Positions 1-64,000 of a stretch of 64,000 bases of DNA are shown here, in pieces. Location: contig NC_088305.1 in NCBI RefSeq assembly GCF_032854445.1, positions 26,374,628 to 26,438,627 on the forward strand, in the 5' to 3' direction. This DNA comes from Liolophura sinensis (Eukaryota; Mollusca; Polyplacophora; Chitonida; Chitonidae). Under the pieces are notes generated by a model. That model made no database searches. It was given only the letters and a program-made list of their open reading frames with translations, and was not told the DNA's origin. The translations under genes and the position numbers were made by a program. The stretch's first letter is position 1. The number at the start of each line of letters is the position of its first letter.

Positions 1-219
1 AAAAATATTAAAGACCAAATTTGCAAATAAGTTTTGATGCTTTTTCATCTGATTTTAACCTCATTTTTATGTTTTCTTCACCTTTAACATTTTACAGTAC
101 TGAGTTACATTTTACAGTACCAAGTAACATTTGAGTATTAAGAAGCACCACTGTGCAAATCAACCTCTCACTGTTTTGAAGGAAAAAAATCTTCTTTTCT
201 TTTTTTTCATTTTCAACAG
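1..219 (+). other. FANCD2: Intron sequence upstream of first visible FANCD2 exon
   Basis: No coding exon is seen. The last bases form a polypyrimidine tract and a CAG acceptor for the exon at 220. The first 60 bases resemble the repeat sequence seen again near 9.3 kb and 12.6 kb. Confidence 0.5.
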
Positions 220-258
220 GCGTTTGACAGTAGATCAAACATCGGATCAGCTTTAAAG
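220..258 (+). CDS. FANCD2: FANCD2 exon (first visible)
   Basis: This 39-bp exon has 13 codons and is phase 0 at both ends. It follows a T-rich tract and TTTCAACAG and ends AAAG|GTAAGC. It reads [13 protein letters not shown], and the next exon continues with YGRQF. The short length makes it the least certain FANCD2 exon, but phase and splice sites both fit. Confidence 0.75.
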
Positions 259-3200
259 GTAAGCTTGATTTCAAGGCCGTTATTCATTGCTGGTGTGGTT
301 TCAAGGAAGTACCGGACAGTAAATCTAGCTAAATGAAAACAAAGTGTCAAAGGTATTATTGCTGTAATTCTCCAACTTTTTCAAGTGGTTGGAAGATGTT
401 AATTCAGTGCAGTATTCTTTGTACCTGTAGACTGATAAACTTATGCTTCTTGTGAGGCCCTTAAATGGACAAACTCAACCAACGACAAAGATGTATTGGT
501 GGCGTTGAAAGTTGCTCAAGATTTCTCTTACAAAAATTACAGGAATTAGTTTTTACACACGTATAAGTAGATTGTAGGGAACTGCATGAATATGAAAGTG
601 TTAAAGCGCCGTATGAAGTCAATATTTAGGCAACGGAATATGGTATAATACACTGTAGTTAAATATATATATAGAAAAAGAAAATTGGACACAGCTTTCT
701 GTCATTGTCATGGCATATGTTGCAACCCCCACCCCCATCCCCAGCTGATAAAGTGCAGTTGTACAGAAAATATTCACACTTTTTCTAGCTATTTCATTGG
801 TCAACCTACCTCAGTGATGTAATTAGGACACGAAATCTGACTATGTTTTTGACATGATGTCATGAACTACCTCGATGAAGACAGAATTTTGGAGACGTTA
901 TGACATTATGATGATGTCCATTTGTATTAAATGTCATTGCTTTATGGCACAGTCAGGGAAATCAATTCATTTTAGCATGAACACTTATATACAATAATAT
1001 TATGCATAATTAATGATTTTCTTTCCCCAAAATATTTATTTTAGTGGATTTACACGGTCAGGTGATTTTAGCGATGTTTTGTGTGTGGTAAAATGACGAC
1101 AAAAATGGATGTTACCACAATGTTGTGACGTCATTACTCTAACTCTTTGTATTGTTTGGTGTTGTGAGAGATTTGAAACTGAAGTTTCCAATTGTCACAA
1201 ATAAATAATGGGAAGCAATGAAAGCTGTTCACAAGCTAAAGGCTCTGCCGAAAAACGGAAAAGACGAATGAGGTCTTAAAAAGCTTCTTGTGTTGTGTAT
1301 ATTTTTCAGTATGGCCGCCAGTTTGTGGATGTATTTCTCCGTCAGGGAATGCCGATGTTGGATCACATGTTCCGAAATCATCGTGAAGACGTTCAGAGCT
1401 TGCTCAAGAACCTCCAGCTAAGCACACGGGCCATGCACCACATCTGTAGTCATGCCAAGGTAGGTTTGTAATGAGAACACAAACCATGCACTACATCTGT
1501 ATATGTAGTCAATCTGTGCACCACATCAGTAGTCACTCCAGTGTCAGTTTGTAGTGAGAACAAAAACCATGCATCACATCTGTAGTTTTGGCAAGGTCAG
1601 TCTGTAGTGAGAACACAAACCATACATCACATCTGTAGTAATGCCAAGGTCAGTTTGTAGTCAGAAGACATGCTGATGCACAGTATCTGTAGTCATGCCA
1701 AGGTCATTCTGTAGTGAGAACACAAACCATACATCACGTCTGTAGTCACGCCAAGGTCAGTCTGTAGTGAGAACACAAACCATACATCATGTCTGTAGTC
1801 ACACCAAGGTCAGTCTGTAGTGAGAACACAAACCATGCACCACATCTCTATTCCTGGCAAGGTCAGTTTAGAGAGAGGAGACAATGTCACATGTGTCAAC
1901 GTGGGGCAGTTACCTGCCAAAGATCAATGTTTTACCCCGGGTACTGCAGTTTCTTCTACCCATAAAACAAATGCCATCGTACACAAGTATGCAAAAACAT
2001 TCTTGGATATGGCGTTGAAGTTAACAAAAATAAAAGTAACTGAATATATTTGTAAACTGTTAAACCTGTGTAAAAGTGATTTGTTTGTTAAGTACATGTA
2101 GCTGCCTTCTTTTTACATTTGTGAAGTTTAACTAGTGACTTCCCTGACCTCTGTCCTCTATGATTTCTGTCCTCTGTAGACTGTGAAAGATGTTGCCCTT
2201 ACGAATCAAGTTCCTATGGTTAAGCGTACCTTAGAGACGTTTGTGTTCCGTGTGAAAGCAATGCTCACCTACAACAAATGCCTGGAAGCCTTCTGGATGG
2301 GAAACCTTAAAAACCGGGATCTGAAGGTGGGTTTAGAGCTCTTCTATACCAGTGTAGTCTCTCCAAAACCTTGTACTGTCTCAAATGGGACACCTGGCAT
2401 CCCGGAGATGGCATCAGGCCCTTGGTAGTCCTCCATAAGCGATAATGTTAACTTTAAATGCTGTAACTTAATCCCAAAGATTTGGTGGCCAGTAAAGCTT
2501 GGTGCATACCTGGTCCAGCCTGTGAGAAAGCAGTCATAAAAATCTTGACATGGGCCGACCGTCAAAATCTGGACCTTTCTATGCCAGCAGCTGAGAGGGG
2601 TGCCTAGCAACAACAAGGGGACGTCACTTACGTCTCCTTGTGTCCTCTTACCCAGAATTTCGAACTGTCATCTTTAAATCTTATACCTGCCCAAAATTTA
2701 GACAATTTCCATCATTTTGGTACCAATCATGCACCTGCACACCAAAAATGGCAGGCCTGTGGCGAAAAAAAAAAAGACTTTACACTCTAAAATACACTTT
2801 ACACTCAAAAATACATTACATTCCCGAGAAAATGAAGGGCTAATATGGTTCTGGTTAAAGATAGTCTGGTAGTGAAAATGTTTAGAGTTTTAAGTACAAC
2901 AACAACAAACAGTGCTTCAAGCAAATGAGTTCTGCGGACCATCGATTTTGAATCTATGCATCGAAACAGAAATTCGTATACCGGACATCAACCAATTAGG
3001 ACGTTCCAGGTCAATAATCGCAAGGTCAACTCCCAGAATGACGTTTAATACAAACCACCAAAGAACTAAGAAAGTATATAAAGTACAAAAATAGGATGGA
3101 ATCATGCTATTCAAGAGAAGTAGTTAACATTTTCCAGTAGTATTGGGAAAGCGCAAGGCAAATGAAATCAGCAGTAAAATTGTGTACCGTGCTAGAATAT

Positions 3201-5306
3201 AAGTTGTAGATAACAAAATATGTATCTCAGTTGCGTTTTGATTACAACTGTTCATATATCCAACGTGGCGATTTAATTCAGCAGGATGAACATAAGGCCC
3301 TTAGCCCCTTTGTACACTCCAAGACCTTGGCACTCTTTAAACAAAAGTAGGTGTGCTAGTTACACACACCATAAAACTGTCGGTGAAATGTGAATTTGTA
3401 AGATTGCTAATCACACTGTGACTTCTGCAAGGGGTGGAATGATTACACACCTAATCAATAACAAGAGCCTGTGTAAGTGTATTTCGAGTGGCTTACCAGA
3501 ACATTTGACCAGAATTCAGATATTTTTCTCTAATACATTGTAAACAAGTTTGCATTGGAGTACAATATTTAAGCCTTTGAGAATAGGCTTACACTAATGT
3601 TGTCTTGAGGCACAGGATGTAATTGATGGATTTTAGAATGGGCGCTTTTATCCACCAGTGTTACTTGGATGCAGGATAACGTGATATTTTAGTGTGATGT
3701 TCTACAAGGCTTTTTCAGGGTTTCCAAAGGTCTTTAAAATCTGAAAAGTATTTGTTTTCAAAATTATTAGCCCTCATTTGAGAATTTTCAGCTGATTTTG
3801 ACTATTAAAAATGGCCAGAAATTGCTATTGGTCATAATGGAGGTCACGTAGGGAAAGAAATTTAATCTGATATTAATTAAAATGTTTCTCTTAATTGTAG
3901 ATTTAAGGCCCTTTTTTGTTCTATATTGGCTTTTACTCATTACAGACCGGACCTGATAGAGTTGATAGAGCGTCCGCTTCGGGAGCGGTAGATCCAGGAT
4001 CAATCCTGGGTTAAGTCACATCTACGACCTAAAAGAGGAAGTTGTAACTATCTCGCTTGGCGTTCAGCATGAAGGGGATAGTGCAACAATTGGTTGACCC
4101 GTATCAGTATAATGGCTGGGGCGGGGCGGCTTACTTGCCTCCGGTAAGCCGTCTCAGTGATAAGCCATCACTAGATAAAAGAGCCGTGGAAATCCGTCCT
4201 GTAACAAGGAGGCACATTACATGCACTCTAAGGATTCCTTCGTCATCATCTGACTGAAAAATTGTTAAGTATGACGTTAAACCCCAAGCGCTCACTCACT
4301 CACTTTACTCATTACCAGAGTTTGAAGTATAACACTATCCTGTGTACTAGTATTTACATGTTGTGTTATACAGAACCATATCTCAAGATTGACTTGTATT
4401 AATGTGCAGTAATTATAATTTAAACATCACAACTCCCAGTTGGGTAAGTTAGTCAGCTTATCTTGTGTGCCCCCAGGGTGCAGAAATCCTGTCCCAGGCC
4501 TCTGTAGCCTCCAGCGAGGACGGTGGGAGTGATGATGACGACGGGGTAGAGGCTCTCCCGGAGGAAAACGAGGACAGTGAGGTGGTAAGTAACGTGATTG
4601 TGCGTCTGGATGACAAAACCAAGAGAATTTGGCAGGCCGAAAGGTCACAAAGTTGTCAGAGGCTATTATAAATCAGGAAATTCATCTCAGCTTGAGTTCT
4701 CTGAGGTTTGACCGTTGTCCTTATTTTCACCCTCATCATGAAAGTTTACACTTACAATGTACTCGTTGTACTTTGTATTAAAGTAAAAATGTCAGCACTT
4801 TAAATTTAACTTTTTAAACAGTTTTGGTATCAGAATTAAGTTTCTGTTTCCTATTAAACTCAAACATAATCGACTTCATGGGAAAAAAAACAAAACAGGA
4901 ACCATCTATATTTTACCAGGTATTTCATGCATCCCCCTGACTTAAAGCCGCAGCCTCCAGCCAGCCAAGGCGTGCATCGATATTGAAATCACTGGTTCAC
5001 ATGACAATAGTGTTCTCATCGAAACTGGTAGAAATCAGTTCTGTCTGGTTGGTGTTGTAGCTTTATGTCAAGGTGTTTGTCAGGTTCAGTGTAATATGGG
5101 CAGTTTACACCGAGTACTTTCGTTTTCGTTAAAGAGAAACCTGACAGCTGTTAAATGACGTTAAACAATTTGAGTAGGCGTTAAAAACAGGAAACACATT
5201 TTTAACTGGTACATTTACTTTACAGGAAGTGGACAATCAAAGTGAGGCTGGCGGAGAGTCCAAGACTGGAGACGATTACGAGAGCTCGTGCAGTGAAATT
5301 TTCTAG
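220..5306 (+). CDS. FANCD2: FANCD2, C-terminal part (five exons, 5' end outside window)
   Basis: FANCD2 is the monoubiquitinated clamp subunit of the Fanconi anaemia interstrand-crosslink repair pathway, working as a heterodimer with FANCI on chromatin. Five exons join in phase 0: 220-258, 1310-1459, 2180-2326, 4477-4584 and 5226-5306 (TAG). They encode 174 residues. Recognisable C-terminal FANCD2 signatures are the [15 protein letters not shown] stretch, CSHAK, the RVKAML segment and [13 protein letters not shown], followed by an acidic Ser/Glu/Asp-rich tail as in vertebrate FANCD2. Every intron is GT-AG with good consensus. The N-terminal solenoid and the monoubiquitination site would lie to the left of the window. 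A polyadenylation signal follows at 5521. The odd point is the tandem array that copies the exon-2 donor (1431-1866). Identity rests on recalled family signatures rather than a search. Confidence 0.9.
259..1309 (+). other. FANCD2: FANCD2 intron, no feature seen
   Basis: AT-rich intron with no exon-like reading frame, SINE or tandem repeat recognised on either strand. Confidence 0.6.
1310..1459 (+). CDS. FANCD2: FANCD2 exon 2 (in window)
   Basis: Fifty codons in phase 0 between TTTTTCAG and AAG|GTAGGT. The exon encodes a helical-repeat segment running [12 protein letters not shown] to HHICSHAK. Its last 29 bp, from 1431, are the founder of the tandem array that fills the start of the next intron. 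Confidence 0.9.
1431..1866 (+). repeat. 53-bp tandem array duplicating the FANCD2 exon end and its splice donor
   Basis: Each unit holds about 29 bp copied from the exon end (CCATGCACCACATCTGTAG, then TCATGCCAAG) plus about 24 bp of intron start. The true donor is AAG|GTAGGT at 1460. Copies of the GT lie at 1543, 1596, 1649, 1703, 1756, 1809 and 1862, with spacing 83, 53, 53, 54, 53, 53 and 53. Most copies read AAG|GTCAGT, a credible 5' splice site; the 1703 copy is GTCATT and the 1543 copy lacks AAG. Because 53 is not a multiple of three and the unit contains TAG/TGA triplets, use of a downstream donor would disrupt the frame. Confidence 0.9.
1885..1995 (+). mobile_element. SINE-like fragment
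   Basis: This stretch resembles diverged segments near 29255-29385 and 55330-55450: a Cys/Thr-rich 'ttctaccCATAAAA' block followed by 'GCCATCGTACAC'. It looks like a degraded short retroelement, of a family related to but distinct from the main SINE. Confidence 0.35.
2180..2326 (+). CDS. FANCD2: FANCD2 exon 3 (in window)
   Basis: Forty-nine codons in phase 0 between CCTCTGTAG and AAG|GTGGGT. It contains the conserved RVKAML and [13 protein letters not shown] segments, the strongest family signature in this gene fragment. Confidence 0.92.
2930..3110 (+). repeat. Dispersed repeat family R1, copy 1
   Basis: Matches 13110-13300 in inverted orientation and 19840-19985 in direct orientation. All share a core 'CAATAATCGcAAGGtCAA' and 'AAGAAAGTATATAAAG' region. 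No coding capacity or clear termini are visible, so the class is unknown. Confidence 0.6.
3955..4310 (+). mobile_element. tRNA-derived SINE, family 2
   Basis: The 5' part is tRNA-like: 'gttgatagagcgtccgct' resembles an A box and 'GGATCAATCCTGGG' a B-box region. A roughly 250-bp body follows, ending 'GACGTTAAACCCCAAGC' with a CACT-repeat tail. Related copies lie at 20455-20765 (plus), 13437-13800 (minus) and 39899-40205 (minus). Confidence 0.6.
4477..4584 (+). CDS. FANCD2: FANCD2 exon 4, acidic tail
   Basis: Thirty-six codons in phase 0 between GCCCCCAG and GTG|GTAAGT. The sequence is Ser/Glu/Asp-rich ([12 protein letters not shown]), matching the acidic C-terminal tail of FANCD2. Confidence 0.85.
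4585..5225 (+). other. FANCD2: FANCD2 last intron
   Basis: No exon or repeat recognised; it ends in TTTACAG at 5225. Confidence 0.6.
5226..5306 (+). CDS. FANCD2: FANCD2 terminal exon
   Basis: Twenty-six codons plus TAG, starting [10 protein letters not shown] and ending SSCSEIF. It continues the acidic Ser-rich tail, and the phase agrees with the preceding exon. Confidence 0.85.
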   Translation, partial: EVDNQSEAGGESKTGDDYESSCSEIF

Positions 5307-5382
5307 ATGTGTATGTGTATATACCAACAGTAAACCATGTCATACTAACAAATAATAGCTTGAGCATTTTCCTTTTTTAATC

Positions 5383-5640
5383 CAGTGTTGATAGTTAATC
5401 TACAGTGTTCGTCTTCGAGGTTAGTCGGTTTACCGACGGGATTAGTTAGCTATTATGTTGTTAATTGATGCTTTGACGAGATCACCATTGTAACCATTAG
5501 GCCGTGAGAAATCCTCGTTAAATAAATGAAGAATTAAGTTAAAAAATTACATATTCGGGTAACTTTTAGTTTAGTGTTCATAGTTAATTAACAGTGTTTG
5601 TCTTCGGGAACGACTGGTTTACCGACGTGATCAGCAAGGA
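5383..5640 (+). repeat. Imperfect direct duplication about 190 bp apart
   Basis: A block near 5383-5450 (GTTGATAGTTAATCTACAGTG and following GTTTACCGACG) recurs near 5572-5635 with substitutions. It lies across the FANCD2 3' UTR and its polyadenylation signal. Confidence 0.6.
5521..5526 (+). promoter_or_regulatory. FANCD2: Candidate FANCD2 polyadenylation signal AATAAA
   Basis: AATAAA lies 215 bp after the FANCD2 stop codon and is the first canonical signal downstream. Confidence 0.5.
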
Positions 5641-6007
5641 CAGTCCCTATTAGAAAGAGACGTGTCAGGCCATATTCTCAGAAGGAATCACTAAGATGGT
5701 TTTACATTTTCGGGTAACTTTGAGCAGATCTTGTTAGTTGCCTGTCTGCTCGATTTTCAGCGGATTAATCTTTGACGTTCCCTCCGATTGCGTAGGCTAT
5801 AAACTAAGTCATAAAAGTGAAATGTTCTTCAGAACTCATAGTGATAAATGGTTTATAGGGTTGAAAGATTAGCCATCTGGTATTGTTCCTCAAACGTGTT
5901 TGTAGATGGACAGCGTAGGCGATTATACAAGAGAAGTTACCGCTGTGGTATTAGTGGAAAGTTATTGAGTAGTGCACGTAACAACTGTCAAATCCACAGA
6001 GTAATCG

Positions 6008-6270
6008 ATTATTTATTTACTTGATTGATTGATGTTTTACGCCGAACTCAAGAATATTTCACTCATACGACGTCGGCCAGCATTTTGATGGGATGAAACA
6101 GGGTAAAGCCCGGGGGAAACACAAACATCCGCAGGTTGCTGGCAGACATTTCGACCTACGACCGGACAGGAATCCAGCATCAGCTCGACTTGAACTCACA
6201 TCGACCGCATTGGTGAGAGGCCCCTTGTTCATGGCACGCTAACCTCTGAGCCATTTACCAGTTAAGCCGC
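6008..6270 (-). mobile_element. tRNA-SINE family 1, near full length
   Basis: Tail side (ATTTATTTACTTGATTG) on the left and tRNA-like head on the right ('tgaactcacatcgaccgcat' to 'gagccattta'). See the 15709 copy for the family description. Confidence 0.75.
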
Positions 6271-7956
6271 GTTCAGACCGTGCGATGGTCAGGTCGACCC
6301 CTCTAATTAAAACAAATCCAATTAAAATAAAACATGAGCTGTTTTATGCTGCATGTGATATTCGTCTAATCGCATCATCTGAACGAAGCTAATGGAATTG
6401 ATTTTCCTATTTCCGTTTGACTTCTTGAATTCGACGAGTCGATATAGGCCTACGACAAATCACATCCTGAGAACTGGACTTTATTCAAAGCAGTAGATTT
6501 TAGAGAAGTATGTTATAAATAATAATCGATTGTAGATAAAGGCTGATTATACACAGTAGTTGGTTGTATAGAATGCTATGTTATATGCTCTTAGAGAAGT
6601 ATGTTGAAGGATATCTGAAACGCTTTCGTTTCACTTCTTAAGGTGCATATTAAGGCCCAAGTGGTCAGTCCGGAAGTTAAGAAATTATGTCACCTTGACG
6701 ACACTGTAGTGACACGGTTCACCGGGCTCGGGGAACCTCGGAAGTGTTTACCGACTGATGACGGAGATTACGCATAATCTACATCTACCAAAATGAAGGT
6801 TTTTCAACAAAAATTCCAGGGCATAATTGTCTTCATTTGGCGTAGAAACGTAATCTTTGTTTTAGAGTTCTTTTTCATGCACCTTTTAAAAATAATGGCT
6901 TATACATAAAAGCAGATTATACACAGTAGCTGATTGTATAGAATAATCAGTTATATACAGTAATGCATAAAATATTATTGTGCATTAAACATGTTAACAG
7001 AGCAGTCAGTTGTACATAGTCGATTGTACAGAGTAACACACAGTTACATGTGGTTGTACAAAGTAGTCGATGTATAATCTTTGATTTACGTTGAACCAAA
7101 AAAAATAAATAAAATAACCGCTTCGTTTTGTTATTGTGTATAGTTTTCTTGTCTTTTGTCATAGCATAATATTCTTACCTCTGTAAAAGATGACAATAAA
7201 ACACAGATATCAGTATTGTTTTAGAATGTATGAATTTGTAATTGAAGATATTTTTGTAGCCCTTGTAAATGATCAAAACACAAACACATCACAAATTCCT
7301 ATCTGGTATGTCCATTCTGTCCAGATAGGCCTAGATTGTCACACCAAAGTCCATACCCAAACCAAATTAATCCTGTTTTCCAGTATACTTGTGGCATGAA
7401 ATTGAATCGCCCCAGTAGGCCTCCTGCCTTCGTCTAAACCTGTGAAACCAAAAATTGTACATGTTTTCGGCCTAATAAGGAGTTTTTCTGAAAGGCCGCT
7501 TATCGGTAACGTGTTTCTCACTTTCAAACGATCTTGCATTTGATTGTTAAGTTCCCGCGTACTCTAGTTTCGTCAGTGAAATTGGTGCGGTCTTCGTTCT
7601 GTAGTTTGACTCGCGAATCGCCTGAAACCTTCCTGTCTACCTTGAAGGTTCTAGCTACTAAAAATATCTGTAAAATTTTACCAAGATGTCCACGAAAACA
7701 TCACAAGACTAGTAAAAAAATCCTTCGGCATCGAAAACGTGTCGAAATTGTGGAAGTGGCAATTCGACTCCGTGAGCGTTATGCCATGATCTGGTACGGA
7801 AGACTATAGGGTGCATTGTTCAGAACTGATGGCATAACGGTTGAATCCGGGTCGCTTGACGAATTTTCCTTTGAGTTTAGCAAACGACACCCACATGTTC
7901 AACGATGAATCTTGATCAAGTGAACCTTGATCGAGTTGATTCTCGACAGATCATCT
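6271..7956. other. Intergenic, no feature recognised
   Basis: AT-rich spacer between the convergent FANCD2 and PPxY-protein genes. Short open frames here have no recognisable motifs or splice context. Confidence 0.5.
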
Positions 7957-8327
7957 TCACATATGTTCATTCCCCTCGTTAACGACGCTGCTATAACTTG
8001 GTGGTGGTCCAGATGGTGAAGCCAACTGGGCTGACGGCCTGGCTATTGGCGGCAGGGGCGGAACACTCGTGTTGTTGTTGTACGATAGGTTAATAACATA
8101 CCCTGGAGGAAGCGCGTCATTTGCGGGCCAGCCTTCATTGGGTGAGCTCCAGGCGTTTACAGTGTATAATGGTAATTCTGACGGTTGAGTTACTGGTTCG
8201 AGAGTGTTGGGCGGTGCGGAGACCACGCGAGACCGTGATGCGTTGCCCAGATATGACGTATCTGAACTCGATTGTGAGGCTCTGCGCAAGGGCGGAAGTG
8301 ACACAGGACGGCCGGGCGTCTGATTGG
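7957..8327 (-). CDS. PPxY membrane protein, terminal exon
   Basis: The acceptor is TTTCTTTGTTGACAG|CC. The exon begins with two bases of a split codon and runs 123 codons to TGA. It encodes NQTPGRPVSLPPLRR through LPPGY to GPPPSYSSVV. Proline-rich, low in hydrophobics, and typical of a cytoplasmic adaptor-binding tail. Confidence 0.6.
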
Positions 8328-10881
8328 CTGTCAACAAAGAAATAGAAAGGGGTTTTATTTAATTACTGAACGAGTATGGCTTGACGCAAGATTGTAATTA
8401 TTTCAGTCATATTGTGACGTTTCTATTTAATGAACGGTAGGTTTCAATTACATGTTGGATCATTGACCGAAGATAGTGAGCTGCCAGCAAGTATTTATCT
8501 GCGAAAAAGAGTACCGTTAATAGCTATGATCGCTTGACCTACTCAGTACATACGTCAATTGGTATAAACTACGAACACTTTTACCAAGCAAACCAGACGG
8601 CAAAGCATTGTGATTCCAGTGGCCATCGGATTTTGATAATTACAAGGAACTGTTAAATGGTACTATAAAGAGAATCTATTTTCTGAGAGCATCTCATGCA
8701 TGCGCAATACGTGTAACCAGCGTTGCCCTGTTTAAACCAAGCATACTTTGACAACTAAAAGCAAATTGCACAAGGCCATACATGATTCAGTATCGGTTGG
8801 AATTACCACAGTTATCTACTTATAAATATGATATAAATAATATTTGGGCCATCAGAGCAGTTCTAAAGGAGTTGAGAATGTTTGGATTGACCAATGGGAT
8901 ACTTCTTGTTTTTCATTGTGAGATGCACTTTTGAAAAGCGCATGCGTAGCAGCTTGTGACCGTATGTACATCGGTCATTTCCTGTTCTCCAGAATGTTTG
9001 TTGTGGTTACCACACACGAGCAAATTTCGTGTTTTGTTTTTTTTTTACCGAATTCAAGAAAGCCTGTTGTCGACATCAAATGTTTTCCTTTACCGTTTTC
9101 CTTTTCTCGAGAAATCGTCACTTGTTTTGAATTTCTGGCCCTGACACGTGCTCTTCTTTTGCAAACGTTGACCAGCCGACACGCTGCCACGAATATGACG
9201 ACACCGACAAACCCCATGGTCCTGAAAAACAAAGGACCCAAGTAATGAGAGCGAATATGTAAACTGATCAAGGAGAAGAAAGCGTAAAAATGATACCAAA
9301 ATCAGATCGATGAAAGAGCAGCCAAACTTATTTGCAAATATAGTCTGATATTTTTTTCAGGTGAAAAAGGGTACATGAAAATATTTTTGTATGGTGGGTA
9401 TTTGGGACCACCTTTTAGGTAGTTATTTTCGTAGCATAGTAATGTCTAATAAATTTTCTTTATATCTAAATATATGCATTTAATCTGAAATATGGTAATA
9501 TTTAAGAATATATTAAATATATATATATATGATCAAAATTTAGGATGAACACATTTACACAACAGTTATATATACCAAAAGGTGGTCCCAAATACCTACC
9601 ATACAAAAAATACTTTCATGTGTCTTTCTCTGTAAAGAAAAACCGAAAAAAATACTGAAGACCATATTCACCACTAATTCAGACATACAGGAAATACGAG
9701 GTTTTGATTCAGTATATCATCCCGTGAAAGGGAATCCCGGAGATTGGCTTCCCTTGACTTACATACACATTAATATGTATTATTCAGGTGTTTGTACATG
9801 AAGTTTATTAACGGTCAACTTTCACTAGTAATGCTCACACTGTGGACGATATTGAAATAAAACGCCCTCTGTGCTCGTATATATTTATTTATTTATTTGG
9901 TGTTCTACGCTGTAGTCAAGAATATTGATCTTAGATTCGGCGGCCAGCATTATGGTAGGAGTAAAGCGGCCAGAACCCGGTGGAATCCACGACCATCCGC
10001 CGGTTGCTGGCAGACTTTCCCACGGCCGGAGAGGAAGCCAGCGTCAGCTGGACTAGAACTCAGCGAATTCAGGAGGCTCCTCGGTCATTACCACGTATGC
10101 CACCCTTTCCCCCACACATCTGTGCTCTCCATGTGCTTGTAAACACATTCGTATCAGAAACACGACAACACTCCCCTCGGGTCACACACTAGTATGGATT
10201 GGAACTAGTATAGTTTATCGGGTAAATGAAGGAATGAAATCCTGATTGACCCAGAGTGACTGGTAAACGTGCATCTTTTTATGTAGAAGTTGGGCTTATA
10301 CCGTGACAAGACTGTCAGTCAAAACTACTTAAGTTATCTCATAGTGCAATATAACCAGGACGGGTACTACAAAATATAGAAAAATACACAGACTGTTAAG
10401 TACATACATGGGATGTTCAAGTCGCATGTAGCCAAGGTAAACAACTCTACAGAAAGGTCAGGGAAAAAAAGCTTTAAATAGAACTTCACGGATTAGTACA
10501 AGTTTCTCTCATATATTCAATGGCGTACCCAAATATGACCTCGGCCTTGGGCGTTTCCATACGAAATCTATATTATACCAGTCTTGACTTTTAAATTATG
10601 CTCTGTAAGAGGAAGGCTGTATTTCCTGTCAACAGTATATTATGCTTATGCAGGTACAATTATGTTACCACAACAACAAAACATAAAAACCATATTCCGG
10701 TTCACTTTTAGTACCGGTACGCATCTGTCAATATACCTGGGACAAATATAACATATTGTATATAATATTCCCAGAATATACCTACCATTTAAACCAGTCT
10801 TCTTCCCATACCTCCCGGGCTGAAACATCCTGAAAACATAAACGTTATCCCATGGTTTCAAATGACATCTGGCAGAATCAT
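7957..10881 (-). CDS. Putative single-pass membrane protein with PPxY tail (partial model)
   Basis: Three exons join in compatible phases: 10881-10812 (starts and ends mid-codon, contains CHLKPWDNVYVF), 9221-9094 (transmembrane) and 8327-7957 (tail, TGA stop). The hydrophobic segment is TMGFVGVVIFVAACRLVNVC, followed by a stop-transfer run KRRARVRARNSK. The 123-residue cytoplasmic tail is rich in Ser and Pro and ends GPPPSYSSVVNEGNEHM. PPPSY is a PPxY motif of the type bound by WW domains such as those of Nedd4-family ligases. Small type I proteins with such tails include the WBP1/VOPP1 and Shisa groups; I cannot assign it to either because the extracellular part is not secure. A possible start exon is 11601-11533, but its phase does not connect to 10881 without another exon. 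Confidence 0.5.
9094..9221 (-). CDS. PPxY membrane protein, transmembrane exon
   Basis: Lies between TTGTTTTTCAG and ACG|GTAAAG. It is 128 bp, entering with one base of a split codon and leaving with one base, which matches the CC at the start of the terminal exon. It encodes GFVGVVIFVAACRLVNVC and then a strongly basic stretch. Confidence 0.55.
9374..9620. repeat. Foldback element with 43-bp inverted arms
   Basis: The left arm 9374-9416 (CATGAAAATATTTTTGTATG and following) is the near-perfect reverse complement of 9577-9620, with a 160-bp AT-rich centre. Flanking sequence to about 9690 resembles 12540-12720 and the first 60 bases of the window, suggesting a non-autonomous transposon family. 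Confidence 0.75.
9881..10100 (-). mobile_element. tRNA-SINE family 1, diverged
   Basis: The left (ATTT)n tail and 'GGCGGCCAGCATTATGG' core are clear; the tRNA-like head is degraded after about 10090. It lies in an intron of the PPxY gene model. Confidence 0.75.
10812..10881 (-). CDS. Tentative extracellular exon of PPxY membrane protein
   Basis: 70 bp between AATTTATAG and GGGAG|GTATGG, encoding DSARCHLKPWDNVYVFRMFQPG. It ends with two bases of an Arg codon, as the transmembrane exon requires. The acceptor has a weak pyrimidine tract. Confidence 0.35.
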
Positions 10882-11109
10882 CTATAAATTTATAAATTCG
10901 TGTTACAATGCTGCGTCACGGGAACGTAATGGCACGAGACATGCACTTCTGGTCGATCAGAGCCTTGTATGTGGCCACCTTAAGATGAGCACTAAGCCAG
11001 GAATGTACCGGTTGAAAGAAAGAATTTTCAGCAGTCACTCTACGAGCTGTGATTCCAGTCTCGTTTCCTACAAAGAGCTTGTTTATTTGTTTGACTGTTT
11101 TCTTTATTG

Positions 11110-11180
11110 GTCAAGCCGTCATATAAGTGAAATATTCTTGAGTAGGCCTACGGAGTAAAGTACCAATCTAATAAATACAT
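11110..11180 (+). mobile_element. tRNA-SINE family 1, 3' fragment
   Basis: Contains only the 'GTCATATAAGTGAAATATTC' end and an AATAAATA tail. Confidence 0.6.
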
Positions 11181-11532
11181 AACTATTAAATTTGTAATGT
11201 ACGGGCTGAAATTGGTAAGGAAAAGAAATGTACATAGGTCGTTCCTGCGTTAGTGGTACAGAACTAAATATCTTGGTTAACAGTTCTCATTTTTTTTATA
11301 TATACAGCTAGTGTATAAATAGTATTCAAACTTTCCACATTGCCGAAATGTGGCGTAGCCCTAACTAACCACTTTAGGGTACGCCTTTTCTGTTTCTGTT
11401 ATATGCATATATATATAGAAGCTTGAGCACTGAACCGATCAACATCTCTTATCTGGAAAACCAGCTGGAGGATTTCAGAAACTGTAAATCAGTGAAGCCT
11501 ATCAAGTGAAATGTAATTGAAATCTGACATAC

Positions 11533-11601
11533 CTGTATTAGTCGTGTGATCACAAATAACTGCAACACGAAAGACAGATCTGGAGAAGAAAACGTCGCCA
11601 T
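11533..11601 (-). CDS. Possible signal-peptide exon upstream of PPxY gene
   Basis: An ATG at 11601 opens 23 codons (MATFSSPDLSFVLQLFVITR) ending ATACAG|GTATGT in phase 0. It is hydrophobic enough for a signal peptide but contains an internal Arg, and the phase does not join the next visible exon. The sequence is also compatible with a donor on the plus strand (TTCAG|GTAAGG). Confidence 0.25.
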
Positions 11602-13109
11602 AGTTCAGGTAAGGCCTAGTCCAAGTCGTTGTTAGACGTTGTTGTTGTGACGTCTCGATCTTCAGTTAATGATCATTTTTCCTACCGTATTCCAGAATAA
11701 AGGCGTTGCATACCAAACTGATTCACTAAGATTTTGCAAATTCTGAAGCTGTGAATACAGTATTGGTCTGTCTTTCGTCTTCCAATATTTATGGATAATA
11801 GATATTTTATGTTACATACATTTTACCTCGTAAATATAAAAGCGTTTTTTGGAATTCTTGTCAAAGCATATGGGTATATTAAATAGTAGCCTACAATGTA
11901 TAACGAATGCCTGCTGGAAATCATGCCCAGTACAACGCAGAGGTAGACCTACAAGAGGCATGTACAAACAGACGACAATTTACACCTTATTTTGTTTGTA
12001 ATCTCACGATATCCGGTGACGTTGTGGTCAGTCGACCTTAGCGATAGTAAACGGTCCACCTGCCGGATTATGACTCGGTTATATGTTGCATGAGGACTCG
12101 TTCCAGTTGAAGTACACGTAATGTAGTAGAAGTCAACCGTGACCACTTGTCACGGACCGTTGACAGGAGTGGGCTAAACACCATAATAGAGACCAGGTTA
12201 GAAACAAAACCACTCTGGAAATAAGAACTGATCATTTCCGAAATTATAAGTTCTATATTTGAAATAAAAATGTTGAAACAAAACAAAGCCCTGTTTTTGA
12301 GAGATGTTTTTCGAAAGTTGGAAATTATTTTAAAAGGTGTTTTAAAAATGTTTATTTGAAATGTTGTCAGCAGGATTATTTCAAAACTGGTCAATGTTTC
12401 TTTCAAAAACAAAACTTTTCAAAAAATTTCAAACGTTACCATGTCCATACCCATGTCATGAAAAAGTTGTCCAGCTTGCGATCAAAATGCAGGTTTAAAA
12501 CATTTGTTAGCTAAAAACACCAAATTTTAATGCAAACATATTTATTAAACAAATGCAACATTCTCATTTATAACTCTCCATACAAAATTTTTTTTCAAAT
12601 GTCTTTTTCTCTTTAAGGAAATATCGGGAAAATTATAGAAGACCATATTTACGACTAATTTTTCACACTCTTTCATCTGAACTTGTACCGGTATTTTCTA
12701 TGTTTTCTCCACCTCTAAGTATACATGCTTCAGCCGTTACGTAAGTTATAGCCCACAGTAATGACTGCACGCTCTGACCGTTAGCTTATACCACATTTAC
12801 TGCTACTTCACAAACTGTAATATATGACATATTGCCAAGGTCTTTTGCGTAGTTGAACCAACACCCAACTAATTGTACCGCCTTAATAAGTGGCGTAATC
12901 TGTTTCGTTAATCAGATTGTATATCCACAGGTAACGGTGTTATAAACTTTGATTCTGTCCTTCCACTGACACGAAGTAAAGGCTACATACACGAATGAGG
13001 TCTACTGCAAGTGGTCAGTTTTATAATATTGTTACCTTGCAGGTGTCCGTCTCACTCATTCGCCTGGAACATACCTTGCGCTTTCCCAACATCATTAAAA
13101 ACTGTTGAC
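11602..13109. other. Intergenic with one old repeat fragment
   Basis: No gene is seen. The stretch 12540-12720 resembles sequence flanking the 9.4-kb foldback ('gaagaccatatt.acgactaatt'). The rest is AT-rich and featureless. Confidence 0.5.
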
Positions 13110-13300
13110 TGCTTCTCTTTCCAAGATTCCGTCCTATTTTCGTACTTCACATAGTTTATTAGTTCCTTGGCGGTCTGTGTTAGACATTCTTTTGGGAATT
13201 GACCTTGAAATTATTGACCTGGAACATCCATCTTGGTTAATGTCTGGTGTACGAATCTCTGTTTTAACGCATAGATTCACCTTTGTTTGATCGTCTGTGC
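13110..13300 (-). repeat. Dispersed repeat family R1, copy 2
   Basis: Inverted relative to the copies at 2930 and 19840. The shared core includes 'TTGACCTTGAAATTATTGACC' like sequence. Confidence 0.6.
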
Positions 13301-13436
13301 CCGTATACAACGTGTACGATGAATAGGGCGTTAACATTTTATTTTTGGTTTTATTTCAACAGCATGTGAAAACGAGAAACCGTATTTCGGGGTCTCGATC
13401 CCGGATCAAGTCATATCTGAGGTTTTAAGTTCCGTA

Positions 13437-13800
13437 TGTATGCTTGGGGTTTAACGTTGTATTTAACAAGTTTTCAGTCATATGACGACCAGGACTCGTT
13501 GGGTGTGTGTACATACACTGTGTATTCTTGTGGGAGGGCGATTCATTGCCGCAAAACTCGGCTGCCGCTACCGACGTATATTGGCGAAGACACCAGACAT
13601 GACATTACGCCCAGTAACGTTATGCTTCCGCCGGGCCAACCAGCACTCTTTCCTTCCTCTAACCTCTCAGTGAGGCAGCAACAAGCACCATTTTTAGTCT
13701 TTGGTCAGGTCCCTGGACTTAGAGACGGGCTTTCTAGTCATTAGGCCACCGAACCAGAAATCTTGGTACTACTTAGCTGGGCGCTAAGCATTAGAGAAAT
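13437..13800 (-). mobile_element. tRNA-SINE family 2, diverged
   Basis: Begins 'GCTTGGGGTTTAACGTTGTA', the complement of the family-2 3' end, and shares 'GAAGACACCAGACATGACA' with the 39899 copy. The 60 bp before it (13375-13436) look like a family-2 head in the opposite orientation, so two insertions may abut. Confidence 0.55.
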
Positions 13801-15706
13801 AATCCAAGTACACGTCGGCCTGGTAACCGTACAAGGTTACTGATGTCGTCAGCATGGCGTTACAGTGAGACAGCACTATAAATACGTAAGCAATGGGTCT
13901 GGTCTGCTACACGGACACACCGCCATGACACAACGGAAATATTTCTGAAAGCGAGGTCAAACCTCAATCAGTTACACAAACGGTGTGTATATTTTGAATA
14001 GGCTATGTCTGGAAATTAAAGCACTGTATAAATCGCTTATAAATGTCACATGGTGTCAAATTATTAACACAGCTGGGTATTGGATGTACACGAAATTGTA
14101 AGATGTCTCATCGTATATGAAATTATTACTGGAAACTAAAAAAGGCGGAAATGTTTACTTCATTGGAGTATATTCCGCAGTCTAGAGGACTGGATTGTGT
14201 TAGTCATTCCTTCCTATAAATCCCAACCAAAGAGTTTATACTTAATTAAAAATCTCCAAATAATTAAGCTTGCAGATATACCAGTCGCATTCACAAGAGA
14301 TCTGACATAGACGACATGAGAAGATAACTCTTTTCGCCACAAAAATGGAACGGCATTTTTTAGAGTCGCGAATCTAAAAACCCACAATCTTGTCTTCAAG
14401 GAACTCTTACAATTGCGCGTGGAACAAAAGTGATCGATATGTCAGGAAAGTAAAACGAATGAGATTTACATGCCGGAAGTAGTCCCAGTATGGCGGCCAG
14501 TAGTTTGACAAGGACGACACAATTGATCGTTGTTTGCACGTGATCTTACCTCTTCAAGAAGTCCGGTTGAAGCAAAATGGATCGTCTGTATCTAAATACT
14601 GCTAACAGAAAGTAGAATTAGTTCCATTTTTGGTATGTGGAATTAATGCCATTAGATAGCGTATAGGCTACATGCAATACATTCATAAAGAGTTCCGTCC
14701 AATAACCTAATAATAATAGAAACAGCTGCGTATATTTTACCGATCCCATTCTTTTAAGCCTCATATTTTGGTATGTAAGAGCTGTGTTCGCTTCACAAAG
14801 ACAAATCCAACAACAGACGACGGTAAATTGATGTACAATCGACTCTTTTTAGATACTATATGGTTTGTGTCCGAATGACCGTAGTTTTATGTTTGTATCT
14901 GATAAATGCATGGGACGTTTCTGAAATATCCTGAAGGTGATTGATGGACAGTGGGTTATATATGTAAATTCTTGTACTGGAATCAGGCGGTCGTATGCCA
15001 ATTGCCGTGTGGGTCAGTTATAAGTCTACGATGTATGTTTCTGTGGAGTGGTCCTGCTGAATGTATTATAGCACATATAAAAACATAGACGTTTTGAATG
15101 GTTATGTCCAAGCTTTCTCTAACTTCTTATTCCATTTTCAAGGCAGAATATGGATATGAAAGGCCTTGAATGCACACCGTCTTATCGTTATTTGTCCAAG
15201 TGAGGTCAGTGTTTTGTTTCCTTCAAATACAGTGAAGATAGATATATTTCTTCAACAGCCTTTGCTGAATACGGGGTATTTAAAGCTAGAAAATTATTAA
15301 CACCTTCTGTTAAATAAAAAAAGATGGAACTTGATAGAGAATGCTTTTTAATGACTTCCACACATAGTCGTATTCGTACAAAATGCCAAAAGGGGTCACA
15401 ATTTTTATCTATTGGAATACTAATACACAGTTGATAAACAAATTTTACTTAGATGTCACTGTAATGGGAGATACTGTAAACCCAGATGCAGCTGAACTTA
15501 GCAACTTTTAACGTTGCCTCTAATGTTAGTGAAGCATTATCTTGTGTTCAACCCGAAACGCTATGGTGCTAGGGGAGGTGTGTAATTTGTTACTTGCTTG
15601 CGATATATGGATTGCATAAAGAAATATTTTCTTTACAGGATCAAGCCATGTTGGACATACGTACAATTATTCTGTAAATATATCTAATTGGAAAATAAAT
15701 ATCAAA
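13801..15706. other. Intergenic, one promoter-like patch
   Basis: No coding exon is recognised. At 14471-14500 an ETS-type CCGGAAGT lies next to a TATGGCGGCC element (YY1-like). On the minus strand AGAG|GTAAGA at 14550 could be a donor of a non-coding first exon. Nothing ties these to a gene. Confidence 0.4.
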
Positions 15707-15708
15707 AC

Positions 15709-15960
15709 GGAGACCTCAATGGCTTAGCTGGTTAGCATGCCAGCGCTGCGCAATGACCCAAGAACCTCTCACCAATGCAGCTGCTGTTCCAGCTCATGCC
15801 GGCTTCCTCTCTGGCTATACATGAGAAGTTTTGCCAGTGACCTTCGGATGGTCGTGGGTTTTTTCCAGGTTGCGCGGTTTCCTTCCACCATAATGCTGGC
15901 CGCCGTCGTAAAAGTGAAATAATTTTGAGTACAGCGTAAAACACCAATCAAATAAATAAA
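15709..15960 (+). mobile_element. tRNA-SINE family 1, full length with target-site duplication
   Basis: Best complete copy of the main family. The tRNA-like 5' head contains 'TGGCTTAGCTGGTTAGCATG' (A-box region), followed by a 'ctcatgccggcttcctct' region and a body with 'GGATGGTCGTGGGTTTT'. The conserved 3' end is 'GCTGGCCGCCGTCGTAAAAG', then 'GTAAAACACCAATCAAATAA' and an (AAAT)n tail. The motif 'tatcaaaacgg' before the element recurs as 'tatcaaagcgg' after it, a credible target-site duplication from reverse-transcriptase-mediated insertion. Confidence 0.85.
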
Positions 15961-16491
15961 TATCAAAGCGGCTTGGCATATATAAGTGTATATATAATAG
16001 ACGTGCATAACTTCACAGTGTCGCTGACCACAATATGGCTGTAATTTTGCTAAGGTGTCGTTATTCTTTTATTAGGGGCTTATTGATCGAGGGCCTGACT
16101 GTCGCAGCGACCAGCTTCAGACACCGAGGACTTTATTGACCAATATATGTGAACCTCTCATTCTTTGATTAATTTTCGACTATACAACTCAATAAAGTCA
16201 CAGGGGTATTGATTGATAAGAATTTGGCCAAGCTAAAATGGGTACATGAGCGCTCACCGAATGTCAGCCATATTCACCCAATGTTTACCGAACAACTTTG
16301 AAAAAATATTAAAATTTGGCTTTCGCCAGATGGTAATCTTTGTGTCAACAACATTTCCTTTCACGAAGACAAAGAGTTTATATCTCCCTGACAAAAAACA
16401 TTTGTTGGACGGAAAAGCTTATCATTCAGCGCACGTGAATTATATAGCCTGGGTCCACCTTATGATCAGTTTTATTAAGGTCAAAGTTTGG

Positions 16492-16500
16492 AATAAAAAG
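16492..16500 (+). promoter_or_regulatory. Diverged TATA-like element of secreted precursor gene A
   Basis: AATAAAAAG lies 76 bp before the start codon and aligns with TATAAAAAT at the same distance in the paralogue at 23473-23481. Confidence 0.4.
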
Positions 16501-16575
16501 TCCACATCTTCGGGAATTCTTCCATTCCCTGCTGACAGATTCCACCTGACGGTACCCTGTACACTCCCTGCAAGG

Positions 16576-16933
16576 ATGAAACTCTCACCTCTCCTATTCC
16601 TGGCTGCCATTTTGCTGTGTGTTCATCTCAACGAAGGTCGACTTGTTCTGAGAGTCTCGAGCATCCTCCGGTCGTCAAGTGGAGGCACGAATTGGGCAGA
16701 TAAGCTACAGAAATGGATGGAAGCACGACGTCAACTCGCCAAGGAGAACAACGCCTTGGCGGAGACCACCGGAGATGAGGATGCCAAAGATCCCGCGGAA
16801 AATGAGGACGAACTGCCGCAAAACGTCGATGTCGAAGATGATGTCGATGACCACGAAGAAGACGACATGGAAACCCGACGCCGGAAGTGGCTGGTTTACG
16901 CTCGTCTGAGAGGGAGCAACAGTTTTTCGTCAA
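16576..16933 (+). CDS. Precursor A exon 1
   Basis: 358 bp encoding signal peptide, pro-region, RRRK and WLVYARLRG. It ends TCAA|GTATAG in phase 1. Length and phase equal those of exon 1 in the paralogue at 23044-23401. Confidence 0.8.
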
Positions 16934-17917
16934 GTATAGTCAACCATTTTATGTCCAGTGAATAACGTAGATTTGTTTTAGAGTTTACTGCCAAAGTTGT
17001 CTGTTAGGCACTAGCAAAATCACGAGTTCGAATATCGCATCCATTATGATTAATGTTTTTTTCTTTCTTAATTTACTGTAGGACTGCTATCTGCTCTCCT
17101 GAAGAAAGCAAAAACGCACGCGAAGATTCTGTTGGAGAAAATCCGGGAAAAATATGGTAAAGAGCACATGGTGGAAGAAACTAGTAAGTCTGCATTCTCT
17201 GTTATCACACAACAACCATAAACGCGATTCCTTCGACCACAAAGCGGAACTCATGCGTCAGTTCGATAATATGCTAAACAGCTTACTGATTCAATGTTGC
17301 ATGATTACGTGTTTTGTCCATCAAGTAACACGATTCAATACAAAAATGTGTAATTCAGGAGAGGATTGAAATTAAATCCAAGCAGCTCTTATTTGTATTT
17401 AATGAAAATGAAAAGTAAAAAAAAAAAATTCGGTTTCACACGTTATTTATATGGTTCATAATGACCACCGTAGAATTGAAACTTTTGATCCTACATAAAA
17501 ATCTAAAAACAGTAGATGTAGGTCACGAGTGTAGTACACGTTAATGGGGGTCTTCCTGCGGACGCCTACTGTCTTCCTTACACTTTAACACTGGATTACA
17601 TTTATGGACTTTCGCGAAAACTTTGCGACGCAATTTGGGTTCCGCAACGTCAGCTGCATCAAAATATCTTGGCATGAAAGTGTCTTATGAATAAATCAGT
17701 TAGGTTTTATTCCAACTGTCCTGGTAAATGTTTAAATAGTAGTGTTTTGACACCCCTGGCATCATGTTTTGACACCCCTAGTATCATGTCATCACTTATG
17801 CCTTTTTGTCAAACTACACCCAAACTTCTCTGAGAGTTTGGCTGCACCTAATGTCAGCTTACTTCGTTTTTACCCCCAACAGCGCCCAGAATGACAACTG
17901 AGGATGAAATTCCATAA
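16576..17917 (+). CDS. Secreted precursor A: acidic pro-region plus cationic helix (three exons)
   Basis: Exons are 16576-16933, 17082-17183 and 17883-17917 (TAA). Introns fall in phase 1, and the total is 164 residues. The order is: signal peptide of about 21 residues (MKLSPLLFLAAILLCVHLNEG); a helical KLQKWMEARRQ segment; an Asp/Glu-rich pro-region (GDEDAKDPAENEDELPQNVD); a tetrabasic RRRK; then WLVYARLRG; and in exon 2 the cationic amphipathic LLSALLKKAKTHAKILLEKI. The arrangement matches precursors of helical antimicrobial or lytic peptides, where an acidic pro-region masks a cationic peptide released at a basic site. That role is inferred from layout only; the family is not one I recognise. 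An open frame extends upstream to 16246, but the paralogue and signal peptide fix the start at 16576. A neuropeptide precursor is an alternative. Confidence 0.75.
17082..17183 (+). CDS. Precursor A exon 2, cationic helix
   Basis: 102 bp between TTTACTGTAG and ACTA|GTAAGT, phase 1 at both ends. It encodes LLSALLKKAKTHAK, a Lys-rich amphipathic helix, continuing to KEHMVEET. An alternative donor TATG|GTAAAG at 17157 keeps the same phase but is weaker. Confidence 0.7.
17883..17917 (+). CDS. Precursor A exon 3 (terminal)
   Basis: 35 bp after the pyrimidine tract TTTTTACCCCCAACAG, encoding PRMTTEDEIP and then TAA. The phase agrees with exon 2. Short, so moderately certain. Confidence 0.55.
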
Positions 17918-18123
17918 GGAATACCCCGGAGACCACGTGACACGAAACGTGAAGCGAATGAAATTGACCGCTACATTGTCAAACATTTGACCCTTTTTTG
18001 CATAGAGAGAGCTTGTGCGTTTAATAATACAATTCATGTTACAAAAGCACTGATTGTGTCGGTGTGATATCGTATTTATTGTCTATTTAATGATATTTTA
18101 TTATTAGGCCTATATGTATAAGA

Positions 18124-18129
18124 AATAAA
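18124..18129 (+). promoter_or_regulatory. Candidate polyadenylation signal of precursor A
   Basis: AATAAA 207 bp after the stop codon. Confidence 0.45.
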
Positions 18130-18419
18130 GATTTGGCTGTTACGCCGTGCTCAGTAATATTTGGTTTTAGGTGCGTTCGCACTGTTCGATTTGTGGAATA
18201 CCACAAATCATGTGACATCGATTGTGTCCTATTCAGTGTCTACCAGTCGATAAGACGGGTTGCACAATGCATGTGAACGCGGCTTAATTCGATGACGATC
18301 ACGTTTATTCTTACACGTCACCACTGTACCTAGACTTAACCACCGAGTTTCGACTGATATCTGACAAACCTTTTGACTAGAAAGAGCTGTATGACCAAGG
18401 GCCGATCGGTCTATATAAT

Positions 18420-18665
18420 TTATTTATCTATATATTCATTTATTTATCTGACGCCGTTTTATTTATCAGTTGTTTAATGCCGTATTGAAGGCTCTTTCTC
18501 TTATACGACGGCTGCCAGTTTTATGGGTGGAGGGAAGCGAGGTTCTCGCAATAAACCACACTCTTTGCTGGGCGCCTGACAAGCCTCGTGCCTTAAACCC
18601 ACGTGCGGCCAAAACTACGTTAGATGGATTCGAACACGCGACCTCAGTGGCCTGGGCCTGATATA
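18420..18665 (-). mobile_element. tRNA-SINE family 1, old copy
   Basis: Strongly diverged: 'CTTATACGACGGCTGCCAG' and (ATTT)n remain recognisable. Confidence 0.55.
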
Positions 18666-19020
18666 GTTTCAGCCAGCCTGAGCTAGCGAAGTCCGGTGTT
18701 TAAAGCAAAGCATTAACTGTTTTAATCAGCGATTGCCGTGATGTTTTGGTGGGTGGTTATTTTGTAGGGTAAGGGGCCAATGTGACATGCCCATGTGCGC
18801 TTGATGAAAGCAATGTTTTCTCACTGATCGTCTGCTTGGTTTCTATCAGCTATATGCGAAAGGATCACCATTGTCTTGTTCGTGTGAACGAACATTTTCC
18901 AGAAGAGCGACGATAGTATGCTAGTTAGCACATGGCCGCACGTAACCGATAGAATACGGCCTGTATTTTTAATTTATCTCAGTTAGAGTTTTATTCTAAC
19001 TGTTCATGGTTTTATATGCC

Positions 19021-19290
19021 TACTCTCAAAAAAATAATAATAATCTGTTAAATTGAACAGAAAAATCGGTTATCTGAGTGATGCAAGAATGTATTCTATT
19101 ATTGTAGCAGATTGTTCTGTTAAATATAACACACATATTGTGTTAATTCAACATAACGATTCTATTAAGCTATCAGTATATTATGTTGAATATGACAAAA
19201 CAATGTGTTATAATAATAATAGAATACATTCGAGCATCACTCAGACAACAGACTTTTTGTTAAATATAACAGATTAATTTTTTGAGTGTA
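19021..19290. mobile_element. Palindromic MITE, copy 1
   Basis: A 270-bp foldback with ends TACTCTCAAAAAA and TTTTTTGAGTGTA. The left half is roughly the reverse complement of the right half: the shared arm includes 'GAGTGATGCAAGAATGTATT' on the left and its complement on the right. Same family as 36964-37220 and 61934-62195. Confidence 0.85.
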
Positions 19291-19839
19291 CCATCTTTCT
19301 CGTGCATTATACGACTCGGATAGATCGAACAATATGTTGGCGGAGCACTTACAGATGTTTGATATACAAAGCAACACGCTTTGCTTCATACCAATGACGT
19401 CGGGAAATTTTGAATTCTGAAAATTTATTTGATTTCGCGATTGAGACTGTTTATATGTTACATAGAAACAGAAAGACGAATTCGCAAAGGTGACCTCACA
19501 GTTACCCAATCAAAATTACATGAGATCATCACCTAGGAGCACGAAGTGTTATTGTATCTTATCAGCTGTGCCGCTACCAGGCTGCCTGCAAAGTTACCTC
19601 ACAAAGCGAAACAGTTCGTGGTTATGCGAGGCTAGATGCGTTCAAACAACTTTTTATCACAATTGATAGCATAAAGTTACATCCTTCAAGGGACGATTCC
19701 ACAATATGAACGTGAGTTTAGACTAAAAATAAATTTCCTCTGTTTGGAATTCCAAAGGTACACAAACTCTGTTGGATTTCTTTCCTTCTTTGTACAAGAA
19801 GTGCATAAGTTGTCTCACAATTTGTGGCCGTTTGAGAAG

Positions 19840-19985
19840 TCTGACATTCATTTAGCAGCCGTCAACCAATATGAACGCTCTGGCTCAATAATCGTAAGGG
19901 CAATTCCCAAAACGATGTTTAACGCAAACTAACAAAGACCTAAGAAAGTATATAAAGAACGAAAATAGGAGGGATTCATGTAAAG
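19840..19985 (+). repeat. Dispersed repeat family R1, copy 3
   Basis: Direct copy of the 2930-3110 sequence. The shared part runs 'CAATAATCGTAAGGGCAA' to 'AAGAAAGTATATAAAGAACG'. Confidence 0.6.
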
Positions 19986-20185
19986 AGAAGAAGGCACAAG
20001 TTAAGTTCTAGGCGAATGATTGAAATCAGTATTCAAATCATCTACCATCCAGATTGAACAAGCCGCGCTTTATATGGCACAGCAAACATTCACCCCCCCC
20101 CCAAAAAGATAAATAAAGATAAATAAAAGATGAAGATAAATAATGGATTTGGGGACAGCTTTGCCTGGCTTTTTGGACAGCATTC

Positions 20186-20330
20186 GTTGGCTTTCTCTGC
20201 AGTCATGCGTGGGGAAGTCAGATCAGCAGCCTGCAAGTGGTCGTGGGTTTCCCTACACCATAATGTTGGCCGCCGTCGTATAAGTGAAATATTCTTGAAT
20301 ACTACGTATAACGCCAATCAAATGCATATT
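20186..20330 (+). mobile_element. tRNA-SINE family 1, 5'-truncated
   Basis: 3' half present, with 'ATGTTGGCCGCCGTCGTATA' and the 'CGCCAATCAAATGCATA' tail. Confidence 0.7.
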
Positions 20331-20454
20331 TAAGGAAACTGCTTGGCGCCCATTTTGTCTGACCGTTGTACGAATTCGTCAGTTCCTAGACATGTACGTC
20401 TGAAACTTTGGACGTTGTCATTTATATTTGGAGGCATTATTAACAGCTTTATTT

Positions 20455-20765
20455 GTAAGTCGCTCGGACCTGGGATAAAACTCGGGTCAGGTCATACCAA
20501 AGACTTGTAATGGTACTTGTTGCTGCTTCGCCTGGCGCTCAGCACTGAGATGTTACATGAAGAAAGCAAGACTGGTTGGTCCGGTGTCAGTATAATGTGA
20601 CTGGGTGGGGTGTCTTCAGCATGATACTTCAGTTACGGCAGCACTGGCAGCATGGACTCATCCTGCCATCAGACGACACAGTATATGTAAACACACCTAA
20701 AGTCTCGTCGTCGTCATAAGACTGAAAGATCGATACGTAGGACGTAAAACCTCAAGCATATATAC
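20455..20765 (+). mobile_element. tRNA-SINE family 2
   Basis: Shares the layout of the 3955 copy: 'GCTTCGCCTGGCGCTCAGCA', 'GTCAGTATAATGTGACTGGG', 'GTCGTCATAAGACTGAAAGA' and the 'GACGTAAAACCTCAAGC' end. Confidence 0.6.
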
Positions 20766-21400
20766 AAAGAGAATTGAACTGAAGGAGGGAAATTGAGTAT
20801 AAGTCGACATCCACTTTATTGCAGGATCTCTCCGCTGTTTTAAATTTGGCCTTGCTTCCCTTAACTTTCAGACGAAATACAGACGCACCTTAATTGCTCT
20901 GGGTTTGTTTTATTATATCTGTCTCAAAATTGATTTTACAGGTACATAATAAAGTCAGATTTTCAAATCGATCTGGCTCATGTGATTGGCTCCATGCACT
21001 CTCGTGGTTTGTGTCACGTGATTCTCGGGCTTCTCGGGCTTCTCGGCACTACATAATTTGTCCCTCGGTGGTCATAACTGAGGCTGTGGAAATAAAGAAA
21101 TGAAAATTTAACACGGATTATATGTCATAAAATGTTGTACGTGCTTGGATTCTTGGACTCATTTTCTTTATCATTAAAGCCGTTTTTTCAGTTATTCTTT
21201 TCGTTGTTGCTGTTGTTATCTGACAGAAAATTCCGATATATTATGTAATAAATAACTGTATATTATAATAATTAGTCATAGTTACTTAAAAATCGTCGTT
21301 ATTATCAGACACATCGCATTATTATTCCCAACTATTATTATAAGCAAGCAACAGACAAATACATATTGATAAATATTGTTAGTATTACTGTTATTGGTAT

Positions 21401-21545
21401 TACGTGGGAAGGTCTGGCAGCAATCTGCGGATGGACGTGAGTTTTCACCGGGCGCTGCCTGGTTTCCTCCCACCACAATGCTGGTCGCCGTCGTATAAGT
21501 GAAATATTCTTGAGTACGGCGTAAAACACCAATAAAATAAATATA
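21401..21545 (+). mobile_element. tRNA-SINE family 1, 5'-truncated
   Basis: Well-preserved 3' half from 'TACGTGGGAAGGTCTGGCAG' to the AATAAATA tail. It lies just downstream of precursor gene B. Confidence 0.75.
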
Positions 21546-21765
21546 ATAAATATTATTGGTATAGCTTTTGTCATTATTCTCAACATCGTTATAATATGTA
21601 TAATAATAATTATCAGTATGCTTGAATAATAATGTGATAGACGTCCCAAGGCGCTTTCTTACACGTACATAGAATGTATGTACTATATACGTATATAGAA
21701 CAGTTTATGAAGAAAGACCACCAAACAGTGCCCAAGAACATTGTTCATTTCCATTTTTAGCAACT

Positions 21766-21815
21766 TTAATTCCTTATCCTTTTTTTTCTGATCTTTGCTA
21801 TAAAATACATTTTAA
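21766..21815 (-). CDS. Precursor B exon 3 (tentative)
   Basis: Acceptor TATCTTTATTTTAG, followed by VKMYFIAKIRKKRIRN and TAA in the phase required by exon 2. A second in-frame AG 18 bp further would give a shorter exon. Confidence 0.45.
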
Positions 21816-23401
21816 CTAAAATAAAGATATAAGTTGATTTCTTTATCGATGTGTGAGGAAGCCATGCACATACCTGGTTCAGCGACAGGAGCTTCCAGTG
21901 GAGCTCTGAGAGGTGCTTCACCAATTTGTTCTTTGCCACCTGTATTTTCCGGAGGCGCTTCACCAATTGGTAATTTGACTTCTGTATTTTCCCTTTCAGG
22001 ATTTTGATTCTGCTTCATTGCTACCCACATCTGCTGAGAGTGTGTCTTGACTTTTTTAAGTAGCGCAGACAGCAGACCTGTGAAGATCGAAAGCACATAA
22101 TATTGATAAATACGGAATTTAAATGGCCTATTTACACCATGTGAGCCGGTGCATTTTCACACAATAATACGATACCAATGAATATGTATGATTTCTTAAT
22201 GCCATGGCAGGTCGGTCTTTTCACAGTGGAAGCCGAATAGTGTCCGAGTGACACCATCGCTCTTCCACAGACGCCCAGTCTAGTCAGAGGCACTGGCCAA
22301 AGCCCTGTCGTTTACAGCGAGACAGATGCCTTAAGATGACTGAGCCACCACGGGCCGCTGTATAACAACGGGTTCCCGGTGTTTATGAGAGATTAGTTTC
22401 AACCTGACCACAGGGTGTCATCGGTATGCTTATATGCGTTGTTTATGGATACCTTCATATCATTCCTTATAACATTCAGGTGAGCAAGCGAAGTTTGAAA
22501 CTACGGCCTAGAGGGTGTTCGCTTTTCATTGCGGTGAGTTTCGGTCTCGGTACAACACTGTTCTTCTCTATGTACCGAATCGTGGAGAAATCATGAAATG
22601 AAACTTTGAGCTTTGAAATATCTGAATCCTTTGAAAGGCAAACAAAGGAAAATGCTGGAAAACCCATTAAAATCGAGAGGATGTAACGGAGTTTCTGTCC
22701 GTATTGATACTAATACTTTCGCCTGGGCATCGCTGTGTTCAAGTTGAGATTACTTTTTGGTTGCCACAAACAGCTGTATATGACCCTCTGTCTAACTGTT
22801 CGCTGCTCTGTCAGCCAGTGGGTTGTCAGACTTTCCACACTCTGTCTTTTAACATGGGTCAGCGAGCCTGAGTTTTTGCATCATGTGAGCCATGCATTCA
22901 CTTATCGAGGGGCCTTGGTGTAAAACGACATCGATTTTTTGCAATATGTCGATACGCGATATTTTTTCGATACGACAAATTTCCGCTTGTTTAAATATGG
23001 TTTTATCAGAAACAATTTAACTTGAAATTAAACAAAATCATACCCGAAGAACAAGTGTGGCCTCCTCGTAGACGAACGTAGACTAACCACTTTCGGCGTC
23101 GAGTTTCCTTGTCGTCAGCTGAGTCTTCGTCGACGTCATCTTCGACATCGACATTTTTCGGCAGTTCGTCCTCCTCTTCAGCGGGATCTTTGGCATCCTC
23201 ATCTCCCGTGGTCTCTGCCAAGGCGTTATTCACACTGGCGAACTGACGTCGTGCATCCATCCATTTCTGTAGCTTTTCTGCCCAACTTGTGCCTCCACTT
23301 GACGGCCGGAGTATGTTGGACACCTTCAGGATCAGTCGGCCTTCGTTGACGTGGACGCACATCAAAACAGCGGCGAGGAACAGTAGAGGTGTGAGCTTCA
23401 T
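21766..23401 (-). CDS. Secreted precursor B, inverted paralogue of A (three exons)
   Basis: Exons in transcription order are 23401-23044, 22077-21874 and 21815-21766 (TAA), joined in phase 1, for 203 residues. Exon 1 closely matches paralogue A: signal peptide MKLTPLLFLAAVLMCVHVNEG, then LQKWMDARRQ, ALAETTGDEDAKDPAE, NVDVEDDVDED, ETRRRKWLVYVRLRG. Exon 2 starts with the same LLSALLKKVKTH but then diverges to QQMWVAMKQNQ and a Pro/Glu-rich stretch with IGEAP repeated. The predicted last exon is short and basic (AKIRKKRIRN). The gene is convergent with A, about 3.8 kb between stop codons. The function is inferred to be a processed cationic peptide precursor, as for A; the family is not recognised. 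Confidence 0.75.
21874..22077 (-). CDS. Precursor B exon 2
   Basis: 204 bp, twice the length of the paralogous exon, between ATCTTCACAG and CCAG|GTATGT. It encodes LLSALLKKVKTHSQQMW and then an acidic/Pro-rich tail with two IGEAP motifs. Confidence 0.7.
23044..23401 (-). CDS. Precursor B exon 1
   Basis: 358 bp, ending TCGG|GTATGA in phase 1. Signal peptide, acidic pro-region and RRRK site are all conserved with paralogue A. An upstream in-frame ATG at 23425 would add eight residues (MGISPTGS), but the paralogue supports 23401. Confidence 0.8.
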
Positions 23402-23472
23402 GCTGCCAGTAGGAGAGATACCCACAGGACTATGTCTTAGTGCAGGGTGTAAAGAAAGTCTGGAATCGTGGG

Positions 23473-23481
23473 ATTTTTATA
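23473..23481 (-). promoter_or_regulatory. TATA box of precursor B
   Basis: TATAAAAAT lies about 75 bp before the start codon, so the predicted 5' UTR is about 45-50 bp. Confidence 0.6.
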
Positions 23482-23489
23482 TTAAATCA

Positions 23490-24894
23490 TTTGCTCTACA
23501 TACCATTGATCAGGGTACATTTATTAAGTAACCCTCCAGTTGCGGTGTTGTCTTTGTCAGCTGAAACGTTTTTCGTCATTGACAAGAAAAGGCTTTGAAT
23601 TTTCGAAAACAATTGTTGACTTTGTGATTTGCAGCTGGAGAAAAGTCGAAATTCATCATTTGCCATGTCGCAATTGTGACTGCGTAACGATTACCTCGGT
23701 GCGTTGATTCTTTGAAATTCTTGGAAGTCACATGAAAAAATCTATTTGGTTCATTAAGGGCAAAATGCTGTTTTGTGATTAAGCAATGTCTGCTTTGAAA
23801 ACTGTTGTCTTTTCGCAATTCACTTCTATCTTGGGTAAACGAAAATTGTGATCAAAAACATTCTCGATTTCTTTGACATATGTTATTCGTGTGCTTAACT
23901 GTGGGTATGTTGTAAATAAATTTTAAAAATTTACATCTGTTTTCCAGGAAATATTGGCGAGTGCACAATCTTAACAATGGATATTTTACGCAACTTCGTC
24001 TTGAAACAAAAAGTTATAAAATGCCATTTTGGCAATTTCATATGGAAAGACAATACCCTTGCATGCAGTTTTGTCAACGGGCGTTTTACTTTTCGATATA
24101 TTCATGTGAAACATGAACTGATTTCTTCCAAGTTATAAAACTGATGAAGAGCCCGCGTACATAAGAGTAGCGATGAAGTGTCCTTCCTTCCCAAGTATCT
24201 TCCAACATCTTCTTTTCGTGAAAGAAGTTCTCGGGCAACAAGACATTTCAGGAAAGTAAAGAAAATGTGAATTTCTGGCTGCAAATGTTCCGTTAAAATC
24301 AAATTCTGTTACTACACTAAAATTCATATTTATTTATTTGCTCCATGTGTCACGCCATGGTCAAGAAACTTTCACTAACACGATGGTGGCCAGGTTCATA
24401 TGTGGAGAGAGCTGATCACATCCGTGAAAGGTAAGTCTCTTGATTTCAAATCTCAAAGGAACCGTCTATCGCTGGATTCGAACACCGTAAGGGGAAAATG
24501 AAATATACTGAACATCGAAGTTCTGTTAAACCGGGCAAATCTGTCACAAAAGAAATACGCAGGAAAATTCACAGGGTGAGGACCCATATGCAAAGATTTG
24601 ATTTATTTATTTGATTGTTGTTTAAAGCTTTACTTTAAATGATTTTTTCTCCTATATGATGTTGATCAATTCTAAGCGTATAGAGGAAACCCGAGCGCCC
24701 GGCCTTTGGCAAGTAGCTGACGAATATTCCCACCTGTGATGTACATATATACACATCATATTGGTGTCAAACACGTGATCTTCATCGAAGGTTAGAAGGC
24801 CACACGAGTGTCGTCGACTGCTCATTGTCATCAAGGCGCCATTAAAAGTGGGAGAGGGGGAATCTACAAATTACCTACCAATGGCCCCATAATT
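23490..24894. other. Intergenic, no gene recognised
   Basis: Apart from a short (ATTT)n/SINE-tail-like scrap near 24600-24640, nothing recognisable. Confidence 0.5.
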
Positions 24895-25040
24895 ATATTT
24901 ATTTCATTGGTGTTTTACGCCATACTCAAGCACATTTCACTCGTACGCGAGGGCCAGCATTATGGTGGGAGACTGGACAGAATCCAGGGGAAACCCACTA
25001 TCACCCTCAGGTTTCTGCCAGGCCTGACCACGTACCCCAC
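24895..25040 (-). mobile_element. tRNA-SINE family 1, truncated, inverted pair with next copy
   Basis: 'GTGTTTTACGCCATACTCAA' to 'ACCCTCAGGTTTCTGCCAGG'. Faces the plus-strand copy at 25076, forming an imperfect palindrome of about 335 bp. Confidence 0.75.
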
Positions 25041-25075
25041 CTTATATAATCCAAACATTTAAATCCATATATCCT

Positions 25076-25230
25076 CTCCGGTCGTACGTGGAAATGTCTA
25101 CCAGCAACCTGCGGATTGTCCTGGGATTGCCACGGGCTCTACCCGGTTTCCTCTCACCATATTGCTAGCCGCCGTCGTATAAGTGAAATAGTGTAAGTAT
25201 ACGGTGTAAAACACCAATTAAATGAACTTA
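25076..25230 (+). mobile_element. tRNA-SINE family 1, 5'-truncated
   Basis: From 'CTCCGGTCGTACGTGGAAA' to 'GTAAAACACCAATTAAATGA'. Confidence 0.75.
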
Positions 25231-25439
25231 AATCCATATATTTAAATACGAAACAATTTTGTGTGCTTTTGATGATAACACTTTGTTTCATGTTTTGTTT
25301 TTTCTTCTTTAAAAATCGCTGCAAACATACCAAAGGTGCATTTTGAATACAAAGACATGATATATTTGCTATTATTATCTTAAAATTCTGAGTTTAAAAA
25401 ATCGTAGCTCATTTCGGCTCTTGGGTACGTTCATTTTAT

Positions 25440-25505
25440 CTTCGTGGATACGACCATTTAAATGAAATGTTCTTGAATGCGGCGTTGAAAACCAATATGT
25501 ATTTG
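25440..25505 (+). mobile_element. tRNA-SINE family 1, 3' fragment
   Basis: Short 3' end only: 'AATGAAATGTTCTTGAATGC', immediately followed by a minus-strand copy. Confidence 0.5.
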
Positions 25506-25728
25506 TTTATCCGATTGGTGTTTTGCGGCGTACACAAGAGTATTCAGTTGTACGATGGCGACAAGCATTAAGGTGGCAGGAAACCGCAGGTTACTGCAAG
25601 ACTTTTCCACGTAAAACGGGAGAGGAGGCTAGCAAGAGCTGAATTTGATGGCAGAGCGATCGCATTGGTGAGATGCCCCTGATCCATTGTACTGCGCTAG
25701 TACTCTAACCACTAGGCCACCGCGGCTC
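25505..25728 (-). mobile_element. tRNA-SINE family 1, near full length
   Basis: Tail side 'GATTGGTGTTTTGCGGCGTA' and head side ending 'TCTAACCACTAGGCCACCG'. Confidence 0.75.
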
Positions 25729-26654
25729 TTTGGAAAGAAATAAAATAATTTTAAAAAAAGTTGTTCCAAGCAATAAAACCTTAACAGTATCAACTCTGCT
25801 ATGGTAGTACTACACCTTTCGCCCTTGACGTTAAAACCAGAATCAATCCAGCAATTGGTTTAGAACCTGTAGTGTCACTGGCCAAAAGTAAATGGACGTT
25901 CACAATGACCCTTATGCAACCGCACCCCCTCGGTCAAGCCTTACATTTCTCACATGACGACATTTTGACCATGCTGTCATAAACAGACCAAATCGTGATA
26001 CGCCGTTAAAAAACGTCAAATGCAGTGTTGGAGTTAAAGCCAAGATACAAAGGAGAAAAAAGGACAACTCTTCCACTGGTTCAAAGAGATAGATTTATTC
26101 GCAGTCAGTGCCATTAAATACTTAAGAATGGTGAAATTTTGGTGACTCTTGTCGTCATTACAGTTTGATTCCGGATTTTATTGTCTTTGTGATAGTTGCA
26201 GCGATTCATTCTCCTTACAGTCGGTTGTTCGGAATTCGTTTTCTTACGGGCAGTTGGTCTTCCGTTGTCATTTGTTCAGCTGCAAATTCAATAACATAAA
26301 CCATATAGTCATCAAGTAATCTGACAAATCCGAGTACAAGCACAAACCAAATGTTAGAAAACAAACGTGGAATACAGATATCAAAACATGCTTTACGTAA
26401 CTTTCGTCTTGTAAAGTCCGTCAATCTTTTTGTCTTTTGCTTTTCAAGGGCCTAAAATACATTAGCATAAAATGTTTATTTATACTTGTACCAAATGGGT
26501 TACGTTTTTGCCGGCATTTATTTTTCTGTCTGTCTTATCAGTAACTTCAAGGAATAAAAGACAAATCCGTTAAAGCTACACCGGAGATTATTGACAAAAA
26601 TCCATATTTGCCAATCAAATCAAATTTTCTCCATTTACCAAGAACCAAGTTATT
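25729..26654. other. Intergenic, no gene recognised
   Basis: A 69-codon minus-strand frame at 26215-26424 has a hydrophobic stretch but no splice or homology support. Confidence 0.45.
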
Positions 26655-27340
26655 GCCTTTCAGCACACGGTTACACTCAGCACACGGTTACATTACAATC
26701 AGTACACGGCTAGATTACATTCAGTACACGGTTACATTACATTCAGTACACGGCTACATTATACATTCAGCACACGGTTACATTACATTCAGTACGCGGT
26801 TACATAACATTCAACACATGGTTACATTCAGTACACGGTTACACTACATTCAGTACACGGTTACATTACATTCAGTACACGGTTACATTACATTCAGTAC
26901 ACGGCTACATTACATTCAGTACACGGTTACATTACATTCAGTACACGGCTACATTAAATTCAGTATACGGTTACATTACATTCAGTACACGGCTACATTC
27001 CATTCAGTACGCGGTTACATTACATTCAGTACACGGTTACATTACATTCAGTACACGGCTACATTACATTCAGTACACGGCTACATTACATTCAGTACAC
27101 GGTTACATTATATTCAGTACACGGTTACATTACATTCAGTACACGGCTACATTCCATTCAGTACGCGGTTACATTACATTCAGTACACGGTTACATTACA
27201 TTCAGTACACGGTTACATTACATTCAGTACACGGCTACATTACATTCAGTACACGGTTACATTACATTCAGTACACGGCTACATTACATTCAGCACACGG
27301 TTACATTACATTCAGTACACGACTACATTAAAGTTGCAGT
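26655..27340 (+). repeat. 22-bp minisatellite, about 31 units
   Basis: The unit is 'TTCAGTACACGGTTACATTACA' with an alternating CGGTT/CGGCT position. A 154-bp (seven-unit) higher-order block, marked by 'ctacattccattcagtacgc', occurs at about 26993 and 27147. Three units make 22 codons, so the array is open as a 264-codon frame by arithmetic alone. Confidence 0.95.
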
Positions 27341-28188
27341 ACATACAGGGAATATCTCGTTATTCAACTGGACCCGTTCTTTTGATACGTTTGGATATTT
27401 GAATTGTTATGTGCACAACTACCGTCAGCTTCTAAATTTAGCTTGCCCACTGTTTACATATGCTAAGTTCAGGGCCTGCTGTCTGCCTCTGCCTTAGAAT
27501 GTTCCAGAATACGCTCAGTTCGATGCCTGTTTGTTTACATCAAGTGTTCAGGAATTTTCTTATTCTAGACAATTCCACCAGGCTATATAAGACCTATGAA
27601 AGCAGGTCAAAGGAGGAGAAAGGAGAGTTATTGAGAGTTTTGGATGCTTTCGCTGTGTGTTACTTTAGTAGGCCTTTTGTGCTGAATTTTGGTGTCCTTT
27701 ATAGCCTCTGGCTTTGTTATATCCTATCTCCACCGAGCACTTGTTCAGTCTGAACTTGTATATTTAATTTGTGCTCTTGTGTACACAGTGCTTATTAGTA
27801 CACGGACCCTGTCTATGGAATTTTGTGTATATTTCGTCCATACACTCAGTGGATTTTCCCTCTTGTGAATTTGCCTCTGAGCATTTATGCCTGTGTGGTA
27901 CATATTGTGGCATATATGCGTCTGTTTGGACTGGACACCGGTTGTACATGTCAGTACTTTAGTATTTGTATAGATACTGCTATCCTTTCTTGTTAAACTT
28001 AAGTACTTCTTATTATCTGTTCTTGTTAAAGCTAATAAATTGTTGTAAAATAAAATCTGCTGGTTTTGGTTACTTTTTTGTGCGGCTAAACTGTCGTGTA
28101 TTTGTAACAAGCCATCTCTTTATAATACAGACAGTTTGGGTCGTAACGGAATAAACTGTATGCAAATATTTACATAAAGAAAACTTAC
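27341..28188. other. Non-coding stretch beside the Ser-rich gene
   Basis: This should contain downstream exons of the minus-strand gene starting at 28381, but I found no convincing acceptor. Several short frames on both strands look like chance. Confidence 0.35.
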
Positions 28189-28381
28189 TTGTCGTTGTAG
28201 TGTCAACATCTGCGGAATCAGAGCCCGATGATTCAGAACCGGAAGACCCTGAGTTCGAAGAAGACCCTGAGTTCGAGGAAGACCCGCAGTGCACGACCAG
28301 GGCGAGTGCCATGATGGCTGTTATGACGAAAAACGAGGCGAGCCATGACTCAGCAGTTTGTGGCAAACGGAACAAAATCAA
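28189..28381 (-). CDS. Secreted Ser-rich protein, first exon
   Basis: The ATG at 28381 opens 64 codons ending ACAA|GTAAGT in phase 1. Residues 14-32 (LASFFVITAIMALALVVHC) form a signal peptide or membrane anchor. Next is a low-complexity Ser/Gly segment built on an 18-bp repeat (GSSSNSGSSSNSGSSGSE), ending acidic (SGSDSADVD). A TATATATA element lies about 90-100 bp upstream. Low-complexity Ser-rich secreted proteins occur among mucins and biomineral matrix proteins; nothing here decides between them. Later exons were not found. Confidence 0.5.
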
Positions 28382-28479
28382 GACGTTCTATTTCGAGGCT
28401 GCAAAGGGAAGAAAATCTCAGAGAGTTTACCTGTATAAAGTTACCTGGAAATGTTGGTTTGCTTGGCGGTTATATATAC

Positions 28480-29254
28480 ATAGATGGACAATCGATTACA
28501 TTATATTAAAATCTCTTTGATATTCAGTGTTTCTGCCCTTGACACAATTTGGCAGACGGAAACGTTTATTTCCTGAAATGAAAAAAAATTCTCAGAATGG
28601 CTATTTTCATTCTTATGAGTATAGTGTAAAGATTTTGCACATGACTTCGATTCGATGTCCTGTTAAGTGTGTAGTTGAACAGAATCGTTTTTTTTGTGAA
28701 AAGGTATCATTCTTAAATAAACAAAATCTGGTTGGCAGAGTTTTCTATGTATTCGGTCACTCACGTCAAAGCACGAGTCGTCATGGTAAAATAATGTTTG
28801 AACTCTTGTTTTCGTGGGAGTACAAGGGGAACTTATTTTTAGCACAGATGTTCTGTATTTACACAGACAATTGAAAAGAAGATGGCTTTAGTACTCGCTT
28901 TTTTGAAGTGGAATCAGGATGTAGATTGCGTATATTTAAGCTAAAAATTAAAATAAAAAAAATGTCCCATTTTCATTTTGTCACAGTCACTAACATTTAC
29001 AATACTGAAAAAGACGGAATTATCGGAAAACGAATTAAACATCTGCCAGCTGTTAGTAGTTTTAGAATTTATTTAATTTGCGGTAAACTTCCTGTGTTAG
29101 TATTTTTTTAGGTTCGAGGTTCCTGCTCTCACTGTTTTTAAGGCCCGATGACAATAAGCTGTCAACGACGCTGTTGTGTTGGTGTTCGTTGAAGCCCGCT
29201 TATCTACACTGATATGGTGTACATATTTGTACGTCTCATGCCGCGAAAGTTCGT
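28480..29254. other. Intergenic, nothing recognised
   Basis: AT-rich and without repeats I can identify. Confidence 0.5.
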
Positions 29255-29385
29255 CATTTATATGCCAAAGGTCAGTGGTTTAACCCCTGTCACTCCTATT
29301 TCCTCCACCCATTAATATGACCGCCAACGCATAGGGAAACATTCTTGAGCGTGGTCTTAAACAACAATCCAAGAAATGAATAAAT
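29255..29385 (+). mobile_element. SINE-like fragment
   Basis: A diverged 3' part with 'ACCGCCAACGCATAGGGAAA' and 'CATTCTTGAGCGTGGTCTTA', related to the 3' end of family 1 and to the fragment at 55330. Confidence 0.45.
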
Positions 29386-30002
29386 TAATTAAAGGCTATA
29401 ATCAACATTTCGTCATTGAGGTTCGAATCCTCCCGTCTGATTGGTTGAATCGATCATAGTAACTGTTACATTGACTTCAAAATGTAAAAAGTAAATTACT
29501 ACATATATGTATGAAATACAGAAAAAGAGGATAATTTATTCTTCATTTTCCTTTTTTAAACACAGCTGGACAACAACGGGCGATGACTCTCACAACAGCA
29601 CGTTGAGAGGAAACGGCAATAATACAAGGTTTGTGAATTTTTAAGAGACTAATATATGCTGAAAGAGAGTAAGTTGTTCCAAATTTTCTCCAAATTATAT
29701 ATAAATTTTCATATTATTAAATGGTACACATAATATTTTTAACATTGAATTTGCTTTCTCCTAGTTAAGTCGTTTGTTTAGGCTAAATGCCAAAGTCTGA
29801 GACATAAAAACAGTAGGCGATAGCAAAATATTTTGTTTGCGAAACAAGCTAAACAAAATTGCAAGTCGTGCAACTGTGTTAGCCATTTAATTTTAAACTT
29901 AAGACTTCTTGTGAAACGGACCCCTGGCCCTATATGGTTGGCTCCTCCCACAAACCTATCTGGCGGCGTATATGTGAAAAACGCATCGCTGTCTGTATGG
30001 CG

Positions 30003-30006
<4 letters not shown>

Positions 30007-30035
<29 letters not shown>

Positions 30036-30057
30036 TGGGTGTGAGGGGGGGGGGGGG
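30007..30057. repeat. (GT)n microsatellite next to a G-run
   Basis: About 14 GT dinucleotides, then GGGTGTGA and a run of 14 G. Confidence 0.95.
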
Positions 30058-30647
30058 TTAGTGTAGTCCAGCTTCCTATGCCCATAAAGCTAAAAGTCAA
30101 TGTCAAAGAAGAGTGTTCTTGAGTATAACATATGGAAGCCGGATGCGGTCACTCGGGTTTACTTTCAACTAAATAAATAAAAGGTGAAAGAGCGAAGGTC
30201 GAAAACCCGAAAGTGGGAGACAAAAATCCTAAAACGCGAGGCGAAAATACGAAAACTTCGCACTTTCTGTTTTTTCCCTTCATGTTGTAGGACAAGACAG
30301 CACCTGGATGAAAACATATTTCAATCCAAAGCAGGATTCTCAAGCCTTCTAAAAAGTATACTTCATTATTTTAATGAGATTTCACCGAATAACATGTAGA
30401 ACAAAATGACAGTACTGTACAATTGGATGGTGTTAGTCGTTGCAACTATCTTGAAAAAGTAGCATGCCGCTTCGGCCCAAACCGCTTTCATCTCCTCAGA
30501 TACATTTTTGTCGTTCATTTTAGCGTTCAGTCAGCAGTTTAAAAATAACAAATATCAGAGTCAGTGCAAAATTCATCAGGGATCCCGACGGTTTACGGAA
30601 TAAGAAGACGGCATCTCACCCGCCACACCACCATCATCCGTCCCTAC

Positions 30648-30833
30648 TCGGTTTAGAATAAATGTATTATAGTCATAAAGGCTTCCATGGTATACGCTCC
30701 TCGGCGAATGCCACCATCGTCCGACTGTCCCACTAAGAAGCAATAAAAGTAGCTGCTCAGAATGGCGGCATTCGCCGAGCAGCGTATGCCATGGAAGCCT
30801 TCATGGCTATAATAAATCTGTTCTAAATCGAAT
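30648..30833. repeat. Long hairpin: about 65-bp inverted arms, 50-bp loop
   Basis: The left arm (TTTAGAATAAATGTATTATA to CTCGGCGAATGCC) pairs with 30763-30833 (GGCATTCGCCGAGCAGCGTA to AATAAATCTGTTCTAAAT) with few mismatches. No coding capacity. Either a small foldback transposon or a transcribable hairpin. Confidence 0.85.
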
Positions 30834-31009
30834 AGAGAATTATTGTGGCGATTCGGTCTTTTATTTGCGCGGGACTTGTTCGCTGAGTTCCTTGTAACTG
30901 ATAATGTACTGTATGAGTAGTACAAGCAGTGGAAGAAATATTCTTCCAGTATGTCCAATTTCCGAGAAAAACTATAATTATCAGTTTTGCCTTCATCACT
31001 GACCGGTGT

Positions 31010-33690
31010 AAAAAGATCTCAACGCTTTGACTGGCCGACACCTGTTAAAAGACAGGATGTCAGACCTTTGACGGGCCGACACCTGTTAAAAGACAGGATG
31101 TCAAACCTTTGACAGGCCGACCGGTGTTAAAAGACAGGATGTCAGATCTTTGACTGGCCGACCCCCTTTGAAAGATAGGATGTCAGACCTTTGACAGGCC
31201 GACCGGTATTAAAACACAGGATGTCAGAACTTTGACAGGCCGACCGGTGTTAAATGATAGGATGTCAAACCTTTGACAGGCCGACCGGTGTTAAAAGATA
31301 GGATGTCAGACGTTTGACAGGCGGACCGGTGTTAAAAGATAGGATGTCAGACCTTTGACTGGCCGACCGGTGTAAAAAGATAGGATGTCAGACGTTTGGC
31401 TGGCCGACCTTTGTTAAAAGATATGATGTCAGACCTTTGACTGGCCGACCGGTATTAAAAGACAAGATGCCAGACCTTTGACTGACCGACCGGTGTAAAA
31501 AGATAGGATGTCAGACCTTTGACAGGCCGACCAGTGTTAAAAGATATGATGTCAGATCTTTGACTGGCCGACCTGTGTTAAAAGACAGGATGTCAAACCT
31601 TTGACAGGCCGTCCTGTATTAAAAGACAGGATGTCAGACCTTTGACTGGCTGAAGCCTGTTAAAAGACAGGATGCCAGACCTTTGACAGGCTGACCGGTG
31701 TTAAAAGACAGGATGTCAGACGTTTGACTGGCCGACCCCTGTTAAAAGATATGATGTCAGATCTTTGACTGGCTGACCCCTGTTAAAAGACAGGATGCCA
31801 GACCTTTGACAGGCCGACCGGTGTTAAAAGATAGGATGTCAGACGTTTGACTGGCCGACCTGTGTGAAAAGATAGGATGTCAAACATTTGACTGGCCGAC
31901 CGGTATTAAAAGATAGGATGTCAGACGTTTGACTGTCCGACCGGTGTTAAAAAATAGGATGTTAAACCTTTGACTGGTCGACCGGTATTAAAAGATAGGA
32001 TGTCAGGTCTTTGAGTGGCCGACCGGTATTAAATGATATGATGTAAGACCTTTGACTGACTGACCCTGTTAAAAAATAGGATGTCAGACCTTTGACTGGC
32101 CGATGGGTGTAAAAAGACAGGATGTCAGACGTTTGACAGGCCGACCGGTGTTAACAATCTTAAACCTTTCACTGGCCAACCTGTGTTAAAAGGTATGATG
32201 TCAAACCTTTGACAGGCCGACCGGTGTTAAAATACAGGATGCCAAACCTTTGACTGGCCGACCGGTGTTAAAATACAGGATGTCAGACCTTTGACGGTCC
32301 GACCTCAGTTAAAAGATAGAATGTCAAACCTTTGACTGGCCGATCTGTGTTAAAAGATAGGATATCAGACCTTTGACAGGCTGACCCCTATTAAAAGACA
32401 GGAGGTCACACCTTTGACTTGCCGATTTGTGTTAAAAGACAGGATGTCAGACGTTTGACTGGCCTACCACTGTTTAAAGACAGGATGTTAAACCTTTGAC
32501 TGACTGCCCCGGGTTAAAAGATAGGATGTCAGACCTTTGGTCGATTTGTGTTAAAAGATAGAACGTGAAATCTTTCACAGGCCGACCTGTGTTAAAAGAC
32601 AGGATGTCTTGCCTTTGACAGGCCGACCTGTGTTAAAAGATAGGGTGTCAATCCTTTGACTACCTGCCCCGTGTTAAAAGATAGGATGTCAGACGTTTGA
32701 CTGACCGCCCCGGGTTAAAAGATAGAATGTCAGACCTTTGACTGGCCTACCAATGTTAAAAGACAGGATGTCAGACCTTTGACAGGTCGACCCCTGTTAA
32801 AAGATAAGATGTCAAACCCTTGACTGGCCGATTTGTGTTAAAGGACAGGATGTCAGACCTTTGACTGGCTGATCCGTGTTAAAAGACATGATGTTAAACC
32901 TGTGGCCGACCGGTGTTAAAAGATAAGATCTCAAATCTTTGACCGGCCGACATGTGTTAAAAGATAGAATGTGACACCTTTGACAGGTCGATCTGTGTTA
33001 AAAGACAGGATGTCAAACCTTTGACTGGCCGGTCCATGTTAAAAGATAGAATGTCAGATCTTTGACAGGCCGACCTGTGTTAAAAGACAGGATGTCAGAC
33101 CTTTGACTGGCCGAACCCGATGTTAAAAGACAGGATGGGAGACCTTTGACAGGCCGACCGGTGTTAAAAGATAGGATGTCAGGCCTTTGACTGACTGCCC
33201 CCTGTTAAAGGCATGATGTCAGAACTTTTGGCCGATTTGTGTTAGAAGATAGAACGTCAAACCTTTGACAGGCCGATCGGTGTTAAAAGATAGGATGATA
33301 AACCTTTGACTGACTGTTAAGAGATGGGATGTAAGACCTGGCCGATTTGTGTTAAAAGATAGGGATTTCACACTTTTGACAGGCCGACCGGTGTTAAAGG
33401 ACAGGATGTCAGACCTTTGGCCGATTTGTGCTAAAAGATAGAACGTCAAACCTTTGACAGGCCGATCGGTGTTAAAAGATAGGATGATAAACCTTTGACA
33501 GGCCTACTTGTTTTAAAAGATAGGATGCCAAACCTTCGACTGACCGACCTGTGTTAAAAGATAGGGTGTCAAATCTTTGACAGGCCGACCTGTGTTAAAA
33601 TATAAGATATCAGATCTTTGACTGGCCGACCCGTGTTAAAGGATAAGATGTCAAACCTTTGACTGGCACACATGTGTTAAAAGACAGGAT
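31010..33690 (+). repeat. Satellite zone 1: diverged 41-bp units
   Basis: About 65 imperfect units of 'GTTAAAAGACAGGATGTCAG' plus 'ACCTTTGACTGGCCGACC'. Units vary by substitutions and small deletions, so this is the older part of the array. Confidence 0.95.
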
Positions 33691-34495
33691 GTCAAACCTG
33701 TGACTGGCCAACCCGTGTTAACAGCCATGGGATGTCAAACCTTTGACTGGCCAACCCGTGTTAAGAGCCATGGGATGTCAAACCTTTGGCTGGCCAACCC
33801 GTGTTAACAGCCATGGGATGTCAAACCTTTGGCTGGCCAACCCGTGTTAACAGCCATGGGATGTCAAACCTTTGGCTGGCCAACCCGTGTTAACAGCCAT
33901 GGGATGTCAAACCTTTGGCTGGCCAACCCGTGTTAACAGCCATGGGATGTCAAACCTTTGACTGGCCAACCCGTGTTAACAGCCATGGGATGTCAAACCT
34001 TTGACTGGCCAACCCGTGTTAACAGCCATGGGATGTCAAACCTTTGGCTGGCCAACCCGTGTTAACAGCCATGGGATGTCAAACCTTTGGCTGGCCAACC
34101 CGTGTTAACAGCCATGGGATGTCAAACCTTTGACTGGCCAACCCGTGTTAACAGCCATGGGATGTCAAACCTTTGACTGGCCAACCCGTGTTAACAGCCA
34201 TGGGATGTCAAACCTTTGACTGGCCAACCCGTGTTAACAGCCATGGGATGTCAAACCTTTGACTAGCCAACCCGTGTTAACAGCCATGGGATGTCAAACC
34301 TTTGACTGGCCGACCCGTGTTAACAGCCATGGGATGTCAAACCTTTGACTGGCCGACCCGTGTTAACAGCCATGGGATGTCAAACCTTTGACTGGCCGAC
34401 CCGTGTTAACAGCCATGGGATGTCAAACCTTTGACTGGCCAACCCGTGTTAACAGCCATGGGATGTCAAACCTTTGACTAGCCAACTCGTGTTAA
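33690..34495 (+). repeat. Satellite zone 2: homogeneous 43-bp units
   Basis: About 18 almost identical units of 'GTTAACAGCCATGGGATGTC' plus 'AAACCTTTGACTGGCCAACC' and CGT. Each contains the dyad GTCAAACCTTTGAC. It derives from the 41-bp type by a change to CAGCCATGG, and its uniformity implies recent amplification. Confidence 0.95.
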
Positions 34496-35199
34496 CAGAT
34501 ACAGAATGTGAATAATGTGGCTGTCCGAGTGACAAACTAAGCCTTCACATTCTTTTGTTCGGGATCGAAGATGGCCGCGCAAGTTCAACATAAACTGGTT
34601 GACAGGCTTATTTATACTATATATGCACAATAGCAATTGTGGATCATATCAGCTTCACTCGAAAGTAGTCCCGGCCAAACCTGTTGGTTACACGCTGGCA
34701 AATGATTTTTATATTCAAGTGCGTTAGTGGATTTGAAGAAGGCAATTAGCGATCGAAGTCTTTGCCTCCCCTTTTTTTTCCTGATCTTTTCCAAATCAAA
34801 CTGGAAATGGAAAGAAATATTTAAGAGGCCCGAACACATTATTGACAATTAAGTTGAGTTGCGTTTGAGTTCCTGGATACAATGCCAAACGAAGTGTGAT
34901 AGAAATGAAAGGCCATTATAAACGAGGCTTCCTTTGTTGTCGTTTGTAGCCACTTCCTCCCAATAAATAAAGAATCTTCTAAGGCGTATTTTCAGACAGT
35001 ATTTAACGGTGTCTTGTCAGATTTCCGACAGCATTTACAAATACACTGCATTTTAACATAATTCCCGATTTGACACGGTGCTCATAGCTTAGAAACCTGA
35101 CAGTTCTCATATACATAAAATATTCTAGATTATAGTAAAAACCGTCATAAATTTATTTAGGGGTAAAAGTCGCTATTTCCATTCATGTGTGTATACTAA
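34496..35199. other. Intergenic, nothing recognised
   Basis: No gene or repeat identified. Confidence 0.5.
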
Positions 35200-35204
35200 T
35201 AAAG

Positions 35205-36050
35205 TCTAGAGAGACAAACCAGAGCAACCATAACAGTGAGACAGTTGGCAAATATTCTCATGCAACCGGTGAAAAACGGCCTCTTGTCAGTTTACCTCAG
35301 TTATGCTTTTACTATAACTGTTCATGTAAATTATTCATTCTTAACACTCCCCTAGTCGCCATCGCTTAAGCAGAATTACGTAACAAAAGATGCAGTTATG
35401 TTAACTGCGATTTATGGGACGTCACTGGTGTAGAATTACTCCAAATGCAGTGTTGTCATCACATTTAATCACATTAAATATCTGTATAGCAGAGAGGTTT
35501 CAATGTCGACATATTTACAAGTATATATTTGCAAGTATATATTCACAAGTACGTGATGAAGCTAAGACGAAGCCACCATGCAGTAACTCTCCACTGGCAC
35601 AGGGCCGAAGTGAGCTTCAGCATTAAAACTATCTGTAACCTTATAGCAAGTTTCGTTGTAACGTACCGTAAAATCCAGCATCCCATTGCAAAACCGATGT
35701 ACAACGGTAAAGACGTCAGTTAACACATCCGCTGTGTTATTACAAAAAAATAGTGCAAATTACACTTTTGCATTTGCATTGTTTCAGTGCTATTGTATAT
35801 TAAATGTGATGACGTTTAAATAAATTGCAATTAGCATCAGTGCATTGTTTTTTTACCTACTTGTGCTCAAGCCATGTTGCTATGGGTGTACCTTTCTACT
35901 GTCTAACCATCTACATGAACAGTTATAATAAAACCATAACTGATGAGGCAAATTGATAAAACGTATTTCACCGGTTACGTATGATTATTTTCCAGTTATC
36001 ACACTGTTGTCTCTGCTTTAGTTTCACTCTCTATGCTGTAAATCTTCTAT
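35205..36050. mobile_element. Foldback element with about 130-bp inverted arms
   Basis: The left arm at 35212-35345 ('ACCGGTGAAAAACGG' to 'ACTATAACTGTTCATGTA') is complementary to 35905-36045 with moderate divergence. Inner sequence shares 'TTAAATGTGATGAC' and 'TTGCAATTA' with 53930-54240, and the family also recurs at 63310-63640. No transposase frame, so a non-autonomous DNA element is likely. Confidence 0.6.
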
Positions 36051-36060
36051 TATATTGTGT

Positions 36061-36963
36061 ATGGAACAGAAATATAAATTACTGTCTCATGTTTGATAGT
36101 GGTGGTATAATCTGCTATAAGGAGTGTCAAAACCCTATAATGCTCGGGATCGTAAAATTTGATGTCCTTTATGAGGTTGGCGTTGTAATATGTCAGTCAT
36201 GATTGGCCCCACTGGAACATTTACAGTGCCAAAAAAAATACCTACTGTCTCTCAAAGCTACGTGTAGCATCTCAATGTTTCTAGATAGTTTTCATTCCAT
36301 TTTAAGTGTGTATACATAAAACGGCCCGTTTCCTTGAAACAAGTGGGACCAGACTTGATTGACAGTTTTTCATCCCGTAACGTGCTCACGTGACGCTAAT
36401 TGCTATGCACTTGAGTCCCGCTTGTGATTGGCCGTTAACTACTCGCTATATTCTTGGGCGGTAATAAATGGCCCTTATAGCACGAGCCGTGTTTGTTAAG
36501 TCGGGACGGATTTGCATCAGTCCTCATCTTTGTCTTTATGTTTCATGCTGCCGTTGTTTGGACCTTTCCTTTAATCGAAATGGCTCTCCAAACATTTCGA
36601 GAGTGTGCACGTGCGGATAACAATGAAGAGTAAATAAAATTATTTGTCAAAGGTAATCGAAGATATTGATTTGTTATCGATCACGAGGTTGCTCCGCGCT
36701 CACGTTCATAGGAACCACCTTATCACTTGCGCACGTGCGTATTTTGTCATCTTTACCTGTGGGTAATGCAAATATTCGTCTGCCTTGATCCCATTTAACG
36801 AGCTAATCCGATATGGTTCTAACCTGAAGTGGGCAGTTTCCTCTTGCATGGTTTCTCATATTAACCCGTCCACACACACCCACTCAGAAACCTTCCTGCC
36901 CCACACGAGTTTAAAACACCATTGAGATGACATAAAATTACCCAAACACATTCAGTACGCCCC
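36061..36963. other. Intergenic with promoter-like patch
   Basis: 36380-36640 contains CACGTG, a CCAAT-type GATTGG, ATTTGCAT and CACGTG again within 260 bp. No coding exon follows that I can support. Confidence 0.35.
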
Positions 36964-37220
36964 TACACTGAAAAAAATAATCTGTTAAATTTAACAGAAA
37001 GTCTGTTGTGTGAGTGATGGTAGAATGTTTTCTGTTATTGTAGCAGATTGTTCTGTTATATATCACACACATATTGTTATTAATTCAACATATAGTTTTT
37101 ATTATACTAAACGAATATTCCGTTGAATCTGACAGAATATTGTGTTATAATAACAGAATACATTCAAGCATCACTCAGACTTTCTGTTAAAATTAACATT
37201 AAGATTAATGTTTTAAGTGC
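36964..37220. mobile_element. Palindromic MITE, copy 2
   Basis: Same family as 19021-19290. Begins TACACTGAAAAAAATAATC and ends with a degraded TTTTAAGTGCA. Confidence 0.8.
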
Positions 37221-37409
37221 ATGTAGAATATTATACACCTGTTTATCATGTATTATAACCATCATGAGGGGAAAAGCTTTCCTCATCCTTGATAAAACAC
37301 TCTGTGAAAATGATGTGCAGTTTCAAAAACAGGTGACTGTATTCTGTATGATGGATGTGAGAAAGCATTTATATGGTGTGTTTTTGTTTGTTTGTTTTTG
37401 TTGGCTTCC

Positions 37410-37540
37410 TTTCCAGAGGTCAGAGGTGGGAATGTCTGCCAACAACCTGCGGATGGGCATGGGATTTCCTGGGCTCTGCCTTGTTTCCTCCAATCATAAT
37501 TCTGGCCGCCGACACATAGGTGAAATATTCTTGAGTGTTA
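37410..37540 (+). mobile_element. tRNA-SINE family 1, 5'-truncated
   Basis: From 'TTGGCTTCCTTTCCAGAGG' to 'GGTGAAATATTCTTGAGTG'. Confidence 0.65.
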
Positions 37541-37859
37541 GAAAATTAACACTTTGCGCCAAATGTTTAGAAGATGATGTTCTCAAAATTGTCTTATGTA
37601 AAATTAACACCTTATGTTATATTAAGTGGCTCCAACACTTAGAGCGCAAGCGTACATTGGAATGTTTGGGAATGTTTGTGTTTTAAGAGAATACCAAGCC
37701 TGAATATTGCAATGGGCAATGATAGTACTGTGTTAATGAGTTATTAACTTTAAAAAAAATCCTAATAAGGAAAAAGCACCAGCGCTAAGGAGTCTTTGCA
37801 TTTTTATTAAAATTTGTAAAGTAATCGCTAGTTCATTGACCAATGTTAATTCATTTACA

Positions 37860-37920
37860 GCCTCCATCCTACCACAATGGGGGCTTACACTCCCATTGTG
37901 GGTACAAGGCGGCAGGAGGG
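37860..37920. repeat. Short hairpin
   Basis: CCACAATGGGGG and TCCCATTGTGGG are complementary across an 8-nt loop, with weaker extension to flanking CCTCC/GGAGG. Confidence 0.6.
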
Positions 37921-38409
37921 CCATGGCACTCAGTAACTGTGTCGAGACGGACTCAAGGTTTGTCATAATTGACAGAACGTGCGCACGTGCGCTCTTTCAG
38001 AATTTATTTTCAGGTCAAACACTTTTGTCGCGAGTTTGACAAATATTAGCCGTCTTCATCACGTGATCAAAATCCCCCGTGCATACTTCACTTCCGGCAA
38101 ACAAACTTAATACCACGAAACCACAGGGTAGGGGAGAATTAATGGGTAGACAAGAAAAGGGATGTGCGTCATAAAAGGACGTCTTTAAGATATGTTCGTA
38201 ATGCGTTGGGACAGCTTTGTCATGCCAAATCCGAGGAAATCGGACGATTACAAGAAAAGGTACAACATGTGGCCATTGTTCCACGCACGCGCCTTGTCGG
38301 TATGTTGACCCCACAGCGCCACCTATCGAGTAGAAAACTGTTCACTTAGGACAAAAAATAGTTGGAAAGTAAAGAACATGAGCATATGTGACGAATGTTG
38401 TTATGAATG

Positions 38410-38612
38410 AACGAACGAATGAATGGTGATGGCTTTACGACAATTTAGGAATATTTCAGCTATATCGTGGGGAAGAGGATTTCCCTCTTGCGACCAGAGA
38501 AGAAGCCAGCAGGAGCTGGACTTGAACTCGCGGCGACCGTATTTGAGAGAGAGACTGGTGAGACATAATGCTGCGTCAGCACGCTATAACCACAAGGCCA
38601 CGGAGGCCCCAA
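38410..38612 (-). mobile_element. tRNA-SINE family 1, diverged with tRNA-like head
   Basis: 'CAGCAGGAGCTGGACTTGAA' and the head end 'AACCACAAGGCCACGGAGGC'. Confidence 0.65.
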
Positions 38613-39195
38613 TTAAAAACAATAACACCCCACAGCACCCCCTCAGCCGATGAACTCATGAAAATTATAATGTCATAAAAGAGGTGATTGCTTAGTGTGA
38701 TTGATGTATGGTAACTATAGCGAAATCATACGTGAATCCTGATTGAGAGCACACGTGGTCCTCTAGCTATCGTCAACATTACCATGTTATGCGTAGCGGA
38801 GGTAAAACGCTGAATATTTGTTATATACGTATTTTATTGATTGGTGCATAACAGCGAGCTCAAGAATTTGTGGTGCACTGATTTTCCCACTCTACAGTGT
38901 CTGATGCAAAACAAAGATATTTCATTGTGACTGAAGTAAGCTACCAATTTTTCAGTTTTTTTTTGGGCTACACATTGCTACAATACATTCTTGCCATATA
39001 AAAGGAAAAGGGAAGTAAAACAGAGCTGATAAAAGAAAAAGCCTTACGAGTGTTTTCAGCAGCTGTCAATCACAGCTATAGTCAGTTTCGCTTCTTTACA
39101 AGATAAATGGTAAGGAAAATTCGCTCGTGTAACATACAGACGATTTAGCTATAGAGGGATCCTTTTAGAGTCAAGAATTTTTATTCATATGAAAA

Positions 39196-39350
39196 GGGCT
39201 TCCTCTCTGGCCCTACGTGGGGAGGTCTGTTAGCAACCGGCGGATGGTCGTGGCTTTCCCTCGGGCTCTGAACGGTTTCTGTTTACGTCGTCGTATAGGT
39301 GAAATATTTCTGAGTACGGCGTCAAACACCAATCAAATAAATAAATCAGA
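39196..39350 (+). mobile_element. tRNA-SINE family 1, 5'-truncated
   Basis: 'CTTCCTCTCTGGCCCTACGT' to an AATAAATAAATC tail. Confidence 0.75.
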
Positions 39351-39898
39351 TGGAAAGTTTTGTTTACAACATGTATAACCAGGTTGTTTTATGGAACCCA
39401 GTGAAAGTATATTTTGTTCATGTCTTTTCTCCCACTCTCTACATATTCATGTATATGCCTACAGCGTTATCATAATACGTTAAGACAACATCTCTTGGGA
39501 ACAAGTCGTAAAACGTGCACTTTCTTAAGTCTGAGTATACACGCAGTCGTAAACTTGTCAAAAGTAACAGCACATTTACAGCTACTGTAGCGGTAAATCT
39601 CCCATGGCCTAAGAGTAATGGGCCTGTGAAGTGTTGACATAGCGCCAACAAGCGATAAAACGTGCATTTGTCTCTGCAGTGCGTGTTGTTGTTGTGCCCA
39701 TAAGTGTATTAAAAGCCAGCGGGTCAAGATTTGAAAGGAATTGAAACATGTAGCGTACCTCACGAACCATTTTATTGCTCTCTAATAGTTTTAAAATAAT
39801 ATTAAAACGGGAGCAGATTATCAATAGCTGACACTTCGTGCACAACGTCCATGTCGTATTGCAACTAGGCCCCTGGAAAATGGCCCTATGATAAAATA

Positions 39899-40205
39899 AT
39901 GAATGCATGCTTGGTGTTTAACGTCGTACTTAACAATTTTCCGTCTTGCGACGACGGGGAGTGTGAACATATACTGTGTCTTTTTGTGGCAGGGCGCGTC
40001 CATGCCGCCAAAGTGCTGCCGCCACTGAAGCATCATGTCGAAGACACCAGACATGACACCCCATCCAGTCACATCATTCTGACACCAAAACAACCAGTCC
40101 TTTTTCATTGCTCTAACTTCTCAGTGCTGAGCTACAGGCGAGGCAGCAGCAAGTACCATTTTTAAAGTCTTTGGTACGATCCGACCCGGGCTTGATCCCG
40201 GATTT
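39899..40205 (-). mobile_element. tRNA-SINE family 2
   Basis: Aligns with 13437-13800: 'GCTTGGTGTTTAACGTCGTA', 'GAAGACACCAGACATGACA', 'AAGTACCATTTTTAAAGTC', ending in the tRNA-like head 'CGGGCTTGATCCCGGATTT'. Confidence 0.65.
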
Positions 40206-40214
40206 GCCGGCTTC

Positions 40215-40295
40215 GTATTCTGAAAGATAGGATGTCATAACTTTGACCGACCGGCCGATGTAAAAAGACAGGATATGAAATATTTGAGCGACAGA
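40215..40295 (+). repeat. Isolated pair of 41-bp satellite monomers
   Basis: 'AAAGATAGGATGTCATAACT' then 'TTGACCGACCGGCCGATGTA' and 'AAAAGACAGGATATGAAAT' match zone 1 of the satellite at 31-34.5 kb, about 6 kb away. Confidence 0.7.
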
Positions 40296-40404
40296 CGGAC
40301 GAAACGTGTAAGAATTAGTTGTTAATTTCCGCAGGCATATCTGTGGTTTAAAATTTGAAATATACCATAAATGTTATATACTGTGGATTTGTGGGCTGGG
40401 ACCT

Positions 40405-40600
40405 TACTTTAATCAACACGTGGTTGCTAGAACGTTGAAACAGTTACCATAACCAACACGTGGTTGCTGATCCCTTGCAGCAATTGCTTTAACCAACACG
40501 TGGTTGCTGGAACCTTGAAGCAATTGATATAACGAACACGTGGTTGCTGGAATCTTGAAGCAATTACTTTAACCAACAAGCGATTTCTTTAGCGTTCTAT
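40405..40600 (+). repeat. 40-bp tandem repeat, one CACGTG E-box per unit
   Basis: CACGTG occurs at 40417, 40457, 40497 and 40537, exactly 40 bp apart, each inside CAACACGTGGTTG (CGAACACG in the last copy). A fifth unit at 40577 has lost the E-box. Most units also carry a CAATTG or CAATTA. Confidence 0.9.
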
Positions 40601-41530
40601 AATTCAATACTTTTGCTGTATAACAAAGAAGGAAACGTTTGTTAAATGTATCTCGTGTTAAAAAATGAGCAGAGAGGTACTTTTTTGGTTGACGTGTTCT
40701 CTAATGTGGCTTATGTTAAAATGTTAACATTTGCCAAGTGTTAAAATAGCAAAACATGGTAAACATGTGAAATGTGAGTATGAGCATATTAAAATATTAC
40801 GCCAGGTATTGATTGCTTGTAATTTGTAATATTATACTAGATTATAAGGTTTTTAAACTTCATACGGCGCTACACAACACCTAAAAGTGTTATTTTGACA
40901 TAAGGTAGCATTATATTACGATATTGTCATTGTTTGAAGTGTTTAGTTTCTAACGTTAAAGAGAGTCCATGCTAAGGTAACGTTACAAATGCTTTTTCTC
41001 TTCCATACACCTCCTCCATGTTTGAATTAAGGTTATTAAAATTTTATCAAATATTTCAGGTTTAAGAGAGTGATATTATAATGTACAGTTTACTTTAAAA
41101 TTTAAAATGACACACTTACCAATTTCCAAATTGAGCAGATCTTAAGCATGCGTACACACACATTTATTGTGCAAATACAGCTGTGAACATAAGGTTGAAT
41201 AAATATAAATGCTACAATATAACGGTGTATTTCGATTTCCGATTCTAAGGCATTGTGTTATTATGGACATTTGAAGAATTGCATCGGAGACGTGGGACAA
41301 AAGAAGATTGGAGAAAATAGAGAATAGAATCAATACTAAAGATTAAAATACTGACAATGTGGAGTTTTTACTGAAGTCACGTTCGTCGGGGCTGATACTA
41401 GTACATACGTACATCAGTGTAAAGCCGAATTGACCGGTGAGCGTGATCGCTAAACATTCATCTGTTCACTGTCGTGTAGTTACGTCGCAGTAGCACTCTG
41501 AACTATACAGGGTTATTTAAAGCGATAACC
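40601..41530. other. Intergenic, nothing recognised
   Basis: AT-rich with no exon or repeat that I can support. Confidence 0.5.
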
Positions 41531-41546
41531 TATTACAGAAAATCAC

Positions 41547-41622
41547 ACCTTAATGCTGGCCGTCGGCGTATAAGTGAAATATTCATGAATACAGTGTAAA
41601 AAACCAATCAAATAAATATTAC
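41547..41622 (+). mobile_element. tRNA-SINE family 1, short insertion with target-site duplication
   Basis: Only the 3' end is present (TAATGCTGGCCGTCGGCGTA to the AATAAATA tail). It is flanked by 'tattacagaaaa' (41531) and 'tattacagaaat' (41617), a target-site duplication of a 5'-truncated insert. Confidence 0.75.
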
Positions 41623-41762
41623 AGAAATAGAGTCCACCGCTTGAACCGACTTGTTTTAGACCGGGCGATGTTCCTCACTAAATGACGAGAAATGCTCGCT
41701 TACATCCACTTATGCATTCAGTTATTTTTCGACTATTCAACTATTTGCTTTGGCACATATTT

Positions 41763-42035
41763 ATTATTTATTTATTTCATAAGTGTTTTACGCCGCACTC
41801 AAGAAAATTTCACTTATACGACGGCCCACGACCATCCGCAAATTTGCCGACAGACCATCCCACAAGTGTACGACCGGAAAGGAAGACATCATGTCACAGT
41901 TCTGCGCTTGCATTATTTGTTTGTTTGTTCGCAAGGTACCTGAAAAACAGGCCTCCAAACAAACCAGAACAGGATTCGAACCGATGCCATCATTCTTCAT
42001 GAGGCCTTTAACACTGAGACCAATGCTTTAGCGAA
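41763..42035 (-). mobile_element. tRNA-SINE family 1, internally deleted
   Basis: 'GTGTTTTACGCCGCACTCAA' and 'TATACGACGGCCCACGACCA'. The normal middle section is missing, and the head is interrupted. Confidence 0.65.
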
Positions 42036-44377
42036 ATGGGTCCAAAATGAACGTGACAACACCGCCATTGTTGTGCATGTCGCTTAGCACGTGCCTCAAC
42101 TTTCCCGGTTGACCACGCCCTTTTTCTCTTACCTCTAATTTTCCGATCGTATCTCCAAAAATTATACCTGGCCATACGGTGAGGTAAAGGCCTGTCTAAA
42201 AATCCTTTTCTTTGGAAGAAAATCGCATTCCCAGGTACGTTTTGGGACAGCAACGCTTCCACATTAAATCCGCCCCACCATATTGTGGGATAAGAAACAA
42301 ACACGTGTGTCTAACTAGCACTTTTTAGCTTCAAATGTCACCACGCATTTTCCGCTCTTGTGAATTTCCGCCCCTCTGTCAAAGCTAGCCGCACTTGTCA
42401 TAGGAACTGAATCTCGCTCAGAATCTCATTTCCCACGGGATTTAAAGAAAATCTTAAAATGATTAAACAAAAGGTTGAAGATATTATGAATAATTTAAAA
42501 ACAATAATCATTGATGGCTATTGTTTTATTGTTTTCGACTTACCTCTGAATGGTAGTACAGTAGTCCATCTGTGATACAGGAAATAATTAAGCAAACGAA
42601 AATTATTCATCAAATAATCTATAAACTCCTTTAGCCAGGGCCTTGTGTTGAATGCTAAACCACAAAAAGAGGAAAACTACTAAATGCAATAAAACAGAGA
42701 TGACAGATAAAGGAGATGTACTGTCCAAATACAGCCTAACTAACTGATGATTGATATTTATTTATTGCATTGTTGTTTACAGAATGCAGTGTTCAAAGGG
42801 TTTTCACCGCAGTTTTGTAACAATAAAATAACTATATACTAATCGAAATAAAATACTGTGGCTAATTATATTAGAAATTAATATTATTTTGTATCTTTAA
42901 GCCTGTCTTTTAATCTGAAATCTTACTTCACCTTTGATATTTTTTGTGGGGCGGGGGGAGGGGGATGATATTGACGGGCTGAAGGTTGAGGTTAACATCA
43001 GAAGCACCAATACGTCTGGTTCCACTAGGTGCGCACACGTGGCTCACAAGAAAGCCTTAGACTATGCTATCGTGTTGATCTGACCCACGGGCCATGCGAC
43101 TGCAGAGGAGAAGGCTAGGGTCACCGCCCGGGGGAGACGATGTCGCTAGACCCGGTCAGGTAAGGTCGGTGCTACGCTGGGCGGAGCGGCGTGGCCAAAT
43201 TGCCGTTGATTACTGCGTTAAGGGCCACTGCCGCCGACAAGGGAGCTGGTTCTACTCAGCGGTTTAGCTTGTAAATATTTAAAGGATTCAATGAAGTTTT
43301 TGTCGCGGTGGTAATGAGGCAGAAGAATGGCTGGAATGAAAGAATAACACTATGTGTGAGATCGGAGTGAGCTGGAACGCTCTACTTCTGAATCTTCCAC
43401 GAAATTCACTCGTGTGGAACGGAGTTGACTGCCTTTTCGCCCGGCCTGAGAAAAAGTAGTCTTTTTAAGCAAATCTCTTTGTGCGAGTTACAAAACTCTT
43501 ACTTCAATTACTTCATCTTCTCTAACTTCATCTTGGCCTGTGTCATGTAAGAACATTGAAATAAATGCAAGCAAAATATTTGTGGACAATTCTGGACAAA
43601 GTTGAGTAAAGATTTGTTAAAGAAAAATTCTATCTATTAAAACTGCAGAGTTATGTATATGGTGAACGTTTAATGGAATCTGGAAGGAATACAGCATATA
43701 TTTCTCCCAGGTCTATTTTGCACTCGATTTTGTGAAAAAATAAATCGAAAGACATTCAAGAGAAGTTTGCTGAGTTGACAGCTTAAGCAATGGTACCATA
43801 AGACGTGTTTGTTGCTACTTATTGAACGTTTACATGAAGAGTTAGGACAAAATCCTAACTGAGGTAAACTAACAGGACACAAGAAAACTAGTAAAGAATA
43901 TAAAAGAGTACAGCAGTAGAGAGTAAAACCAGACGTGCAGCGACGACAGTGTGATCGCTGATGCACTGGTTGCTGTCCGACCTCTTTTACTGTCAATTTA
44001 TATCTCCGTCACAAAGTTTTATTTTAACTGTTCATATAATACAACACAGGTCTCTTGCACCATGATTTCAGCAGAAATAGGTAAAAAAATAATAATAAAC
44101 AACAACGCCCCACTAGGCCTATATCTTGACATAATGCTGGGGAGGGGGGGGGGTATGGTATATGGTACGCATTGATGAGCATAGAATAATATAGGCAGCA
44201 GATTACGATTTATTCAGGAAAATTCTGGACGACAAGTTGAACTTTGTTAGAAGATAAGATCAACGTATATTTAAATATATTTGTAGGAATTTGTAAGAAT
44301 TGGAAAACTTTTTCTAAGGATGGATTAAAAACTGCAATGCAACCTAACTCGTAAAGAACTTTAGAATGAGGATGTAC
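42036..44377. other. Intergenic with a GC-rich block
   Basis: No gene is recognised. 43010-43260 is far more GC-rich than its surroundings and contains no frame or known RNA I can identify. Confidence 0.4.
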
Positions 44378-44560
44378 TGAATTAAGAATATTTTACTTAT
44401 GCGACGGCGGCGTGAAAAAAAAAAGAGCAGATCCAGAGGAAACCCACGACCATTCATAGGCTGCTGGCAGACTTTCCCACGTACATCGACGACCGCAGAG
44501 GAAACCAGCATGAGCTGGACTGGAACTCACAGCGAAGTACCATAACAGTATCACGTAACG
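44378..44560 (-). mobile_element. tRNA-SINE family 1, diverged
   Basis: 'TTACTTATGCGACGGCGGCG' to 'GCATGAGCTGGACTGGAACT'. Confidence 0.65.
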
Positions 44561-44684
44561 CAGTGTCCTGACAGCCAATTCTTCCCCAAAATCGTTAATT
44601 TATATATTTCATTACTTCAGAAGGAAACATTAATGCTTTTTTTATATCCATTAGTGGCGGGAGGGGGGTGGGGGAGGGGTCTCT

Positions 44685-44796
44685 GTTACCCAGTGATCAG
44701 CTTGCTAGTTCAGAACAATGACCTGGAAGCCTCGCACCAATGCAATCGTTGTGAGTTCAAGTACAGCTGAGATTGGCGTCCTCTCTGTTCGTACGT
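44685..44796 (+). mobile_element. tRNA-SINE family 1, 5' head only
   Basis: Contains the tRNA-like region 'CTCGCACCAATGCAATCGTT' and 'GTGAGTTCAAGTACAGCTGA', but no 3' half. Confidence 0.55.
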
Positions 44797-45047
44797 TAAT
44801 TAATTAATTAATATATCCATTATTGTCCTAATTCAGGACTGAGCCTGGCCACTATCTTCTTTACATCACATGTCAGTTAGTATTATTGTGACTGAGGGTC
44901 ATTTACCTAATGACACTAACGGATATAAAGCCGGCCAATTCACGAGATAATGTGAGAATCGACATGTGGTCGCGTGACTCTGACTGATAACCAAGTACCT
45001 ATACGCTGGTAAGACGTACACAGATGCTCGCTAATCTACCGTTACAA

Positions 45048-45063
45048 CCCCCCCCCCCCCCCA
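45048..45063 (+). repeat. Poly-C tract
   Basis: An uninterrupted run of about 15 C. Confidence 0.9.
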
Positions 45064-46659
45064 CCAAGACGTGTACAGTTTTAAACGGACAGATTAAATA
45101 TAAGCTTATCATTGTTGGATTTAGTAAATTTAATAACAATAGGATAAACCTAATATAAATGATGTTTACCTAATTGTGTTACTTCTTTTATTCTAGATTT
45201 ATTCTGAATGTAAGTTAGTAAGTTTGTAAGTTCGGTGGGTAGCGTAAGTTGTCTTCTTTTTAAAAATTATTTTTTCAAATTACATACAAGGCCATAAATT
45301 GAATCACTTGGGGCAAGTGAAAGACGCAGCGAATAACTTATGAATCTGTTTTTCGGTGTGTATATGACATAAACTTTCTAATAGTCTCTTTGATTTGGTC
45401 GTAGCTTGAAGTCAGGGTGTTTGTCTAGAAAATGGTGAAGGGCGGTCGTTTACTCAGGCACTCCATTTTATTTCACCTTTACAGACTTGATTATAAGTGA
45501 GAAATTCACATTAGTCAAAGTAATAAACATTGATTAAAGTAAATGAATAGTATAGCAACATGGACGATATTAAGAGAATAACTGTGCACAAACTGGAATA
45601 CCCTTAAAGGAAAAGACCTCTAAAAATCCTAAGTAGGCATCACTAAATAGATCACTTATAACTATGCACAAAGATACTTTCGTTTATTTGTTTTAGATTT
45701 TTGTGAAGAAAGTTAAAGGCGTTCAAACATTGATTTCCATGGTGGGCTATATTATAAGAGTTTAGGAACTCTGACCTCACAGGAAGTTTTTCCAACTCTA
45801 ATCACGACGTTGAATGTTGGAATAACTCTTTATACCCATGAGTAAAAGATTACTGAAACGATGTTCCCCAAATTTCCATCATTCTGGTCATCATCAGGCG
45901 AAAAGGTGATGTGACGTCACTGTCAGTCATTTCCTAGATGCTGTCAGTATGGCCCATAAAACCTACTATAGCATACACATATTTGAATGCCTGTAAACAC
46001 TCTTAATAAAATCTGAAAAAATAACTGAAGGTATGTTTAGGCATAGTTTTCAGTTGTCTGTATGATGAACCTTACTTCACATTTTAACTTTCTTTTAGTT
46101 TAATTGATTCCAGGCAAATATCGTGCATCTCACGAGTCACTTGGATTTTATCTTAAGTTATCAACAAGAAAATGGTGTTTGTTTTATTTTCATTTTTCAA
46201 TTCTCATCACGGGAGTATTAATTTTAATTACGCCTTATCTAATCTAGTTTTCAGCAAGTGAATGACGTCGTTCTGCTCTCTTTCTCTGTAGTTCTCAACA
46301 AGCGGACTTATACCTGTTATAGACTATATTAACGTGATGTGAAAGCCAACGTTTCAATGCAGAATCAGTGCAGAATCATTGATACTGGAGTCGATGTTAA
46401 TGTGAAAGATTGTATTCCAGTATGTATTAGTCCGTTCACAATTTGTTTCTGGTTGAGACACATACCCGCCACCCTACTCCCGCCCCTGCTGAGAGAATGT
46501 GAGTTGTGTGTTTATAAACATGGCCTATGTTCATAACCCATAATCCTCTCATAAAAACAGATGGTCGCCGACAAGTTTGTCTCACCAGATATGTATAACG
46601 TTTTCTGTGGACTTCATTCAAGTGACATTTTTGCACAAAATATTCACTTGACATAACTC

Positions 46660-46812
46660 TGTTTATTTATTTATTTGATTAGTGTTTGTCGCCGTACTCA
46701 ATAATATTTCACTTATACGACGGCGGCCAGCATTTTGGTGGGAGGAAACCTGGAAGAGCCCGGTGGAAACCCACGACCATCCGCAGTTTGCTGCTTGACC
46801 TTCCCACGTACG
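46660..46812 (-). mobile_element. tRNA-SINE family 1, truncated
   Basis: A well-preserved 3' half, with 'CTTATACGACGGCGGCCAGC'. Confidence 0.8.
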
Positions 46813-48356
46813 ACATAACTCTATGAACTCTGCAGCTTCACATTTACAAGGTATATTGTTTGTTGTGAAAATGTTTCTTTTCCTCTACTATCAGCCTTTT
46901 GACCCTATATATGTATTTCACATTCGTTTCTGTGAGATCATCATGTCAGTAATTTAATTACGCATATCATATCACTTGTCACTGTAGAATTTAAGGTGAT
47001 AGGGTGTTTAACTTTTTTGTTTGTGCACAGCGAATTCGTCTCACCAAAGATTCTCCTCTATGATCAAATTTAGACTAAATCAAGAAAGAGAATTATGATG
47101 GCCATATATTTTAGACAGCCTGTTCATGTTACGCCTTTAATGTGGCTTACATAGTCCCAATACACGTAATGCATTGGATCTCTCTATACCAAAAATGTTG
47201 AGGGGTCGCAAAGTGGAAATGAGACCTGCACACTAAGTATTATACCGGTGAATAACACGACAATAAACACCATTCAACGAATGGTAAATTAAGTATATAC
47301 TCCAAAGAATAGAACTCGTCTGCATCGTTAAGTAAGTAGAAAACAGATATATTTGTCAACGTCCATTATACAAATTACACAATATACAATATAGAGTTTC
47401 AAAGGCATGCATAACAAGATTTGATAAAATACTGACTACGTAGACATCAGTTGTGACATTCATGTAAACATATCAAAAATATTTCTGTGGCAGTTTTTAT
47501 GTAAAGCACAATGTAACAACAAACTTTCTCTTGCACTTAGATGTTAAGAAAGGCGGAGGAATAACACCTTTAATAAGTACATAATTAGTATTGCATATAC
47601 GTAATATCATAGTATAGGATCCAGAAAATATATTCTCGAATTGGGCATAAAATGTTTTTACAGTTGGATATCTCTCTAAGTGCATTCAAAAAATCGTTCA
47701 AGCTAGTAAGTAATATTGTATCACGTGTTTAATGTAAAAACGCTGGACTGTGATCTAGTGTACACCATTCTCCTTACAGCGCATGCGCCGCTATCTACAT
47801 TCGTTTAACATTGTTGTAACTCACTGATTTCAACACTTCTTTCTAGTAATACTTTATTCACTTGCTATTTTTTTCCAAAGTATGCAAAACATGGTTCTAC
47901 AGTTGTAGCTAACACCTGAAACAATTTTATTGCTGAATGCTGATTAAATTCGTGGGTTGCACAGGCTTCAAAGGTAAAACTTGTCTAGTTGTGGAAACAA
48001 CGTAAGTCTAGCGTAGAGAGCGGTGCGTTCGCCGTATGAAGAATGTTGTACACCAGGATATGTTCTGTCAAAGAGCATCGGTACACCGACTTTTTTCTTT
48101 ATGCCCCTTGCAGTTTATTACATTCCTTAAACGTTGTCAAACATCTGCGTTTCCACATGTGCAATCTTCATTTTTTTCTTTATTTTAATCAAAAGTAATT
48201 GTTGCCTTTGATAGCAAGCTGTCAAGAAGGATATGCATCACGTCTCGCCGTTCCTTTGCGATTCATAAGGCGAACTTCAGTCCTTTACACAACAACTTTG
48301 AAGCCAACCGATTACTTTTAAATATGTTTACGCAATCGAGAGGGTCTTGTCATTTC
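46813..48356. other. Intergenic / PTF1A 3' flank
   Basis: No coding exon is seen. A perfect NRF1-type GCGCATGCGC palindrome lies at 47779-47788. Confidence 0.45.
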
Positions 48357-48362
48357 TTTATT
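48357..48362 (-). promoter_or_regulatory. PTF1A: Candidate PTF1A polyadenylation signal
   Basis: AATAAA on the minus strand, 84 bp after the stop codon. A second lies at 48179-48184. Confidence 0.45.
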
Positions 48363-48445
48363 TCATGTTTCCGGGATATGTCTTGAAAAAGTTTTCACCC
48401 ATCCGCTTCAAAAAATGCCCAGCTTCTGACGAAGGGAGAGCATCG

Positions 48446-48630
48446 TTATTGTATCGTATACTCTGTTGTGAGTGTGGTAAGCGACACGAGATCAGCTTCG
48501 TTAGCTAACTCTGGCACCCAAACTTTGGCAGAGAATCTATTATTAGCAGTCAGTTTTGGTAACTTGTCGTCTACCCATGACAGAGAATGTCCCAACAAAC
48601 CGCCATCTTGCTCGTCCGTGGATAAAACAT
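48446..48630 (-). CDS. PTF1A: PTF1A exon 2, C-terminal domain
   Basis: The acceptor TTTGGTTTCCCAG precedes AT GTT TTA. The first two bases complete the codon begun by the G at the end of exon 1, giving Asp. It encodes the conserved GHSLSW and AKVW motifs and ends TTEYTIQ-TAA. Confidence 0.9.
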
Positions 48631-50365
48631 CTGGGAAACCAAACAAAATAAGAAATAAATATAAAAAAAATACCAAAAAAGCTCAATGGAATTAAATCAA
48701 AATCGGCATAGATCCACTCTACTTCTCAGCCAGAGACATGACAGTTTGATAGATACCAACTAAAACTAAACTGTAGGCGGATCCAATCTTGGAATTATCG
48801 ACTTGGAACGCCCCTTTATGGTTTATGAGTGGTGTGCCAGCGTCGGACTTGATGTATAGATTCTCCTCATATAAGGTGCAGCATTGGAACTTTTATCTTC
48901 TCATGATCATCAGTATCAAAATAAACACCGTCATCATCAACATCATCATTAACATCAAATAGCTCACCTAACAAGTTACACCTGATTTTTTTTCTTCTCA
49001 TCATCTTCAGTTTCAAAATAAACAACGTCATCATCAACATCATCATTAACATCAAATAGCTCACCTGACAAGTTACACCTGATTGTTTTCTTCTCATCAT
49101 CATCAGTATCAAAATAAACACCGTCATCATCAACATCATCATTAACATCAAATAGCTCACCTAACAAGTTACACCTGATTTTTTTTCTTCTCATCATCTT
49201 CAGTTTCAAAATAAACAACGTCATCATCAACATCATCATTAACATCAAATAGCTCACCTGACAAGTTACACCTGATTTTTTTCTTCTCATCATCATCAGT
49301 ATCAAAATAAACACAGTCATCATCAACATCATCATTAACATCCAATAGCTCACCTGACAAGTTACACCTGATTTTTTTCTTCTCATCATCATCAGTATTA
49401 AAATAAACAACGTCATCATCAACAGCACCGTTAACATCCAATAGCTCACCTGACAAGTTACACCTGATTTTTTTCTTCTCATCATCATCAGTGTCTAAAT
49501 CAGCATTGTCATCATCAACATCATCATTAACATCAAACAGCTCACCTGACAAGTTACACCTGATTTTTTTCTTCTCATCATCATCAGTGTCTAAATCAGC
49601 ATTGTCATCATCAACAGCACCGTTAACATCAAACAGCTCACCTGACAAGTTACACCTGATTTTTTTCTTCTCATCATCATCAGTGTCTAAATCAGCATTG
49701 TCATCATCAACAGCACCGTTAACATCAAACAGCTCACCTGACAAGTTACACCTGATTTTTTTCTTCTCATCATCATCAGTGTCTAAATCAGCATTGTCAT
49801 CATCAACAGCACCGTTAACATCAAACAGCTCACCTGACAAGTTACACCTGACTTTTCTCTTCACATTATCATCAGTATTAAAATCCGCATTGTCATCATC
49901 AACAACATCGTTAACAACAAACAGCTCACCTGACAAATTACACCTGACAATAATCTTCTCCGCCCGTTGTCCCATAGGGTTATTTTTGCTGTCTGCCCCA
50001 CACTGGTCGTACTTTTCCAGCAGCTCCCCAAGGTATCCGATATATCGGATAGCCAATCGAAGTGTGTCGACTTTTGACAGCCTCCGGTCTCCGTTCACCT
50101 GGGTGGGGATGCACGTCCTTAAGGTGTCAAAGGCGTCATTGATCGACCTCATGCGCCGTCTCTCCCGCATGTTTGCCGCTCGTCTCTGCTCCATTCGCTT
50201 CACGGGCTTCTTAAGTTTTCGACCGAGATCGAATGAGTTTATACCAATGTTTTCCTGATCGGATAAATTTGAGCACGGCGAATCGAGAGGTACGTCGCAG
50301 TAACCTTCCATATTGTCGCAGAATTCCAAGAAGTCTTCATCTAAAGTGCACAGAAAACTCTCCAT
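48446..50365 (-). CDS. PTF1A: PTF1A-type bHLH transcription factor (two exons)
   Basis: Exons 50365-49930 and 48630-48446 join in phase 1 and give 206 residues. PTF1A binds E-boxes with class I bHLH partners and recruits RBPJ-type proteins; in vertebrates it specifies pancreas and inhibitory neurons. The bHLH (about residues 57-112) runs [52 protein letters not shown], close to the PTF1A group. The C-terminal conserved block [10 protein letters not shown] followed by AKVWVPEL in exon 2 is diagnostic for PTF1A rather than FERD3L or HAND. The intron falls between KIIVRCNLS and DVLSTDEQ, the position I recall for vertebrate PTF1A. The start codon has a good context (CAAAATGG), and a TATA box lies at 50646. 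The donor is embedded in a 96-bp tandem array, so longer isoforms are possible. Confidence 0.92.
48890..49990 (-). repeat. 96-bp tandem array duplicating the PTF1A exon 1 end and splice donor
   Basis: On the minus strand each unit contains TGTAACTTGTCAG|GTGAGCT followed by a GAT/GAC-rich stretch. The last exonic bases of the 11 donor copies would be 49930, 49834, 49738, 49642, 49546, 49450, 49354, 49258, 49161, 49065 and 48968. Spacing is 96 bp except for two 97-bp steps, each caused by one extra T in a T-run. The first copy is the authentic exon boundary. Copies 9 and 11 read TTAG|GTGAGC, still a good donor. Units near the exon (first two) are the most diverged; the middle ones are nearly identical. 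Confidence 0.95.
49169..49929 (-). other. Read-through frame of acidic 32-residue repeats after PTF1A exon 1
   Basis: If the first donor is skipped, the reading frame stays open for 252 codons beyond the donor, built of [13 protein letters not shown], a DDD-rich run and TDDDEKKK in 32-residue units. It ends at TAA 49169-49171, after a 97-bp unit shifts the frame. It could be intron, or alternative exon extension. Being open is expected for a 96-bp unit without stops, so this alone does not show coding. Confidence 0.5.
49930..50365 (-). CDS. PTF1A: PTF1A exon 1, bHLH
   Basis: 436 bp from ATG to GTCAG|GTGAGC. It encodes the acidic N-terminus ([15 protein letters not shown]), the whole bHLH, and KIIVRCNLS, which corresponds to the conserved post-bHLH motif of PTF1A. 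Confidence 0.92.
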
Positions 50366-50491
50366 TTTGGTATCTCGACCCTTATTAAAGGCAATATTTA
50401 AATTCGTCTTTGCCGTGAACGATCTTTTTTGTTTGCTAAATTTAACAGTTCAGATCCAGCTTTGGTGTATCCTTTTTTGGTAAGAAACGGG

Positions 50492-50494
50492 CAT
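50492..50494 (-). promoter_or_regulatory. Upstream ATG in the PTF1A leader
   Basis: Starts a short reading frame (ATG CCC GTT TCT ... TGA, 14 codons) that ends before the main start, if transcription begins near 50620. Confidence 0.35.
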
Positions 50495-50645
50495 CTAAAT
50501 ACACACTAAGAGATTACCACTTTTTTTGATGGCAGGAATGTCAAACGCGAGGAATTAAGGCGACTTAAAGACTATCCCTAAAACTACAAGATGATAACTG
50601 CTCTGATTAAGACGAAACTATATGAAGTGTACGGAGATAACCGAG

Positions 50646-50653
50646 CCTTTATA
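50646..50653 (-). promoter_or_regulatory. PTF1A: PTF1A TATA box with adjacent E-box
   Basis: TATAAAGG lies about 285 bp upstream of the start codon, with CACGTG immediately upstream at 50658-50663. It is the only TATA box I see near this gene, implying a 5' UTR of about 250 bp. Confidence 0.55.
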
Positions 50654-50663
50654 CGCGCACGTG

Positions 50664-53600
50664 CCACTTTGGATACCCGTGACCAAGAGCAGTCTTGACC
50701 AATCAGAGGGCTCGTTTGAACAGGTCGTCGCGTGCCACGGTGGCTGAAGCCTCGTCCTATGTATACAAAGCTTGTATGTTGACCCATGCTAAAATCCACA
50801 GTCCTTTTGACACGTTTTTCTGATAACAAGGTAGTAGCGTGTATTTACTTTGGCTGATATGGGCCTTTATTGTACCCACGAGAGTTTAAATTTATACCTT
50901 CCTCTTTTAGCTGTTTTTATAAAATTTACATGAGGCATTGTCACGCAGAATTGTTTTAAGCATAACGGTAGTGTGATCATTTTCGGTTATAGGCCTTTCA
51001 TAAATATATAATATACAATAAATATGTCATTCATTTAATATTTAAATTATCAGTTTTCACGCCTAGGAATCGTGACTCGTGAGTGTACGCCTGAAGTGTT
51101 TTATTTCGCGTCTACGTTTCGCGTTTTGCTTTCCATTTGATAGTAGGGAAATTTATGGCGGTAGTTCTTTATTACTACTCTACAACTCATGTAAAATTTC
51201 ATAAATAGAATTAAAATGGGCTTTATAAATATGTATCACTTGTTGAGAAACATAATAAAAATTTGTTGAGGCCTCTTAGCTGGTATCAATAACATATTTC
51301 TAAAATGGAGGCTGGTTATGCATAGCATTTACCATGAATTATAATATCTGAAAGTAGAGCAAAATAATCTAAATGGATCGGAAGCCAGTGAAAAGGAAGG
51401 TATGCAACGATGGATCATTGCAAAAGCCAAATCAAGAAAAGAACTTTCTTGTCGCATGTATAAAACAATGTAGACAGGCTAAATTCCAGTTCTCGCTGTA
51501 TCGTTTGTGGTTTGTCAGATGCCTGATGACGCCGGTAATTTAATCGGGACACTTTGGTTTCTTACGCCCTTATGACTGGCTGATGTCATATCAGGGGAAA
51601 ATTGAGAACAAAGGTATCAATCAGATTTTAAACAATTAAAAATAACTTCAGTCATGTCCATCAGTCTGAATATAAACTTTTACTTTGCTTGCAAAATACA
51701 TATAATGATAGTAGACGTCAAGGCATTATGCACGTAGATGACTTTTCTAAAGCAATTTTATTTTTAATTATAAGAGAACTAAGTACGCATTCATGTATAA
51801 AACTTAGCTACAGCTACCCCATAAGGACAAGTAATCATCGGTTGAGCCTATGTATCGCATCAAAGTCGTATATATACATGCGTTCAATCTTTTGTCTTAC
51901 CTTTGGGTATGTCTCATATTGTTAAAAATGGTATAATTGTGACTTTTCATTTCAAGACACAACATTTCGTGGTAGGCACGTGGTCCATTTTTGTCCGGAA
52001 TTACAGTCTAACCTAAAACCAGATTAATCTTGCCCAGTAATAGTTTAGATAATATTCTAAACAAATAAACAAGAGTTTACTTCTTATAATGAACCTCCAT
52101 CGGAATAAAATCGACAAAACATTTGAAAATATAGCATCATTCAGTCATCCAGTCCAATTCATGTGCTTTTGAACGGAGCTACACATTGTCATAGGTTACG
52201 ACTCACGTCACGGTCTACCCTAATGAACATCCAATCATATAATGTTTAATTGCATAGATGAAAGGTTAATTACGTTCGTAAAATATTAATACAATATTTA
52301 GGATAATGGAAGCATGTTACTTTGTATACCGTTCGTATAATACAATCGAAATATGTCTGCATGTTATACCCTTGTGAAGGATTATGTTGTATTTATACAG
52401 TTCCGACCCACGCGCCTGAGCTGGTAGGAACATGGAAAGTTGATTATTTCAGAACCGCGAAGGAAATTTACATGCACCTGCAATTAAAAATAAACAACGG
52501 GTATTCAGTAAATCGAGAATCCCCGCGTCCTAGGAATGGCAATTAGCATAGTATTTGCTGTTCGACAGAATGTGTTTGTTTGTGTCCTGTTCCATTACAC
52601 AACAGCGGGCGCGGCGACATATGGAAATTCTACGATTTCAAATACATAGACAGAAAGGAAAACTGAGTGTATTTGCTATAGACAAACAAAACGTCAATCG
52701 CGTGGTCAAGTCGCTATAGTATAATTATTATAGTACCCTTTACGGGATTAAACGCGGCACAGTGCGGTTGGTTTTAAAGTTTGTCCAATGGCCTAAGCAA
52801 ACTGTGAGCTTTGGACTGGAGAAGACGACAAACTGGACATTTTGGGTAGGAACAATACGGTTTGTACACGCAGTTGGGCGAGGCATGCGGATAAAAGGGT
52901 TGTCGGGCAACTAACCGAACCTTACGACCTTTCGTCCATTCTTCATTCTCCCGAGAAGTATGAATAACGAGGTGAGCATAGCTCTTAAAAAGCAATATTT
53001 ACGCTCATACTGACTGTGTCCAACCTCGCTGACAAGCCTGGCAAGAGATGCTTTTATTAGCCTTTTTACACGGAAAGGTTGATAGAAACGGAAGAAACAA
53101 GCACGGGCCAAAAAGGCCACCCTGCCTAACTTCGACAAACGGGCAAAAAGCATTACCGCTGTCTCATTTACTTCGTTTCCTTTGCCCACTGCAAAGTCTG
53201 TCATCCGTAGCAAATTAGCCGGGAAGCTCTGTTCTTTTTTTCAAAGCCTATTTATGCGATTGTTAACAAAATAAGCGACACTCGTCTTGGATACAAAAGT
53301 CTTTTCATCACGACCTGTGCCCATGTGTATTTAAATATAGGACTGCACATGCAGGTTCACCCTCCGGAAAAAAAAGACTTCTGTGGACAATATGAAGAAT
53401 TCAATTCCATATATCTACAGTAAATTATTAAAATAAGCACTGATGTTAGACATCGAAGTTTATTCGATAATTGTAATTGGATTTTTAAAACTATACACAC
53501 CTATATACTCTGTACACTCGATATTTGCAGTATGAGTATAGAACGACGATATTAAACAAAGTAAAATGAATCATAACCCCGTCCATCTTTATCTGTCGGT

Positions 53601-53839
53601 GTTTTGAGGAAGACTATATACATACTTCACTGAGAGCGTTTGTGGTGGTAAACAGCATGTGTGGTTATAATAAATATACACAGCAAAAATAACAAAGAGA
53701 CACATGGGCAAGTGAAAATTGCAATATTTATTTATTTGATCGCTGCTTTACGCTATTGCGCAAATTCAACCAATACAATTTAATGAATGTCGGCTTGCTA
53801 TTTTTCCCTTTACATCTTTTATGCTTTCGTCCACCATTT
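50664..53839. other. PTF1A upstream intergenic region
   Basis: No exon is recognised. The region would hold any proximal enhancers. A scrap of SINE family 1 tail lies at 53725-53760. Confidence 0.45.
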
Positions 53840-53843
53840 ATAT

Positions 53844-53898
<55 letters not shown>

Positions 53899-53900
53899 TT
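53840..53900 (+). repeat. (TTTA)n microsatellite
   Basis: About 15 uninterrupted TTTA units. Confidence 0.95.
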
Positions 53901-53929
53901 CTCCTGCATTCTTACCAACCTTCAAATAT

Positions 53930-54240
53930 TTACGGACTGTGTATTCCTGCATAAACCAGGATTCTGCTTGTGGACTAAGCATCCGCGAGGCCTGGACCCT
54001 TTGCATTGTTTTAATGTGGTTGTGTGTTAAATGTGATGACAACACAACATTTGGTGTATTTCTAGACCAGTGACGTCTTGTAAGTTGCAATTAACATCAC
54101 TGCATTTTTATTTACGTAATTCTGCTCAAGCCAAGGTGTTAGGGGGCAAGAGGTCGTATTTCACCGGTTACCATGTGACCATTTGCCAGCTATCACACTG
54201 TCGTCGCTGCTCTGGTTTCACTTTCTATGCTGTGCGTCTT
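53930..54240 (+). mobile_element. Half of the 35.2-kb foldback family
   Basis: Shares 'GTTAAATGTGATGACAAC', 'TTGCAATTAACATCACTGCA', 'TTTCACCGGTTACCATG' and 'TCACACTGTCGTCGCTGCTC' with the right half of the element at 35205-36050. Confidence 0.6.
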
Positions 54241-55329
54241 TAATTATATGATATCATTTCAAACTAAATGCTACCCATTTAAGTATCCACCAGATGTGTC
54301 CTTCATGGAAATAAAAAGCGTCAGAAAGAAAAGTCTGTCTATAACTGTATGGTTTAAAGGAAATATTTTGTAGTAAAACCTGCAATTAATATGATTTCCG
54401 CTTTATATGTTTTACTACCTCGATTTTATTCTGTTCCCATTGATGTTCCTAAAGTATAGGCCTACCTGTAATCATATGAGTTAATTCTGCCGGGTTTCTA
54501 ATTAGGCACTATTGATAAGCCCAGGAGACGCTGAAGCGAATTTTTTCTGTTATTATCAAGTTTTCCTGGAAAACCATATTGCCAGCGAACGGAAAACGGA
54601 TCAACGATGCTGATTAACGGATAAGAGTTCCCGGCCTATGACCACCTGCCTGTCATGTTCAGTTACTCGCCAAAGTGTTAAGGTAAGATAACGGCAAATT
54701 TGTAAAAAGAAATTATGTCTTTTATTTATTCTCGTTCCTTGAAATACAACCGAGTATGTTCTTTGAACTCTGTTTTATCGGTTCAGAAATAGGGATTTAA
54801 ACGATTCCAGTTAAAGGTCAGGTCCGTTCTGCTTTGCTTTTCCATCTCTCTAAGTGATATCATGTGAACAAATCAATAGGGTTAATGCTTTGAACTGACT
54901 GCTTACGAAGGTTTCCACTTTTATAGGTGGGGAAGTCGGGTGTTTTTAAAAAGTGTCTGCGTATTTAACGCTTTGAATGGAAAATACATTTCGATAAAAG
55001 CGAATATAAGTATCCTCATACTCCCCTCATAAAGTAAAAAAAAAAGCTAAAAAAATTATTAATAGTATTTGAGTCGATCTCTTTCGTTCTCTATAGCACT
55101 GCGAAACATCCACGGATGAATTCTTTGTTTGGGTATATATCTAAAATAAAATATCAAATAAAGGAGATGATAAAGCAATAAAGTCTTGATGCTGCGCTAG
55201 GTTGTACTAAACATACATGCTCCCGCATTCCCATTACGGGGATTGGAAGATTCTCGCAATCTGACTGTTTGTAGGGGTCACAGTCACAATAAGCGATCCA
55301 GGTGTGACCGCCCAGTGTTCGTTATCCAC

Positions 55330-55450
55330 TTGTCTTTCACCAATATAATTTGCATATATGTACGTTACATGCCGGAAAGTCGCTAACCCTGGGCACTCCA
55401 GCTTCCTCCATCCACGAAACTGACGGCCATCGTATACGTGAAAAAAATCT
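55330..55450 (+). mobile_element. SINE-like fragment
   Basis: 'CCAGCTTCCTCCATCCACGA' and 'GCCATCGTATACGTGAAAAA', similar to the fragments at 1885 and 29255. Confidence 0.45.
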
Positions 55451-55539
55451 TGATTGCTTTTAAAGAACAATCATATAAATAAACCTGCGGATGGTGGTGG
55501 GACGGTCTCGAACACACAACCTCATGAGGAAGATTTTCA

Positions 55540-55812
55540 CTATTTATTTACTTATTTGATTGGTGTTTTACCCCATACTGAAGAACATTTCACTTGTACG
55601 ACGGCGGCCTACATTATGGTGGGAGAAAACCGAGTCGTACCTCGGAGAAACCCACGACCATCCGCAGGTTGCTGAAAGACCTTCCCACTTACGGCCGGGG
55701 AGGAAGCCACCATGACCTGCACTTAAACTCACAGTGATCGCATTTCTGAGAGGCTTCTGCGACATTGCTCCGCGCTGGCACGCTTACTAACTCCGCCATG
55801 GAGGCCCCCCAG
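55540..55812 (-). mobile_element. tRNA-SINE family 1, full length
   Basis: Complete from the (ATTT)n tail on the left to the head ending 'ACTCCGCCATGGAGGCCCC' on the right. Confidence 0.85.
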
Positions 55813-56439
55813 TAAGGGTTTTACAAGTTATACTGACATTCGGAGTAGGTCAATTCATTTGGAAGTAGTTCCTTAGGTGCTCAAATCAGAACAGTAAATC
55901 AGCGAGTCCAACAACCAATCATACAATGAACAGTTATTCTTCTTTTCTTTGCATTTATTAAAAACAGCTCATTTGCACGGAAAAACCCCACCGTTTCCAA
56001 CAAAACAGAGCAACACATACAGCCAGAGCGTCCAAAAGTCGCTAAAATAGATATTTTGGGAAACAGCACCTCAGAACACTTCACATATAAATTATTCTAA
56101 CACCTAAAAAGCGGGATCAAAACATAAATAAGAAAAAACCAAAAATTTAAAGAAAGAAAACGTTTAAATAGTAACACGTCGACATAATCAAAATAAGAAT
56201 AAGTGACAATGAAACAATGGCAAGAAACGTTCACATCTGTCTTAGGATAAACAAAGAGCATTTGCTGTTGGAGTTCAAACGTTACTACAAGTACACGTAG
56301 TGATTTTTATGCAGTTTTTGTTTTACTGTTTTATCAACATTTTACATACACACATTTTTATACAGATGCAAGTCTATACATGTTCCATGCATTACTTACT
56401 ACATATCAGAAAAAAAAAACAACATATGACGATGATTTT

Positions 56440-56800
56440 ACCCGAAAGCAAATCAAACACGTTACAATCATTCAGTCTATAAGAATGATAAAACTCAATC
56501 ACATAAACAAACATGAAAACATGTTACAATCATTTATACTACCTAATATTCACCCAATCACATAAACAAACATAAAAACATGTTACAATCATTTATTCTA
56601 CCAAGTATTCACCCAATAACGCAAATGAAACATAAAAACATGTTACAATCATTCATTCTATGTGGGTCAACATGGGACGCGTATTCATCTAATCATGCAC
56701 TCAATCATTCAGTCTACATTGTATTCACCCAATCACGTAATGAAACATGAAAACGTGTTACAATCATTCATTCTATGTGGTATTCACACAATCACGCAAC
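56440..56800 (+). repeat. About 60-bp tandem repeat, six diverged units
   Basis: Marked by GTTACAATCATT at 56461, 56523, 56582, 56642, about 56698 and 56757. Units also share TATTCACCCAATCAC and AAACATGAAAAC. Confidence 0.85.
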
Positions 56801-58679
56801 TGAACTGGTAAACAACCACGAATGCAAACTTCTCACAATAATAAATTCACAGATTCAGTCTAACAGCGCCAAATCTGAATTTTCCACAAATAAAACAAAC
56901 ACTGCTTAACATATTAATGTAATGTTGTACACACGTAGCATTAATTAAGGGATATTACAACATAAAATGAACTCATCGCTATCCAATTCATCACTGAAAA
57001 CATGTTTCTAAAATACCTTCACATATTCTAAAAACCTGTTCTAAAACATATTCTTGAACAGAGTAAATACACTCTAATATTTGCATTCTAAGGTGCGTGT
57101 CAGTGACGTCACAAGCTCTTCTGTTTAGCTTTAAACCATTTGTTTAGAGTCAAAATGGCACTATGAATGCTGTGCACATTACCCAATGCTTTTCACACAT
57201 TTTCAAAACCAAACGTAAAGCCCATATTACGTCATAGAGGCTTCACAATGTAAACATGGCTTATAAATGAACACATTAGAATTCAAATGTATAAATTGTA
57301 TTGATGAAGTTTTTGAAAACAAATAATTAGTGAAGGTATATTCAGACACAGTTTTCAGATCTGTATATGATTGTTTAGTTTTGGTTTTTCTTTTTCTGTA
57401 AGCAACTCTCCCCTTTAAATTATTTCAAGTGACCAATAGGTTCAAGAGTGAAGCCAGATTAAAATGAACACATGATTATTGGGGTTCAATGCAAATGAAT
57501 TTTTGACTCCGGAGTTATTTGTGTCTGACTTACACGTAATGTATAATAACGAACGCCATACTGTGTATGAAGCAATGCAGCTTTACACAGATTTTGACGA
57601 AACTAAAAATTTGTTAAGGCACATATAGCATCAAATCGCAATCACGCCATCTGAGTCAAATGCTACAAATCGCATGAAAAGTCATTGCTATTGCTTTTCC
57701 AGACTCAAAAAAGTTTAAGTTTTATTTCCAGTATAAAAAGAGCTACATCTGAATGATTAAAGGTATCATTCGATAGATGCTGTCTGATAATATACGTATG
57801 AAAATAATAAGTAAACGAAACAGACATAACACAAAATACATAAACATGAAAAACTGGCAAAAGTATTGACACACAAATAATTGTAAAATGTTTATTGCAA
57901 CATAGGTGTTAATAAATATTCATTTATTATTCTACTACTAAATGAAAGCCTTCGTATCTAAAACTACAAAACCAACCATATTCGTCGAAATACAGGTATA
58001 TACAAATACTAACAATTACATCATTATCAACCTTAGTAAACCTATTTACAGGCAAAATTAAAGCGGTGGTATCAAATCTACAAAAAAGGGTAACAATTTA
58101 TTATTACGTAACCATGTTGGTCTTTTGAGTTTTCAGAAAATATCCCCATAATAGTTTAATTGCATAAATTAATAATTGAAATTAATTCATTATACAACAT
58201 TTCAGCATTTTTATACAGTTTCCGGGAAAGACCAAAGTACGAGATTTAAATTAAGCGATTTTCCACTAACTAATATATGGATATAATCATATAAAAATAA
58301 CACGTTCGTATGGCCATATTTTATACTTCAACATATGCCTGATATATAATGTTCCTAAAAGCAAAATGATGAAAATTTTCTGTCTCCTTCCATGTTTGAA
58401 ATTATGGAAATCTTACCGTTTTAAACTGAAATCAAACAACCGCAGCTATGTCACTGAACAACTTTTGATGGCGACATTTGGGTTTCAAACGCTGATGGAG
58501 GATGTTTAATGAAGTCCGAAATTGAACTTCAACATCATTGTTCGATACTATTACGGCATTATCATAAAGGTCTTGCGTGTTCAAAGACAAAACTGATTCT
58601 GATCTTATATTATCAAATGCTCTAAAAATTTGAAATGTTCTAAAATTGCAAATTTTTGCAGTGAATGATTCTTATTTGA
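56801..58679. other. Integrin 3' flank, nothing recognised
   Basis: AT-rich. Several AATAAA-type signals on the minus strand (for example 57923-57928) could end a long integrin 3' UTR. Confidence 0.4.
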
Positions 58680-59010
58680 ATGCAAGGTTCTTTTTTAATA
58701 GCAGGTTCTTATCTGAGGCGAAGGTTCACCTTTCTGTTGATATTTCTCGTATCAGTGCGTGATTCTATTTTTAGTGGCTGGTTCTTATTTGAGGAAAAGG
58801 TTCAACTTTCTGCGAACATTTCTCGCATAAGTGGATGGATCTCTTTTTAGTGGCTGGTTCTTATTTGAGGAGAAGGTTCTCTTTTCTGTGGAAATTTCTC
58901 GCATCAGTGAATGGATCTCTTTTTTCTGGCTAGTTCTATTTTGAGGAAAAGGTTGAACTTTCTATAACCATTTCTCGGATAAATGGATGGTGCTCATTGC
59001 ATTGGATGGT
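58680..59010 (+). repeat. 76-bp tandem repeat, four units plus degenerate tail
   Basis: GGTTCTTATTTGAGGA-type anchors occur at 58704, 58780, 58856 and 58932, exactly 76 bp apart. Each is followed by CAACTTTCT, CATTTCTCGCAT and GGATCTCTTTTTAG blocks. Scattered 'atggttct' pieces continue to about 59800. Confidence 0.85.
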
Positions 59011-59851
59011 TCTTTTTTTTAGAGTGGTTAGTTCTTTTTTCGAATGGCTTTTCAGTGAATGGAAGGTATTTGATAAGACATTTCACATGTGAAGAGATAG
59101 TTCTCACTTAATGGGAAGGGATGGTTCTCATTCCAGTAGGTTCTTCTCATTTTGAAACATAATTCTCAATTCAGAGAAAAAAACACAATTTATGACGACA
59201 GTCGCATTAATTCGAATGTCCCAATTTTATCTTTATTATACACTTGTAACCTTATTGATACTATATTTGTTATCAAATCCATACGGTGATTTTCAAAAGC
59301 AGAAGCCCTTCCCAGTTTTATTGAATAAAGCTTCCATTTCGGTCAGTTATTCTCATTTTCATGGATTCTCCAACGAGAGAAACTGATGTTATTTTTAAAC
59401 GTCGAGAATCTGATCTTAATTAATTAATATATTTCATCGTGCCTCAATTAATCCTGCCTCAGAGCGACCCAGCTTTTCATGGATGGTTCCCAATTCCGGC
59501 CGAATTGAGACGGTACAAAGGATCTGTCTTTGCAAGAACTTAATTCAGAAATCCATTACATGGAACTTTCATTGTTTACAAATACGGTTCTTAATTCCGA
59601 TATCGATTTATTTCATCCTTCATTGGATAATTAGTAGGCTTATGTGATCGGTTTAGCTTATCTTATCCAGCACAACAATATGGTTCTTAATTCAGATATC
59701 GATTTAATGGAACCTGTACTGTTTTCAATTAAGGTACTCAATTCAAGCACTTGTTATAAATGACAGAGAATTTTAGCACCTTCTCATGGTTCTTTATTCA
59801 GCTGTTGTGGTAGTGTGGACTGGACCCATCACATCTTCCCTCAAAGTTGAA

Positions 59852-59926
59852 TTATTTTCCGTTCTCGTTCAAAGGTTCGTTTTCAGGAACACCCGAGTCA
59901 GGTCTGTTTCTCTTGAAAAATCCGAG
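59852..59926 (-). CDS. Integrin alpha cytoplasmic-tail exon
   Basis: Acceptor GTTTACAG, then LGFFKRNRP and 15 more residues to TAA. It holds the membrane-proximal GFFKR clasp that binds the beta tail and talin-regulating factors. Confidence 0.93.
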   Translation of the reverse strand, partial: LGFFKRNRPDSGVPENEPLNENGK

Positions 59927-62900
59927 CTGTAAACACAACATTACAAATTTTACATTATTCTAATGTGAAAGAACAGAGATATTTTTGGGGTGATCCAAAC
60001 AAATAAACTTCATCTTTTTCAAATTCTACACATTTTCTTGTTGCTATGTTTACTTAGCCACACACCTCTAATGTGCCATATGCATGGTTTACATTTCAAG
60101 TAAAATATCAGAAGACGTGTTTCAAGTCAAATATCAGAAGATGTGTTTTCAAACGAAATATCACTAAATCAGTTCTCAGTAGAAAAACATACTAAAAGAT
60201 GGGTTTCCAAGTAAAAATACCATAGGCTATGTTTTCCAGTGAAATATCATGGGATTTGATCTCTAGTCAAATATCAGAAAATCTGGTCTGAAGTTACATA
60301 TCGTCAAACATAACAAAATCTTTTCACAAATGAAACGTCACATGATCTCTTCTTAAGGCAAATATCGTAAGTTGTGATTTTAAGTGAAATATACAGAATT
60401 TATTCTCATTCAAATATCACAATATAAGTTTTCAATTGTTTTATCACGCGCTTTGGTCGCGAATTAAATATCACAGGAGCTCTCTGCAACTTGAAGGGAG
60501 ACAACTCTGTAGCGACTTACCTTCCAAAGCAGCAGGATGAGGAGAATGAGGAGTAGCAGTCCGACAGCGATAGCCACGCCCACAATCCAGATTGGCACGC
60601 GCTCGGGCGGGGATACAAATGTCAGCGAGTTCACATCCGTGATCACCTGTAAAAGAAAAACAACTGATTGAACGACTGATTAGATTCCTGATAATCATAT
60701 AGCCAATGATCTGGGGATCTAAAATGACCGATCGACGGCTGCACCCAAATTATCTCTATTCAATCACGATGCGCGATAAAAACACTTTCGTCAGTGCAGA
60801 CACTTACAGCGCATGCGCCGCATTTTGGTACAGGTTACACCTTATGGAGTAATCAAACAAAAGCTATCAAATCGCTAATAGAGTTACCATACTTCCTGCT
60901 TTGATCCCTAGGAGAAACCTGTTTGAGAAAACTATTTCAAAGTGATTTACACAAACATATTTAGACTGATTCACGATGGCAGTACCCTAAGCTTGGGACC
61001 ATGCATCGCTAGAATTCCACTTTTCGCTCTGGCTAAAGGCATGGGTGTGACTGGGAGTTACGCATCAAATGTGACATGACGGACACAAAGTCAGATGAAC
61101 ACATTATTCTACCGTCTACACTGCTGTACATTTGTTCAACTGTCAAGAAGGCCACATAGGTTGGAAAGGGTTGTAAAAAAATAAGAACACATCCAAAACA
61201 CAACATGCATAAGGCGCAATTTTTTTAAACGATTTTTTCCACAAATGAGAATTACTCACGCTATAGGAATCCGTGTCATACTTAGTTTCATCAAGGTCAA
61301 GTTCATAGTCAAGGGCGATAACTTTGGCCAGACCGTCCGACTGAACGATTACTGCCCCTTTGTGACCAATCTGGAAAAGCAAAATGGAGACTATATTCAG
61401 TGACAAACAAACAAATTCTTCTGTCAACAATGGTACAGAAAAGGCAAATAATTATAACTATCAAACGTGAGAAAGGGTTGAACATGAGATATACTTTTGC
61501 TTAAATTAGCTTGTAATTTTCTTAAGGCTCTTGCCTACTTTTTGTCAAGTAATTGTTTTAATTTTGAGATACTGTATTTCTCTTCAAATGCAAATATGGT
61601 AGTAAGTATACACGCATTATATCAAGTTGGTGTCAGACCACTGTCGTTGCGATTTGAATAGAACACGATATTAACGGCCTTTGAACTTCATGAATGTCGT
61701 CAAATTGACACCTCTATAGTTTTCAAACTTACACTAGCGATCGCCCTATTGGACAGTCTAGCTGTGACGTTTATCTTTACACTGTCCCGGATGTCGATAG
61801 GCATTTTGGTTATTGTGCATGTGATCAGAGTGCACCAACCAGAGCGGCACCGCTGAAAGAGCAAAGGTCAAATGTTGAATAAAATTACCCACAATGACGC
61901 TCTCTTGTGTAATGGGGCGCATGTATATACATCTACACTCAAAAAATTAATCGTTTGATTTTAAAAGAAAGTCTGTTGTCTGAGAGATGCTAGAATGTAT
62001 TCTGCTATTGCAGCATACTGTTCTCTTAAATATACACACACATATTCTTTTAATTCAACATAAGGATTTTATTAGTTTAACATGGTATTATGTTGAATTT
62101 GACACAGTCTTATGTTAAAATAACAGAATACATTCTAGCATCACTCAGACAACAGACTTTCTTTTAAAATCAAACGATTAATTTTTTGAGTGTATATAGG
62201 GAGCACTACTTCCTATATTACACTCTGGATATAAATATATTGGTTGTCATCCACAATGGATTGGTTACAAAAACGCGCTATCGGATGTAACTAGATCAAC
62301 AGCTGTGACGAGAAGTCTTGTTATGTTTTTTTTTGTGAAATTTGCAGAAATGCAGAATACGATTACCACCCGTAAGCTATGTGAATAAGTTTTTCAATTT
62401 AACTATGCTCGGTATTCAAGACTGCTAAAACCCAGTGCCAGATTGGGCGAAGTATGCTTCATTTCAAGATTATTTATTTATTTATTTGATTGGTGTTTTA
62501 CGCCGTATTCAAGAGTATTTCACTTATACGACGGCGGCCAGTATTATGGTGGGTGGAAACCGAGCAGAGCCCGGGGGAAGCCCACGACCATCCGCAGGTT
62601 GCCTGCAGACCCATTCAAGATTAAAGACAGTTACTCCTTAGGTTTGTAGATATTAGCAACACAACTCCATGCATCAGCACTGATATAGTTGTAGCCATTT
62701 TGGACAAATGAAAATAATTCCGAATTATTATTAAAATTTGTTGATATGGCAAATTCGTGCTAGAAAAGTAGTTCTGCCTAAAATATCTAAATCGAAGATT
62801 ATGGTTTTATATAACGGAAAAGAAAGCTATGCCAAATGAAACAAAAACAAATTCAGTTTTGAAGTATATTTTATATCTCTTAATAACCCCTCCGTTTTTT

Positions 62901-63986
62901 GCATATTTTGCTTCATTGGAAATGACGTCATCGATGAACTTACTGGTAACGTGGGAACATCTTACACCCCCTCCTCATTCACAGGATAAATAATTTCCCG
63001 ACTGACCGCGGAGGCCTTCGGGAAACTGTAGCTTATAGCCATTTTTTACGTCTCAAGAACAAAGCAGAGAAGCTTTTTTTGAACCTTTATATGTTATTAA
63101 CAAAAAGAAAAAAAAATCCTGTAATAGACATTCTCAAGCAGCTGTATCTGATAACGTACCAGTTTCAGAGGTTTAACCTCTTCATCGTCATCGTTGTTAT
63201 CAAAGCGCGGGTCGTCCGATTTGAACCTCCGCTTGAACAAATAACGATCATCCTGAAATAAAGCAATAAGCAACACGTTAATCAACGAATTTACTACTTT
63301 AACAAAAAAAACCCTGATTGGTTGTTCTGACGTCCGTGAAGGAATGTGTCACCACGTAACCATAGAGACTGACTTTTTATTCTAACTGGTCACGCAAATG
63401 CCTAAAAACTAGCAATTTAAACGACCTAGAACCAAGGCTTAAGTTGAATTAGGTAAAAAAAATTGCAGTGGTGTTAGAAGAAATTCATTAGACGTCAGGG
63501 TTCCAGAAATACCCAACTTATATGCTTTTGATTTAATAAACACAAAGCTCACACGAAAACAATGCCAAGGGACCAGACTTCGCGGATGCTTAGTCCACAA
63601 GCTGTCATGTTTTATGCAGAAGTACAATGCAATAAGATTACAGCATGTGCAGTAGAACAAAATCACTCACGTGAGTGAGGTAGCTGGCAAATAGTCACAC
63701 GTAACCCTGTATAATCTGGCCTCTATTGGCTATCTTATGACGGGAGAACTCTGACCTCCTGCAAAATGGGCTCTCTTACCAGCATGCAAGCTAAATATCA
63801 CAGATGGGGATTCATACTTACGGTGTTGTTTTTCGGATCCACGGTGATCACTCTGCATTTCCCGTCCCCCCGAGATATGGAGGGCAGACCCACGAGAGGT
63901 AAAACCTCTAACCCATGCTGGTGAAATGAAGGCCATAGAATCTGAACCTGGGCTGTTTTAACTCTGCTGGGACCATTGTTACGGAA
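59852..63986 (-). CDS. Integrin alpha chain, C-terminal part (six exons, 5' end outside window)
   Basis: Integrin alpha subunits pair with a beta subunit as cell-matrix receptors. Exons in order are 63986-63822, 63252-63160, 61852-61733, 61370-61260, 60646-60521 and 59926-59852. All are phase 0, giving 229 codons plus TAA. Exon order matches the family: calf-2 with FRNNGPS and ILWPS; an acidic/basic linker with FKRRFKSDD that may hold the heavy/light-chain cleavage site; the RCRSGWCTLITC cysteine segment; a beta-rich segment ending DETKYDTDSYS; a membrane span (VPIWIVGVAIAVGLLLLILL); and the cytoplasmic LGFFKRNRPDSGVPENEPLN. GFFKR is the alpha-chain signature. The cleavable layout and NRP tail suggest the alphaV/alpha5/PS2 (RGD-binding) branch, but the ligand-binding head lies outside the window. 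Confidence 0.93.
60060..60480. repeat. Degenerate 'AAATATCA' repeats in the last integrin intron
   Basis: About nine copies of an AAATATCA(G) core with a loose spacing near 25-35 bp, for example at 60102, 60127, 60158, 60241, 60268, 60360 and 60414. They are too diverged for a firm unit. Confidence 0.55.
60521..60646 (-). CDS. Integrin alpha transmembrane exon
   Basis: 42 codons between TTTTACAG and AAG|GTAAGT. Membrane span of about 23 residues after PPERVPIW, ending LLLWK. Confidence 0.93.
61260..61370 (-). CDS. Integrin alpha calf-2 exon
   Basis: 37 codons between CTTTTCCAG and AGC|GTGAGT, with QSDGLAKVIALDYELD. Phase 0 both sides. Confidence 0.85.
61733..61852 (-). CDS. Integrin alpha cysteine-segment exon
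   Basis: 40 codons between CTCTTTCAG and AGT|GTAAGT. RCRSGWCTLITCTI corresponds to the conserved Cys pair near the light-chain start, and KINVTAR carries an N-glycosylation sequon. Confidence 0.9.
61934..62195. mobile_element. Palindromic MITE, copy 3, in integrin intron
   Basis: 262 bp with almost perfect terminal inverted repeats of about 70 bp (TACACTCAAAAAATTAATCG at each end, inverted). Best preserved of the three copies. Confidence 0.9.
62470..62612 (-). mobile_element. tRNA-SINE family 1, truncated, in integrin intron
   Basis: Well-preserved 3' half, with 'GTGTTTTACGCCGTATTCAA' and 'ATACGACGGCGGCCAGTATT'. Confidence 0.8.
63160..63252 (-). CDS. Integrin alpha linker exon with basic site
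   Basis: 31 codons between TTTATTTCAG and CTG|GTACGT. DDRYLFKRRFKSDDPRF then an Asp-rich stretch; the KRR could be the proprotein-convertase site splitting heavy and light chains, although it lacks a P4 Arg. Confidence 0.8.
63310..63640. mobile_element. Fragment of the 35.2-kb foldback family
   Basis: Contains 'CTTCGCGGATGCTTAGTCCA' (complement of the segment at 53970-53990) and an 'ACTTTTTATTCTAACTGGTC' arm. Confidence 0.5.
63822..63986 (-). CDS. Integrin alpha calf-2 exon (first visible)
   Basis: 55 codons between CTTTGTAG and ACC|GTAAGT. FRNNGPSRVKTAQVQILWPS is the conserved calf-2 strand, followed by LEVLPLVGLPS and CRVITVDPKNNT. The remaining 14 bases of the window are intron. Confidence 0.92.
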
Positions 63987-64000
63987 CTACAAAGAAAGGG

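Follow-up and report, generated by a model that had tools for sequence, protein, structure and literature searches.

Mirage minisatellites have been described in lancelets, where they occur in Adh3, in the globin genes BflGb6 and BflGb9, in TnC and in PGBD5 (PMC3087553, PMC3902484; the original Adh work is taken here via PMC3087553). In the sections of these two papers cited here, the genes concerned appear to be spliced regularly, judging from data on Adh3 and from RT-PCR of the globins, and one of them (PMC3087553) points out that cryptic splicing at the repeated signals could occur. Two further systems also combine tandem repeats with splice signals or exon boundaries. The 24-bp AGGT arrays of fission yeast and the ATP2A1 case offer AG|GT repeats as potential acceptor and donor, as set out in the cited part of PMC4974935, and in recent human paralogs boundary tandem repeats may alter gene structure, with transcripts that keep the repeat (PMC2812944, cited part).

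Within a 64-kb window (the whole stretch of Liolophura DNA analysed), we compared with these systems a minus-strand array of eleven units at the start of the only intron of a PTF1A-like gene. As in the lancelet mirages, many of whose repeats are described as carrying splice signals, the chiton repeat spans an exon/intron boundary (given donor 1 as that boundary), and splice signals were present in 11 of its 11 units; we regard it as most probably a minisatellite within the intron, of the lancelet mirage kind. The edges of the BflGb6 cluster are reported to escape homogenization, as does chiton unit 1, and the two BflGb6 haplotypes given in the same part of that paper contain 6 and 3 units, against 11 in the chiton (PMC3087553). 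The chiton array differs in lying in another phylum and in having a unit length divisible by three that stays open through eight units, and this in-frame openness is what distinguishes it. Normal splicing is reported in the cited sections for the lancelet genes, whereas the chiton array is known here from sequence. Like the fission yeast and ATP2A1 cases it presents repeated AG|GT, but its intron most likely already existed and was lengthened, its unit holds intron sequence, and its pyrimidine tract is poor. The Rogers type of intron gain, a new intron at a repeat, does not describe the locus, since donor 1 sits at an intron position that appears common to relatives. The human paralog repeats, according to the part of the report cited, are supported by transcripts, whereas the evidence for the chiton array is genomic. 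We found no report, among the openly licensed papers listed, of a mirage outside lancelets, molluscs included; the chiton array is possibly the first molluscan case to be described, and it suggests that such arrays are not confined to lancelets.

The reading that we prefer, at a probability of roughly two in three, is that of an intronic mirage minisatellite with splicing mainly from donor 1 and frame-tolerant leakage to other donors. A segment of 19 nt from the very end of exon 1 and 77 nt from the start of the gene's sole intron would have been tandemly amplified in the Liolophura lineage, yielding an 11-unit minisatellite within the intron. Donor 1 would be the ancestral 5' splice site and most likely the source of most mRNA, which would encode a 206-aa protein, and donors 2-11 would be by-products copied along with the unit. 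Because the unit measures 96 nt (32 codons) and is open through unit 8, leakage to donors 2-8 would be tolerable, its sole effect being to place acidic modules of 32 residues each between the bHLH side of the protein and its C-terminal motifs, and truncation would be confined to donors 9-11. The choice of donor, the tolerance of leakage and the lineage-specific timing are the parts of this account that we infer.

Gene model and relatives

The PTF1A-like gene was modelled as two exons on the minus strand, with the ATG at 50365, the end of exon 1 at 49930, the acceptor at 48630 and the end of the stop codon at 48446. On translation, joining 49930 to 48630 gave a 206-aa product that is PTF1A-like at both ends. 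The features of the gene are listed below, with the coordinates of the bHLH domain and of the two C-terminal motifs obtained by arithmetic.

48446..50365, minus strand: PTF1A-like bHLH gene, ATG to stop codon (spliced translation of 206 aa and Haliotis asinina match)
49930..50365, minus strand: coding part of exon 1, 436 nt, ending in phase 1 (spliced translation)
50030..50188, minus strand: bHLH domain, residues 60-112 (PF00010, E 2.4e-21)
48631..49929, minus strand: intron from donor 1, 1299 nt, or 337 nt if from donor 11 (computed)
48446..48630, minus strand: coding part of exon 2, with the acceptor TTTGGTTTCCCAG|ATG at 48630 (pyrimidine content and conserved motifs downstream)
48575..48592, minus strand: GHSLSW motif (nearly invariant alignment columns)
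48509..48529, minus strand: AKVWVPE motif, counterpart of vertebrate AKVWTPEDPR (alignment)

With a pyrimidine content of 0.80, the acceptor at 48630 ranked top of the YAG sites that were scored from the ATG to the stop, and both it and exon 2 seem well founded. Exon 2 carries GHSLSW and AKVWVPE, which together form the C-terminal signature of the PTF1A family, and the bHLH domain (PF00010) is also present. AKVWVPE presumably marks the site at which vertebrate W298 contacts RBPJ, an assignment supported by published W298A work.

The homologue search returned 151 proteins, the best 120 of which were used in downstream comparisons. Among these best 120 of 151, the best named match was a Haliotis asinina "pancreas transcription factor 1 subunit alpha-like" protein (57% identity, 99% query coverage), and the closest relative was P0001 (92% identical over 68% of the query). 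In a tree of 24 rows, the window gene fell inside a 13-row PTF1A-like clade (support 100/100) separate from canonical PTF1A and made up of the window gene, ten named mollusc sequences, the long-branched annelid Paralvinella and P0001. The canonical PTF1A-type sequences of Haliotis rufescens (P0047), Owenia, sea slugs, lancelet, bird and fish lay outside it. The bHLH loop also differs from that of canonical PTF1A (16 versus 15 residues), so that the gene shows neither the canonical loop nor the canonical grouping. Judged by tree and loop, it is a member of a divergent, mainly molluscan PTF1A-like clade and not a canonical PTF1A orthologue, and the preliminary description's label of PTF1A therefore holds for the family (bHLH, GHSLSW, AKVWVPE) but not for canonical orthology. 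Because the tree contains two Haliotis species, one in each group, this further suggests that molluscs carry both paralogues, the canonical one and a divergent one with a longer loop.

The 96-bp array and its donors

TRF reported one array at 48891-49947 (period 96, 11.0 copies, 94% matches, score 1613). The unit start was placed by hand so that the exonic part is 19 nt, approximately the last six codons of exon 1, and each unit then consists of 19 nt resembling the end of exon 1, followed by 77 nt (or 78 nt, for units 8 and 10) that resemble the beginning of the intron.

48891..49948, minus strand: boundary-spanning minisatellite, 11 units of 96 bp (TRF and unit alignment)
49180..49276, minus strand: unit 8, 97 bp, with an extra A that shifts the frame (unit alignment)
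48987..49083, minus strand: unit 10, 97 bp, identical to unit 8 (unit alignment)
49924..49932, minus strand: donor 1, CAG|GTGAGC, last exon base 49930, taken as the ancestral 5' splice site (9-mer and relatives)
49252..49836, minus strand: donors 2-8, all CAG|GTGAGC, in phase 1 with an open frame upstream (translation and 9-mers)
49169..49171, minus strand: TAA, first in-frame stop when the array is read through from exon 1 (translation)
48962..49163, minus strand: donors 9-11, beyond the in-frame stop, 9 and 11 being TAG|GTGAGC (translation and 9-mers)

Pairwise identity among the units was 82-100%, so the array is not a product of chance. Unit 1 was the most divergent (82-89% identical to the other units), units 3 and 4 were identical, and units 8+9 and 10+11 formed a 193-bp higher-order pair (48891-49276) in which units 9 and 11 were 97% identical; the unit-to-unit pattern reads as ordinary tandem-repeat turnover. 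Tandem arrays are easily mis-sized, and the copy number could in principle have been inflated or collapsed in assembly, but the unit differences are ordered and the higher-order pair is present. The assembly data in the cited part of PMC11068029 (PacBio HiFi, 14x, 8.77 Gb in 1.05 million reads), from the Liolophura japonica assembly that we take to be the window's origin, correspond by our own division to reads of about 8.3 kb each, which would span the 1.06 kb of the array. RNA-seq of Liolophura digestive gland, foot, gill, gonad and heart is also named in PMC11068029. An assembly artefact is thus highly improbable.

Eleven AG|GTGAGCT donors were located on the minus strand, one in each of the 11 units, with their last exon bases at 49930, 49834, 49738, 49642, 49546, 49450, 49354, 49258, 49161, 49065 and 48968 and a spacing of 96 in eight of the ten intervals and 97 in the other two. 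The donor 9-mer was CAG|GTGAGC in 9/11 and TAG|GTGAGC in 2/11 (units 9 and 11). Scored with a simple matrix, the array donors were the 11 top-scoring sites between start and stop (9.6-11.2, with the next site at 7.4). RNA structure that might hide donors was considered and rejected, as the z-scores of the 98-nt contexts of donors 1, 2, 6 and 11 (4 of the 11) ranged from -0.23 to 1.07, showing nothing unusual; an Rfam search gave no match at gathering scores.

Since every unit abuts CAG or TAG on GTGAGC, each interval is also a possible GT-AG intron of 96-97 nt, which allows for recursive splicing, in which each TTGT(C/T)AG|GTGAGC would serve as acceptor and regenerated donor, removal would proceed in 96-nt steps and an upstream choice would later be erased. 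However, the 20 nt before the AG were only 40-45% pyrimidine in units 2-11 and 55% at unit 1, compared with 80% at 48630, so the pyrimidine tract that would mark a recursive site before AG|GT is lacking, and we regard this course as extremely improbable.

The preferred reading, with donor 1 as the ancestral site, was examined in the relatives by a scan for the pre-junction motif among the best 120 of the 151 proteins, in which 40 had HSLSW, 53 did not, and 27 that lacked the pre-junction motif were left out. Many mollusc proteins among the 40 (e.g. P0002-P0004, P0006, P0008, P0010 and P0013) read RC..(S/T)|D..GHSLSW, which is the product of joining donor 1 to 48630; other HSLSW-bearing proteins (e.g. 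P0016, P0019, P0050 and P0072) differ at the junction point. Several of the 53 (e.g. P0032 and P0038-P0045) go on as ..SGK or ..TGK and never reach exon 2, endings that would be expected of genomic sequence entering the intron at G|GT in the same codon, although the figure of 53 is no count of read-through, as some of these proteins have the variant motifs HSLAW or HSLTW. These comparisons support the placement of donor 1 at the relatives' intron position, as deduced from their proteins rather than from DNA. P0001 runs past the donor for a single unit-like stretch, beyond which its sequence breaks off, at either a stop codon or a contig end, before any second unit; its tail scored 37.5 against unit 1, compared with a shuffled mean of 12.7, and 1 of 1000 shuffles reached 37.5.

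The preliminary description had placed a 96-bp unit across the boundary from within the last codons of exon 1, which TRF and the unit alignment bear out, and one authentic donor ahead of ten near-identical ones at 96-97 bp, which agrees with the donors located and the spacings measured; the authenticity of donor 1 is supported by relatives that join exon 2, or seem to enter the intron, at the same point. It had also called the arrangement unusual, and here some tempering is needed, as lancelet mirages are known and seven arrays (hand-picked from the TRF output at a period of at least 20 and at least about four units) fill 6,362 bp, or 9.9%, of the 64-kb window. Because minisatellite growth is common in the window, it is in itself no surprise that one of the arrays should meet an exon boundary; the boundary-spanning array as such stands.

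Reading frame, coding status and donor choice

Units 1-8 were open in the frame of exon 1, which continues open from exon 1 to 49172. Donors 1-8 are predicted to yield products of 206, 238, 270, 302, 334, 366, 398 and 430 aa, respectively, all remaining in phase 1 with the C-terminus of exon 2 intact and with 0-7 acidic 32-aa modules inserted. The open frame of units 1-8 and its later break are points beyond the preliminary description. What breaks the frame is the 97-bp length of unit 8, of which unit 10 is an exact copy, and a truncated product of 398 aa is predicted for donors 9-11, where the TAA precedes the junctions of donors 9, 10 and 11 by 8, 104 and 201 nt. Nonsense-mediated decay usually follows a 50-55 nt rule, by which the products of donors 10 and 11 would be targets. 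Array copy number could change the protein only if donors 2-8 are used.

With the frame open as far as 49172 and donor 8 as the last in-frame donor, the array might instead be constitutively exonic, the true exon 1 spanning units 1-7 up to donor 8. The intron position of relatives, which appears to lie at donor 1, the apparent end of the frame of P0001 after a single unit-like stretch and the flat substitution pattern among the units argue against this arrangement, which we consider very unlikely. Once the extra A had been removed from units 8 and 10, 22 of the 96 columns varied among the units, and the 34 parsimony changes were distributed as 9/14/11 over codon positions 1/2/3. Units 1-7 gave a pN/pS ratio of 0.71 and units 1-11 one of 0.92, in what is a blunt test, as wrong frame 2 gave 0.50-0.55 and wrong frame 1 gave 0.91-1.00. 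Under a simple model, 34 random changes would introduce no stop with a probability of 0.27, so that the openness of the frame alone says little. The exon part plus donor, 26 of the 96 columns, held 4 of the 34 changes (p = 0.052; p = 0.17 in a Fisher test on variable columns), which hints weakly at constraint. A coding repeat under selection is not supported by this flat pattern, although so coarse a test discriminates poorly.

Of 7985 candidates scored in a search with the read-through frame, 17 proteins remained, none of them aligned over more than 41% of the query; the set of five exon-end motifs occurred once in 18 of 127 proteins and more than once in none. The silence of the protein searches is weak, because the gene itself, at near 100% identity and in any form, was also not found in the homologue and read-through searches. 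Taken as a whole, the evidence leans towards the array not being coding, with no clear coding constraint among the units. Pfam matches of the 398-aa read-through frame to Zn_ribbon_5, Catalase-rel, zf-Sec23_Sec24 and LppM were taken as effects of repetition or composition; two of these four non-HLH matches exceeded the curated score (31 vs 29.3; 25.9 vs 25), and no single stretch passed alone.

The donors could also be genuinely alternative. Eight in-frame isoforms would then form a ladder, differing in whether they hold from 0 up to 7 of the acidic 32-aa modules between the bHLH region and the C-terminal co-factor motifs, and variation in copy number would alter the transcription factor. Donors 1-8 share their 9-mer and are in phase and open, the frame break is limited to the three distal donors, the exon-plus-donor part is slightly short of changes, and GA-rich stretches lie between the donors, all of which would fit such a ladder. 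Set against these points are the want of clear coding constraint, the end of P0001 after one unit-like stretch, the fact that none of the proteins returned bears the array (though the gene itself is also missing from them), and the extra sites of lancelet mirages, reported in the cited sections as occurring without aberrant mRNA (PMC3087553, PMC3902484). We judge the ladder rather unlikely, and distinctly unlikely the more specific proposal that eight equal in-frame donors combine with copy-number variation into a graded protein series, with the three distal donors as an off-route.

For the preferred reading, mainly donor-1 splicing, the ancestral position of that donor and, by analogy, the lancelet precedent would favour donor 1. 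Other observations run against it. Because 9 of the 11 donor 9-mers are identical, the donor signal itself gives donor 1 no edge, and all eight proximal units are open. Units 2-10 (nine units) carry GATGAGAAGAAAA, which we take to resemble a GA-rich splicing enhancer. Enhancers placed between competing donors favour the intron-proximal donor, according to the cited part of PMC5585400. The locus amounts to a natural duplicated-5'-splice-site experiment, with eleven donors, nine identical 9-mers, one acceptor, a known order and a countable readout, in which junction counts from one species could show whether position, exon context or enhancers decide the choice of donor. A unit length divisible by three could be what makes a boundary duplication tolerable.

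Other repeats and gene copies in the window

Further repeats were observed in the window. A minisatellite at 31025-34499 repeats a 41-bp unit, partly in a 43-bp form, about 85 times, another at 26671-27343 contains about 31 copies of a 22-bp unit and lies inside a 285-codon stop-free stretch on the plus strand, and a microsatellite at 53841-53900 is a perfect (TATT)15.

Inverted copies of a gene segment were found at 16568-16937 (plus strand) and 23040-23409 (minus strand), 370 nt long and 81% complementary, and the gene encodes a small acidic precursor, putatively secreted, in which RRRKW lies close to the end. The precursor from 16576-16953 (plus strand) had three relatives at E 1e-3, among them the L. 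sinensis protein P0126, and no Pfam family. A lancelet source of the window, considered in view of the mirage literature, was dropped, and the window is assigned to L. sinensis or a very close relative: the best named protein matches are molluscan, and P0126 showed exact matches of 120 residues (23401-23042, the minus-strand copy) and of 67 residues (a further exon within 22132-21857), which account for 187 of its 198 residues. For the final 11 residues of P0126 the window's frame at that place offers no continuation. The minus-strand copy matches L. sinensis LOC135478254.
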